Below are positions 1 to 64,000 of a DNA stretch of 64,000 nt, piece by piece (position 1 is the first letter of the stretch; the number at the start of each line of letters is the position of its first letter). Below the pieces are notes generated by a model. The model was not told the origin of the DNA and searched no databases. It worked only from the letters and a program-made list of their open reading frames with translations. The DNA is taken from NCBI GenBank assembly GCA_037176885.1, contig JAWWNJ010000078.1, positions 1,174,686 through 1,238,685 on the forward strand, given 5' to 3'. A program made the position numbers and the translations under genes. This DNA is from Favolaschia claudopus (Eukaryota > Basidiomycota > Agaricomycetes > Agaricales > Mycenaceae).

Positions 1-645
1 GACCACTACTCGACCCATTACACGAGCGTCTCGACGACTCTTCCGCTACCGAAGCTGATCTGCGGGCCAAGGCGGCTCTCAAAACTCTCGAAAGATTGCC
101 TTGGGAAAGCGGCCTGCGTGGCTTTCAGGCTGGAGGGTCTGTAGACGATCTCTCGCTCTGGTTTACTCATGATTGGTTGAAGACCGACCACGAGGACCAG
201 ATGCTAGAGCTTCTTGCAGCGGATCTCGGAATCAGCAAGCAGAGCACCAGCCGCATTCAATCCACTTACTTTGCACGCGCCCTAGCTCAAGCATACTCCA
301 ATCCCGATGCTTACCGCTCAGATCGTCGCTTCCAATAGCTTCGGCAGCTCGGAATGTCGCTGGCTACCAAGGACTGTACGGCTGGGTACAATTGCGAACC
401 CAAGCGAAAATCATTGGGTTGCGCTTACGGTTGATGGTGAAAAGGGAATGGTTGGTTACGGCGATGGATTTGGAAAAAAGGTGCCGGATATCCTGCGTCA
501 ACACGTTGATTGGTGGCTGTTTGAGCATCTAGGCGTCACGTTCAAGTGGAAGAACTTACCCACAACGAAACAAACCGACGCGCATTCATGCGGACTCATC
601 GCTTACTTCGCTCTACTCTGGAACGGCTCAATCAATGGCAGATGA
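1..645 (+). pseudogene. Ulp1-like C48 cysteine peptidase fragment (transposon-associated type)
   Basis: The C-terminal part of a Ulp1/SENP-like peptidase, cut at the window edge. The catalytic set is visible in order: His in HWVAL, Asp in YGDG, and Gln/Cys in QTDAHSCGL, followed by a GLIAYFALLW helix. Upstream, from base 3, an open frame carries the charged linker and the segment WFTHDWLKTDHEDQMLELL usual before this domain in basidiomycete proteins. The frame is broken twice: an in-frame TAG at about 337-339, where a Trp codon would fit, and a frame change before the TIANPSENHWV segment. Ulp1-like domains of this sort are scattered through agaricomycete genomes with transposons. I infer a decayed element gene, not a host SUMO protease. 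Confidence 0.7.
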
Positions 646-1163
646 ACGCATTAAGATGTTCCTGCGGATCGTCAAAAGACACGAAGGAAACCAGACCCAC
701 CACCACCAGTCGGCAATCAGCTGATGCTTGCTTAAACGGGCAATCCTTCCGAATACGATAGCAGAAAGTGGGTAAGTTGAGCGGCTAGTCACCGTTAGTG
801 GCAATACTCGGTATTGACAAAAGTCCTATACATGAAAACACAAGGTGACGTTAGTAACGTGACTTTTGACAGAAAGTAACGTGCTTTTTGACAGAAAATC
901 ACGGGGTCCCCGGCGCCGCGCGCCGGCGAGTGCATCCGCTATTCTTAGTAGAGGGTAGCCAAAATTTTGGCCGGACCCCCCAAATTACAAGGAAAATTCA
1001 CTAAAATATTGATTTGAGCTCTTTACGACTGTCTGAGTCTGTTTCTGGACTCAGAATGAAAATTCAACGAGCCGTTATGTCACAAAATAGGAGGGAACCT
1101 GTGGGAACATTGTAACATTTGTAACAACATGTCACAAATATGTCACCTCCTGTCACCTTGGCA
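646..1163. other. No gene seen
   Basis: No supported coding sequence. Around 846-902 a short unit containing GTAACGTG and TTTTGACAGAAA occurs twice in tandem. From 961 the sequence shares wording (GTTTCTGGACTCAG, AAAATTTTGGCC) with the repeat that follows, so it may be a diverged part of the same repeat family. Confidence 0.4.
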
Positions 1164-1477
1164 TTGCCAATTTCGGGTTCCTCAAAGCAAAAAGGGCTGA
1201 GGGACCAGAGTAGTTGCATATAGTACTCTCTGGATGGTCAGCAACCATGAAGGCTGGGTCAACATTCGTCTGGAGGGGCCAGAAAGGTACACACAATTTC
1301 GTTCAGACCGCCCAAAAATTTGGCCATACCCATTTTGTCGTGGGAAAATTCAGGAGAAATCGTTTTTAGACTTATTCTGGGGTGCTGAACCCGTTTCTGG
1401 ACTCAGCTAAGTCCAGAAAATAGCGGTTCGACCGAAAATTAAATTGTTGACTTTGATTGTCCGGAGCTGTACTGTCG
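1164..1477 (+). repeat. Dispersed repeat, copy 1
   Basis: About 310 bp matching 7691-7981 in the same orientation, from ATTGCCAATTTCGGGTTCC through GTTGACTTTGATTGTCCGG, with small indels (for example about 20 extra bases after position 1226 in this copy). No coding sequence or clear terminal inverted repeat. Probably part of a non-autonomous element. Confidence 0.7.
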
Positions 1478-3935
1478 GATTCTACCCAGGCGGCCCACTC
1501 CCAAGCCTTCCATCACGTCTGGGGACGGTCATTCAAGTGTACAGTGATGAGCAGATACGTTCAAGGATATTTTTTGAACCTTCTCGCAGCTGGGGGACTC
1601 CAACAGTGGAAGCCAGCGGACTCCTATTTTTCACGATCAGGGGAGACATAGGCTGCGAGAAACTGGCAGAGAAGGTTCCCTGTAGCATACAGAGTACTAG
1701 TACACTCATCAGGATAGTGAATGAAGCCCATATCCTTCGCAGCACCGTCGAGAAACCAACGCAGACCTGGGCAGGGGTTCCCGGGTCCTGCACTGCCACC
1801 CTGAGAATTTTTTACGTTTTCCGCATAGAACCTAAAACAGCTGTAAACCTACACAAGTTGTTGTGGGCAACCTCTCTTCCTGAGGCTCTTCAGAGCCAGC
1901 GCAATTTTGGCAATAGCTTGAAATTCACCTGTGTCTTTCAACTTCTGCTATATGCTACTTGAATAGGGTGTAACTCAGGTTAGGTTGTCTGCATTAGGAA
2001 ATTGCGTAAGTGCACGTGCTTGATTGATTGATTACATCAGTGATGTCTCAATTTGACCCGAGGAAAAAACTATTTATTGTGAGTTTTTATCCAATCGAGA
2101 AACCCTCTTGAGGGATTGAAGTACCATCTAATCGGAGTGTTTTGGCCAGAGGATCAGAAACCTGGAGGCTCTGATCATGTGCTATACTTTTCGTTCTTGT
2201 TTGGTGGTGTTTAAGCGATGCGCACCATAGGGCCAAGGTTTTTCATTGGCTGAACCTTTAGGTTAGCCTATTTACGTGTGGGGGAAGATGGAGATTGGGC
2301 TGTTTTGCTACAAGTACAAACAAGATTTTAGTCATTGGCAATGTGTCATCCCAACTGAAACCAAGTTCCTTCGTCTAATTCGAATTTAAATTCTTCATTG
2401 TACAGCAAGGAAATTATCTGTTTACATTGATCTGGGATCTACATCTCTAACAGTACTTTTTCAGCACCATAAAAACCAGCTAAAGAACGGATGCACATTT
2501 GGTTGGTCATTTTCGCTTTGTGTGTATCGGTCCGAAGATCAAATCAATGATTACGTGAGTTGCTCGGCATTTTCCCTCTTCCTCAACTCTTCCTCGTTCC
2601 ATGCTTTGCTACGGTAAATATATTTGTGAGTCCGAGAGAGGTGTAGACGTCTACCATAGATAGGCCCACTGTTTTGACAGGAATAATCTATTGGGAAACT
2701 TGGTTTATCGAGAAAGCCTCCCTGGGAAGCCCTGCCGTCTTGCCGGACCGGCCAGATGAGTTTAGTTGCAGGGCGTGGTGCATGTAAGGGACTTGTATAC
2801 TGGTCATAAACAACCCTGGAAGTTTGAAGTAAGCTTTACAATTTCATAGAGTCTCTAATGAATTTTAGTGGCCTGCCGAGTAATGCCGATGAGAATGCCG
2901 TTTTTTTTTTTGATCCAAACGAGCGTAGCCGGTGCGGGAATGCTTATAATGTGGGGGCAGAAAGAGCCAAAGTTGCTCGAAGTGTTTTTCCATTACTAGG
3001 ATGTGGAAAGCACAGCTGTCAGTGAGAAACTCAATCTCGGCATCGCGGCCGGCACTGGCTCATCTTGAAAATGTTTGAAATGCTCCTGTTCAACATGTTT
3101 GAGCAAGAATTCTTCTGAAAAATTCCATGTTAGGACCGAGATTTGAAATTTTGAACCTTGGTTAGCCAACCAAGTTCATTGTAGTGTCCCGAGCACATCG
3201 ATTCCGGGGCGGAGTTTCTGAGAAGCTCGAGTGCTCAACAAGACCACAGGAAGCCGGATTTCCGTGCATTTTGCCAAACGATGCGGCTTACTTCCCGGGT
3301 AAAAAGCGCGTTGCGACAGCAATATTGTATAGTAGTTGTTATAGAATTTCTTCAAGCCCTAAGAGAATGGTTTTGAGCACTGCAGCGAATTCAACATCCT
3401 TAACAATTCAAGAGCATGTCGCCTACATCCGAGACCTCAAGTCAGAAAGTAGTCGACATAGAGGAATTGGTGGGTCAATCAGAGCACACCACATGGCTCC
3501 ATCACCACGGATTACAGCCAAGGAACAGGAAACTAAGTTTCGCATCACTCGGGATCACGGCTCAATCGATTGCATCAACACTTACGACACAGGCTCAAAG
3601 CACAGCCCCATCACAATTTGGTGTCCAGTGTCCACTGTCCGCTATGATAAGGGGGAGAAAGCTCCCCAATTATCAGGGGTCCTGAGATCTGATGCGTGGG
3701 CGTGACGACGGTGGAAGGGGAGGAAGCAGAGGTTTAAAAGATTGTGAGCTTAAATACGAATAAAAAAATGGTATTGGTTGACAAAAGTATACATTGAGCG
3801 GCTACACAAGTAATTCTAGGAGGGAGCGAAGAAGAGGGGGAAGAGAAAGTAAATGGTGATTTTGCGGGGGATGGAGAGAAAGAGAGGTGGGGGGAGGGGA
3901 GAAACGGCTTGATGAGAGAGGCTTGGGGAGGACAA
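1478..3935. other. No recognisable gene
   Basis: Open frames at 1444-1962 and 3184-3705 lack an ATG at their first codon or resemble nothing I know, and neither shows family motifs. AT-rich, with a 10-nt T run near 2900. A frame from ATG 3416 to 3685 encodes 89 Ser/Gln/Thr-rich residues and could be a gene fragment, but nothing independent supports it. Confidence 0.4.
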
Positions 3936-4257
3936 CATCAAGGACTTGGATAGGTTGTGCATGAGTTACACTCTTGAAGGATTTTCAGCTTGCGACCTTG
4001 AATGCTTGCTACAGTTGTCTTGCAGTCTTGAAGCCTTGCGCAGTGCAGTTTTTGAGGTCTTGCGCCCGGACTTGCGACTTGCGACTTTTGTCTGAGGTCG
4101 GGAGAGATGTTCGTCAGCTTTGCTGCCACAAACTTGAAGGGGCTTGAAGTTTGAAGGGCTGAGGAGAGAGACGGCGCCGTCTGGTGTATCGTAAAAGACG
4201 AGGAGTGGAGGGGGATGAGGGAAGAAGACAATGAGAGCGACGTGGCAGCTGAAGATA

Positions 4258-4410
4258 CAGTCGTCACTGCCTTAACCCATACCCCTCGGTGGGGCAAAAA
4301 AAGTATGGGTTATGAGGGTTTTATGGTGTATCGCAGGTAAATATCACGTAATTGGGCACTTTTACACTGTAAACCGAGGAAAATTTGCCTCCAAGATTAT
4401 GGGTTATGGG
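4258..4410 (-). mobile_element. Truncated TA-flanked MITE (same family as 62738-62933)
   Basis: After a TA dinucleotide at 4256-4257 the sequence starts CAGTCGTCACTGCC and follows the right half of the complete copy at 62738-62933 in inverted orientation, including a GTATGGGTTATG block and GATTATGGGTTATGG. Similarity stops near 4410, before the second terminus, so this copy is truncated or its end is diverged. Confidence 0.7.
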
Positions 4411-4739
4411 CAAGGGGTGGCGGTAACAAAGTTCTTGACCAGGACTACAGTGCAACTGGTGACTTCTTGAATGCCGGTGACAGGTAACACCGGCCCTCAT
4501 TTACATTTTACAATGTGATTGGAGAGACTTGGGAACAGTGGAAAACAACTCTAGTATGCTCTGGGCATCCTCTGATTCAACAGCTAAGCAATCAGCCAAG
4601 ATTTGGTTTTTAGAGGGTCGAAAAAGTGAAACATGCGTGGGAAAGTCGTTCGGCAGCCACCGGCATCATTCAGAAACGCAAGAAAACGACTCGTATGTAT
4701 CTATGAGTTGTCTATAAGAGTGTTTTAAGAATACCTAAG

Positions 4740-5730
4740 CCCTAGATATTATATTACATCCATTATAATGTTGTGGGGGACCCGTCGATGAGACGAGTAC
4801 TTTTTCACGGCATATGCCGCCTGCCGAGGATTGAATCATACCGATAAGCGTCCCGGTATCGATTGCAATGTCGAAAGAAGCGTCGGATTGTGTCGACAGA
4901 AACCTCATCAAGACACTCCGGTACCAATTTTTTGGCAGTGGGAAAGGTGCCATCTGCACGCTCCCGGAAACCTGTGCCAAAACAGCTCAGAAACTTTGAT
5001 GTGTGGAAACAATCCACTCACGACGCTTGGCCTCCCCCCAAACCATTTCAATGGGATTCAACTCGCAATGAAATTTGGGCAGAAACAGGCAAATGTGACC
5101 CGCTTCTCAATGAGAACCTGCAGAAGTGGTTTTTCACCTTTGAAATCAGCCTGCATGCTGAGGAGACGCTGCATGCAACAGTTAATATCGCGTGAGTCGT
5201 CATCGTCGAACTCCTGCTCGTCGGCTTCGTCTGCCGCCTCCCTGCCCTCACGGCGTGCCTTTGCCTCAGCATCCCGGGCCTTTTGGGATCGCGCGCAATC
5301 CGAGCACACAGCGACAACACGAGTGCCGCGCGCACGGCAGAATCCTCCAACTGTGTTAACAAACCCCGCTCCTGCAAAACACGCTCCATACCGGGCCACG
5401 CACCGTGCTCTGCTTACTGCGAGCCTTCTTGGTGAGGCCGTTTGCGTCGCGCCAGAGCGATGTCCGTGAGCGTCCCTTGACTGGCGGCTCTGCGGGACAA
5501 GAATGTCCGCGTCCTCACGTCGCCGCTTGCGCGCATCGAGCTGCCACAGCACAACTTTAGATTGTGGACACCATATGCATGCGCAGAGTACACACCTGGG
5601 CGTCCGTAAGCGGCTTGCGCTTCGAGCCCCCCACCCACACCTTCGTCTTTTTCCACCTGATCATCTCCCTCAAACTCGGTTTCAGCGCCGCTTTCATCCA
5701 CGAAGTCCGGGGTCCTCGGTTTGGGCACTG
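4740..5730 (-). pseudogene. Basidiomycete DDE-type transposase remnant
   Basis: Conceptual translation on the minus strand gives, across several frames, blocks seen in a common family of basidiomycete transposase-like proteins: an acidic N-terminal part, a Lys/Arg/Glu-rich linker, a Cys-rich piece (DSRDINCCMQRLLSMQADFK), a segment resembling the usual PKFHCELN region, and a C-terminal block with TFPTAKKLVPECLDEVSVDT then RRFFRHCNRYRDAYR. The blocks lie in at least three frames and the E-containing catalytic segment is disrupted. A degenerate copy, with no termini identified. Confidence 0.6.
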
Positions 5731-6479
5731 GCTTCAGCTGCCTTTGAGCGTGCTGTCTGGGTTGATTTCTTCGTCTGGGCCGCTCGCAGCTTGGCTTGCC
5801 TCAGCATCCGTCGACGCGGACACTCAACTCTACCTCAGCGACTGCCAGAACTCTTGGCCGGCCTTCGACGAATGCTATGAATTTTACAAGTCCTCTTTCA
5901 AAGCTTCAAGTCCTTCTCAATCTCGGCGTTCATCGTGTATTGGCTCGCGATTACGATCAAGCTCTCCTTGTTTGAATCAACGTTCCATCAGCGCCGTTTT
6001 TTAATAGTGCACATTCAATAGTCTCGTAACAAGACTTTATATACTCCTGCGTGTATCCATTCAACTTCTTTGCGGAACCGTTGATTCAACATGGCCACCT
6101 CAGATCTCTGAGTCTAAGTTCAACGTTCAACGATGATCATCATCTCTTGGGTTTTGCCAATCAATTTCGCCTCCCTCTGCGCCAAGAAGTAACGCGGGCA
6201 GCAGTAAATCGGCAATCCGAATCTATTCAGAGAGTGGCCATTTGGTCGAGGTAAGCTATCTCGTTTCTGCTCACCCATATACATAGCTCAACAACTTCAC
6301 CAGAAAATGATAATGAGGTTGCTGTCATTGCACCTCTCGACGAAATGTATGCCCTCTCTGACTAGCATATGTTATGCTGCTTTCTATCTTGCTCATGTCC
6401 GAGTTCCAGGTTCACGTGTCTATCACTGTGCACACGAGCAATGCTCGCCGTATGCAATCCCTCTATTCATATGTCTATC
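5731..6479. other. No recognisable gene
   Basis: No family match. At 6024-6045 a short hairpin (AGTCT, loop, AGACT, then TTTATA) is shared with 10388-10410, so a small dispersed repeat end lies here. Confidence 0.35.
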
Positions 6480-7060
6480 CTCAGCTCTGACATCCACCGA
6501 CAGACCCGGTCGCACCTTCACTCGGTTGTTGCTGTCCCTCGCTTTCGACACCACTCGGCACGCTCGTAACTCCGTTGTCCCGTCTCCGTTACGCGAGGTC
6601 ATCCATTGTCGATCTTGCTCTTTTCCGACACCATCACCGGCCTCGACACCGGCACCGCACCCGTACCCAGCTTGGGCTTCGGCATCCCGACCATCGTCAT
6701 CGTCTCGTGCTCTTCGGGGAACCTAGCGGCGTCTGTCAGCGCACGGGATGCAATACGAGAACATTGGGGCCAAGAAGAAGGAGGATGGCAATACAACAGA
6801 TGGATGGTGCAGAATGAGATTATGAATGGTTTGTGGCAGCAGTGCGCTTTGATTTATATACGCTCAGCACACGCTCATCCTATCTTCAGATTTTAAGAAG
6901 TCAACCGATCTAGGCTTTCATTCATCTGACTCGGAACACGAGAACTGTCCATCATGAAGACAGTTCTGCCCCAACACGCCTCCAGACGGTCGAGACTACA
7001 CCAATCAAGGTTCAATGTCGACGGAGCGATGACGAAGACAGAGAAGAGGAGCAAATCAAA
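6480..7060 (+). pseudogene. Unrecognised gene family, copy 1 (decayed)
   Basis: Shares a coding-like block with 32485-32885: both read MSRLRYARSS, then FSDTITDLDT/FSDTITGLDT, TAPVP, and a GFDIP/GFGIP motif, with nucleotide similarity continuing into the flank (TCGAGACTACACCAATCAAG here). In this copy a segment of about 100 bp present in copy 2 is missing and the frame is broken around 6600-6620. I do not recognise the protein. That it was coding is inferred from codon-level similarity between the copies. Confidence 0.4.
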
Positions 7061-7690
7061 GGTCCCACCGTTTGATGTGGAGCAGAATGAGGATCTGGGC
7101 GGAAGACAGCAACTTCTGGCGGGATTCGAGAATGGCGACGATCGTGACACAGGCGTGGTTTCTGCAGGGGGACGAGTCGTTTGAAGCGCTGGTGAAGTTC
7201 GTCTACGGTGTCAGAGGATGCATAGTGGCTGATGCCTGTCGCCACAAAAATTTTGGGCTTCTGAATCTCTTGGCCGAAAAATACCACCCTTGGTCCACTT
7301 CGAGATCTATTTACATTGTAAAGGGAAAAAAATGCCACATTTCCGTACGATCAGTGTGCAGTATATGATGAATCAGTGCCTTCCCAAGCAAGGTGTCTTC
7401 CGACGCAGTCGGAGCTTCCTAGTGTGAAAAGGAGCCGCAAAAGGAATGTGTGAACGCTCCGCTCAGAGCGTCCTTTTTGAGCCCTTTTGATCTCATTTTA
7501 TTCTTCCTTTTTCATACTTCCTCTCATTAACCTCAGTCCTTGCGTAATATATGTTGACTTTTCTATTGAGAGGTATAAAAAGGTGCAGTTGAGAAAAACA
7601 ACCAAGTTCTAACAAGCTTTTTTGGTAGAACTGTAAAATCAGTGAAAAAGGAGGGGAAAAAGGGAAGCAAAAAGGGAGGTGTGAATGACC

Positions 7691-7981
7691 CTATTGCCAA
7701 TTTCGGGTTCCTCAAAGCAAAAAGGGCTGAGGGACCAGAGTAGTTGCATATAGTATCCATGAAGGCTGGGTCAACATTCGTCTGGAGGGGCCAGAAAGGT
7801 ACACACAATTTCGTTCAGACCGCCAAAAATTTGGCCAAACCCTTTTTGTCGTGGGAAAATTCAGAAAAAATTGTTTTTAGACGTATTCTGGGATGCTGAA
7901 TCCGTTTCTGACTCAAGTCCAGAAGATAGCGGTTCGACCGAAAATAAAATTGTTGACTTTGATTGTCCGGAGCTGTACTGT
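7691..7981 (+). repeat. Dispersed repeat, copy 2
   Basis: Direct-orientation copy of 1164-1477 with high identity. The copies end together just after GTCCGGAGCTGTACTGT. The stretch 7061-7690 before it holds no recognisable gene. Confidence 0.7.
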
Positions 7982-8120
7982 GAGGCAATCAAGAGGCAAT
8001 TGGGAGTGGAATAATCCGTCTATCCTGCAAAACTAAGAGGGGGATGTCTGATGTTAAACTACGTGCATTGTTCCCCAAGATGTTCCCTCCTTTGGCAGTA
8101 CTCTTGTTTCCGTGCAACAA

Positions 8121-9368
8121 ATGGCAAAAAAGGGATACACCTGCACATTTGAAGCAAGTGACTGCACTCTGTGGATCACGCGATTTTGGAGGCTGTCAAG
8201 GCAAGCACCGCACCAGATGCCCAGTTGACACGGTCGGAGAGTGACGCTTCTGAGCTCAACCCCGTCAACTGTACTTTCTGTGGTGAGATTTCAAACGGCG
8301 ACGACACGTATGCAAATAATTTCGTCTACACTCTATTCTTTTGACCTGTGGTTTAGATTTCGGTCCAAGGAGGTTATCCTTCTGCCAGACCCACGAGCTG
8401 AAGGAAATTGGGGAGATGAAAGCGTGTTATGGTATCCAGCTCAATTTACGAAGCACCGACCTTCCGCGCAGAGACCAAGTCGAGAATTTGAATTCCGATA
8501 CCTCCATTGCATTGGGAGGCCACTCGGTGAAGGAGAATTCGGACCTCCTTCTCGGATAATACACCGGCATCGCGGTTTTGTGGACGCAATTTTGAAAGTC
8601 AAGCTTGCACCTGGACAGGTAAGATTCAACTTCACGATGAGTGCAGTCTGCTGAGGTATCACTTCACAGCTCGGGAAAATCCGTATCCCTGCTTTCAACT
8701 CGGACAGTATTCCCGATGACCACGCTCTCATCAAAATCTTCGACGCAGCTCTTCCTACTTTGGTCCATATCTTGGTCACCTTCCCTTCCGATCATCCTGT
8801 CATTGATTCGTACAATCAATACTTCATGGATAGGCCAGAAAATCATCGAGACGACCAGGAGATAATTAGTCTATGGCTTCCCGGCGGGCCGCATGAGCCT
8901 TGCAATGAACTGTTGGCCTTGATGATACGGCCAACGGAACAGTTGCAGACACGTCGCCTGCCACTGTCTCAAGTGATGAGTTGAACCGTCGGGTTTTAGG
9001 TGTCGGAAGAACATTGCTGCAGCTGTTAGCAATTCAGTATGAGCTGGGAGAGCCTCTGGATCTGAACGGTGACCTGTTCCTTGATCTGGTCCAGGAAAAT
9101 GTTAACCAACTGCCCTCTGAATTCGTCCGTGCGCAACGCGCTATGATTCTGGCTATGCATGGGGCTGGGCATCCGCGGTCGGATATCTGGATTGTGAGTA
9201 CTTGTTTGTTTTGTGATGGCACATGGTTTCACTATTTGCCCGTCCTCGCACCTCCAGGACCGAGCAGGACTGGAGCCGCAAAAATTAAAGTATACACATG
9301 GACATGTATATAATGGATATACATATCTTACATTCAATCGGAGGATTCTGGCAAAAAATCACTATTGA
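8121..9368 (+). pseudogene. Unrecognised multi-exon basidiomycete gene, two frameshifts
   Basis: A coherent protein can be followed from ATG 8121 (MAKKGYTCTFEASD) to a stop at 9366-9368. Three GT-AG introns fit: about 8308-8360, 8620-8670 and 9196-9258, each restoring the frame. Conserved-looking blocks are LHSVDHAILEAV, a CTFCGEIS Cys pair, ILLPDPRAEGNWGDESVLWY, KIRIPAFNSDSIPDDHALIK, and VLGVGRTLLQLLAIQYELGE. I recall a multicopy basidiomycete family of unknown function with this layout, without certainty. Two single-base frame breaks (about 8160-8175 and 8947-8953) make it a pseudogene, or mark assembly errors. The last exon runs into a short repeat with an inverted pair (CAATCGGAGGATT at about 9336 and AATTCCTCCGATT at about 9430). 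Confidence 0.5.
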
Positions 9369-10559
9369 AAAAATGCCGTTGAAATCCGTCCAAGAGTTGA
9401 CAAGTTTGAAGCCAAATTTGAAGATAAAGCTAATTCCTCCGATTAAATGAAAGGTTTACTAGCAGCTAGGACACGATAGGCCGGAGACATATTAGCAATT
9501 AGGCCGTGATTCCGCCTGGACCCACAGCAACTCGCGATCGAAGCTAGCTTCGCATTCGGGTGTGCCTGTGAACTGACACTGAGAAAACAAAATGAGAATG
9601 CAGGGCTTTGAGACGCGCACCAAGACTATCGGTCTTTCCCCGAAGACGATCAGAAAGGGCAACCAATTTGCAAAAGGACGACACAAGTTTGCTTGTATGA
9701 AAGACGGAATATGTTCTGGCGCAAGGGGCGACTGCGCCGGAGACTCAAGATAACTTACAAGTTGCAAACACTGGCGCAAATCTGGCTCGCCGTATTGCCT
9801 TGAGCAAACGCTCCAATAGCTGCCCACTAAACAGAATATTTAAGGGACGGAAGGAGCATGAAGCGGAAATACAACTCACCCAGTTTGTCGGCTTCCGAGT
9901 CATGTTAGAAATCACCTTCCAATAATTGTGTTACATCCCACTTGGTCCCCAACTTCTTTACCTGCGTCTAACATTCAGGATTTCTGATGTGCTTTATTGC
10001 CCTTGGGTTATTTATTATTTTTCTACCCATGTGCGATTATGCGTGGTCATTCGAGGTGCTCGACATGTCTCTTTTCATTTCATTTGTTTATACATACATA
10101 CCTTGATCTTGTTTCAACCTGAATGCATGGAGTTGAGCTACCAAATTAATTCTCCCGCTTCGGGAAGGGATTGTTCATTTGAAGTACCTGACCGGGATAC
10201 AGCTCTTCATCGTTCGATACCAGAAGTGTCCCTTGAGGTTGCGGCGGGAGTTGCACCTCGTTGAACATGCAACATATTTTCAACTGGACCTTCCTAGTCC
10301 CCCCGCATTGTATCTGTCAGTTCAGAACAACTACATAATTGCTTTGACCATTCGTGTTTTATTGCCTCCTGCTGTTGTCTGAACCTAGTCTCGTAAACAA
10401 GACTTTATAAACTTTTTTGAAGACAGTCGTTCAAACGTATATAAAGTCTGAACCCGTGATTTTCTTGCTAATCGGCACACGGATTCCGCTGTTTAGATTA
10501 AGTTACTTACAAGTATTCTGTTCCGTCAACCTCTGGCAATTCTCGATGCAGTAGAGTTT
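9369..10559. other. No recognisable gene
   Basis: A minus-strand open frame at 9492-9827 is unsupported by any family resemblance. At 10388-10410 lies the AGTCTCGTAAACAAGACT-type hairpin also seen at 6024. No Helitron 3' terminus (hairpin plus CTAG) was found here, although the Helitron to the right should end near this point. Confidence 0.4.
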
Positions 10560-11745
10560 GGGCCATATTGATTATCTGTACGAAGGTCTAACCCTACATG
10601 GGCAACTTGACTGGCCGTGTGCTTTGTTTATGGTCATAGCAAAGGCCAAGCGGACAGGAAATTGGCGGCGTTTCATGTGAATCGCAACTTGTTCAACAGG
10701 GGGAGAAATGGTAATGCGAGGGATGAAGGCAGTTTCGCCGCTGTGGTCACCTCCCAGGAGTCTTATTTCAAGAACTCGAGCAAGACATTCTGGTAAGAAT
10801 TCCTCGAGAGCCATTGCATAGACCTCGAGCTGCATCTAGTTTCGGAGTATCATGATAGGACATCCAACTTTAAGCCGCAGTTTTGCTAAGGTAATCCTGA
10901 GGCCCGAATAGAATTGAGATATTCAATTGGATATTGGATGTCATTGGCATCAACACCCTCCTCTGTGATTACTGAGTCTGCACTGTTGTAAAGAGATTCC
11001 ACTCCAGTGAATTTTTCAAGTAGCAGAAGGTTCAGCTCATCCACATCATCATTGCGTGCAGAAACTATTGTGCCCTCCAAGAAATATCTGTCCTGTTGGT
11101 GATTGCCAGGTATTGTTTCAACTTGTGGGTAGATTGTGTCAGTCAAGCATTTGAGGGTATTGCTTGTCAGTTTCATAACCTCAGGAAGCGTGATATTGTG
11201 AGCAGGATCTGTGCGGCGGCCATGTCCAACATCCAAAAGCCACTGTGTAAAGTCTTTATCTTCTTGCCGTGCATTAGGGCCTCCAAGACGCATATTCTGA
11301 GGTCAGATTGAAGCTGATGGACCTTGGACCACAGACGCGAGCGCTGGATGCAGGCACCCACTATCTGCTCTCTTCCACCTTTGACGACTACAGGCAATGT
11401 CTGCTGGAAGTCACCTCCATATACAACAGTTGTGCCTCCATATGGGCGGGGATCATTCGAATATCCTGCATAGTAAGATCCACAGCCTCTGGTGCACGTC
11501 GATCTTACGCAGGTAATTCATCGCAGATGATGAGCTTCACCCGTTTCAGGAAATCTGCAAGCAGTGTCCCCTTTGAGATAGGACAGGTCTTCCCTCAGAT
11601 GCTGATTGGAATTTATGAGCTGTTCTGCCTCCAATGAGTAGCAAAGCAGCAATACTGAAGATGCAACACAGAGAACAATCATGCCTTCCCCACGCAAGGC
11701 GTAACACAGAGTGTTATAGACATGTGTTTTTCCAGTCCCCCCCAA
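10560..11745 (-). pseudogene. Helitron PIF1-type helicase, C-terminal part
   Basis: The minus strand from about 11745 encodes GGTGKTHVYNTLCYALRG (the second half of the Walker A motif), then in other frames TVVYGGDFQQTLPVVVKGG, REQIVGACIQRSRLW, LPEVMKLTSNTLKCLTDTIY and, nearest the left, SPPVEQVAIHMKRRQFPVRL followed by AFAMTINKAHGQ. This is the normal order of helicase motifs in Helitron proteins. Several frameshifts and stops interrupt it, so it is not expressed as one protein. The Walker A Gly-Lys-Thr itself is intact. Confidence 0.8.
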
Positions 11746-11814
11746 GGGGATACCGATCCGCGAAATCCGTACCGGGGGGTCGAAGTATTTTTTTTTCAGC
11801 GACTTCGGGCGACC

Positions 11815-12260
11815 AGGACCTCTGTTTATCCCTATCAATGCCAGATCCCGGTTCGGACAAATTTTGGTGGGCAGGGCCGGGAAGCCTAGATGCCGTTCGG
11901 ACAAAATTTGGTGGGGAGAGCCAGGGTACCTAGATCCGATTCGGACAAAAGTCCGGCTGTCGCAGAGGGTTGAGTTGGCCGAGGACAAGCCGAAGGTCGA
12001 GGAAAAAAGCAAATTTCTTGAAGCCCGTCGAGAAAATCGCTAAATTTGGTTGAAAGAGCGCAAAAAACAGCTCGGGAAGAAAAATCGAGCATTTTTGATG
12101 GCGGAAGGCCAGAAATCACCCGCTTTCGGGGACTTACGGCATGATAGGCTGCATCCGGTTCGGACAAAAACCCCCAATCTAACCCAAAACCGGTTCGGAC
12201 AAAAAGTCGGGGTTTGGGCCGATCCGGGATCTGGCCTCCAAAGGGATAAACAGAGGTCCT
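11815..12260. mobile_element. hAT-type MITE with exact 8-bp target duplication
   Basis: 446 bp bounded by identical 8-bp copies of GGGCGACC (11807-11814 and 12261-12268). Ends are inverted: AGGACCTCTGTTTATCCCT at the left and its complement at the right, followed by a second inverted block ending in GATCCCGG/CCGGGATC. The GTTCGGACAAA motif or a close variant occurs five times near the two ends (about 11855, 11895, 11940, 12160 and 12192), like hAT subterminal transposase sites. No coding capacity. The 8-bp duplication and subterminal repeats support hAT; no transposase of the family was seen here. Confidence 0.85.
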
Positions 12261-12735
12261 GGGCGACCCCCCCTCCCGTCCTGCTGCCGTAATATGCCTT
12301 ATATGGTAAATTCACGTGATCTTCCCACCGCCCAGTATCAAATTTATGTGTTTTCGGACTCAACATCAGCATTTGAAGCGAACAATCTGTTATTTTGCAC
12401 AGTTCCACGTACCTGCACTGTGCAAAATGATATTTCTCAATGTCAGCAACCAGTCTTCTGGACCAAACAACAGCATACACACTGACAGCCGAGCTGCCGA
12501 GAGGCCTGAGCGGCGGTCAAACCCATCTGACGGTGACATTGGTGGCCAGAGTTGGATCTGAAGTACTGAATTGCTAAAATAAGGCTGCAGAACAACGTAC
12601 CTAGCATATATCTGCTGCATACAACCCTCAGAACCGAGTTACAAAAAATGATATGAAAGTTTTTCTCGAGGCCCTTGGGACCCCCCTCCCCCCCTTCATA
12701 TAAGGAAATTTCTTATCTCCGAAGGCCCTTGGTCC

Positions 12736-13645
12736 TAGTGCTGCCGCAAGGTGGAGGCCCTCGGAGGCGAGGTGACCTCACCTTGGCTCCATTACATTGT
12801 ATGGTAGTCGAGGTGATGGCGCCCTCGATACTGTTTTCGGACACATCACTTTGATGTTACGCAAACACGCGTGACAGTCTGTGACACTCGCGTCGCGGTT
12901 TACTTTCGACTGCTAATTTAACCCTCTCTCGCATTCAGTGTGTTGGAATTCCGGTAAATACTGTGTACCTACTCTTAAGAAAGACAGAATTACGCGTTAT
13001 AATGTATTTCTTACGCTCAATGGATATATATTTGTTGATTTTGACTTGCATGTAAAATTGAGGTTCAGAAGACTTTTCAAATGTTCTGGGCTCAGCATTA
13101 GTCTCGCAAAAGCGTGTTACATACTGTTGAATTGATAAATGTGCTTTAACCGCCCATTTATGCAGCTGGTTCCCGTAAACACATCTGTGGGTAATTGAAC
13201 ACTGTAAAGCCCATTTGCTCACAAACCTACCGAAAATGAGGAAGAGTTGGTCAGTCTTTGTCTCTACATGAAACTTCAGCAACTGTGGTAGCTCTATGTG
13301 ACATATTAAGCCATGGTAGCCGTGATTCATTCATCTAAACTACTCTTTTCCTATGAAACACATTAATCATTTGTAGCTCTATCATGAGCCCCAAAAAACT
13401 ACTTGCTTCACAAAAGCAGTACATATTGTCTTGTGTAACATATTAGACACTTTTCTCCCACTCTACAGGGCGTCAATGAACACAACAATGTAGAAAGAGT
13501 GAAGTTCAAGGCCGTGGGACGGTGGATTTCCAAATATGGATGACCGAGGCCGCCACCTTGAGGCAAGGTGATGTCACCTCAAGGTGCACCAAGGTTGATG
13601 GCCCATCACCTTGAGGTACCTCGACCTCACCTTGCGGCAGCACTA
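12736..13645. mobile_element. hAT-type non-autonomous element with 8-bp target duplication
   Basis: 910 bp bounded by CTTGGTCC at 12728-12735 and again at 13646-13653. Termini are TAGTGCTGCCGCAAGGTG and its inverted complement. Subterminal CACCTTG/CAAGGTG words are repeated inside both ends. No recognisable protein inside. It lies in the Helitron helicase, next to the P-loop codons. Confidence 0.85.
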
Positions 13646-13653
13646 CTTGGTCC

Positions 13654-14690
13654 CCCCAGGTCCATTTAAAAAGAATAATTTTGGTCATCTTGAGTCACTG
13701 ACTCCATGATAGCATCAAAGGCAACCCGTTGCTCTAAATTGAGCCCAGCAATCCGAGTTGAGCAAGGTTCTGTTGTTCCTCCCGATCATAATTTAGCTGC
13801 TCAGCAATGAGACGATTCTCCTCAAGCTGACCCCAGTCTTCAACTGTATGGGCATAGGTTTGAAATCATTCAATGACTTTCCTGAACCATGCAGAATAGA
13901 ATCTAACAGGTATAGGCCATAATCATAGACTTGCTCCTCAGTTGGATTTGGAATGCCCTTATGAATCAGTTTATGGCGGAGATCATCACACATGCTGACT
14001 TTAAAGCGATCCCATAAAGCAACTATCAGAATATAAACCGAGGTGGCTGGAAGCCGATAGAGCTCGATCGGAACAAGAGCTGCTGGAGTGCAGGTGCAGG
14101 AGCACACGGAGGGGCACAAGAGAGAAAGACTCAGAGGTCAAGATGGGGGTTAAGAGTAAGAGTGATTGATTGTAGACCATACTCAACTACGGGAAGTATA
14201 TAGATGTAGATAGATATCAAGAGATAAGGAACATCCCAACTTGGAATGATGCGAACGAACAAATTCATGTCCTGACAGCAACTGGGTCATGGAGTGGCCA
14301 ATTTTCCTTGATAATAGTTGCAAATAGTTGACGCAGTTGATGTCCAGTCTGCATTACAGCTGCTTCCTCAAAACATTGCTCCCATTCGTTATCATCTTCA
14401 CGCAATCCACGCGTACGGGCAAGACATGAAGCATAAATGTAGGGTGGACAACACCGTCTACAGTCCTGAGATCTTCAAAAGATGTTGCACCTCGTACAAC
14501 TGTGAGAAGTGTACGAAGATAGAATCGTTCTCCAGCTGAAGGTCCTGCAAAAACATTCGCCCTATGGCAAATCCTCTCTCTCGAATTTTCCATTTTGTCT
14601 CTTTTTTCAGCCAAACAAAAGTCTGAGGGAATTGCTGATATAGAACTCGCCGAGCTGCAGAGAGAGCTGCATTAGCCTTGAAATATGCTG
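13654..14690 (-). pseudogene. Helitron Rep/helicase central part
   Basis: On the minus strand: SAGERFYLRTLLTVVRGATS and FEDLRTVDGVVHPTF (about 14.4-14.6 kb), LWDRFKVSMCDDLRHKLIHK, PTEEQVYDYGLYLLDSIL (about 13.9-14.05 kb), then AEQLNYDREEQQNLAQL and EQRVAFDAIMESVTQDDQNY running into FFLNGPG, the first half of the Walker A motif, at about 13.67 kb. These are standard landmarks between the Rep and helicase domains of fungal Helitrons. Frames change several times. Confidence 0.8.
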
Positions 14691-14698
14691 TAAGAGTA

Positions 14699-16122
14699 TG
14701 ATAGCGGACCTAACTCGTGACAAGTCGGTTACCCAATTTGGAAACACTCGTGCAATTCCGCCTCCACATGACTTCCCAATCGGGAAACTTTTCTCGATCC
14801 CTCGGCGACCGGTCTGATGGCGGAGGTGACAAGCAAGGCCACACAACGCGCACCCTTGCCTTCTCCCACCACCATCTCCTCCCTGTGCTGCCTCCAATCT
14901 TCTCTCGCCTCCGTCAAGTCCGCTCCCGCGGCTACCGCTGCCCTCACAAGTCGTGTTGACGCCCTCTCTTCGTCATCGCTCTGGTCTCGACTATGTAAAT
15001 GTGAGCTCGCCGCTCCTCGCCGCCGCTCGTCAATCACGCCACCATAACTGGACAGTTGTATCCTCTGTCAGCAACGTCAGCAACATCCTCCCCATGCCCT
15101 TGGCTCTGAACAGGGCTGCTCTCACCCAACGCGAGATCCTCAAAAGCGCGCCCTGCTGCCCTCACGCCGCCCCGCCTTTGCCGTCCGCTTCTGAGGAGGC
15201 AACTCCCTCATCTTTTGCTACCGCACTCTGCCTACATATTGGTCCTCCTCTTTCCCTCGCTTCGTCCCGATTCCCAAGCCCACCTCCCGTCATTTCCATA
15301 CACTTACTCTCGACTTGTCCCTACTCTCGTTATGTACCTTGTTCTCGTATACTGTCAATGTTATATTTTCTATCCCTATATCCTTTGAATTTCAATGTAA
15401 GTACTTATTATCTCTGACCCATCCAACGACTCGTCGCAAATGTTGCTTCGTCGAGATAACCAGTCCTCAGGCTGTGCCGGCAATCGCCGAGAGCCCGACA
15501 ATCGCCGAGAGCCCGACACATCAAATGCACTGCCTCATCCGCCGAAAGATATTTCCCGATTGGGTTCGCACGTGGAGGCGGAATTGAATCAACTATTTGG
15601 AAATCATTACTGTGACCTCACCTTTTACCTAGGTGAATTGAAAATTGTGTAGAAAGCACTCTAAGAAGGCCAGCTAAAGATCCCCCGGTGCAAAAGTTTG
15701 AAAAAGTTGAAAAATTATTTTTGCTCCCCGGATTTCGCGCTTTTGGTCCGGGCCGACCGGTAACCGGTGGCCCTGTGATCCCATCAACGCATCAAATAGC
15801 CGCCGAGCAGACGAACAAAAAGCAAACAACTTTGAACTAAATGGTTCACAGTATCAGGGGAGTCTAATACCATCACAGAGCAATCCGGTGCTGTTTGGAG
15901 GGTAAATTGCAAATTTTTCAGCGCAAGATCACAAGTTAGGTACACACAATTTTGAAAATTTCCGCAAAAATTTCGCGCTTTTCTAACCCTAGGTTAGGGT
16001 TACTCCGTTTTCTCTGGAATGAAAATTTTACTTATAAACCCACCCTATGTTCCTGCTAAATCTCAAATCTTGAAGAATTTCAACCAAAATTACGGCTTGA
16101 CATGAAGTTCTGTCCGCTATCA
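14699..16122. mobile_element. TA-flanked MITE copy A (carries a nested insertion)
   Basis: TA duplications at 14697-14698 and 16123-16124 bracket termini TGATAGCGGAC and GTCCGCTATCA. Without the nested element and its duplicated 9 bp it is 565 bp and nearly identical to copy B at 16226-16791. TA duplication suggests Tc1/mariner-type mobilisation. It sits inside Helitron coding sequence. The 100 bp between copies A and B (16125-16223) was not identified. Confidence 0.85.
14745..15594. mobile_element. 850-bp nested element with 9-bp target duplication (MULE-like)
   Basis: Flanked by ATTTGGAAA at 14736-14744 and 15595-15603. Copy B of the host MITE has a single ATTTGGAAA at this point, so it is the empty site. 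The ends are inverted over about 40 bp with mismatches at the outermost bases: CAATTCCGCCTCCAC, a short gap, then CCCAATCGGGAAA at the left and their complement at the right. A 9-bp duplication is typical of Mutator-like elements. No protein recognised, though the interior is CT-rich and open in several frames. Confidence 0.8.
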
Positions 16123-16225
16123 TACAAAAATTCGGGAACAGGGCGGAAGAAGTTTTGAAGGAGTTGATGTAAAATTCAGTATGGTTACTTATGAATACGG
16201 CAAAGTATTCCTCCCTGCTCTAATA

Positions 16226-16791
16226 TGATAGCGGACCTAACTTCGTGACAAGTCGGTTACCCAATTTGGAAATCATTACTGTGACCTCACCTTTTACCTA
16301 GGTGAATTGAAAATTGTGTAGAAAGCACTCTAAGAAGGCCAGCTAAAGATCCCCCGGTGCAAAAGTTTGAAAAAGTTGAAAAATTATTTTTGCTCCCCGG
16401 ATTTCGCGCTTTTGGTCCGGGCCGACCGGTAACCGGTGGCCCTGTGATCCCATCAACGCATCAAATAGCCGCCGAGCAGACGAACAAAAAGCAAACAACT
16501 TTGAACTAAATGGTTCACAGTATCAGGGGAGTCTAATACCATCACAGAGCAATCCGGTGCTGTTTGGAGGGTAAATTGCAAATTTTTCAGCGCAAGATCA
16601 CAAGTTAGGTACACACAATTTTGAAAATTTCCGCAAAAATTTCGCGCTTTTCTAACCCTAGGTTAGGGTTACTCCGTTTTCTCTGGAATGAAAATTTTAC
16701 TTATAAACCCACCCTATGTTCCTGCTAAATCTCAAATCTTGAAGAATTTCAACCAAAATTACGGCTTGACATGAAGTTCTGTCCGCTATCA
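16226..16791. mobile_element. TA-flanked MITE copy B (empty-site paralogue)
   Basis: 566 bp between TA at 16224-16225 and TA at 16792-16793, with the same TGATAGCGGAC/GTCCGCTATCA ends as copy A and the same interior (including an ACCGGTAACCGGT palindrome near 16425). It interrupts the Helitron Rep region just after the EIVEHAAAKDT codons. Confidence 0.85.
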
Positions 16792-16797
16792 TAGTGT

Positions 16798-17167
16798 CTT
16801 TGGCAGCTGCATGTTCAACAATTTCTTGGGGATCATCATCTTCATCATAGATAATACTTTGCTGATCAGGAAGGTGTACTTGGAGGCGAACAACTGTTGG
16901 CAACTCTTCATGCATCTCAAATCTGAGAAGCCGCCAAGTTGCCTCACAGGCAGAGATATAGCGGCTATCAAGATGAAGCTTGATTTCATCGTTCTGTTGC
17001 TCTATTGTCAAAGTGCCCCGATCATGACCCTTGAATACATATTTGTGAATATATTTGGTTGCTTTGATAGAAATGCAGCACTCGATGTTCATGTGGCATT
17101 TGAATTCAAGAATTGCTCTATAACATATGAGTCAGCAAATTCACACACAAAAACAGCTTATCATTAC
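16798..17167 (-). pseudogene. Helitron Rep, part after the HUH domain
   Basis: Minus-strand translation gives EFKCHMNIECCISIKATKYI then HKYVFKGHDRGT and LPTVVRLQVHLPDQQ, diagnostic for Helitron proteins. Upstream a GT...AG segment (about 17114-17167 on the plus scale) can be removed to join AILEFKCHMNIECC, so an intron is likely. The pogo element inserted at the TA just outside this piece. Confidence 0.8.
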
Positions 17168-17169
17168 TA

Positions 17170-17515
17170 TTGTGCCCAATGGGTATGAATTCTCCCATTG
17201 GGTCTGAATTCACGATTTCCTGCTCCGTCCCTTTACTTTTTGCCCCCGGAATTTTCCGGCATGTATTCTAGTAGTAGTAATGCATAACTCTACCAAAGGG
17301 CTTGAGCATTCGTGAAGAGGAAGGTATTAAAATACGGTTACCGGGGTACCAAACTCAGTGATCCCACAACATATTGCAGCATTCTGACCTCTCTCTTCAC
17401 CGTTTAAACCCGGGAAACTCGGAGAGACCTCATACAGTATGCTGGATACTTTGTACAAATTCAGATTAATTAACCGGTACGTCGTCGTCGCGCGCTGGAG
17501 GGGAGGGTTTGCGAG
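17170..17515 (+). repeat. Left 346-bp terminal inverted repeat of the pogo element
   Basis: Matches the complement of 21018-21363 over its full length. It ends at TTTGCGAG, after which the two sides diverge. It contains a nested short inversion near the tip (CCCAATGGG, then CCCATTGGG). The promoter of the plus-strand transposase probably lies at or just inside its inner edge (start codon 100 bp beyond). Confidence 0.93.
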
Positions 17516-17614
17516 CGTGACAATTTTAAACTCCGCTCGCTAAACGCGTCGGCACTGATTTGCACATGACGTGCCGTTTGTTGACACCTCCGAGTCTTCG
17601 ACGCGTCCCCGTGC

Positions 17615-20035
17615 ATGCCAAATGTCGACAAGAAGGAGCAGAAGATCCAAGACGCCTGCCGGCTCCTTTCTCGTCGCGTCAACAACGGGCAGAAACCGGA
17701 TGTCAAGGGTCTCGCTCGCGAGCTTAACTTACCTTACACTACTCTATATTCTCGCTTCAAAAATATTCACAAATCGCGTTCCGAGTCCACTCGCGCTCAG
17801 CTATTCCTCTCCCCTGCTGTCGAGCATGTTCTCCTCAAATGGATTGAGCATCTCGGGGAAATTGGCACCCCTCTGTACAAAAAGACTGTCCGTCAGCGCG
17901 CTCAGCTATTACACCCACTCCACAAAAAGCCGAGTAAAAACTGGATCTATGACTTCATTAAACGGCATCCCACCATCTCCTTCGCCAGCTCAGCCGGTCT
18001 TGATCCCAAGCGCGCGAAGGCTTTCAATGAACCTGTTGTCGGCCGCTTCTTTGACAAACTGGAAGAACTTGTCGAGAAGCACGGCATTCCTATCGAGAAT
18101 GTGTATAATATGGATGAGAAGGGGGTGCAGCGCGGCGGAGGAAAAAAAGCTAGCCGCCGAAAGTATTTGTACTCGCGCAGGCAGAAGGCAAAGTACAAGC
18201 ACCGCAGCGCTAATCTCGAGCTCATCACTATCATCGAAGCTGTGTGCGCTGATGGGACAAGCCTCAAACCCGGCTTCGTTTTCCCTGGGTCGGCGCGATG
18301 TCCTGAATGGTTTGAGGAAGATGATGAGATCGTGTATGTGTTGCTACCTCCACCCGCATCGCAGTACTGACCTCTAGATATTTTCAGTATTGCCATGTCC
18401 ACAAACGGCTGGACCGACGATTTCATTGGTCTCGAGTGGTTCAGGATATGCTTTATCCCTCAGGCCAAGGCTCGAAACAAGTCCGGGAAGCCTATTATCC
18501 TCATTCTCGACGGTCACGGCTCTCATGATCAAATCACCATCATCGATCTCGCCGAAGAACATGGTATCATTGTTCTCCTTCTCCCTCCACACACAACACA
18601 CAAGCTTCAGCCCCTCGACGTCGGGATCTTTGGACCGTTCTCACGAGGCTGGGTGGAGCGTTGCGACGATATTGTCGCGCTCCGCGGCTCTGAAATGCGC
18701 AAGGAGGACTTTGTCAAGGAATACATGTCTGTACGTAGAGACACCTTCCGACCGTCCGTCATCATCTCTGCCTTCAAGAAGAGTGGCATCTGGCCAGTCA
18801 ACCGGCATGCATTCACCGCAGAGGACTACGCACCGAGTCTTCCATATTCCATCACGGCTCGTGCTGTCCCTAACATCCCCGAGCTTCACCCTACTCCCTC
18901 CACCTCAGCGCCCATCGCACCACTCCCCTCTTCCAATTCTCCAGCTTCTACACCTCAGAGATCACGGCCCCGAGGTCACTGCGAGTCTGATTCCGACTCA
19001 GATTCAGATAGTGATTCGGACTCAGACTCCGAATCCAGTGACGATGACGATGTCCAGCAACCTGTCGCTCTACCGGTTGTTCCTCAGCCCTCGACATCAT
19101 CCTCTCCATCTGCTGTACCTCCCCCTCCGACTTCTTCTTCTTTGTCTTCCCCACAAACTCCGTCTACCCGAGCAACTCGTTCCACCGCTGCCGCACAATC
19201 CACGCTCCCACCCACTCAATTCTATCATGATCCTGTTCTGTTCGCACGGATCCAGAACCTTGAGAATGAGCTGCAGTCCACCCGAGCACACATGGGTATG
19301 ATGGAGGCGGAGCTCGCATCGCAGAAGCGACAGCTCAATGAGCGGGATGCCCGGCCGAGCAAGAAGCGGAAGCTGAATGTTGAGGCCCGGGTATTGACCT
19401 CGGCGGAAGGGAAGAGGTTGGCGGCAGAGAAAGAGGCGGAGAGGACGAGCAAGGCAAAGAAGAAGGCCGAGAGTGCTCAGCGACGTAAGGAGAAGGAGAA
19501 TTTGCGGGAGGAGAATCGGCGGAACAGGGAACGGGACCCCGATGCTTCCTTTACCGGTGTCCTTTCGGCCAAGAACAAAGACGACTTGAAGGATATTGCT
19601 CATTCTCTCAAGTTGTCGGAAGACGGGACGAAAGCAGTTTTATTAGAGCGCATCAAAAAGCACTTCGATGACAACCCAGCAGACCGCGAAAGCAACAAAT
19701 ATCGCGGTCTATTCAGCCGTGCCCCGCGTGCGCAGCGTGCACAACCCCCTGCATCTCAAGAGCCACTCTCCTTGCCTTCTACCTCTTCCAACCCTCCACC
19801 TCCCGAGCTGTCGATGCCCTCATCATCGACGTATCCATCTTTTGATTTCGCATTTCCGCTGCCCCCGCCCCAATTCTCATTCCACAACCACCCGTTCGTG
19901 CTTCCACAGGACCAATTGACCCCTCACAATCCTCCGCCTACCTCTACTTCATTCGGAATGGACATTCCATTTAATATAGAAACTAATCTTGCGAATACCT
20001 ACCAAAATTACTTACATCCTTATAGCTCTTCGTAG
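17615..20035 (+). CDS. pogo-type DDE transposase (two exons, intact)
   Basis: Exon 1 is 17615-18333, a 54-nt GT-AG intron spans 18334-18387, and exon 2 is 18388-20035, giving 788 residues with no frame break. Residues 1-60 form a psq-type helix-turn-helix (KGLARELNLPYTTLYSRF). Residues 65-120 form a CENP-B/Tc5-like second helix-turn-helix ending in WIYDFIKRHP. The catalytic triad is D167 (NMDEKG), D281 (ILDGHGSH) and D317 (PHTTHKLQPLDVG), 35 residues between the last two, as in the pogo group. A Ser-Asp repeat follows the catalytic core, then a basic coiled coil with a KKRKLN nuclear signal, and a SAP-like segment (DLKDIAHSLKLSEDGTKAVL) before a Pro/Ser-rich tail. The intron joins EDDEI to VIAMSTNGW. 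Start chosen because it gives the complete first HTH. Confidence 0.93.
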
Positions 20036-20135
20036 TACTGTACATAGTAGCTTGATATCTTTCACTAACCCCAGTACATATTTGACAGTCATATAATATT
20101 CATAACTTGTTTTGCGACACAGAGTATCATATTGA

Positions 20136-20967
20136 TTAATAGATACATGGAATCATAAGCTTAACAAGAGGTGCAGCACCACTGACAGCCTCCTCCCACT
20201 CAACAAGCCGCTTCTCTGCTCGTATTTGAGCCTCTTGAGCCTCCGCGCATGCGGACCTCGCAGCGTGAAGCTCACGGAGAGCTTCGTCACGCTCAGCCTC
20301 GAGCCGAACGCAACGTGTGCGCAGCTGCTCGTAGGTCTCCGGTTCCGGAGAAGGTTCTCCATCTATAGCATGGTTAGCATAACAGAATAAGGACAAGATG
20401 GTAGCACGTACCATAGACAACCCGCTGTTGTCGATAATCCAACTGGCTCAAAACATCTTGGGATGTTATGCCGTAGTCGAAGCCGCTGCTGAGAGGCTGC
20501 TGCGAGGGCTCTGGTTGGCCAACAAGATGGTCGATGGCGTCCTGGGAGGTGGTCTGCGAGTTGAGGAATCCCCCGGGTTCAAAATCCCTGGCATATTAAT
20601 TAGAGAAAAGATTTTGGAAAAGATTTATTGACACGCACCGGCGTGTCTTTTCACCTGAAGCTACAGCAGACGGCCGAGGGGTGCGAACTGGACTTGAAAC
20701 AGGTTCCAGTTTAGTCTCTTGAGATCCCTCAAGCCTACGTCGTTGACACAGTGGGTAGTCGCCGTCGCGGGGGTCTTCATAGCCGCGTTTGACGCGTTTG
20801 AGTCGGCACCATTCCCGATAATCCGCGAGATCTGTTGGTGACAGTGAAGCCTCGAATTCATCCCGAATGGGCTGTTTATGTTGTGACAGTTCGTAGTCCA
20901 GAGCCAGGCTTGAGGGTGAGGATGGTAGATAGTCGTCGTCGAGGTAGCTGGTCATGGCGGAGTGCAA
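20136..20967 (-). CDS. Second gene of the pogo element, coiled-coil protein of unknown function
   Basis: Three exons on the minus strand: 20967-20639, 20587-20412 and 20362-20136, with introns of 51 and 49 nt. The lengths sum to 732 nt, 243 residues, in one frame, which supports the model. The first half is acidic with a basic patch (REWCRLKRVKRGYEDPRD), the middle is Gln/Ser-rich, and residues about 180-230 form a heptad-patterned coiled coil (CVRLEAERDEALRELHAA). No domain recognised. Its place inside the inverted repeats and its clean frame imply a role for the transposon, perhaps as a transposase partner, but that is inference. An alternative start 12 nt downstream exists. Confidence 0.8.
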
Positions 20968-21017
20968 GGATCATTTCGATCAGGACCGAGATTGATCCAA
21001 ACTGTGACATTCTGTGA

Positions 21018-21363
21018 CTCGCAAACCCTCCCCTCCAGCGCGCGACGACGACGTACCGGTTAATTAATCTGAATTTGTACAAAGTATCCAGCATACTGTA
21101 TGAGGTCTCTCCGAGTTTCCCGGGTTTAAACGGTGAAGAGAGAGGTCAGAATGCTGCAATATGTTGTGGGATCACTGAGTTTGGTACCCCGGTAACCGTA
21201 TTTTAATACCTTCCTCTTCACGAATGCTCAAGCCCTTTGGTAGAGTTATGCATTACTACTACTAGAATACATGCCGGAAAATTCCGGGGGCAAAAAGTAA
21301 AGGGACGGAGCAGGAAATCGTGAATTCAGACCCAATGGGAGAATTCATACCCATTGGGCACAA
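21018..21363 (-). repeat. Right 346-bp terminal inverted repeat of the pogo element
   Basis: Inverted counterpart of 17170-17515. Its inner edge lies 50 bp upstream of the minus-strand gene's start codon, so each gene starts just inside one repeat and the two repeats may act as divergently placed promoters. Confidence 0.93.
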
Positions 21364-21416
21364 TAGTACCTTGGAGAGGGGGGAACAATCCAGCGGTTGT
21401 CAACTGACCTTGGGTC

Positions 21417-21895
21417 TTGTTTATTGATCAAGTTTGTAAACATGTTTATAAACACCGGTTTATAAACCGGTTTTCAAATGGTTCTGCCCAGAATCGTTGG
21501 TTTTTAATTCATTGTGGCTGTGTTGAATGCGCCTTGGAAGGCCCAGCCTGCTCACAAGTTTGTCAAGATCAGTGCCGGCCAGACAGCCATACAACATTCA
21601 TTTCTAATTTGTGCACATTCTGCTATGAAATCACAGCTTCGGAGTGTGCCGATACATCAATCACGCAAGTCTGATGGCCAGAAATTGGCTCAAAAAGGAA
21701 AGATCCAGCAAATTTGGGCAGATTTTTTGCTGTTGTCTGCCTCAAATCGTGCCAATCACCTCCCTCAAGCTCACGGAGGCGAAAAATCGAGTAAACGACG
21801 GGAAAAATCCGATTTTGGGCCAATCTTGCCGACGTGTTTGTAAACCGGTTTATAAACACCCTGTTCACAAACAAAAATTAGAAAACCGTTTATAA
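21417..21895. repeat. Short palindromic insertion (probable MITE)
   Basis: Both ends are built from GTTTATAAAC, GTTTGTAAAC and ACCGGTTTATAAACCGGT words in opposite orientations (about 21431-21478 and 21835-21890), framing about 350 bp without a recognised gene. It separates the Helitron HUH exon from the pogo insertion. I could not fix its exact ends or a target duplication. Confidence 0.5.
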
Positions 21896-21899
21896 TTGG

Positions 21900-22735
21900 G
21901 CTGGCAATTATGTAAAAACACGACCCTAGTCTGACCCTTTTCATTGATAAACTGGCACCCATTGTCAGGGCGTGCATATAAAGTGTAACCATCATGAGAA
22001 AGTTCAGTTTTAGCTCTGAATGGTTTAGGGTATCCTTTTGAACATTTCCCGTCTTTCATACATGGGGCGGCGGGGTTTTCTGCACCACAGGGATTGTGAA
22101 CCATAAGTTTCTTCACCAATTGATATAAGACTGGATGTTCATTCTCATCAGGCAGCTGTGCAGAGATGACACGATCTATATCTTCAGCATTTTTCAAGCG
22201 AGCATAAGCCCTCAAGAAGATCAACAGATGGAGATGTGGTAGGCCACGCTTCTGGAACTCAATCGTATACACAATGCCTATAATGTCACCAAACGCACCA
22301 TTCTTGACGTAATTTAGCAAAATGCGGACTTTTTGACGGAAAACCCGGGTGACCAAATCTGGGCCATCAGAATATGTCTGTCCGGGAAGAAGTGCATCCT
22401 TCATTAGAGACTTTGCGGTAGCCACTGGTGGCTATTGGTGGCTAATTTTTATCGGGACCGGATGACAGCCTCTGGGTAGATTAGCCACCATTTGTACTAC
22501 CTATTCACGGGATGCTATGGTGGCTAACTCTAGCGGGAGGCTCAAAGAACTATTGCACACGAAGAGCCACAAATAGCTACCGGTGGCTTCCGCAAAGTCT
22601 CTATTGTTAAGAACCAATCTGGCTTTCCTGCAAATTTTGCAATGGCAAGCGAGTCCTGGTAAAGCTGAAATATAAAGCGAGATCCTCCGATGTACTCTAG
22701 GATGAAGGCAGGATATAACGCTGCCCGCGATCACC
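21900..22735 (-). pseudogene. Helitron Rep N-terminal/HUH nickase part, split by a MITE
   Basis: From the right: YIGGSRFIFQLYQDSLAIAK, FAGKPDWFLT, then (after the MITE at 22407-22601) MKDALLPGQTYSDGPDLVTR, VFRQKVRILLNYVKNGAFGD, the rolling-circle HUH motif EFQKRGLPHLHLLIFL, and NPCGAENPAAPCMKDGKCSK with the Cys residues usual in this family. Upstream of about 22735 there is no Rep sequence. Immediately beyond lies the 3' end of the RRM gene, so the Helitron N-terminus is missing. Confidence 0.85.
22407..22601. mobile_element. TA-flanked MITE, GAGACTTTGCGG family, copy 1
   Basis: 195 bp between TA at 22405-22406 and 22602-22603. The ends are inverted for about 28 bp, starting GAGACTTTGCGG and continuing with alternating GCCACC/GGTGGC words. 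It lies within the Helitron Rep coding sequence. The same family occurs at 32888-34027 and 37104-37314. Confidence 0.85.
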
Positions 22736-22751
22736 TAAGACAGTTTGTGCA

Positions 22752-25700
22752 TCATTTGCAATAGCATCGTTGAGGTCGAGTAGCGGCCCCAGAGAGAAAG
22801 AGACAATATAAGCTCACCACTTCCTGCGCCGCATCCTGCGCATCCCCAAACGGCCCCTCTTGCACCTTCCGACTTTCGTCCGTGAAGTGCGGCTGCTGCT
22901 GTTGCTGAGCTTGCTGCTGCCCATTGCTCTGCCCCTCCTCCACACCCCCACCCCCTGAATTCGGGGACGAAGCATGATAGCCCCCATTCCTATGCGGCTG
23001 CTCATTCCCCGCCCCATTCGCACCCGCATACCCCCCATTCACATTCGCAGGCGTCGTCGCCGGCCCATACCCATTATATCCATTCCCATTCACAACACCA
23101 GCCGGAGGCCCAGAAAAGGCCGCAAATCCCTGCATCTGAAACTTCTGCAAAAGCGCCACAGCCTGCTCGTGCGTCATCCCGTCCGGCATCGCTGGCGTAA
23201 TGCCATTCGCAACCCCATTTGCTCCTGCTGCACTTGACGCTACTGCAGCAGCAGGCGGAATGGGAGGGACGATCTGCTGCGGGAAAACGGGCATCTGCTG
23301 CGTGGACGGCGGCGGAGGCTGGACGACGAGTATATGCGAATGGGAATGCGCCCGGACATGATGACCTTGCTGCGCGAGTGCAGCCTGAGCCGCCTGAGCA
23401 GCTGCTTGCGCGGCTTTATCTATGATGAGTCCACGATATCAGCATTTCCCTCGAATTGAGAACGGTAAAAACTCACACTGACTCCTCCCCCAACTCAACC
23501 GAATTCTACTCCCGCCCACCGGGAACCCCTGCATCTTTCCAATCGCCCTCTCCGCATCCGCCTTCCTCACAAACTGCACAAACCCACAATGCTTCCCCAC
23601 CGGAACCTTCACATAATGAATCTCCCCGAACGGCGCAAAAAACGTCCGCAACGTGTCCTCGCCCACAAGCAGACTCAGCCCACCAACGAATACTGTGGTG
23701 TTGTATGGGTCGGTGCTGGTAAGCTGCTCGCCGTTGAGTCCGATGAGGTTCCCGAGAATTGCACGCCCTTGGGCGGTGTGGCGCCATTCGTCTGCTTGAG
23801 GCTTGCAGTTGCCGCCGCCGCCGCCACCACCACCGTTTGGAGTAAGAGGTCCGTTGGGGCTGGGTCCTAAAGCGAAGTATTCGGGACCACTCGCGCTTTT
23901 AGTGAATCCACCTTTACGGGTACTCACCTGGAGGCTCGCCATTGGGATAATGCTCAGCGATAGGCGCAGAGACACTAGGCGGCGGAGGCTGGTACGGAGA
24001 CAGCTGGTGTGGGTGTTGGTCGCCAGAGACCGAAGTGGGAAGCCAGACGCCTGGATAACCTCCTGGCGCCGATACCGACACAGGCAACTCAGACGGTGGC
24101 TGAGGCTTGAATTTGGCTGTCGCAAGAGAGACACGCACTATTCAAGTAGTTAGCATTATCTCGATGTAATAGAGGGAATAAAAACACGCACTCGGCCGCG
24201 AAAGACAATACAGCCCATGCATCTCAATCAACGCACGCTGCTGGTCCGCCTCGTCCGTGAATCTACGACGAATCATCAGCATCTCTGCGCAATATCTTAA
24301 ATAGTCAAACTCACCTAACAAACCCATACCCGCGACTGACCCCCGTCACCGGATCCAGCATAATCTTTGCGCTCTTGCAGCTCGCGAACGGCCTGATAAA
24401 CTTCGGCGCACGGTCGTTCCTCAACCCGAGCACCGGATTGCGGAAGACCTGCATGCGTTTTGTCAGTGTCGGATCGAGATTACAAAAGGACGGTAACATG
24501 CACAGCAACCAAATCACTATTCGACGTCTCCGGGGCCAAATCCCCCACGAAGATGCTGTACTCCTTCGGATACTCACCACCACCACTACCAACAGATCCT
24601 AAACCAGCAGCATCCATCGCGATACTCGTGGCGCTGGGCACATGTCTGGAGTAGCCAGGGGAGATAGGTGCGGGGGAGATGCCGCCGTTGGCGCTAGCTT
24701 TATCCGAGCCATTTAAGAAGTTGGGGGTGCAGGAGAAGTGGCATGCGGCAGTGGTGGTGGAGCGGGAGTTGAGGTCAAGGTCGAGGGCGTGTGTGCGGAT
24801 GCATGCGGGTGGGGATGAGGGTGTGGGTGGGGTGGATCGAGAGGGAGTTGACGGCGTTGGTGCTGCGGGTGGATAGCGACCGCGACACCTGGAGGAGCCC
24901 AGTTGAACACGAACGGACGCGCAGAGTTGGGCATCGTCATTTGGGCGCCCATGGGCGAGTTGACCTGCGAGACAATGTTAGTGCGCGACGATTTAGAACA
25001 AGATCGCAAAGGAAGAGGTAGAAAGCAGAAAGTGGGCGCAGGAAGGGGCAGCTGTCCTTCTCGCTACGCAAAAGGAACGAAGAAACTTCTTTCGCCCAAT
25101 ACTGCCAATGCCATGTCCCCTTCGAAACAAGACATATGCTTCCCCGACCGTCACGTCCACTCGACGTAACATCCCCAGCCAAAGAGCAAGGGTAGCGGAA
25201 GGATAGACAGGAAAAGGCAGCAAGCAAGCAAACACTCCAGTCGCAGCAACGGGGACCCAAAGCGGTGATCTTCGAGTCCCCAACCGCCATCCAGCACCTC
25301 CGCAGACACTGTCGTCCATGTCCGGCCAGCTTCGAGCACCGCGAAGCAAACGGCGCACCCCCATGCACAACCTCGACCCCCCAAGAGCAGTGTATCCCGC
25401 ACTGTACATCCCTTGACTTCACAGGCCTATCCTCATGATACCACCATGCAACCACCATGCCCCTCGCTTCACTGGTCAGATGACGCGACGCCTGGCCTTC
25501 CCTGGTACGATTCAAGCCCTCGCCTCGTCCGTCATCCCCACTCCAGAAGTATCCGCGCCCTCGCCAACAAACGAAGAACGAACACGAAACTCACGTGCGT
25601 CAACGCCACGGCCGCACTCGCCGAATCTCCAAAAGTCAGCACACAATACCCCGCGTTGTTGTTGCTGCTATTCGCCAAAGACGGAGGCACGGCAGCGACA

Positions 25701-25984
25701 GCGTCCCAGCGCATAAGCGCACAGACCTGCCTCGCGTACTCTGCGTCCATCCAGGGCTCGAGATCGGTCCAGAGGAGAGAAGTGGGCGGGATGAGGGAGG
25801 AAGGGATGGGGGTTATCATCGTCGAGGACGTCGCCGACGACGACGAGGCGGGTGTCGAAGAGCTCGCGTTGGTACCCAGGGACGAGCCGGGATTGACGTT
25901 TGTGGTGGTGGGAGGAGGAGGAAAGCGGTATGGGCGGGAAGCAGTGGCGGTGTTATTCATTAACCGTCCTCCTCGGCGGTGCAT
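22752..25984 (-). CDS. Csx1/Nam8-type RNA-binding protein with three RRMs
   Basis: Exons on minus: 25984/25960-25595, 24964-24504, 24448-24315, 24262-24192, 24137-23928, 23866-23477 and 23419-22752. The later introns are 52-61 nt, all GT-AG and frame-consistent. RRM1: SLLWTDLEPWMDAEYARQV to AGYCVLTF. RRM2: YSIFVGDLAPETSNSDLVA, joined to FRNPVLGLRNDRAPKF, ending SRGYGFVRF. RRM3: NTTVFVGGLSLLVGEDTLRT then HCGFVQFVRKADAERAIGKM. The tail is Ala/Gln/Gly-rich. The family binds mRNA and acts in post-transcriptional control or, for Nam8, U1 snRNP splice-site selection; which role applies is not visible here. Oddities: intron 1 is 630 bp, and exon 2 needs a further excision of about 26 or 205 nt, or contains a frameshift, between NSARPFVFNWAPP and the SANGGISP linker. 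The last exon may splice further. Start: ATG 25960 (MNNTATAS) is preferred over 25984. Confidence 0.88.
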
Positions 25985-26109
25985 AAACCCCGCGACCGTT
26001 TCTTCTCACCGTTCAATTCAACAGCTTTGCAATTTACACTGCGCAGCCGCTGCGTTTGCGCAGATACTTTGCCAATCTGAGTTCCTGTGTCGGTACATAG
26101 CTATTTTTT

Positions 26110-26740
26110 TCCCAATACCAGTGCTCGCCTTAAGGCCTTAATTCCAGGGTGCCGGAAGTCTTGGTTAAGGCCTTGATTCTTAAGGGCAGTTAAGGTCTTA
26201 ATCCGAAATTCCCGCGACCGTCGGCAGTGCAACCGCTCAGTGTTCCTTCTTAAGGCCTTATTAAGGGCACCTCCGAAGGCTAAGGCCTTAAAGGCCTTAA
26301 CAAGGTTATTAAGGGCTCCATATTAAGGGGCCTTAGGATGAAAAATGCAATTTTTCCGGGCTTTTTTAGATGCATTTTTCGGGGAGTTCCAAAGCGGTTT
26401 TGCTTCTTATGGCTGGCTCCAGCTGAGTTTATGTTTGTGACTGAAATTGCTCCCGCCAGGGCAATGCAGGGAGGGCTTGACCCATGTTTCGACACGGCCT
26501 TCAGCAGAATCAAGGGAACCTGCCAGACACTGCCGTTGAGAATCCCTTTGACAATGCTGCGGGCCTTTGGCAGCTGCCAAACAAGCTGCCGAACCTGCCG
26601 AACCTGCCGAACGTAGCTGAGAAGGTGACGTAATCCAAGGTAAGGCTTAATTAAGGGCTAAGATGGATCCAGCTTCATGTTAATCCTTAGCATTAACTTG
26701 AAATTAAGGGTTAATTCATTCTAAGGCTTAACTCTTAGGA
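26110..26740. repeat. TTAAGG-rich palindromic repeat block
   Basis: TTAAGGCCTTAA or its halves (TTAAGG, CCTTAA) recur about twenty times in 600 bp, densest at 26130-26335 and 26635-26735, framing a more ordinary central section. It lies just upstream of the RRM gene's start. No protein or target duplication found. It could be a MITE with long imperfect palindromic ends. Confidence 0.6.
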
Positions 26741-27641
26741 GAAACACTGCTCCCGCTCCTGCTGAGTTCCGCATCATCCTCCCGAAGCACCGGCGACGAT
26801 TCTCACGTACTCGCAGCGGTGATTTTGCACATTAGCCCTCGAGATCGCTGAAACAAACAACTTGGTGAATAAATTCCTTCTCACCACCTTGAAAACCGGT
26901 GGACCCGGGGGCTTAACATCGTCTCAATTAGTCTCCCTCCATACTTACCCACAAAAAGTTTCTTGATATCCCATTCCACACTACCAGCCTTTCCTTCCCT
27001 CTTCGTTCCATCCCCTGCCACGCTGTTGTGTACCTTTATACATATCTTGTCAACCCATTATTCTCTAAAAATTGCTTTCGTCCACTGCCGCCACCTGTTC
27101 CTTCACTCTTGTCTCCTCCTGATTATTGAATCTACTGTTCTCTGCCCCTTCCTTCCACCTCATCACAACTACATTTTTTCTACTAAAGTGACTTGTCTTT
27201 GAAGCTATTTACGGTGTTGTCAAAGGTGGTCTGAATTTGAGCCGGCCAGCGCGCGGAGCGCGCGTTCCAACTTCCAGCTACCACTGCTCTAACATGCTCT
27301 AGCCACCGAGTCTTTGCCGGGTCCACGGTACCAGGGATGCCCGGAGGGCCGTATGTATTCGTGATTGTCATTATTTTCAGGATTCCCTGTAATAATATAT
27401 TGCCGAATTCATCTATCTTGATACAATGAAACATTGTTTTCTCTCAAGCAAGGTGTCTTGGTAGTTGCCAGCTTCAATGACGAGCGAGCCCAGACAACCA
27501 TTTGCTTGGTCACAAACAAACCCCTGAAACCTCCGATCAGCACCCACTCCGGTCGAGGGAGTACCCACTCCATACGAGTACTTCACCCACTCAGCCCAAG
27601 TGGGTCTACCCACTCATGCTGAGTGGGTTTCCTCCCCATAG
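26741..27641. other. No recognisable gene
   Basis: The minus frame at 27183-27434 is unsupported. At 27540-27630 an ACCCACTC/GAGTGGGT word is repeated about seven times with variable spacing in both orientations. This is not CRISPR-like because neither repeats nor spacers are regular. Confidence 0.4.
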
Positions 27642-28090
27642 TGTCCGATCGAGTTGTCCCTTTTTCGAGTCGAGTCGGATCACAACTCGAGTTGGACTCG
27701 ACTCGGTGGCAACACTACTTCCGACTGAGTCGAATGATAGGAAAGGAACACGAGAAGGAATGACGTCATATTCCTTTCCCTTCTCCGGTATTCCATGACA
27801 TTCTTGAGTATTCTCTGAAATAATCCTCGTAGAGTATATAAAGTAGTCGATCCCGCATGTATCAGATCTCCCATCTTTATCACTTACTACTACAATCTAC
27901 GTTGATTCTACCCTAAATCTTGCGTGAACTTGAGTGAAGCCTCGCGCTCCGACAAGCTAGTCTCCGAGTCGTAAAGCCGCGCGCTTACTCCTCCAGCTAG
28001 AAGCAACTCCGCAACTGGTTGATATCCCCAGTTCGTCATAATTAGAAGAATAAGATCTCTTACGACAGTTGTACAGGTAAACAACTTGAT
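27642..28090 (+). repeat. Possible solo LTR or promoter-bearing repeat
   Basis: Begins TGTCCGATCGAG, is rich in GAGTCGAGTC words, has a palindromic GGAATGACGTCATATTCC near 27760, a good TATA box (GAGTATATAAAG at about 27832) and a pyrimidine-rich leader, as in an LTR with U3, TATA and R. I could not identify both boundaries or a target duplication. From 28091 to 28562 nothing was recognised. Confidence 0.3.
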
Positions 28091-28562
28091 TATATTATGA
28101 TTATGATATGGTATGGGGTCTGTATTTAATCATAATCTTAAGGGTGGGTGGGACCAATAAAATTGGGTATACAGTGTCTGTTGAGCACCTGAAGCTCTTA
28201 TCTGACCATAGGTAAATAGTGTGGTCTCTTCAACTCACCAGAGAACTGAAATTCAACCCCAGTTTGGCAGTGTTTGGAGCTTGCTGTCAACCGTGGGACA
28301 TTATTGATGCCATGTTTTTTGCACTCAAACAATGTCTAACGATACTAGAAACTGCTTTTGAGGGTTGTAACAACTTCAAATTTGACCTAAAGTCTCTGGA
28401 TCATAGGGGGTGAAAGTAAATTTAGTCTCTTAGCAAGGATTCATCCCTCAACATGAAGGCCATTGGTGTAGCTCGCAGTGGAAGTGCATTCTGGGACCAC
28501 TCTTAGTGTTTGAGCTTGTATTTAGACCAGGATATCCGAGTTCCAGCAGATTTGAAAGTATA

Positions 28563-28590
28563 CTAGCAGTGAGCCCGTGCTTCGCTACGG
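28563..28590 (-). other. Helitron-type 3' terminus (outer)
   Basis: On the minus strand the sequence is CCCGT, loop, ACGGG, seven bases, CTAG, followed by a host T (A at 28562 on plus). This is the Helitron 3' end signature: a short hairpin a few bases before CTRR. A second copy lies 49 bp to the right, so one terminus is probably a remnant of an earlier or nested insertion. Confidence 0.7.
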
Positions 28591-28765
28591 GATACCCACT
28601 TTTTATTTGAACTAGCAGTTACCCGTGCTACGCTACGGTGGGAACCGGATCCAAAGAAAGAGAAGAGCACGATACAGTAGCACGCAAAAAAATTAGTCGC
28701 TTGTATTACAATTACATTTGAATTTGATTACATAGGAGCCTTGGAGTTGGGGATTCGAGATTAAG

Positions 28766-29530
28766 TTAATGTTTACCATTGGATCCCCCAGCCCGCCGAC
28801 CCGTCGAAGTTCCTTCCCCCTTGTCTTCCTGCTCGTTGGAGCGGTGGTTAAGCTTGCCCTTCTTCGGGTTCGGCTCGGAAGAGGCAGCATTGGACGCCTG
28901 GTCGCCGAAGAAGCCTGTGAACTTGAGACGCGCGGGGGTACCGTTGTTGGCTGAGATATATATATTAGTTTTGATTAATTCCAAGGCAGAGAAAACAAAC
29001 GAACCAATTTTGGTTGGACTCTCTTCCGCTTTTGGTGCTGTCGAAATCGATGATGAAAAACTTCACCGAACAATCGTCGTTCAGCTTGAGACCGGTAAGA
29101 AAACCATCCACGGAGAGGCTCTTTCCCTTCCCCAGAATAAGTTTATACTTCTCCCACCTCGGTGTCTCGGGGACACAGTGGGCGGGCAAAATATTATTTG
29201 GGGACCTGGTCGCAGAAAGGTATTGCTCGGCTTTTCCGTTGGAGGGTGTGGACAATTTTCTCGGGCTCTCGCATGTCGTCTGAGCTGACTGAGAGAACGG
29301 GCATTGGGGGCAGCGGTGGTGAAAGTATCAGGCGGGACATTCTCATCGCGTTGAGCAGGTACACGCCTACGGCGCGGGCTGGCTTGGTTGGTTTCGCGTA
29401 TAGCGGGTTGGATCTCTCGCTGTCGTTGTTGTTTCCGTTGAGGCGTCGTTGGAGGTGCCAATAAATTCCTGTACACGCGATGAGTCCAGCCCACTGTAAT
29501 TGAGAAACGGTGCTCGCACATTTGGATCAT
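28766..29530 (-). CDS. Unrecognised spliced gene in Helitron-type element 1
   Basis: The 3' part is a coherent two-exon reading: WEKYKLILGKGKSLSVDGFL, KFFIIDFDSTKSGRESNQNW, an intron at about 28952-29005, then NNGTPARLKFTGFFGDQASN, a Lys/Glu/Ser-rich tail, and a stop at 28766-28768. The 5' part (from 29530) is Gln/Arg-rich with RETNQASPRRRRVPAQRDEN. Joining it needs one frame change near 29260, either an intron I could not place or a frameshift. The GKGKSLSVDGFLTGL beta-strand pattern faintly resembles an OB-fold, which would suit ssDNA binding, but that is speculative. Confidence 0.4.
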
Positions 29531-29927
29531 TGGATGTCGATTTCACGGTGGAAAAGAGATTAGATGTTCAATGTTCACACAGAAAGATAAGAAAGAACGT
29601 TCATTGGAGACGACGCTACGGGTACAGCTACATCATTGGGTGTGGAGCGGTGTCCGGTCGACGGGAGAGGCAGCAACAAAGTTGTCGTAAGTTGTTTGGC
29701 TGCGGACTGATGACGTGAGTGGGGCTTTCGGGCGTTCCCGGAACCACTTGATTGACGTTTGTCCAGAGTCAACCCTCGATTGCAATGAAATTTCTAAGCA
29801 CGGAAGTTTCGCGCCGTTGACAATTCTAGCTTGTAATATTAAGATGCTTGCTGGTTGTCGACATCGCAGCCTCCTACTAATAGGTTGTATCTCAACTTTT
29901 GAGTTGGACGATGTTCCCCCTCATTGA

Positions 29928-30677
29928 TTAAATGATATTATTCTCCCTTGTCTGCCATCCAAGCGACAATTCGCGTTGTACTTCCTGACTATACATCCCG
30001 CTACGAAGTTCCGCTTCATATCTCAGGAGCTTACTGCGTTGACTTTCTCGATGTCGATCTTCACGTCGTGGTTGATTGAGCATCCATTCATGATCAAGTG
30101 CTTCGTCTAACGCCCGACCGTGATCTGTTGAAGGAGTCAAGGAGACAAATCTTCATATCACAATAAAATATATGACTGAAGTACCACATACCACAATCCG
30201 GGAATGCCCTCAACTTCCGTTCACCCTGTTCTACTTTCCGTCTCAGCTTCTGCGCTCGCGACTGTTGACTGTCATGTTCTTTGATATCCAACAAATTCTC
30301 AATTTTGGCGGCGAGTTCACGTTGACGGCGGGCACGCTGAGCAACAGAGCGAGATGTGGCTGGACCCATATAGCTTCGCTTTGGTCAAGGAGACACGAAA
30401 CGGCCAATCACCTTTCGTTGAATTCTCCTTTGCTTCCCTCTCCCTTCTCTTCCTTTGGCCAGCTGAACGACGCTCGAATTCGGATCGAGGTTGTTTTTTT
30501 GACATGGTCTAATTGCTGAAGCTGCACTTCCTTTGGGTTCAAAACCTGAGCCGAGTCCCTGTTGACATTTGCGTCGGACTCGAGATTCCTCGTTGTTTTG
30601 AGCAAGAAAGGTTCAGGTCGAGTCATGGACGGTGTTTTAGGTAACAGTGGGCGTAAATGGTGTCCAGTCGAGGGCAT
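29928..30677 (-). CDS. Spliced basic protein gene, copy 1 (paralogue of 31046-31867)
   Basis: Starts at ATG 30677 with LRPLLPKTPSMTRPEPFLLK, continues after an intron with SVAQRARRQRELAAKIENLL and RAQKLRRKVEQGERKLRAFP, and after a second intron with EALDHEWMLNQPRREDRHRE, ending RELSLGWQTRENNII. The AQRARR-type motif occurs in the N-terminal regions of basidiomycete Helitron proteins as I know them, so this may derive from a Helitron N-terminus. The whole chain is highly charged and probably helical. The second copy with the same exon layout supports it as a real gene. Confidence 0.55.
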
Positions 30678-30899
30678 GGTGGTAGTGGAATTTGGGTAGA
30701 ATGCATGCATTGCAAGGAGAGCTCATGGGTGGAGTCTGGTGGAGCGGTAGGCAAGAACTCAACATCTCAACAGATCCTGACGACATAGTGGGGCGGTTGA
30801 CGGCATGATGTGCCCGTTAGCCAATACGAATGAAGGGAAGACAAATTGTGTTGGCTGGTTTGTCTGGCAGGGACCGGGGGTCCTCAATTGTAATATAGA

Positions 30900-31944
30900 C
30901 TAGCAGTGAGCCCATGCTTCGCCATGGGATTCCGCTCTTCTGCCCTACAAAAATCAGGTGCCAGTGCCGATCGTCGCCGACCTTCGGTCGACTCCTCGCG
31001 GCCCCGTGTGCAAGCTCACTCCATCTCAAATGGCTTGTAAGCCGTTTACAATGTTGAAATGCCTGGGGAAATTTGTTGCCATCCAAGCATCATCTCCCGT
31101 CGTTGTTCCTCAGCATAAATACCTCGCCGAACCTCATCCTCATACCGAAGCATCCTACTTCGGTAACTTTCCCGATATCGGTCATTGCGGCGAGGCTGAT
31201 TGACATCGTACTCGTGGTGGAGGGCTTGATCTAAGGACTGAGTTGGATCTGTGAGGAACAAACAGTAAGCAGACAAAACAGCTCCAATTGGGTGGACACG
31301 TACCGCATTCAGGATATGACTTTAACCTTCGTTCCTGTTGTTCAACTCTCCGCCGTAGCGTTTGCGCTCGAGACCTATGACAACCTTTATATCCCTTGGT
31401 GTCCAATAGATCCTCAATATCGCCGGCGAGCTCTCGTTGCCGGCGTGCTCGTTGAGCCAATGATCGTGTCAAGTTTACAGGTCTTCCAATGCCTGACTGT
31501 GCTCGCGAAATCAGTGCGAAGTCCACAATGTAGCTCAGATCGCAAGTCTTGCGTACCAAACGACCATCATTCTCTTGTTTCTTTGCTTCTCTCTTCCTCC
31601 GTCTTCTTTGGCCCGCTGAACGCCGTTCAGACTCGGACTAAGGAAAAATTCCTTTTCAACAGGTCCGGCACGACAATTGCTGACCTGATTCCGACTCTTC
31701 CTTGAAACAGGATTCGCTCTGATCTCCACAGGTGCACCACTGACTCCACTCAGCTCGCCGAGATTCCCCTCGCGCTCCATTGTTCTGCTAAGCAAAAAGG
31801 GCTCCGGCTGAGTCATAGAGGGCGTCTTGAGCAGCAGTGAGCGAAGACGGCTCGTTGTGGCGGGCATGGTTGAGCATCGAGTGAATCGACATCGTGCAGA
31901 GAGACGGGTGGAGCATGCGGGCACGAACTCAACATTTCAACAAA
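30900..31944 (-). mobile_element. Non-autonomous Helitron-type element 2
   Basis: 3' terminus on minus: CCCATGG...GCATGGGCTCACTG then CTAG (30903-30900) followed by T. 5' end at about 31944 matches element 1's 5' terminus (GTTGAAATGTTGAGTTC against GTTGAGATGTTGAGTTC) but with TT in place of TC. Contains a paralogue of the element 1 gene. It lies 125 bp from element 1 in the same orientation. Confidence 0.65.
31046..31867 (-). CDS. Spliced basic protein gene, copy 2
   Basis: Same three-exon plan as copy 1: MPATTSRLRSLLLKTPSMTQ from ATG 31867, SLAQRARRQRELAGDIEDLL with RAQTLRRRVEQQERRLKSYP in the middle exon, then LDQALHHEYDVNQPRRNDRY to EMMLGWQQISPGISTL. Clear amino-acid conservation with many synonymous and indel differences indicates two old copies that evolved under coding constraint at some stage. 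Function unknown. Confidence 0.55.
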
Positions 31945-32484
31945 ATGACGCACCAGGGAGGAAGTAGTTGCCTTTAATTGGATACTATTCCATTTGAAAG
32001 AGGTTATGAATAGAATCTGAAGTGTTCGCGCCGTAATCTTGAGTAATTGAATATCATTATCAAAGAGGTACCATGATTACGTCTCAGGCCCGATGGAAGA
32101 TATGTGGAATTTAAAATTGAAGAAGGTCCTAAGGTCGTGAAGGAAAAGCAAGCATGAACTTGATGAAGATCCAGGAAATCACGTTCCGTGAAGTCAAGGA
32201 AAATCTATGAGGTTGAGCTAGAATAGGAAGAACCCGTGAATTGGATGTATAGAGGAAGTATTGGAGTATTGAGTCGGAGCCCAATATGTTGCGTCGACGG
32301 ACCATGGCTTCTTGAGGATTATGCCTTGAAAAGAAAGTACAATTGATCAAGGCAGCGCAATCAAATAGCCTCAATGTATGGATTTGACTTGAAGGACAGG
32401 TTCGATAATGCGTAGCTATTAATCGGATATCGGTGAAATGCCTCTTAGAATGCCGACACAAGTTAATCGGGAACACGATGTTCT
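31945..32484. other. No recognisable gene
   Basis: AT-rich spacer. The minus frame at 32129-32476 shows no family feature. Confidence 0.4.
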
Positions 32485-32885
32485 CTTGTATATCTCGTTG
32501 CTGTCCTTTCTCACTTTGACACCACTCGTCGGCACGCAGGTGATTCTTAAAAGTTCAGGAACGCAGCACGCAATTGTCCCGTCTCCGTTACGCAAGGTCA
32601 TCGATGATCGATACCTCCATTGTCGACGCTGCTCCCGGGGCACCTTCCGTCACCGTCAGTATTGCCGCCGCCCTCCGTAGCGCTTGCGCCAGCTGTTTTA
32701 AGGACATCGCATTAATCCTTGCCGACACCGATGACGAGGAGTTTTCCGACACCATCACCGACCTTGACACCAGCACCGCACCCGTACCCGTGCCCAGCTT
32801 CGGCTTCGACATCCCCAACCGTCGTCTCGCGCTCCTCGGGGAACCTGGCAGCGCTTGGTCGAGGCTACATCAATCGAGGTTCAAT
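32485..32885 (+). pseudogene. Unrecognised gene family, copy 2
   Basis: Open from about 32574: MSRLRYARSSMIDTSIVDAA, AALRSACASCFKDIALILAD, TDDEEFSDTITDLDTSTAPV and FDIPNRRLALLGEPGSAW, then cut at 32886 by a MITE insertion. Similar to 6480-7060, which continues past the equivalent point (TCGAGACTACACCAATCAAG). The reading frame is intact up to the insertion. Product unknown. Confidence 0.45.
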
Positions 32886-32887
32886 AG

Positions 32888-34027
32888 AGAGTTTGCGGTG
32901 AGCCGCCAGAAGCCACCTGGCGGCTCTAACGGCATGCGGATTGGAGCGGCTACGTCATGTGGCGGCTCGTTCAGCGGCTCGTCGCGCGCGATCCTTAGCG
33001 GTTGGGTAGTGGCTGTGTACCTTGCATACTTGACTATACCTTCAGCCAATGAGAGTTCGTTGTCCAAACGTGCATAATTGTTTTGAATTGAAGCAATTTC
33101 CAGCGTTGTCGCCGTGATGAGTTCGATGCTGGTAGACAGAAAGGTGGGTCGGAAGTCCGGTGGATACAGGGCAGAGGTGTAGTGAAAATGAAGGTCAATG
33201 TCCCTGGAAAGTCGCAGAGGCGTAGAATGAAAAGAGCGGCTGGGAGTATGAGAACGGCGCGAAAGCTCAGAGTACGCGTCGGGCTCGGAAATGCGGATTT
33301 AAAGGAGTATTTGACTCCTCTGTTGGAAAGGGTTCACTGGCGACTTTGATAGAATACAGTAAGTATAAACTCAGTCGTGGAGGAAACGACTCGTGTATTA
33401 TATACCTGATAGAATACAGTAAGTATAAACTACCAGGAGAATCAGTAAGCTGTAAGGACAGTAGATACGTGTGCACATACCTCAGTCGTGGAGGAAACGA
33501 CTGAGGAATGTGACGGTGACACAAAGCTCCATAAGGAATGTGTGACGCGTAACGGAACGGATTGCGAGTTGGAGAATGTAAGGTATGTACGGTAAATGGA
33601 AGAGAAATAAATACTTCAACAGACTTGCCCTCGGTGAGGCACTCGTGTCACTGGTCGCGTCGGTCGTGGTGGTTTGGGATCAAGAAGCTAATTATTTGGC
33701 TAGCTGCGTACAGAGTAAATATACCATACAATTGCCGAGACCAAATGAGGTAAAGGGAAATGAACCCAGGAAGGGAAAGTTGACCTGCCGGCCATCTCAC
33801 CCTTCCACAGCGTCAACCAAAGTCTTCGGCTCGAATGCGCGTTAGCGTCAGATTTTTCGGGTCCAATGGCTCAAGATATAGATGACTAAGTACTAAGAAT
33901 AGACTCGCAAAACCAAATTTGAACCAGTCTTACCAGCCGCCAAACGAGCCGCCAGACAGCATAGCCGCTCCAATCCGCATGCCATTAGAGCCGCCAGGTG
34001 GCTTCTGGTGGCTCACCGCAAACTCTC
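32888..34027. mobile_element. TA-flanked element, GAGA(C/G)TTTGCGG family, copy 2 (contains a solo LTR)
   Basis: TA at 32886-32887 and 34028-34029 bracket termini GAGAGTTTGCGGTGAGCC. The terminal inverted repeats run about 100 bp, with high identity through GGCATGCGGATTGGAGCGGC, then diverge. The interior shows no transposase. A copia solo LTR (33347-33621) is inserted inside. Confidence 0.8.
33347..33621 (-). mobile_element. Ty1/copia-type solo LTR with 5-bp target duplication
   Basis: 275 bp starting TGTTGAAGTATT and ending TTCTATCA on the minus strand, flanked by GACTT at 33342-33346 and 33622-33626. It has an internal duplicated module: hairpin H1 (33502-33481), a 51-bp GT...AG segment (33480-33430), terminal block X1 (33429-33407), a short AT-rich gap, then H2 (33391-33370) directly joined to X2 (33369-33347). 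Related in architecture to the LTRs at 41170 and 63346. Confidence 0.9.
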
Positions 34028-34379
34028 TAATGCTGCTGGGTCTGCAATGGAGCGCTTTGAGATCCAACAAGGAGGCTGCAATGTCCCCATCAACACTCTC
34101 AGCCCACTAGAACCGAAGTACGGACAAAACAAAGTAATTTGAGTCACAGACTTACGCTTTCTGAGTCGATATACAACTCCAAAGCCATGAATCCACCCTT
34201 CCTCTTGTGCAATGCTGCCAATGATTTCCAAGCCGATGGTACATTTTCAGCTGTGGCTCACTTTGACTGGATAATTGGGATGAGTAGTAAATAAGACGAA
34301 AACACTATGTGAACTACGGCAGACCCATGCAACACGACCGCCGTCCGAACCTATTTTGTGGGATGCTGGCAGAAATGCT

Positions 34380-34875
34380 TAGTGCTGGCCATAAATACGA
34401 TACGAAAAAATATATTCTGATTTCAAATAAATATGAATACGATACGGTCCTGGTGTATCCAAATATATTTGAATACGGCTGAATATGCGTGCACTTGATT
34501 TGGCGGCCCCCGGCCAATTGCCAGCGGTGTTTTTTGGGGGAGCGGATCCATAGCAATCATCTCCGAGTCATAGCCAACGCTAGCCGAGGTCGGCAGGCAG
34601 GTACCCTGCGGCACAAAATCCAGCAGGGTTTCGGCCATCTCCGGCTATTGATCCCAATCAGTAGACTTGCCGAACACCTAAAATACATAACATTGCAGAA
34701 GGATTTGGAGAAAAGACCTTGAACATGAATCTAAATGCTCATTGTGGTCAAAAGATCCAGTTTTTGACCCTATCTGCACCATATGTAATTGAGTTTGAAT
34801 TGGGACACTGAATATATTTGAATATGAAATACGATACGAAAAATTCGTATCGTATCGTATTTATGGCCAGCACTA
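34380..34875. mobile_element. hAT-type MITE with exact 8-bp target duplication
   Basis: 496 bp flanked by GAAATGCT (34372-34379 and 34876-34883). Termini TAGTGCTGGCCATAAATACG and inverted complement. ATACGATACG and TATTTGAATA words are repeated near both ends. The interior has a short frame with no resemblance. The TAGTG tip and 8-bp duplication place it with hAT elements. Confidence 0.88.
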
Positions 34876-34883
34876 GAAATGCT

Positions 34884-35557
34884 GTGATGGCCGTCGCGAC
34901 AAAATTTGCAGGTAAATGAGTCAACAACTGTTTGGGAGGGAGGAACTTGAAGAGGGGTTTGTTTTCGAACTCGCCGATTGCCGGATCACTGATCTGAGGT
35001 CTTCAAACCTTCAGAGTCCCCAAATTGGCACAGGCAATGCATCAGCGGGTCTCCGTTCGGCACGTTGCAAACAGTCGCTCTTGGTTGGTTAAGGGAATGT
35101 TTCTGGTATTTACTCAATGGTGTCGTACAATGACCCCATGTGTCTCCCTTTCAATCAATGTTTCTGTCTCTCTATGTATGTTTCTCCCGGACTTCGTGCA
35201 TCCCGCAAAATGCCGAGTGGTGGAGCCATTCGCCGGGCAAACCCGTCTCCGGATCATGCGTTTTGAGAAATCCTCTCATTTTTCCATTGGCGTGCAAGGA
35301 GCTGATCAAGGCATCTGTCGGAAAAATCCTAGACCGCTTGTAGTGGCCTGTAAGCCGGTACAAGCCGCCATAAGCCGATAATCATTTGGGGGATTGCAGC
35401 GCATAGGTGTAGACCACTCAAGCGCGTACAATCCGTGATAATCCCTCCCGGGGATTATATACATATAAGCCATTATTGTACATTTACGACGCAATTCAAG
35501 CCATTATCCAAGAATATCAGTTTATTTCGGCTATATAATGTACATGGATTGAGTTTT
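34884..35557. other. No recognisable gene
   Basis: AAGCCG/AAGCCATTAT words recur between 35335 and 35530, suggesting a small repeat. No coding sequence supported. Confidence 0.35.
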
Positions 35558-37532
35558 CTAGCGGCGTACAGCTGCACGCCTAGGGGCGGCTGAACGAGAC
35601 TGATCCCGAGCATTTCTGCGACGAGTCTGAGGCGGTGATGCCGTTGTCCGGGCCCTCCGTGCGACGCCGAACGCGGGGAGGTTGCGGAGTGGGCGTACTG
35701 GAATCGGTCGAATCCCTGCGCCTGCGACGAGGGGTGGGCTCTTACCCTAACAGACTCGTGTAAGCGTTGTAAGTATGATACCATAAGTATAATGCTTACC
35801 GGGTCTTGTTCGCCCTCGTTGTTATCGTTTTCATCTTCGCCGGCGTGATCCTGTTGGCTCAGTTAGTCGTGAACATCAATGAAAAGGAGGACGTACGGCA
35901 GGCGGACTCTCACGCGACGGAGCGTTGTTGAAGGCATCTAAAACCGACTCCATCTCGTCATCATCACCACCTCGTGCGGCCCCCGTCATCGTTGTCGGCG
36001 TCGGGAAAGAGGATGTCGTCCCAGTATTTGAGGAGGTCAATGACCCAGGCCTTCTTGCTTGTGAGAGCTTTGCGCAGCTGCTCCACGTAGTCCATGTGGC
36101 GCTGGACATAATTGATGTCGGTCTGATCGCCGCGTCGCTGGAATTTTGTGTCCGCAGAGTAGAGCCAAATGGCCTGAAAAAGCTGATAAGCAAACGAATG
36201 AAGAACGACGAGACAAACATACGAGGACAGCGGCGTCGGCGAGTAGAGGTGCGAGAGATGTGGTGGATTCTCTGCACGCACTGCGCCTGAGGCTGGTGAG
36301 GACGACCTACGAGCAGGCCATCGGCGCCGTCGGGACCACGCAAGATGCAGGCATAAATCTGTAACGATCGTCATAAGCGGAAGAAAACAATTATACGTAT
36401 CGACACGCACCTTAAGAAGTAAAGGGTTTCGGAAGAGATGGTCGACGTCAAGTTCCCCGTCAAACTGGTCGTAGAGGATTGGTGCCTTGAATGCGGAGTA
36501 GAAGGCTTCTTTGGTCTCGGTGGCGGCGAGACATAGCCCACGCGATCTTTGAAATGCTCGAAACGGTCGCTGGCAGTGGCAAAGTGTTTGAGTTCATCCG
36601 CGGCGCTGAGATGAGCCAGGCTGGCATGGCGTATGCGGTGAACGGCGGCAGAGCGCTGGCCTCCCATGCCATCCACGAACTATGATAAAGCATGGTTTAG
36701 AAAGATCAAGGAAAATTAAACCACCACGCACTGCATCCGCCGACCCATTCCTGGGTACGCCGAGATCGAGCATCGTTGGGGAGCAAGCGGAGAAGGTCTT
36801 GGATCTGGGCCTGAACACGGGTGGTCTTGGAGTTGAACTCTGTGGCGTAGTCGAACTCGTCTTCGGCTTCGTTGGTCCAGATATCCACCTCGTCGATGAA
36901 GAAGGCCGGCTTCGTTGACAGCAAAGCGGCGACCGGCCTTTCGAACCCGTTCCTCAAGGAAGACGGGTTGTCGACGGGAGTCGTCGGCGTCGTCTGCGCG
37001 ATGAAAGCGCTTACGACGCCTGCGATTCTTGGTCGGAACGACTTGGTTGGAAAGGTCGGCGATTTCGCTATCCTTGGCGGAAAGGACGTCTTCGGCCTCA
37101 TTAGCGAGTTTGCGATGCAGCCATTGGATGGCTAATGGCTACAGAAAAGTCGAAATTCTGGTGCATTGCCCAAGGCTACCCCCGGTCTCAGCATCCAAAC
37201 TTCATTCTAGGCAGCTCTTGGTGTAACTCGACATCATTGTTTGGGCTCATCAAAGCTTCCTAATCGGGAAATCGTTAGCCATTCAATGGCTCCAATGGCT
37301 CATCGCAAACCTTCTATTGAGAAGCACCTGGAGATCCTCGCGCAGCTGAAGTAGGTGAGTAACCGTTGCAGGTTAAAGAAAAAAACAGAACACGCACCCC
37401 GCGTATATCCCGATCGCTCTTGCTCGGGGTGATTTGTTGGAAAACATTGAGGATATTGGCTAAAGGTCCCTGCGTGCGGGGACGCTCCGGCGTGGTGGGT
37501 TCTTCACTATCAATGCGCCGACGTGGAGGCAT
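35558..37532 (-). pseudogene. Agaricomycete lineage-specific protein family, unknown function, interrupted by a MITE
   Basis: ATG at 37532 begins MPPRRRIDSEEPTTPERPRT; exon 1 ends at 37398. The next exon reads LREDLQVLLN, then the MITE (37104-37314), then NEAEDVLSAKDSEIADLSNQ, RRRRKRFHRADDADDSRRQP. After a frame break near 36925 it continues AFFIDEVDIWTNEAEDEFDY, AAVHRIRHASLAHLSAADEL, DGELDVDHLFRNPLLLK, IYACILRGPDGADGLLVGRP, INYVQRHMDYVEQLRKALTS, WVIDLLKYWDDILFPDADND and a basic tail ending at TAG 35560-35558. The layout (coiled coil, RRR-HRADD motif, helical C-terminal region ending in a W-D-FP motif) matches a multicopy agaricomycete family I know only as hypothetical proteins. The MITE introduces a stop, so the gene is inactive as it stands. 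Confidence 0.65.
37104..37314. mobile_element. TA-flanked MITE, GAGA(C/G)TTTGCGG family, copy 3
   Basis: 211 bp between TA at 37102-37103 and 37315-37316. Inverted ends GCGAGTTTGCGATG.AGCC and GAAGGTTTGCGATGAGCC. Without it and one TA, the minus-strand gene reads through in frame (LLN then NEAED), so the insertion point in the coding sequence is exact. Confidence 0.85.
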
Positions 37533-37817
37533 GAGAAATAGAATGTGGGGGTTGATAGAAGAGAAGAGGGGCGCACCTGGTTGCCTTGGCCCCACCCGCC
37601 CCACTCGCCCCACACAACCGCTTGTGGCTATGATGTCATCATGTAGACTCCGGGATTAAGGGTAGCGTTGTCGTCGGCCGGAGGGTAGGTTGTTGTTGAG
37701 TCGTGCAGAGACACAGGTGTCGTCGCTGGTGGTCGTGGTCAAGAGAGAAGAGGTGGTGTGACGATGTGACATCGTGATGATTTGCTATCAAACGCTCATT
37801 CTCAGTACTCGACTCAA

Positions 37818-38332
37818 GTCTCGCGCCTCGCAAACCTCGCTTCCAACCCATCTAGTTTCTCCAGCAGTAGATCCAGGCCGTTATCTAGGTTGTCCAAGAC
37901 CCTGTCTGAAACCAGGGCTGACTCGATGTTGCCTAACGGTGAATCTGGACCGACACATTTGTCCACCATCAATCTTCTGCGTTTTCGCGGCCTGTCTGCT
38001 CTGGGGGAATGCGGCTTTCGATTCTCTAGAAACTATTAATTAGAGATTGCATTTATTCAATATAATCATTCACGCACCCGTCTGACTAGTACTCTCATCG
38101 GATTGAAGATTCAATCTTCAGTTTCCCGACGCAGGCGACGCTTGGCTCTTCGTTCCGCTCGGATTTTCAATCTTTTAGCTTCTCTCTCGGGTTCTGAGTC
38201 TGAGACATGAGTGACTTCTGAACTTTGGCGGTGAAGTCTGCGCGGAAGCATCGGTGGTGAATAGCGAGGAGGAATTAGCGCCAAGTCGGTGGTGGAGCCA
38301 ATGACGTCAATTGCAGTTACGGTCTCGTGCAT
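37818..38332 (-). CDS. Possible small two-exon basic protein
   Basis: Exon-like blocks on minus: MLPRRLHRQSSEVTHVSDSE and REAKRLKIRAERRAKRRLRR (from about 38258), and after a GT-AG segment ENRKPHSPRADRPRKRRRLM, a nuclear-signal-like stretch, then ALVSDRVLDNLDNGLDLLLE and KLDGLEARFARRET to a stop. A TGA at about 38117 stands between the blocks, so either the donor site lies upstream of it or the gene is broken. It is divergent from the Plavaka gene. Function unknown. Confidence 0.3.
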
Positions 38333-38366
38333 TCCGTTTTCTCTCCCTTTCCTTCACACCTTCACG

Positions 38367-41169
38367 ATGCCGCCTCGAAAAAGCGCGAATAAAAAGCGTA
38401 CCCCGCGGCATTCAACTCAATCTCAACTCACTTTGAAAAAATGCACGTACTGCCAAGATCACGTCGCGAATCTACTTCAGCACGAACAAATCTGCAAAAT
38501 CAACGCGCAGAATCGTAAGCAAGCCTTGGATTACCACAGACAACAGCGGCGCGAACGCAATAAGTCTCCTCCCATTGTACCTCGTAATCTGGTGCGTGCT
38601 TGTGGCATTTTTTTCGTCCTCGCAGCTAACAAATGTAAAGTTCTTCGCACCAGTTGCCGATGCCATCCGGTCAGTTTCACCGATGGACGTTGACTATGCT
38701 GCTTCGGCAGATGTGGATCTGGGTCTCCCGGGAGCCCGAAGACGGTCCCGTTGACGTCGAGTCTACCGTTCGTCTGCCAGAAAAATTCATTTATGTTCGA
38801 CACCATCGGAACGCCCGAAAAACCGCTTCCTGAAATCATCCCTCTTGAAAGTTCGCCGGAAACGCAAGGGCCTTTGGACCATGGGACCTCAAAGCAATCC
38901 CGGCGATCGTCCGTTTGCGCCGTTCCGCACATTCGCGGACTACAAATTCGCTTCTCGGGCCATCAAACGTCGCATGCCGAAGAACGACATTGACGAAGAC
39001 TTGCGCGATATGCATGGTGGAGTCTATTCTACCGACTCCTTTGTTACATTCCGCAATCATCGCGACCTGAATCGGTCCCTCGTTGCAGCACGGCTCACCA
39101 ATGTTGCTGTGAGCGTGATTCAAGTGCTGTGCGAATATTCAAATTTAATGTTTGACATGATTTTTTCAGTTTCAAACAGAAAGTTTTGTCGTTGACTCAA
39201 AGGCAGAAGATACAACATTGACGTCGAATTCCGTGACCCGTGGAAACTCATGAAGCGCTGGATTTGTGATGAATCGCTCGCGTCTGTCAGCACCTGGTAC
39301 TCACAAGAAAAATTCCTGTGCTTGAATGGCGAGATTGATTTCTCGAATCCCCTTTACGACGAACCCTGGACCGGAACGATGTGGCGCGAAATTGATGTAG
39401 GCAAACTTTACTGCTCGATTACGATCTTTTGACTAAATTCGTTATTCTCAGGACCAGCTCCCCGAGAAGGCAAAGTATCCTCCGTGCCTTTGTTGGTCTT
39501 CACATCTGGTTAGACAAGGGTCTGGTGTCTACGAAGGTGAAGATGCATCCTATCCTTGTCCGAGGCTGCTGGATCGAGTCAGCTACTCGAAACGGGTCAG
39601 GAAACGGGGGTGGAACATTGGCCGGATTTGTTAGAATGGTACAGAGTCATTCTTTTTATATTGAAGACCAGCTATCTGATATGTGCCGTTTCAGCCTCCC
39701 GAGTTGCGGGAAATTGACCCCAAGACCCTCTCTGGCTCAATGCGGGCAGAGTACGATCAGCTTAAGCGTCAGATTTATCATGCGGTGTGCCGTTTGATTT
39801 TGTCGTCTCTGCAGCAGCGTTCGCGCGATGGAGAGACTCTGAAGTTTGGGGATGGTGTGCTTCGCACTGCGTATCTGGGGATCCTGATTGAGTCAATGGA
39901 CTTTGAGGAAATCGCAGCCTGGCTTGCTATTCGCAACTCCAGGGCCCTGCACCCATGCCCTCAATGCCTGGTTCACAAAGACGACCTTCACCGTCTATCC
40001 CAGAATACCCCGCTCGCACAGCCGTCTCCATGAAGCGTGTACTCACAGATGCGCCTCGTGGGCCTAAAACGGCTGCGAGAGAGGAATACCCTAAGAGAGT
40101 ATGGATTACACGACTTTGTGGTACGTCTCTTTCTGCGCATGATTTGGGTCGAAATTCATTCATTATAGCATTATTTGTGGGAGTTTGCCAACTCAGAGCT
40201 CTACAAAGCAGTCGGCTTCGATAAACTTCATTTTTTCGATGGTGGCGAGTTCGGGCGACATGCGTGGGTGCTTCTGAAAGAATATCTTCAGAACAACCAA
40301 CTCGCGTCCACGTTCAACCAGTGGTATACACGTTTGTTTTGGTAATTGTAATCTGCTCACCTTCGCATTTAGGATGGACCAATTCCCTCGATGGCGTAAC
40401 TTGAAGCACATTTTCGGTGCAACCAATATCAGCTACTCTTGAGGGTCAGACATTTGTTGACATCCTCAAGGTGTGTTGTTAGCTCCATTTTCTTTTCTGA
40501 ACTCAATGAAACGAAGTGTGTGCTGCCGTGCCTTGTCCAACTGGTGTCATCCAATTCGTGGTTGGTTCAGTGGATGCGTGCCCTGCAAAAAATTTAAGCA
40601 ATGCTCGCACTTGAGGTGACGACAAAATCTCGGCTGCAATATCTTAGAGAGCTGCAGATTGAGTACGAGGCATGTTGCGAGGTATGCACCGTTTACTTCG
40701 GTCCAGAATCCATTCTAACCTGCGTCAATAAATAGAAAATATCCGAGAACACGGCAAATCTTTCAATTATCTCAAGCACCACTTTCTCAGTCACGCCATT
40801 GAAAATTTCATGGGAAAGGGAACAAGTCGAATCAAAATACGCGCGTCGGGGAAGGCTTTCAGCAAGAGGTCAGCGAGATGTACCAAATCACGAACGGCAA
40901 AAATGCCGAGCATCAGGTATGCAGCAAAATCCTGCTTTTTACTAACGCATATGCTGACATGGAGATAAAGATAGCATTGATCGACGAGAATGAGGGAGGC
41001 AATGGCACGCCTAGACATGCAGGTTGCAATGTGGCAGCAGAGCCAGGAGGATGCCGGAGACGACCCGATTGCACCTCCTACGCCCCAATCGTTTGTTCAA
41101 TGGTCGCTGGGTGCCGCGGAAGGCGTATCTTTTGAGTATCGTATGGCGCAGACGCGATGGGCAACGGAC
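38367..41169 (+). pseudogene. Plavaka/CACTA-like transposon protein, degenerate
   Basis: ATG 38367 begins a basic N-terminus with a C2HC-like finger (KKCTYCQDHVANLLQHEQIC). Then, in several frames, landmarks of basidiomycete Plavaka proteins in order: FRDPWKLMKRWICDESLAS, NPLYDEPWTGTMWREID, FVGLHIWLDKGLVSTKVKMH, RNGSGNGGGTLAGF, SRDGETLKFGDGVLRTAYLG, LHPCPQCLVHKDDLHRL, KLHFFDGGEFGRHAW, and GEGFQQEVSEMYQITNGKNA near the end (through a frameshift). Introns are visible at about 39406-39452 and 40919-40974. The coding similarity stops at TRWATD, where the copia 3' LTR begins, so the C-terminus was removed or displaced by that insertion. Confidence 0.75.
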
Positions 41170-41498
41170 TGCAGCGGAGTCGTCAGCACGAGCCGGTAGT
41201 GGCGAGGGCGCGACAAAGCTCAGTCGTTGGAGAAAAGACTCTATTAAACTCACCTGCAGCGGAGTCGTCAGCACGAGCCGGTAGTGGCGAGGGCGCGACA
41301 AAGCTGCAAGCCTGTAAGTACAAGGTATGTAGAGTAGATATAAATGTTACCTCAGTCGTTGGAGAAAAGACTGAGGAAACGGAAGCGTGACCGAGTGACT
41401 ATATACGGTGTCCGAACGGAGATAAGTAAACGAGCGTATAAGTAAACTACGAGCCGAAACTAAAAGGAATGTAAGTGTGAATTTACAGTATACCGACA
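41170..41498 (-). repeat. 3' LTR of the degenerate Ty1/copia element
   Basis: On minus it begins TGTCGGTATACTG directly after a purine tract (GCTGAGGGGGAG) and ends CCGCTGCA at 41170. Same module plan as 33347-33621: H1 41372-41351, 47-bp GT...AG segment 41350-41304, X1 41303-41255, short gap 41253-41241, H2 41240-41219 joined to X2 41218-41170. A TATA-like GTATATAG lies upstream of H1. It is inserted in the Plavaka pseudogene. Confidence 0.88.
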
Positions 41499-44400
41499 CT
41501 CCCCCTCAGCGAGTATTGCTGGACGAAGGCCGAGACGTGCAGTCGCGTGGCGGTGAACGTCGCGAGTAAGGCCTTTGGTGAAGATATCAGCGAGATTATC
41601 TCGCGATTCGACGCGGACAGGCGCGATGGACTTGGTTTGACGGCGTCGCGCAACGAATGGTACTTGATTTTGAAGTACTTGTTGCCTTGTGTCACCACAT
41701 TGGAGTTGCTCATGGTGGACAATCCACTGTTGGAGTCGACACGGAAATCCGTTGGGCGAGTGGGGGCAAAAACCGAGTTCACCGGGAAGTTGTCGGAACC
41801 AGACGACCTCGTTGGCGCAAGTGTAGGCGGCGAAATATTCAGCGGCACCTGTAGCGCCTCCAACAGCGGTTTGACGACGCGCCCACCAATGGAAACAGGA
41901 GTTCCCAATGAAAAGAGCGCCGCCCGAGACAGAGAAACCGTTTTCTTCGGGGTTATCGACGAAATTGGAGTCGGTGTAGCGTGGAAGAGGTCGGGTGAGA
42001 ATCCGGACCCGCCCAGGACGAGCTCGTAGTCCGAAGTACCACGGAGGTACTTGAAGATGTGCTGGAGGGCAATCCAATGCGGAAGGCTGGGGTTCTTCAT
42101 AAACTGTGAAGTCTGCTGAAGAGCACGAGCGATGTCAGGGCGTGTTTTAAGGAGATGCATGAGTGAACCGTTCGCTTCCGCGTAAGGAATACTCTGCATG
42201 TCGTCCCAATCCGATGAGCCGACTGCGGGGCAATCTTCACCGTCGAAGGGGTTTGGTTTTCATCGGCGTTGCACGCTTGTTAGCGTGCTCGAAGCGGTAG
42301 CGCTTGAGGATGGTGTGGATGTAACCCTGCTGGGAGAACGAAATGGTACGCAACTTGCGGTCGCGTCTCACTGTCATGCCCAAAAACTCCGAAATCTCCC
42401 CCTTGTCAGAGATCTGGAAGTGCTCGGTAAATTCGACCTGAACGCTGAGACGGCGGGCTTAGAGTTGCCAAAGAGAGCGAGGTCGTCGACATGGGCAGCC
42501 AGGATAACAGTTTTGTCCTTCCGGCGGCGAATAAAAACGCATGGGGTCACATACACAGATGGTGAAGCCGAGAGAGGTGAGAATGCGGACCAATGTGTCG
42601 TACCACAGTAGTCCGGCTTGGCGTAGGACCATAGAGACCCTTGAGGAGTCGCCAGATCCAACCTTCTTTGCCTGGATAGTTGATACCGGGCGGAGGACGG
42701 CCATAGATAAAGTCGTCGTCCTTGACAGGACTGTTTAGGAATGCTGACTTAACGTCGATTACGTGGATCTCCCAATCCAGCATCGCCGCAATCGTCGCTA
42801 TCCCGAGAACAGATTCGATGTGGACGGTAGGGGAGGAAGCATCGATAAAATCAATGCCGGGGCGTTGATGATTTCCGAGCGCAACAACCCGAGCGCGGTA
42901 GTCGCGAATGTGACCCGAGAGGGGGTCCTTCTTGTGAGCATACACCCATTGAGAACCTATGACCTTCTCGTTGCGCGGGTATGGGACGAGTTTAAACGTA
43001 CCCATGGCTATTAACTGGTTATGCTCGTACTCCATTGCCTGTTCCCATTCGTTGACATCTGGTGAGTTGATTGCCTGTTTATAGGTTGTAGGCAAATCAC
43101 CGGCCTGTAGAATGACCGGGAATGCCACTTCTTCCGGCTCGGAGTCCTCAGGTAACGGAGTGAGCGGGGAAGGTGGACTTGGAGGAGGTTGCTCAGCTCC
43201 AGCGGCGGCTTGGGCGGCGGCGGCGGCAGGTTGTGCGGCGGCGGCGGCAGCAGCAGCGGCGGCAGAGCGAGTGAGGAGAGGAGTAGAATGGTGGGAGCTC
43301 GAGGATTTCGGCGTTTTGGACGTGCAGGAGGGAGCTCGGGCTCGGGATGAGCAATGTCGGGGCGAGGAGCAGGACGGTCATCATCGAGGTCAGAGTCGAA
43401 AAGAGAAGGGGTAAATGAATCATGATCGTACGACTCTCCCCCTTTGGCGACGTAGACTTGAATAACTTGTCTCCCATTGTCAAGTCGTCAAACTTTACGT
43501 GTGGTGAATGTATCACCTTCCTCTGATGAGGGACGTAGACCTTGTAAGCATTCCGAACCTCGTCAACACCAACATAAATCCCAGGTAGCCCGGTCGCATC
43601 TATTTTCGAGTTGGGCGTATGGTCATAGACCCATGCCAAGCAACCGAACGGATGGAACTCGGCCCAATTCGACACTGGACCAGGCCAAACATCACACGGA
43701 GTAGCATCACCTAGAGGTTTCGTAGGCAGGCGCCATCGAATCCACTTTGAATACTGGACGGCTAGACCCCAGAAGGAGAGGGGCAGCCCAGCGTCGATGA
43801 GAAAAGTACGAGCGCGGCTAATAAGAGTATGCCATAGACGCTCGCTTCGCGCATTTTGCTGCGGGGTGTGTGCGGCCGTAAGAGTCCAGAGGATACCGTG
43901 CTCCTCCATAAACGAAATGAATTCCATTGTAAGGAACTCACCCCCGTTGTCCGTGTGGAACTCGATGAGGAGATAACCACCGGATTGGCGCTGTACAGCA
44001 GCCAGCCATGCCTTGAAGGCGGCAAATGCTTCGCTCTTCTTGGTCAAGAAGTACACCCACGAACCGCGGGTATGATCATCAAGAAAAGAAATCATGTACG
44101 ACTTCCCCGAACGTGTCTTGATTTTCGACTTGCCCCACAGATCACTATAGACACGGCGAAGAGGTTTATCAGCACGTGAATAAGAGGCAGGGAATGCAGC
44201 GCGGGTTAATTTACCACGCGCGCAAGCGTCGCAGACAGTAGAGGGCGTTAATCTCGGTTGTGGTAAGCTTCAGCACATGGTCATATTTACCGCTGCGAGC
44301 CAGCGAGCGAGTCAGCTGTTCGCTTGGGTGGCCAAAACGACGGTGGAATAGCATAAGCTTTTGCGAGGACGGTGACGGTGACGGCGAAGAGGTAGAAGCC

Positions 44401-45253
44401 GTAAAGGCAGAAACTCCGGGGTCGAGGTCCATGTGGTATAAGCGAGCACCGCGACGGGAGCCAGTGCATACAAGCGACTCTGAGCGCGCTAAATGGTTAA
44501 TGAAATTACCATTGTCCTTCTTCTCGAACACAAGCGTTCGGCAAAACCGGCACCGGGCCAGGAGGGGGAGGGGCAGGGTCCCCGGAAAGGCGTGACGGAC
44601 CTTTCTTCTTAGAGCGGATACGCTTACACATGAAACGCTTCCCAAGCGCAATTAGCGCTTCACCGATTTGCTGGTCAGTACCACGGATAGATACACGGCG
44701 CTCCAAGGGGGAAGCCTTATCAGTATAGGCTCGAAGTTGGCGCCGGAGATGTCGTGCGACTGATGAAGACCCTTACCACCACGGCCATTATGATATGCCC
44801 GACGACCGAGTCAGGCACCACAAGCGTACACGAGTAGCGGGACGGCGAGTGGTATGGCGGTGTGGCCGACAGCGATGATGGCAGGGGTAGGGGCTGGGGT
44901 TGAAGGTTCAGAGCCCCAGCGAGCGCCATCCCAGGAGAAGCGCCAGGCATGCCCTCGGGGAGTAGAGGCTGCAGTGTTCCCAAACTCAAGACGATCAAGA
45001 CGGTCGTGGACGCGCTGTAGTTCGCTTCGAAGGAGAGTGCAGTAGGAATAAAGGTCCTGAGGAACTGCGGGGGTTGCCATAGCAAGGAGGTGTAAGTTCG
45101 ATGGTAGGATGAGGGCAGAGTAGGAAGTAGGGTGGTCGGCTGGGGCTAGGAGAGTGCCAGAGTCAAATAGAAGGTTTGTTATGCTGTAAGGGGAGAAGGG
45201 CCCAGGAGCCAAGTCGATAACAAACCTGGGGATCAGAGATCCCCCAGCCATAG
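41499..45253 (-). pseudogene. Ty1/copia gag-pol, frameshifted and missing its 5' LTR
   Basis: Minus strand, right to left: leader and short gag (MATPAVPQDLYSYCTLLRSE), the GAG-pre-integrase block with HRRFGHPSEQLTRSL, integrase core (FLDDHTRGSWVYFLTKK, HTDNGGEF, HTPQQNARSERLW), reverse transcriptase (EWEQAMEYEHNQLIAMGTFK, GSQWVYAHKKDPLSG, RARVVALGNHQRPGIDF, IHVIDVKSAFLNSPVKDDDF, and AAHVDDLALFG as the YVDD box, with His in the first position), and an RNase H part. Protease and zinc knuckle are not visible between gag and integrase, and frames change repeatedly. The sequence to the right of the leader belongs to the KDZ segment, not to a second LTR. GC-rich codon repeats at 43195-43270 encode an Arg-rich linker. 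Confidence 0.88.
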
Positions 45254-45263
45254 CTGGGGAAAC

Positions 45264-45363
45264 GATACATCACATCGCTCTCAAGAGAAAACAGCCGTGA
45301 TGTATCATATACTCCTCGCCAGAGCGGCGCCGTGATATATTATTGAGAGCTTCTTCCATTTTC
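45264..45363 (+). repeat. Left terminal inverted repeat of the KDZ segment
   Basis: Starts GATACATCAC, then CTCTCAAGAG, then GTGATGTATCATAT, then GCC.GTGATA.AT. Each block occurs in the same order and spacing in the complement of 59825-59919, about 75-80 percent identical overall with long exact blocks. GTGATGTATCAC-like words appear three times per end, a likely array of transposase sites. Confidence 0.8.
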
Positions 45364-45897
45364 GTGCGTTTCGTACGTTTGCACGCGCTCCGCTCGTTGC
45401 TCGCTGTTGTACGGGATCGCGTGGCCTGTGCATCCCGCCCATCCCGCCTCGCCCAAACGGGCCGCTGGATATTCTTGATTCGAGAGCAAATTGGTATAGC
45501 GGCGGTGTTTAGATACATCTAGGAACACATAGTTCCTGTTCAAATGACTGTACGGCACTGTGATATCGAATTTGAGACCGTCGGCTTTTGGCAGGTGAGT
45601 TTGCTTACCTCTGTTAGAAATCAATGGTAGTGAAATGGGATCAGCGCGCGCGGCGGGCTGTTGGCGGGGCGCCCCGCCCCCCACCCTATATAAGAATTTG
45701 AGCACTCCTGCAGCTCTTTCTCGCACGCAGACATCCGTATGTTACTCCTGCTCGGTAGCATATTTTTTTTCTTCAACCCACCGCGATTCCGAATTTCTTC
45801 GCAATAATACTTCCTTGAATATCAGCATAGCTAGAATGTAATTAGAGACCAGATTGCCTTGGTACCTTCTTAGCAGCCACTCTGGAATTGTGAGTTT

Positions 45898-46362
45898 GCT
45901 TAGAGTCACTCCGGCAGCGGATTTGGATTTGGATTTGATGGGATTTGGAGCTGATGGGTGACGATCAGTCACCAATCAGTCACCGTTGCCAACTGATGAC
46001 GGGACTGTTCCCGCCAAACTGCCAGCGCATTGTCCTCGTCGGCATTTTCCCGCCATTCCCGCTCCATTTCCCGCCGTGCCTGCGCTGGCACTTAAGAGGT
46101 CTGCTACAGCAATAAAATTGGGCAGGCAACATATAGTAATCAAAGCACACCGTTCTCAAAAAGTGCGCCGTTCTGGAGGCAAGCAATGGGCTCAATGAAG
46201 GAGCTCGTCGTCGTCGCCGACGAGCAGGCGTGTTGCAAACACAACGGCGGCTAACGTCGGACATTCCGCGGACTACGTTACATACAGACATCAGTTCCAC
46301 CATCAAATCCAAATCCCATCAAATCCAGATCCTGCTCCGCTGCCGAGTAACCCTAAAAGCTT
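45898..46362. repeat. MITE-like inverted repeat inside the KDZ segment
   Basis: GGCAGCGGATTTGGATTTGG and GATTTGATGGGATTTGG at the left are mirrored by CCCATCAAATCC and CCGCTGCCGAG at the right, giving imperfect inverted ends of about 55 bp around 350 bp without a recognised gene. No clear target duplication. Confidence 0.45.
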
Positions 46363-46742
46363 GTACGGCGAGCGGCTTCAAAATACAAGTCCGAATTTCC
46401 ATTTTGGGCAGTTCACTCCAAGTCCACTCAGCAAAACTTCGTCTCATGCGCCAAGTTCCATTAACAGTAAGGAGATAATTAGTTTTAAGGACGCTAAACG
46501 CTAAAGGCCGGGGTAGTGTATCTATGAAGTAGGAAAGATATTCAAAGACAGAAAAACGACGATTAGAAAAACTATGAATACGACAGCAAGTATTACTATT
46601 AGCTGTTGTGATAGAGAAAACGCGCTGATCGAACGGACTAGCAAAGGTATGGGACGTGAACGATAAAAATACATTCTATCTACCTTCGAGCTCTCCTGTA
46701 CAGCGAATAAGTTGGTGTATCGCTTCCTTGAAACGATGAGCT

Positions 46743-49561
46743 TACTTTGACGGCTTCTTCGCCTGCTCATCCTCAGCGGCCTTGCGTTTCGTACCTTGTA
46801 GTTTGTGCAAGAGATCTTCGTCATGTACCTTCTGCGCTGCATTGAGATCGGCAGCGTCCCCCGCTCTGGGGCCCAGCGGAAAGCTCCCCCGTGTACTAGC
46901 ACGCATCCCGGTAAATGCATCTCCCTCCCATCAGGATAGAACATCTGCTTCGTCGCCGCCGCTCTCTTAGCTCTTGGAGGGGGCGGTACGACGAAGACCT
47001 CGCCCTCGCTCGCAGCGTTCGCTCGTGCCACGCGCTTCTTCCTCCCTGACTCAACTTCCGCCACGTTCTCCCGCATCGCCTTCTCGCGCCTCAACGCCTC
47101 GTTCCTGTTCTTCCGCTGCTCCGCCTCTTCACGGTGAATGCGCGCCGATTCAGCGCGTGCGCCGTCCGACATCCCATCCCCGCCCTGCACTGCTGCGTTG
47201 CGGGGCCGTCCGCGAATTCCACCACCTCGACCCCTTCCTCTTCCCCTGCCTCTCCCTCGAACACCTGCATGAGCTGCGTCAACCGCAGGGGCAGGTGCTA
47301 CGGGCGGCTCTTCGTCGTCGATGGGAACCACAGGAGTAACGATGTTCGAAGCGACGGGATTGAAGGGAGGAGTTGGTATGATGGGCGGATGGGGGGAAGC
47401 GGAAGCGGGAGGCTGGCCAGATACAAGAGGAGGAGGGGAAGTGTGGGCGGTAGATAAAATTGAAGGTGGCGAATTCGTTACTTTCGGCGACTTTCGCTCT
47501 CGCATTGGAGATGGAGGCTCGGAGAGCGGCTAGTTTTGCCGCAGCAGCGCCTGTTGACGGCGTAGCTGCAGGAATGACGGAGGATGCGGGTATATGGGAG
47601 AAGGACAAGACACCGGTGGTGTTCGGTGCTGCTGGCTTTGGAAATGGGAAAAAAGGGGGAGGACTGTGGCTTGAAGATTGAGTAACGTGAACTTGTGCTT
47701 CTACCCCCGGAGCAGCCGAAGCCCCACGATACGCAGGTCGCGCCACTGGGCGTTCTCGAATGCGGGCAGCAACGGGTTCCGGCAAATCATTGCCGGCAGC
47801 GTCAAACGAGGGAGGCTGAGGAATGAAGTCAGGCGTTCCGTCGCTCCAGGCATCGCCGAACGAGTGCCTAAAAGAGTAGGACGAGTCGTCATCGTCGTCA
47901 TGCATCGGCATGAGACCGTCGTGCATGGAGATGAGCCCGTCGTCGTGCAAGGCACCAGCATGGACGATAATGTCCTGGAGGGTCTGGTCGAAGTCGGGGG
48001 TATAGGGTAATCGTTGGCAGAGACGGGCTGTGGGGGTGTTGTGGGCGTAAGGCTCGGAGTGAGACCAGCAGGAGAAGGGGCGGAGGTAGTCGGTGTGGCG
48101 GGGGAGACCATGATATTTGTCGCGGGAGCATGTGCGTCGTTCGTAGAAGGAGAGTTGACAGTACTAGTGGCAGCCGGTTCAGACAAGGCAGCCGTCGAGA
48201 CAGTAATAGTCTCGGAAGCAGTCGAAGTCTTCTTTTGCTTGCGGCGAATGCGTTTTGGCGCCGGCGCTGGCGAGTCTTCGGGCTGTTCATTTTCGCTATC
48301 ACCCTCGTCACCATCCCTGGCGATGAGCTCAGGGAGACTTCTTGCATCGCGGACGTCGTGGGCTGAGAGAAATGGTCGTAAGTGCCCTGTGGGAACAAAC
48401 TCTGAGCCAAACTCACGGAAGGCGCGCTTCAGGAACTTGGCGAAATGGGCTTTGAGACTCTGCAATTCCGGGTATGAGGCAAGAAAGTCGGGCCCGCCGT
48501 CACCGATGGTACCATAGCAGATTCTGACGAAGTGAGTGTGAGTTTGTGTATCAATCGCCCTAACGTCAAACAACTTACGTCTTCATTGACAACGCGCCGG
48601 CACGACCAGGATCCGGACCACCGCTCACCACGAGCGTATACCACCCCGCTTCCTCTTCGATAGCTTTCACGACAGTCCCGACGACATCTGGAATCTGTTG
48701 AATTGCGCTATACATTTGTTAGCTCTTGACTTCCAAGCAACTCGATTCGACTTACAAATTAAGTTGTTCCGGCGTGCGCTCTTCGCTCACTGCGTCGTCC
48801 CATCCCTGCATGCGAATGGCGTTCCTCTCCTCCTTCTCACTCTCAACGTGCGCTTTCACCTCTGGAGTCTCGGTAGACAGCATGGCAATCGACGTCGTAC
48901 GCATCAAACTGAATCGCTGACTCGCATGTGCACGAATACGCGCAATCGGTCTCTGCCTCGATCCTAGCTTCCTCAACGGCGAGCTCATCCTCAGTAAGAA
49001 CTCTGGAAGATTGAGTGCTACCGCCATCAGCGGCCGCCGCCGCCGCTCGCTCGGCTTCTGCTTCCTCGTTCATCTGACCGTACCCTTTGTCCATCACCGC
49101 CGCCCGGATTTTCTTGCAGTAAAGTTTCTGGTAGATTTCGATCGAACGGTAAGGGCGGGGCTTCTTCTTTTACCCAGGATTTTGAACAGTCCCTTGCCAG
49201 CCTTTTTCTTGCCTGCCTTGGTCGCGCGTCGGAGCTGTGATATCGCATCCAGGTCTTCAATTGCTGATCCATGGGTAAGTGACGAGTTCGTGAGTCGTAA
49301 ATGAAGCACTTACGCCTTTCCTTTTGGCAGTGAGCGTGCCGATGTCCTTCTTTTGAGCTTCAGTTTGAGGCGGCGCGCCAGGGCCCGTTGGATTCCGAGT
49401 TTGCCCTCCACCGGAAAGCGGGAAAGGAAGCCGGAATTCAGCGTAGTCCAGAAGCGATTGAACGGAACGACGTGAGCATTTTTTCTTGCTTCGACATACG
49501 CCGGTAACATGCTGTTAAGGTATTCCAGCTCGAGAGGCGTAGTCCACGGTGGAGCGCCCAT
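46743..49561 (-). pseudogene. Agaricomycete lineage-specific Ser/Pro-rich protein, unknown function
   Basis: ATG 49561 begins MGAPPWTTPLELEYLNSMLP with AYVEARKNAHVVPFNRFW. Later exons read QLKTWMRYHSS, LYCKKIRAAVMDKGYGQMNE, TPEVKAHVESEKEERNAIRM, QQIPDVVGTVVKAIEEEAGW, YTLVVSGGPDPGRAGALSMK, then ICYGTIGDGGPDFLASYPEL, FAKFLKRAFREFGSEFVPTG and a long Ser/Thr/Pro-rich region with a basic RGRGRGRGRG tract. The C-terminus appears to be LLHKLQGTKRKAAEDEQAKK and a stop at 46745-46743. This is a multicopy agaricomycete family often seen near transposons; no biochemical role is known to me. At least two frame breaks (about 49400 and 46860) lie in or next to homopolymer-rich stretches. Confidence 0.6.
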
Positions 49562-50120
49562 GATAAAATGAACAGGTAGGGAGGTGAAGTATTGTTTCGC
49601 TGTCGACGAGAGTAGAGGGAAAGTGTTAACTAGCAAGAAAGTGAAGGCTGCGTGTCGTCTCCTTCTCCAAAAATTGTGTTGGTTTGTCTTCTCCTTCCTT
49701 GTTTCGTTGTTCATTTGCTATTGCCTCTTACTCATCAATCTCAGTCTTTCGGCGCCGATGAAACGAGTCACGTACAGCAACCAAAATTTTGAAATTTGTT
49801 CCTTTGCCGAGAATTCGCGCTCGCTAGTCCTCTTCCGTCGGCCAGCACAACCGAACCATTCAAATCCCGACTTTCGCGGCTTCCTTGGCACGCTCCGGAT
49901 CTTCGCTCTTTGCGCATTGGCTATCCTTTTCGTTTTTCGTAAGATTTTTTCCCTTGATTTCTCGTACGATGTAAATAAATTTCTCCTTCTGTCAATTCCA
50001 GATCTCAATCTCAGTGGGGTGGTGTCAAAAAATCACTCATTCGTTCCCCAAATTTATCCACGCTAATGGTCAGCGTGTCACACTCTTTCTCCTCAACTTC
50101 CACTACTACCAGTCTTTTCC

Positions 50121-50812
50121 ATGCGTGTGTCTCAACCAGCGGCGACCCCGACCTCCAGCACTCCTCCCGATGCTATCCAGGAGCTCCACAGTGTCCTCAC
50201 GACTCTGAACGGACCTTGTTGTCAACACCACGAAAGTTCAGCGCTATGTATCCGCCGCTTTGGATGAAGTTTTAGTCAACAGCTCCAAAGTACAAAGAAA
50301 TGCGGTAGAGATTCAGCGTACGTACCTTTCCGTTCATCAAGTCCACCCACTTCTTCTAATTTGGCTCTCCCAGAACGTGTCTTGGCTGTCCACGATCGCC
50401 TCGAGAAAGAGCAAGCAATTGCTCAAGATCGTTCCTCTTCTCGTGAGTCAGATACAGATCCTTTCCACAAGTTTTATCCTACTACTTCTCATCCAGCTCT
50501 CTGGCGAAACGAGACGGCAGCTACACCCTCTGAAGTTGCGAAGATCCACAAGAAGGTCGCTGATGGATCTCGAACTTGGTGGGTTGTATATGTCGGGCGC
50601 GAGCCCGGCCTCTACACTACCTCGTGCGTGACAATTCAATTTGTTGACAACATATCTTCTCATTCTACTCTTCTCAGGGAGAAAGCGATGCTCAAATCAA
50701 AGGATGCCCAAACCAACAATACCGTCGCAAGGCCAGCAAGAAGGAGGCACTGAATTTCTACAAGGAGAAGTATGAGGCGGGTGAGGTTGAGAAATGGGTA
50801 GAAGTTTATTAG
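50121..50812 (+). CDS. Small gene with RNase H1 N-terminal (hybrid-binding-like) domain
   Basis: ATG 50121 starts MRVSQPAATPTSSTPPDAIQ. A helical part follows (VQRYVSAALDEVLVNSSKVQ), an intron at about 50320-50372, ERVLAVHDRLEKEQAIAQDR, then TWWVVYVGREPGLYTTS. After an intron (donor GTGACA, about 50629-50678) come SDAQIKGCPNQQYRRKASKK and EALNFYKEKYEAGEVEKWVE, then a stop. The YVGREPGLYT...G-CP--QYRR-ASK-EAL pattern is that of the N-terminal domain of RNase H1 and caulimovirus viroplasmin, which binds RNA:DNA hybrids in RNase H1. No catalytic RNase H domain follows. One frame change is needed near 50215. Confidence 0.6.
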
Positions 50813-51084
50813 CGGGTCAGTCGACGTTACAAGCCCTGTTGTTTTTGTCCGCAAAATCCCGAGCATGTCTGTTTTTTGTTTTGTTTGACCGTTTGATAAT
50901 AGTCTTGTGTCTTGTTCTCGGTTAGCGAGGTTCGTTCATGTAGATCCGGAACATCATGAACAATGAAGTGTTTCAACATACTTGATTAGCGTCTATTAAG
51001 TATACGGAAAATATTGAGACCGAAGACCGGTGCGAGCAAATTACTTATGTAAACGATGCACAAATGATTTAGAAATCCTCCTCG

Positions 51085-51754
51085 CTAGATAAATTTACGG
51101 TGGGTTCCGGCCGCCAGTAACCCAGAGTGCGAAAGGACAAACCTATTGTATTGCGGCGCTATACACTCCCAAGCTGCTTGATTTATTTTCGACTCCGAAT
51201 GTTTTGAAGGCTGGATTGCGGCATCAACGTGGGGGTGGGGGTATAGTGGATGACTTGAAGGTTCATCGCTGTAACTCCGTATCATGTCGTTGAGTTTGAA
51301 AATCGGGAATGTAACGTACCTGGTCGTAAGGAGGGTGCCGTGCAGTTTCGGCGCGTCCCATTGTCGGTGAGCCTTCTTCGAGCTGCGCTGATAAAGTAGC
51401 ACAGGCTTAGGTTGGACACACACTGGTGAGGGATGACATGACACGCACCGTCTAGCTGCCATTTGTTGTCGTTTCCTCTCCTTCACCTCTGGGTGTTGTT
51501 GGTAATATTCAGCCGTTGAAGTTCTCCATCGTATACGTTGAGCATGTATCGCAAAAGGCCGCCGCCTCCTGTTTTTCTCTGAGAGAGGCACGTCGGCGCT
51601 CGCGAGCTTTCAGAAGTTGTTCTCGGCTGGAGTGATATGAGTTCCGCCTTGAGTTAGAATGCAAGTAAATTGCGGACCTTGTGTTGAAATAGTCATTTCC
51701 AGGTGTGTCGTCGCCACAATCGAAACTAGGAGAACTTTGCTGGAGGGTTTGCAT
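51085..51754 (-). CDS. Small Arg/Glu/Gln-rich protein, three exons, unknown function
   Basis: From about 51754: SSREQLLKARERRRASLREK, then (after a one-base frame change near 51550) AIHAQRIRWRTSTAEYYQQH and PEVKERKRQQMAARR. A 65-nt intron leads to SSKKAHRQWDAPKLHGTLLT, and a second intron to SDEPSSHPLYPHPHVDAAIQ and a stop at 51085. Both introns are GT-AG and phase-consistent. Similar charged proteins with repeated Arg/Tyr helices recur in agaricomycete genomes. Function unknown. Confidence 0.45.
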
Positions 51755-52736
51755 AGTGAAGGAAGAAAGGAGGAAGAGGATTTACGTGTTGTATTGATTG
51801 TGGATCTGAAGTCGATTCAAACTTTAAATTTGGATTTGAACAAGCACCACCACACATTGCGAGGTAGCATATTGAATTTAGTTTTTGCGGATGAAAAGCA
51901 GGCGACAACGTCCAAGAACCAAAGAGAGAAACATAGCAAAATTCGTTCAAGGAGGTGAAATACGAAGTCAATCTTCGGATACAAAACTTTGCAATTGAAC
52001 TGTGGTTGACTTTCAGTCTTTCAATGTTTAATAGACTCTGCGGCAGCAAAGCTTCATATTTTAGATCCAAATAGCACCCAGTAGTATGGAAAGTCACCTG
52101 GGAAGGGCCAAAACAGATTCATCTGGTTGGTATTGTCGAAACAAGGCTCTAAACAGTGAACAGTTGATTTTTTTCAGAGGGATACGAGAATATTGAAACG
52201 ATGAGCAAAATACAAACGATTAATAGATGGAACCCTATTGAGCGCTATATCTTTCTGTTAATGTACGCCTGAGGGTCGGTATAAAGGAAATGGTCAGTTA
52301 CTCATAACTCCGAGAGGCTAATCACGCAGTCACATATCACAGTCACCTCTCGTGACTCGGGAAGTGGCTCGTTTGACCGTCCTCTACTGCACAAGCACAT
52401 CTTCGTTCAAGCACGCCAATGACCACCCTTGCATGTCTGCTGTGACTTCGACTGAATCTACTCGCTCTGTCTACCTCAAGTCGGCTCAAGAAACCGAGTA
52501 AGTACGTGTCCTTTCCGTTCTTTACTGCGACATCGTGCTTGAGTGGCAAAGCCAAGGGGCGGTTTGGGACGTGTTTCTCCCACCGTGTGCGATACGCTGG
52601 CGTGTACCACCGGTCCTACGGAGGTACATGGTGGTAGCAGCCGTTTCCGACGCTTCTTGGCTCGAGTCACTCGACTCTGTCTCGTTCTTCTCTTCAAAGC
52701 CAGCGACCTACTTGTCTGACGCGTTTACATGTAGGA
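51755..52736. other. Intergenic, no gene seen
   Basis: Spacer between the small minus-strand gene and the TET/JBP gene. A possible 5' UTR intron of the latter ends in TTTACATGTAG at about 52734. Nothing else recognised. Confidence 0.4.
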
Positions 52737-54509
52737 ATGGGGCGCCTAACGCGTAGTGGGGTTCAATGGTCCCCATTTGAGTTTGATATCCCGGCTCCGA
52801 CTGCTCCCCACACTCTTATCGACATTGTGGAAACCGGTGTCTCGCTTTCACCTTGCATCTTGAATGCTGTACTGAACGCCGACATTCACGCTGCCGCCGC
52901 CGACGCCAGGGTGGATTCAGACCTGATTATCCTTGACAACCTTGAAGATCCAGATGGTGAATGGGAGGACGAGGACCCTGTCCTGTCTCGTGCCCAATCC
53001 CCACTTTCTCGATCTCCGAGCCCCACTCACTCCACTCTCTCGCTCCCCTTCACCATCCGCTACCTCTCTGGCTGCCGAATGCGCTCCTCCGATCTCTACA
53101 CCCCTGTCTGCTTCACCGTCTTCCCCCATTCCCTCTGAATTGCCTAGCTATAGGCGGCGTCAAGCTCAAGGTCACAAAGCCCGCCGACAAAAAACACCGT
53201 GCGACTACGTCTGAGGCAACACCTTTTGGTCCGCTGCCGCAGAAGCGACACTCCCAACGGTACCGAGAAGAACACCCATACAAGACCGCTTTCCGTGCCG
53301 TCCACATCCGCGCATCTGGAAGTGGGAGTTGGACCGGTCCTCGAGCGTCATCTCATAAGAAGCTTGGCATTGCTGAACGCATCCGTCGCGTCAAAGAACT
53401 TCTTGACAACGGATGCAGACTCGTTGAATGGGATGGCAGGTCTGCTATCTTTGACAGCTCCCTTACATTGCATGCTGACCATTAATCTAAAGGGGCCCAA
53501 ACTCATTGTCGATGCCGAGGGGCGCATTGTCGCTATACTCCTGGGACGACCGGAAGGGGAGGATATGGGATGAGGTCATTCGGGAAATGGAGAGATTTTT
53601 AGAGGCCGTGCGTAAACGAGGAATTAACCGCGGTGTTTTGAGGCCGAAAGATATGAGGCATCGCAGAGGTGTTTTCTATGTACTAAGGGGCGGAATTACT
53701 AAAGGACCTGGTCAAAAGGTAGTCGTTCATTTCGTGCGCAAAAGTCAATAATAATAATTCGCGCTGCTCAGAAACCGGGTAATCTTGCGCATTCGAAGCC
53801 TCGAAGGCAGCTTGTACATAACATCACCTCAAACATTCACATCAGCCGGATCGCTGGCTTTCAATCTAGTTTGTCTTATTTCATTTTCTCTGTTTTGCTT
53901 CCGTGACATCGTGGAATTAGGTGGGTTTGCTCGCTATGCGCCCAAATTATATGAATATTATTTCAACACACTGCGTGGGCTCTACCACAGACAACCTGAG
54001 CTAGAGCAGCTCTTCCCAAACTCGATCTTCCCAACTGCTAGCTTCAATCTCGGTCCCGACGTCGTCACGCCAGAACATCTTGACATGCTGAACCTTCCTC
54101 ACGGCATGTGCGCCATAACATCCGGGGGTAAATTCGACCATAAGCGCGGTGGACCACATTTTCATTAAACTAACTGAATGCTCTCTGCGAGTTTCCGTCA
54201 GGATCGACAATTTTGCTTCTCTCCGGATCATGCGACCACGGAAATACCCCGATCTCCAAGGGCGAGACTCGGTATTCCATGACCCAGTACGCCGCTGGGG
54301 CTCTTTCTCGGTGGGCAGCTTACGGCTAGTAGAGCACCAAGGCTCTGTTAGCGCAGCCTGGTGGTGACGCGTTGAAACGCGAGGCCGACGGGGAGCCGGG
54401 TGAGCGCGCTGCGCGGGCAATGGAGCTATTGTCCAAAATATCCGAACTCGACGAAGATCGCGAGGCAGTTTTTGCAAGGTTGTCTTCAAACGTAGGAAAT
54501 GTGTTGTAA
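52737..54509 (+). pseudogene. TET/JBP-family 2-oxoglutarate/Fe(II) dioxygenase
   Basis: The family oxidises 5-methylcytosine or thymine in DNA in the nucleus. Starting MGRLTRSGVQWSPFEFDI and a Ser/Pro-rich linker, the sequence gives KLIVDAEGRIVAILLGRPEG, DEVIREMERFLEAVRKRG, KDMRHRRGVFYVLRGGITKG, an intron, KKPGNLAHSK, a second intron (about 53869-53920), YAPKLYEYYFNTLRGLYHRQ, NSIFPTASFNLGPDVVTPEH, then LDMLNLPHGMCAITSGGKFD. The Fe-binding H-x-D is HLD in TPEHLD. The distal His lies in SGSCDHGNTPIS and the 2-oxoglutarate Arg in KGETRYSMTQY. The C-terminus is ALKREADGEPGERAARAMEL and a stop at 54509. Frame changes at about 53195, 53567, 54150 and 54330 break it, yet all key residues remain. I know closely similar agaricomycete proteins and assign the superfamily with good confidence; substrate is unknown. 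Confidence 0.75.
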
Positions 54510-54579
54510 CTACAAATGAATGGCTTTCTCTGTTCACACATTTTCTTTCAAGTCTGATTCATCCTCGAGTTGATTTTCA

Positions 54580-55234
54580 ATGCCCAAGGTCAAGCGTGAA
54601 GGTAACCTCCAATTTCATTCAATCTTCACATCCCTCAATGCCCTTGTATAGATGACGAAGATTCTCTGGGGACTATTGCAACCAATCTCCCCAAATCCCA
54701 ACACGAATTGACCCGAATTCGGCGGGAGCGCATCGACGCACGCTGCCGTGCGTATTATGAAGAGTGGAGGAAAAACTCGACCTCCTCGCCCTCAGCCTCC
54801 CAAGATTCGGATTGTATACAAGCGCGGCCGACGATTACCTCGTCAGGCACTACACAACCGAAGACGACCTTTACCTCGATGATGCTCGCCCCAACGAAAT
54901 CAGTAACCCGTCGCTCGATTACACCTGTTCTTCCTGTCTAAATGCAAAATCTCACCCTGTTCGGTGCGTCTATTTCTTCGTCTATTTTCCTCTTCTCAAT
55001 TTCTATAGAATGTCGTGTGGCCATAGCGCCTGTTACGTCTGTGTCCGTATTTTGGTGGAAACAGATTGGGGTTGTCCTCATTGTGGCAAGATCATCACAC
55101 AGAAGCCAAAGCCGAACCTTGAGGAGGAGAGGGCAATCGAGATGCTACTACCAGGCTGGGATATGAGCCGGGTGAGCTACAGTTGGCATGGCATAGAATT
55201 TCCTTGGGCGTCGTATGCACATAAAGCGATTTAA
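54580..55234 (+). CDS. RING-type zinc-finger protein
   Basis: Exon 1 is 54580-54601, exon 2 54652-54963, exon 3 55009-55234. Begins MPKVKREDDEDSLGTIATNL and an Arg-rich helix. The RING reads CSSC (C1, C2), then MSCGHSACYVC with C3, the His and the next Cys pair, and GCPHC (last pair), across the second intron, followed by KPKPNLEEERAIEMLLPGWD. The order C-x2-C...C-x-H-x2-C-x2-C...C-x2-C fits a RING, so an E3 ubiquitin ligase role is possible. One frame change near 54765 (GAAGAGTGGAGG) separates the N-terminal helix from the rest. It lies 70 bp after the TET/JBP stop and 600 bp before the KDZ gene. Confidence 0.65.
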
Positions 55235-55835
55235 CTTCCTTTGAGTTGAAAATATTATTCGCTATCACAATCGGGCGCGCAAGTACAGTAAGGAGGAAGG
55301 CATATAACTGTAACCGGAGATGTATGGACAATACGCTTCGCCCCTCTGGAGATGGATGTTTCGATGGGAAGGAAAGGTGGCCTGAATTTCGATGGAGAGT
55401 TGCTGCAGTGACTTGACACGAGTCAAATCAACCGTTCTGAATACAATTTTAGACGATGAAGAGAGCGGAACAAATACTCAAGCCTACCGAATAGCAACAT
55501 TTGTGAAGGGGGGCTTCGCCACTTCCTCATCGTTGAGCAACGGTGGGACTTCGTCTTCATTCTCGGCTTCAATCTCAAACTCTGGTTTTACCGCAGGAAA
55601 ATAGGATGGTGGGAGTGATGTGTGGAAGAGAACAAAATAAAGACTATGGATATACAATATCAGCTCCTGGATAGTCACTGAGCGCAGAGTACCCTTACCT
55701 CGACTCAGCCGTCATGATCGTGAAAGCGAGAAAGTGACTGAATTTCGATCGGCCGAAACACCGAAACATGTTACGGCACTACACGTTGATGACTCCGAGT
55801 CCCTCCTCCAACCCTCCCTCCGGTCCTGGTTGCTC
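55235..55835. other. Spacer before the KDZ gene
   Basis: No gene recognised. A CT-rich section at 55760-55830 leads into the KDZ start codon. Confidence 0.4.
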
Positions 55836-58800
55836 ATGCCCACCAAGCGCAACCACGCCCTTTACATTGAAGACGACGAAATTAACGACGGGAGCGACAG
55901 CGACGACGACGAGCCTGGATATGTGCCTCGAGCAAATGCGAGCCGTATTCACTATGTCCCAGACGAATCCACATCTTTTTCTACGAACGGCAACCGACGA
56001 ACCACGACCTCGAACGTTGCAACCCCTGCATCTCCTTCAAAGAAGACTAGAATCTCTTTGAATCAACCTGAACCTGTGCAGCCGTCACTACAAGACTGGG
56101 ATGCCGACTTCTCAGAATTTGACGCGGAGTACGGGCCTGGAATGCAGCGAGCACCCCCGGAGTCTGAGAGAGTCGGTGCGTCAGCTATTCATTTTGTTGA
56201 TACTTTTGCTCATTCAATGTTCTATCTTCTCTCAGGATGATCCTCATGGGCAATGGGCACGACTCGATCGTGAAGCGTTTTTGGATGAACTACTACGACT
56301 GGACGGACGAGGCGACTTCATGGAGCAGGCAAGCTGTTCTGGGCTCAACTGCAATACTGCGGATCCCATGTTCCGCTGCTCCGACTGTCTTCATCCTTGT
56401 CTCTATTGTAAAGACTGTGTGAAGGAGTTACATCTCCGCACACCATTCCATCATATCGAGGTGAGAGAGATACCTTTCCGTCACGACATTCCGTGCTGAA
56501 TACATGACCTATACAGATGTGGAATGGGACATCGTTCCAGCGATGTTCTCTCAAATCTCTAGGCGTCCGGATCCAGCTAGGTCATCCACCTGGGGAGCTG
56601 TGTGGAAACCCTTCAAAGGCAGCTGGGGACGATTTCGTCATCATAACGAGCCAGACCATCGACGAAGTAGGTCTGGACTTCTGTGATTGTAGCTGCGCTG
56701 CTGCCCCGCCAATCCAACTCCTCCGAATGCGGTTGTATCCGGCCACCAGCACAAACCCGCGTTCTGCGGCAACGTTCTCAGCTTGCGCCGGTTTGCGCAT
56801 ATGACACTCGAGTCGAAGTGCTCGCCCTACGAGTTCTATAATAGTCTAGCTAGGGAGACTAATAACACAGGCCTCGAGCCGTCCCGAGTAAGCAACCTTC
56901 AAAAATGATGAGTTTGAGTGCTGAGAATTCGGCAGGATCGTTACGACGAGTTTACACGAATGACGCGGCAATGGCAGCACCTGCTGTTGCTCAAGCGTGC
57001 TGGGCGAGGACATGACCCCAGCGACAATCGCGTCGAGTCGACGAAGGCCGGAGAGCTGGCTCTCCTTTGCCCCGCCTGTCCGCACCCAGGGAAGAATCTT
57101 CCGGTTGGCTGGGAGAACGCGCCACAGCACAAAGCGTGAGTCGGGTTTAATTGCGCTGAATCCAAATTGATGCTCTCAAGGTTTTTATACGCCTTATTTT
57201 CTCGCCATCGACGCCAATTTTCGTTTGAAACGCAAAGATGTGTCATCAGAAACTAAAGATCCAGGTCTTGTCCGAGGCTGGGGTTTCTACGGTGAGGTGA
57301 CCAGATATATGCAGCATCTGGCGGCGAATTGGGATGAGCCACAAGAGGTACGAGCCTTCTATCAAAGCCGCTATTGATTTCTCATATTCGTACTACAGAG
57401 AAGCACTTGCGTGGCCCATGACGCCGTCGATAAGCCGGATAGGGAGTCGCTGGGTACCGCGTCGTCTGGAATAGGTACAGTCGACTGCGCACGTCACAAC
57501 ATGAAGCGCCCAAATGGTGTCGGGGATCTACAACGGGGCGAGAGGTAAGCAAGATACATGTCGCCTTATCTTTCCCATAATAAAAGACTCACCTGCGACA
57601 GGTATCTCAATATGGACTATATGTTCTTCATGAGCCTCCTCGGGTGCATGCTGGGGCTATTGTTTGTCTCCTACGACATCGCATGTCAATGGTCCAAGAA
57701 ATTCTGGAAGCGTATGGAGATCTTTCCGCCCAATGCCCAATTCACACCCGAGGAGAAACGGGTCGTGTTTCTCGTGCCCAAATTCCACCTTCCCGCCCAC
57801 ATCGAGTCCTGTAATATATCATATTCTTTCAATCTCACTCGGTTCGTTGGACGCACCGATGGCGAAGCCCCCGAGCGCGGGTGGTCCGACATCAATCGAC
57901 TCGCCAGTAGCACCAGCGTATCCGGCCCCGGCGCCCGACGCGATACTCTTGAGGTCCATATGCAATATTGGAATTGGAAGAAGATCGTGAGGCTAGGTAA
58001 GCTAATTTATTAAGTATTGCACTCGCACGAGATCTGAGTTTTATGCAGGCCATACACTACTCCAACGCATCAAGAAATACGTACCGCTCATGCTAGAGAC
58101 TCGAGCAGCATGGGTGGATGTGGAGGCCTCTTTCCCGTACTCCGTTATTGCGCAGTGGACTGCGATGGCCGAAGCATGGGAAGCCGACTCGACAAAACCC
58201 AATCCCTTCGCCACCACGATACGGCGCGATGATCTCAAGGACGTCCGTCGCAGATTAGCTGTTGTCGCATCCAGAGATATCAATAGCTTACGGGTTCGTG
58301 GAGATATGCACGAGACGGAGATGTTGTCGATGGGGCTGCAGCTCGAAGATCAGCAGTGAGTTACTGCGTCCCCGTCCCCCGTTGTGAGAGCTGTTGGCTA
58401 ACGATTGCCCAGGCGAATCTTTGCGCGGAATCTCAAGCACGTTGGAGCCCATGAGACCGTTGACCAAGGCACGAAGCGAATCGAGCGAGAGACGAAGCTC
58501 CGCCGCAAAATTGACGCATGGATGGCCGTACAGCAGCTTTTCATCCCGGAAGTTGCTGTGCTGCGGGATCGCGAGAACACCGAGCGCAAGCGGATATCTG
58601 CTACGCAGGCTCTACCAGGCATCCGCGCAGATCAAATGAAGCTGTGGCTTCCCTCTGCTATTGGCACTCGTGCATCCTGCGACGAGTCTCTCCGAGACTA
58701 CGAGTACCAACTTCGGAAGGGGCAAGCGGCGGGGGCGTTGGAGGAGATGAGAAATCAGCTGCTCCTACGTACCCACGAGTATCGGTACCCGGGATCGCAT

Positions 58801-59596
58801 TGAGGGAGTCAGAGCGAAGACACGTTCGGCGACGAGAGCGAAGGAGATTGACGAACGCATTGTTACGGACGCCGCAGACGAATACCGCGCCGCCCACGCC
58901 GCCCTCGTTTCCCTAGGCGCCTTACTCAAACGATCAGAATGGCAGAAAGACTTCAAGCCTTTGAGGCAAGAAGACATACGTGGGCGACCTAGCGCAGTTT
59001 TCGGTGACGACGAACGACGGGGCGGGGGTTGGCAAAGGAAAGAAGGCAAGAGCAGACCCTGTCAATGAACCATGGCGGGCGCAGCAGCGAACCGAGGCTA
59101 AGATGCCCATGTCGTGGATATGGCTCTCGGAGGGCTCCACGGGCGATGAGAAGGACGTTGTACACAACGAAGGTGAGCTGAATCGCTCGCATTTGCAGGC
59201 AGATACTTATCAAGACCTATAGCTCTACGAATCGAATGGGCGAAGACACGCGCAAAAGCGATGCGCTACGCGGAGGAGGTGGATTTACTGGAAGAAGAGA
59301 TGCGACGTGTTCTTCAGTACCTCGCCTGGCGCACGTCGTGGTGGAAGTCGTTGGTGGGGCTGCGAGCAGACAAGCAGGGCATAGAGGTAGAGGAGGGTCA
59401 TGCCGCCTATGCTCACAAGCAGGCTTCATACATGGAAGGCATTCGCGCTCGTTTTGAAGCACAGTGGGGTGGTGTTGGGATGCTCTTGGACCAGGCTCGC
59501 ACATTATACGCGAGCATGAGCGCGGATGACGGTGATGATGAGGAAGGCGCGACCATGGCGGAAGAAGCTCCTGGTGGCGGCTGGCTCTCGGAATGA
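55836..59596 (+). pseudogene. KDZ (Kyakuja-Dileera-Zisupton) transposase with CxC2 cysteine cluster
   Basis: Ten exons fit: 55836-56171, 56236-56460, 56517-56887, 56936-57135, 57181-57347, 57399-57544, 57602-57996, 58049-58355, 58413-59172 and 59223-59596. An acidic N-terminus is followed by the CxC2 cluster (CSGLNCNTADPMFRCSDC, CLYCKDC, LHLRTPFHHIEMWNGTSF, CGNPSKAAGDDFVIITS). The transposase core follows: GLEPSRDRYDEFTRMTRQW, CPACPHPGKNLPVGWENAP, STCVAHDAVDKP, GIGTVDCARHNMKRPNGVGD, ERYLNMDYMFFMSLL, SYDIACQWSKKFW, VPKFHLPAHIESC, GRTDGEAPERGWSDINRLAS and GPGARRDTLEVHMQYWNWKK. The DDE-like acidic residues sit in TVDCARHN, SYDIACQW and GRTDGEAPERG. The tail has the WWKSLVGLRADKQGIEVEEG block. 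Frame breaks at about 56783 (a base missing), 57200 (extra T), 58790 (extra C) and 59030 leave no intact product as read. The donor of intron 1 is non-canonical in phase. Confidence 0.88.
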
Positions 59597-59824
59597 TATC
59601 TTAGACACAGAGAATTGCTAGATTTGCGCTGATTGTCGAGTACAAGTCCTGTATCTTGTCGATAGTGTGCTCGACAAAATTTCCAATTCGGTACATCCAT
59701 ATTCCCATTTTGGTATATTTATAAGCCCGCCACCAACGGTTTTGTCAAATACTACCATACATCTTCAACGCTGTGGACGACAACGAGCTCGGTCAGTATA
59801 CAACGCCCAGCAAAAGGCAACTAA

Positions 59825-59919
59825 AACGGTAAAAGTTCTCTGTGATGTATCACGGCGGCGTTCGAGCGTGAGCATATGATACATCACCGCGGTCCTCTCT
59901 TGAGAGGAGGTGATGTATC
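59825..59919 (-). repeat. Right terminal inverted repeat of the KDZ segment
   Basis: Ends GTGATGTATC at 59919. Read on minus it gives GATACATCAC, CTCTCAAGAG, GTGATGTATCATAT and GCCGTGATACATCAC, matching the left repeat block by block. It starts 230 bp after the KDZ stop codon. Confidence 0.8.
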
Positions 59920-60099
59920 ACTCTGCCAGTTAGTACTGGACCCCCAGTGAACTACTTATATACAAGAGGTGATGTAAGATATGACATAAGTGAGCACACA
60001 GCATGATGTCTTCGAGACAGAGAACTTCTGCCCAAGTCAGAAGATGTCATAGCTGTGGAATCCCCTGACAGTGGCGAAGCAAACCTCAGTCGAAATTTA
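59920..60099. other. Spacer between the KDZ segment and the LINE
   Basis: No coding sequence. The first bases (ACTCTGCC) do not repeat the sequence left of the KDZ segment, so no target duplication is visible. Confidence 0.4.
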
Positions 60100-62576
60100 A
60101 ATTTTAGGCTGAATTGTCCTGAAGAAATCAGAAGTGAAAGTTGAATAAAGAGAATATACAGGTAATACTAGCATTGCGATGGATTTGCCTCTTGATGCGG
60201 GTTTGCCCGTCAAACCAGTCAAAAACGGCACCCCCCCAAGGTTCCCCAGTTTCACCAATCCTGGCGGCGTTCTACACGGCGGAACTGCTGGAAATGGAGA
60301 AATTGGGCACACAGCGGTAAACCGATTACCTTTACCGGACAACCCTTCTGACACAACCCTTTCCATGTACGTCGACGACGGACGGAACCTGTCGGATTTG
60401 CTGGAGACCAACAACGAATTTCTGGCCAAGGCCTGGATACTCAGCGACCGGTGCCTAGAGAAAAAAGGCCTCACAACGGATGACGACAAACGGGAACTCC
60501 AAACCTTCTGGCTCGACGGCAAACGAAACGAATCAAAGACATTCGCCTCCCCTCGATACGACTGCGGAACCGCGATGGTTCGTTCACCACAGTCACGCCT
60601 TCCCCAACGGTAAAATGGCTGGGGGTCTACCTCGACTCCGCTCTCAACTTCAACCACCATGTCCGCACACTAACGGCGAGGGCGGAGAACAAGGTCAACG
60701 GCCTTTCCATGTTGTCCAACACAGTGAAAGGCCTCTCCTAAGTACACCTTCGGCACCTCTACAAAGCATGCGTAATCCCCCACCATGACTTACGCCAGCG
60801 CAGTATGGTGGACCGGGAAGAAAGACCACCTAAAACGCGTCGAACGAATCCAACCGCAAAGCTCTGCGACTCATATGTGCAGCTTCCGAACCTCTCCAAT
60901 TGTCGCACTGGAAATTGAGGCATCGATCCCCCCCATTCCGACTGGCCCGATGAAGCGAACCGCCGCACGGCACTGAGGTTCAACAAGCTAAGTTCACACA
61001 ACCCGGTTATCGAGCGGCTAAACGATGGATGGAGACAGGGCGCTAGTCCGACCGTCCCTCCACCCATCCCCGTGCGCCCACCAAACTCGATAAGCCAGGT
61101 GAATCTCAAGAAGACCACACAACTCGAGCGGCTATCAAAACTCACCAGCCCCAACAACGAACGAACTCTCCCCTTCCTCAACGCCCCATGGGAACGGACT
61201 GCAAGCACATTCGGAGGACGCCTGCGAATCTCCGGCACAGCGGGGGTGAAAAAGGACGAGGCAGCAAAAGCGCACAAGGAAAAGATACGTACCTTCTCAT
61301 CTTCTCCTGAACACTTAATGTGTACTCGGACGGCTCCATGCGTCTAATACACCGTGTTCGTCGATATGTGATCTACCATGAGAATAACGAAGTCGCTGCC
61401 TCTAGCATTGGCTTGGGCAGCCACGCGGAGGTGTACGACGGAGAGCTGACGGGTCTCCTCTTCGGGGCTGCGAAGGCTTTCAAACTTGCGGAGGAAGACC
61501 CCCGGATCACTCACATACATTTATTTGCGGACAACACATCCGCTATTACGACGATTTTCTCACCAAAACCCCGCGCAGGCCAGCTCCTAGCCTTCAAATT
61601 CCACCAGCTCGCGTGTTCCTTCCTTGACCCTAACCCAGCGAACGAGATCGAAATTGCGTGGTCTCCAGGTCACGAGGACATTAAAGGAAACGACCGCGCC
61701 GACGACCTCGCCAAACGAGGTGCCGAACTCCGAACCGACGCGCCAGGCACCCTGTCCAACGCCCTGCGAAAGTCAAAAGAGAAAACAGCCCGCACCTGGA
61801 AAAAGGAATGGAAGATTCGCCCCGAAGACGGGACGCTATGCCAGCGCCAACCGCTTAGCCCCGTCGCTGAAACCCACCCCACACTTCAAGATGCTCAGCC
61901 GTGAGGTTTTTGGAAGGGTGACGCAATGCAGAATAGGACACGGATACATAGGCGAGTACTATGAAAAGTTTCGTCCCCTCCGAGAACATTGACTGCCCTT
62001 GCGGAGAGCGGATACAGACTCGCGAGCACATACTTACGCGACTGCTCACGCTAACGACGACCATCGCCATCTGCTGCGGGAGGCCTCGAGGGACCTGTCC
62101 CTGCCCGAAATACTGGGTACACGGAAAGGCATCGAAGCCTTGGCCAAATTCCTCGAAGAATCCGGCGCTTTTCACCAAAACCGGGCGACCGTACGCTAAG
62201 GCGGAGCTCCCCGTGTTCGAAGGCGAACCCGACCCGTGGCTGTCGGACGACGAGGACGACGGCGGGTAGGCGCAATGCCCGCAAGATGACGCCCCCAGGA
62301 CAGAAGCTCCCCGATATTCATTTCCTTCCCCTTCCGACACCCGCGCGCCCTTGTGGCCCGGCTCCATGTTTCTTTTCTTTCTCTGTACTATTACATTATG
62401 CTCTATGGCCTATGCTTTCATGCATCCGCCGCTATACCCGTAAATTCACATTACTACATTACACTCCGAGACCATACTCTACCACCTACGGACGATCCCC
62501 CTCTAGGGCTACTCTTCATTATTTATTGCCCTTGTGGCACCGCGTCTTATCTTTTAAAAAAAAAAAAAAAAAAAAA
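60100..62576 (+). pseudogene. 5'-truncated LINE (RT and RNase H part) with poly(A) tail
   Basis: Starts within the reverse transcriptase: PQGSPVSPILAAFYTAELLE, then SMYVDDGRNLSDLLETNNEF (the YVDD box), KWLGVYLDSALNFNHHVRTL, GLSMLSNTVKGLS, and an RNase H domain with VYSDGSM, EVYDGELTGLLFGA, HLFADNTSAI and WSPGHEDIKGNDRADDLAKR (its acidic residues and His present). The C-terminus reads SREVFGRVTQCRIGHGYIGE and a CPCGERIQTREHI finger. Frames change many times. About 300 bp of 3' UTR leads to 21 A residues at 62556-62576. The missing 5' end and the A tail are typical of target-primed insertion. Confidence 0.88.
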
Positions 62577-62737
62577 GGGCTGGGGTTTTTACTTAGTCGG
62601 AATGCTACATCGGGAGCTGTGTCACATTGGGCAGCTCATACCGCTCGGTCGAGTTTCTCAATCCGGAAAAAGCATGATTCTCCTGCATAATAATTTTTCT
62701 GAATATACAGATGGTCAGCGGGGCATGCTATGACCTA

Positions 62738-62933
62738 CAGTCGTCACTGTCATAACCCATACCTGTACTTCCCCATAACCCATAATCTTGGGGGCAAAAC
62801 TTCCTCAGTTTACAGTGTACTGAAAAGTGCCCAAATTACGTGATATTTACCTGCGATAACCCATAAAACCCTCATAACCCATACTTTTTTCGCCCCACCG
62901 AGGGGTATGGGTTAAGGCAGTGACGACTGACTG
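62738..62933. mobile_element. Complete TA-flanked MITE (Tc1/mariner-type ends)
   Basis: 196 bp between TA at 62736-62737 and 62934-62935. Ends CAGTCGTCACTG at the left and, on the complement, CAGTCAGTCGTCACTG at the right (four extra bases). Subterminal AACCCATA/TATGGGTT words are repeated on both sides. The truncated relative at 4258-4410 lies in the opposite orientation. Confidence 0.8.
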
Positions 62934-63051
62934 TATATACAAGCTCCGGGAGGTTACATAAAAGTGTTCGTTTCGTAAAGGTAGACAAGCGGGGGACAGA
63001 TCTCCTACATAAGTACAGCCGTTTCGGAAAAAGAGTGCTTGACAAGAGGTC

Positions 63052-63345
63052 TCAGATCGGGCGATCGGGCGCATTGATCAACTTTCGTAAACCCCTCCCC
63101 CTCCCCCCTACTTTCCCGGCCTTCACCGCTGCTACCGCGGCCTCCACTGCGCGAAGATCCTTCCCCACTTTCACCGTTTCCAGCTTCGATAGGTGTTCCA
63201 GACAAAGCCCGCCTTCGTCCGTTTCCGGCATGAAGTCGATCCGAGGGTCTGCCGCTAATTCATCCAATGACACGGTGTGACCACACTTTTCGGGCGGTGA
63301 AACCTCATCGCTCCCTCCATCATGGCTGAGATGCGAGCCAAAGAG
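63052..63345 (-). pseudogene. C-terminal fragment of an unrecognised gene, cut by an LTR
   Basis: Minus-strand frame open from the LTR junction: LFGSHLSHDGGSDEVSPPEK, CGHTVSLDELAADPRIDFMP, TDEGGLCLEHLSKLETVKVG and KAGKVGGRGRGLRKLINAPD, then a stop at 63052. Its codon use and composition look protein-like. The 5' part is missing because a copia LTR starts at 63346. Function unknown. Confidence 0.45.
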
Positions 63346-63702
63346 TGTTGAAATATTCTGGGAAATGTCCGCAAAGCGCAGACCACTGACTTGTCAGAAT
63401 ATGAATTATTCCGGGTAGCCGCCCGCCGCTCCGGCCCTTGATAGATATCTGATACTTATCATACAGCCTTGTTCTTACATATAAATTATAATTATAAACC
63501 GTGCTCGTCTGTCCACCACCCTCAGTCTTTCATCCCACATTGCGGGAGACTGAGGGTGAGTTCTCTATCTATCTACCTACTTGTATTTACTTACTCATTG
63601 TGTAGTTATTGCGCCTTCCGCGCATTTTTCAGGTATTTAATATACAGTCTTTCATCCCACATTGCGGGAGACTGAGGTTATTGCGCCTTCCGCGCATTTT
63701 CA
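63346..63702 (+). repeat. 5' LTR of a Ty1/copia element running off the window
   Basis: Begins TGTTGAAATATTCTGGG after AAGAG (63341-63345, likely one copy of the target duplication) and ends GCGCATTTTCA, followed by a GATTCTGTTAGGTTATGGG leader where a primer-binding site would lie. Same module plan as the other two LTRs: H1 63521-63555, 50-bp GTGAG...TGTAG segment 63556-63605, X1 63606-63631, AT-rich gap, H2 63646-63677 joined to X2 63678-63702. Confidence 0.8.
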
Positions 63703-63887
63703 GATTCTGTTAGGTTATGGGCCACCGAGCGCTAGCTCTCTGAAGACGTACCTATTGGAAGACTCACCTGCTCGCTCATCAGAGCTCGAAGCATCACAAG
63801 CACAGACTTGTATCAATCAATCAATCACACGACCTGTTGCCGAAATTCCCTCGGACTCTGGTTATCTCACCTCGGACTTCTCACACA

Positions 63888-64000
63888 ATGTCAACTGCGG
63901 CAAACTCGGCTTCTTCTGAGCTTTCCGAGCAGAAGACTGGCCGATTTTTCATGTTAATGCTACAGTGGAACTGCGCCTACAGGGAGTCTACACTCTGCTT
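63888..64000 (+). CDS. Start of probable copia gag (partial)
   Basis: The first ATG after the 5' LTR leader, in context CACACAATGTC, opens a frame to the window end: MSTAANSASSELSEQKTGRF and so on. Assignment as gag rests only on its position 185 bp after the LTR; no domain is visible in the 37 residues present. Confidence 0.45.
   Translation, partial: MSTAANSASSELSEQKTGRFFMLMLQWNCAYRESTLC

Follow-up and report, generated by a model that had tools for sequence, protein, structure and literature searches.

A 14.7-kb KDZ transposon with inverted terminal repeats, a TET/JBP-type dioxygenase gene and short non-coding relatives in Favolaschia claudopus

The 64,000-nucleotide stretch analysed here, referred to as the window (Favolaschia claudopus contig JAWWNJ010000078.1, positions 1,174,686 to 1,238,685), contains a transposon of 14,694 bp with CAG...CTG termini (45245-59938), bordered by imperfect inverted repeats and a 7-bp target site duplication, and carrying genes for a KDZ transposase, a TET/JBP-type dioxygenase and several companion proteins (Table 1). 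The bounded mobile unit with a KDZ gene and a multi-gene cargo proposed in a first-pass annotation of this sequence is thus borne out, and some of its genes recur beside KDZ or TET genes elsewhere in the genome. TET-carrying Kyakuja elements with 7-bp duplications have already been published; the element described here differs from them in its terminal inverted repeats (TIRs), its short relatives and its companion genes.

Table 1. Features of the transposon and its target site (positions in the window; a dot marks features without strand).
Feature	Position	Strand	Basis and remarks
Left target site duplication GATCCCC	45238..45244	.	Flank matches stop at 45244; contiguous in the empty site
Left end, CAGCCATAGCTGGGG...	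45245..45344	+	11-bp sites at 19(-) and 53(+), degenerate one at 88
Nested repeat of ~456 bp with ~58-bp inverted ends, in the left arm	45898..46354	.	Repeat finding and genome search
gene1, encoding a helical and in part disordered protein (P0121, 787 aa)	46742..49560	-	Limits by eye; frame broken in the window
RNase H1 N-terminal (PF01693)-like protein gene	50068..50812	+	Limits by eye, start approximate
Gene for a small basic protein; a C257 copy has an open frame of 231 aa	51085..51754	-	Limits by eye
Gene of the TET/JBP dioxygenase P0043, with an H-x-D ... H ... R motif	52737..54509	+	Limits by eye
RING-like protein gene, C3HC4 spacing by eye	54580..55234	+	Limits by eye
KDZ transposase gene, CxC2 cluster and KDZ domain	55836..59596	+	Limits by eye, start approximate
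Right end, R type, CAGTACTAACTGG... on the minus strand	59839..59938	-	11-bp sites at 19(-), 52(+) and 87(-)
Right target site duplication GACCCCC	59939..59945	.	6/7 identical to the left GATCCCC

An inverted repeat had been claimed for both ends and is indeed present, 78 of 99 columns matching when the ends are aligned as one repeat; the positions first assigned to it (45264 and 59919) fall about 19-20 bp short on each side. A repeat finder resolves its halves into two pairs of arms, 45278-45314/59870-59906 (86% complementary) and 45317-45365/59820-59868 (73%). The 100-bp ends align with a score of 80, whereas 2000 pairs of 100-bp segments taken at random from the window never scored above 26, and a 112-base query taken from the right end recovered the left end of the same element from the 264.6-Mb genome (E 8.3e-12). 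Among 511 candidate places matching the left flank, 40 were scored, and at the 36 lying outside the four copies of the insertion (see below) the match stops at 45244. A comparison with sequence lacking the insertion was made on copies of the interrupted element: in 4/4 retrieved copies the site is empty, GATCCCC continuing directly into AG(T/C)G(A/G)ACTACTTATATAC, as found in the right flank of the insertion in the window. The target duplication, the flank matches ending at 45244 and the empty site together therefore set the limits of the element.

The host of the insertion appears by eye to be a copia-like element with an integrase-like frame (window 43193-45244 and 59946-60150), of which 265 tested bases match the 36 other scored places at 98-99%. 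The repeat nested in the left arm of the transposon is 96-99% identical at other places in the genome (36 scored of 266 candidates) and is probably an abundant, young short inverted-repeat element; it dominated the DNA search with the whole element, which was rerun without it.

End pairs 14.6 kb apart were found by pattern search at three further places in the genome. These three full copies are 99.4-99.6% identical to the window across 17 kb, flanks included. A search for further copies with both repeats had been suggested in the first-pass annotation; those found have their flanks in common. Because the match to the window extends through the flanks, all four are taken to represent a single insertion, present several times through duplication of the region or redundancy of the assembly, and the other three were rejected as independent full-length copies. 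The genome yielded no other independent insertion of the full element, and the copies give no evidence of recent movement. The four copies differ by 111 gap events, 107 of them of a single base, and by 21 substitution columns over 17,053, a pattern that looks like assembly noise. A predominance of 1-bp indels is what such noise would produce, and it is probably the cause of many frame breaks. In the sequences as assembled, none of the four copies was seen with all frames open: the open frame of the TET exon measures 136, 173, 249 and 173 aa, and that of gene1 293, 496, 613 (in C310) and 265 aa, while one of the C257 copies combines the 249-aa TET frame with an unbroken CxC2 region. A frame break inside CxC2 is common to three of the four copies, that of the window among them; not every break is therefore specific to the window, and some may reflect real decay.

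On one contig of 157 kb the insertion and its flanks occur twice, in opposite orientation and about 90 kb apart (C257:18311-32995 and 123892-138569), and the window itself reaches a contig end, an arrangement due either to a large inverted duplication or to an assembly fault. In two pairs of contigs (C28:8771/C255:8771, C81:1793/C244:1793) TET or KDZ matches fall at the same coordinate close to the contig start, which suggests shared contig ends, in subtelomeric or redundant sequence.

The transposase gene that had been assigned to the interval between the repeats is confirmed by its match to the KDZ transposase domain (PF18758, E 1.6e-39), the hallmark of the KDZ superfamily. Ahead of this domain lies a CxC2 cysteine cluster, which is unbroken in one of the C257 copies (L011; PF18803, E 3.6e-37) and interrupted by a frame break in the remaining three. 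The 7-bp target duplication is identical at six of seven positions in the window, with the empty site in 4/4 copies, and exact in five further elements described below (C67, C100, C133, C153 and C255), and 5'-CA..TG-3' termini are present both in the window element and in the C255 element (CAG...GTG). Target duplication, termini, TET gene and host group together would place the window element in the Kyakuja branch of KDZ.

Complete TET-carrying Kyakuja elements (Kyakuja-1_LB, Kyakuja-2_LB and relatives) have been described with 7-bp target duplications and CA..TG termini and without TIRs, the latter a description made from two Laccaria families (Kojima 2025, PMC12730594). The ends, presented as new in the first-pass annotation, are accordingly new in part: complete elements with such duplications and termini were known, and what is added are TIRs, said there to be absent. 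According to the same description, these elements resemble that of the window in joining a KDZ transposase to a TET/JBP gene, in target duplication and termini, and in belonging to Agaricomycetes; the window element departs from them in its imperfect TIRs of ~100 bp, a type of end also seen in C255, in its phased 11-bp sites and in its short non-coding relatives. Its RNaseH1-N-like, RING-like and gene1 companions were not met in the published description of TET-carrying Kyakuja, and the words RING and "additional gene" are absent from the main text of that paper (PMC12730594). As far as they are described, KDZ1-3 of Cryptococcus neoformans likewise have TIRs and a KDZ transposase with a cysteine cluster, but their TIRs measure 139-241 bp, their target duplications 4-8 bp, the cluster is CxC1 and not CxC2, and no TET gene is reported with them (PMC12810828). 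The KDZ proteins of Pleurotus ostreatus share the CxC2 cluster ahead of an intact KDZ domain, whereas ends, target duplications and TET genes find no description in the relevant part of that report (PMC7641404). Zisupton, as characterised by Kojima, belongs to the KDZ superfamily and has TIRs, and differs in its 8-bp target duplication (PMC12730594). In the portions of the literature consulted, we met no earlier report of a TIR-bearing, TET-carrying Kyakuja or of the gene set of the window.

The same two kinds of end also border four short elements, on contigs C100 (2,532 bp, with the duplication CTGTAGT), C133 (2,552 bp, CGAGAAT), C67 (2,461 bp, GTAATGC) and C153 (2,541 bp, GCTCTTC), all four duplications being exact. 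Only end pairs with equal 7-bp flanks were retained, and the limits given by blast agree to 2 bp. These elements are mutually 75-87% alike over long aligned stretches. Among unspliced frames none exceeds 191 aa, and nothing evident is encoded; no match to the large element was found past ~155 bp at the ends. The R-type ends, including the right end of the window element, are 86-98% alike and the L-type ends of the short elements 92-98%, compared with 71-79% between the two types. For 18 bases from its outer edge, the left end of the window element matches the C67 L-type end exactly, but its likeness to every other end, of either type, is 76-79% over 100 bp. Common to the ends is an 11-bp motif, GTGATRTATCA, at about positions 19 and 53, with an additional occurrence at 87 in R-type ends.

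A separate KDZ element of 19,301 bp (C255:45566-64866) is bordered by an exact duplication, GAGATAC. Its right end was set where 7 bp equal the left duplication, and the inverted match independently begins ~10 bp inside. Its own inverted ends are identical at 77 of 105 columns (score 67 against a null maximum of 32), and the 11-bp sites in them are spaced as in the window element, with GTGATATATCA. A genome-wide scan with the terminal pattern returned 21 places, of which 16 were already known ends, against one for the reversed control; the left end of the C255 element fits this pattern with 2 mismatches and precedes an RNaseH1-N-like gene by 6.5 kb and the KDZ gene by 16 kb. Single places with 3 mismatches lie at C119:494875, C233:221265 and C265:34600. 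In the comparison of 30 KDZ loci from which the KDZ placement derives, the C255 transposase is the closest to that of the window (57%, L058). No TET match was found inside the C255 element. The 120 bp of its left end align poorly with the ends of the window element (scores 27 and 23), and as far as sequence goes its kinship with the window element rests on terminal motif and site spacing. A comparison of near-identical KDZ loci gave no distinguishable end. Repeats enclosing short elements that lack a KDZ gene, a case which the first-pass annotation had set against its own proposal, do therefore occur in the form of the four 2.5-kb elements, but these are better read as non-autonomous derivatives than as an unrelated family, given that inverted ends built on the same plan also border another KDZ element, that on C255.

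Iyer et al. 2014 are said to have been the first to link TET/JBP genes with KDZ. An H-x-D ... H metal triad followed by a later R constitutes the motif of TET/JBP dioxygenases, and in the family of the window protein P0043 H321 and H357 are invariant in 20/20 sequences, and D323 and R368 are conserved in at least 90%. Relatives number 221, and the named ones among the 120 listed are all from Mycena except P0043 itself, of Favolaschia. The Pfam model Tet_JBP gave no match with P0043, and its matches to three relatives (24.4-26.6 bits) lie below the cut-off of 34.9; likewise, the sequence found no match in the PDB, either with one protein at E 0.001 or with a profile at E 0.1. An AlphaFold2 model of the Mycena relative P0001 (pLDDT 85) was more informative: its top 12 PDB matches in Foldseek are to CcTet of Coprinopsis cinerea (best E 7.9e-12), followed by CMD1 and NgTET1. 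CcTet (PDB 8jkk, 7w5p, 7vpn) is thus the nearest solved fold to the double-stranded beta-helix of the model, at 15-18% identity to the modelled relative and TM-scores of ~0.5; Kojima calls it a close relative of AG-type TET (PMC12730594). The TET/JBP enzyme announced for the cargo is therefore upheld by its conserved motif and by the predicted fold of a Mycena relative, but not by Pfam, and the window protein is supported as a TET/JBP-type dioxygenase at the level of this model. The nearest TET genes in the genome (C1:1834474-1836303 and C15:1337515-1339296) show 90% protein identity in the core exon, with DNA identities of 71% and 69%; no match to the rest of the window element was listed at these two loci (36 scored of 95 candidates).

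The companion genes are less well defined. The RNase H1-N-like protein reaches 19.7 bits with PF01693, whose cut-off is 21, and matched nothing in the PDB; the RING-like protein reaches 20.0 and 19.0 bits against Pfam cut-offs of 27 and 21. Both proteins had been listed in the cargo by the first-pass annotation, and the matches do exist, but with scores just under the Pfam cut-offs. Two further genes had been taken for lineage-specific families, a description that agrees with the small gene at 51 kb, found nowhere but in the four copies, and fails for gene1, which has 12 relatives in Mycena and was accordingly rejected as a species-private family. In this genome a 74-aa piece of gene1 used as query found nothing outside the four copies. 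The structural model of gene1 is mostly of low confidence (pLDDT 53) and predicts a mainly helical or disordered protein.

Whether the cargo is a recurrent set was approached through gene neighbourhoods. The KDZ count covers 149 of 202 KDZ matches, the second fragment of one C1 gene being omitted, and all TET (135/135) and RING (115/115) matches, with expected values taken as uniform over 264.6 Mb; duplicated loci (e.g. C6/C198, C22/C149) were counted separately throughout. Of these 149 KDZ matches, 36 have a TET gene within 10 kb (32 when the four copies are left aside; 1.5 expected) and 23 a RING-like gene within that distance (1.3 expected); in 19 cases, 15 of them at loci other than the four copies, the RING-like gene is encoded on the KDZ strand 2.0-2.9 kb upstream. 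Outside the four copies a single KDZ match, on C7, has both within 10 kb, in another arrangement, and 95/149 have neither. For the RNaseH1-N-like gene the count comprises 27 entries from 28 matches, two from the window copy being merged, and 23 more KDZ matches were added. Outside the four copies, 10 of its 23 loci have TET within 10 kb (0.23 expected), in eight cases downstream in the same orientation, at a distance of 4.3-4.9 kb, and 11/23 have KDZ within 20 kb (0.60 expected), 10 of them downstream on the same strand; at 8/23 neither is nearby. The window order of RNaseH1-N-like, TET and KDZ genes is repeated at C101, C10 and C48. The full gene combination was seen at no locus of this genome outside the four copies. 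In Mycena, 5 of the 12 gene1 relatives are on a contig that also bears a TET relative (among 120 listed of 221), contigs being equated by species and identical size in bp: 2,118,549; 97,487 (M. olivaceomarginata); 552,753; 1,094,851; and 684,202. We infer that gene1 and TET relatives are neighbours on these contigs.

The repeats might have another owner, namely an unrelated family of ~2.5 kb with its own transposase elsewhere in the genome, the KDZ region being a passenger captured between two ends. The four short elements, with the same ends, no sizeable open frame and no resemblance to the large element beyond those ends, are what this reading would lead one to expect, and the weak alignment of the C255 left end to those of the window also agrees with it. 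The C255 element, however, joins a KDZ gene to ends of the same plan: it fits the terminal pattern, its 11-bp sites are spaced alike, its two ends form an inverted repeat of their own and its 7-bp duplication is exact, which argues against an unrelated owner; moreover, 7-bp duplications and CA..TG termini are published features of Kyakuja, at least as summarised by Kojima (PMC12730594). We regard such an owner as quite improbable.

More room is left for doubt about the cargo. Apart from KDZ and TET, its genes may be host or other mobile genes trapped between the ends and decaying there without a role, as might be surmised from the confinement of gene1 (by its 74-aa query) and of the small gene to the four copies in this genome, from the absence of the full set at any other place and from the lack of a copy with all frames open. 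Such incidental capture nevertheless seems unlikely to us, given that the copy differences are mostly of the 1-bp kind that assembly noise would give, that RNaseH1-N-like and RING-like genes are met repeatedly at a constant distance from TET or KDZ, and that in Mycena some gene1 relatives are located on the contigs of TET relatives. Slightly less unlikely is a TET-like enzyme that acts chiefly on host genes or RNA and less on transposon DNA. Oxidised methylcytosines are reported in both DNA and RNA of Laccaria and Coprinopsis and tied there to gene expression as well as to transposon silencing (PMC8889193), and Kojima suggests that TET acts without target specificity (PMC12730594); against this stands the repeated physical linkage of TET and KDZ, which points to selection at the level of the element.

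We thus favour an interpretation in which the window element belongs to the Kyakuja branch and moves as DNA by a cut-and-paste mechanism. Its CxC2-KDZ protein would bind the phased 11-bp sites, ~34 bp apart, in two unequal ends, cut out the 14.7-kb unit at its CAG and CTG termini and insert it with a 7-bp duplication, and the same ends would allow it to mobilise the 2.5-kb non-coding relatives. The TET/JBP enzyme probably oxidises methylated bases on transposon DNA and could so relieve silencing by the host; escape from methylation by means of a transposon-borne TET has been suggested by Kojima in the discussion of these elements (2025, PMC12730594). The RNase H1-N-like, RING-like and gene1 proteins may be companions that aid expression or movement of the element. 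Taken as a whole, a Kyakuja KDZ transposon with these ends and a TET-based counter-silencing function appears to us the probable explanation, the function of the cargo being its weaker part.

With exact ends and short partners, TET-carrying Kyakuja elements become amenable to transposition assays, and it can be asked experimentally whether TET and its companion genes raise transposition or lower methylation. By their phased 11-bp sites, such elements may be traced in the genomes of other mushrooms, and the recurrent companion genes are candidate parts of transposon counter-defence besides TET. It is tempting, if rather speculative, to go further and to imagine that an RNase H1-N-like hybrid binder, a TET oxidase, a RING protein and gene1 make up an anti-silencing kit conserved in TIR-bearing Kyakuja elements across Mycenaceae, jointly stripping methylation and turning over silencing factors at their own copies and at those of their short derivatives. 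If this doubtful idea were true, the kit would represent a mobile, multi-protein epigenetic counter-defence.
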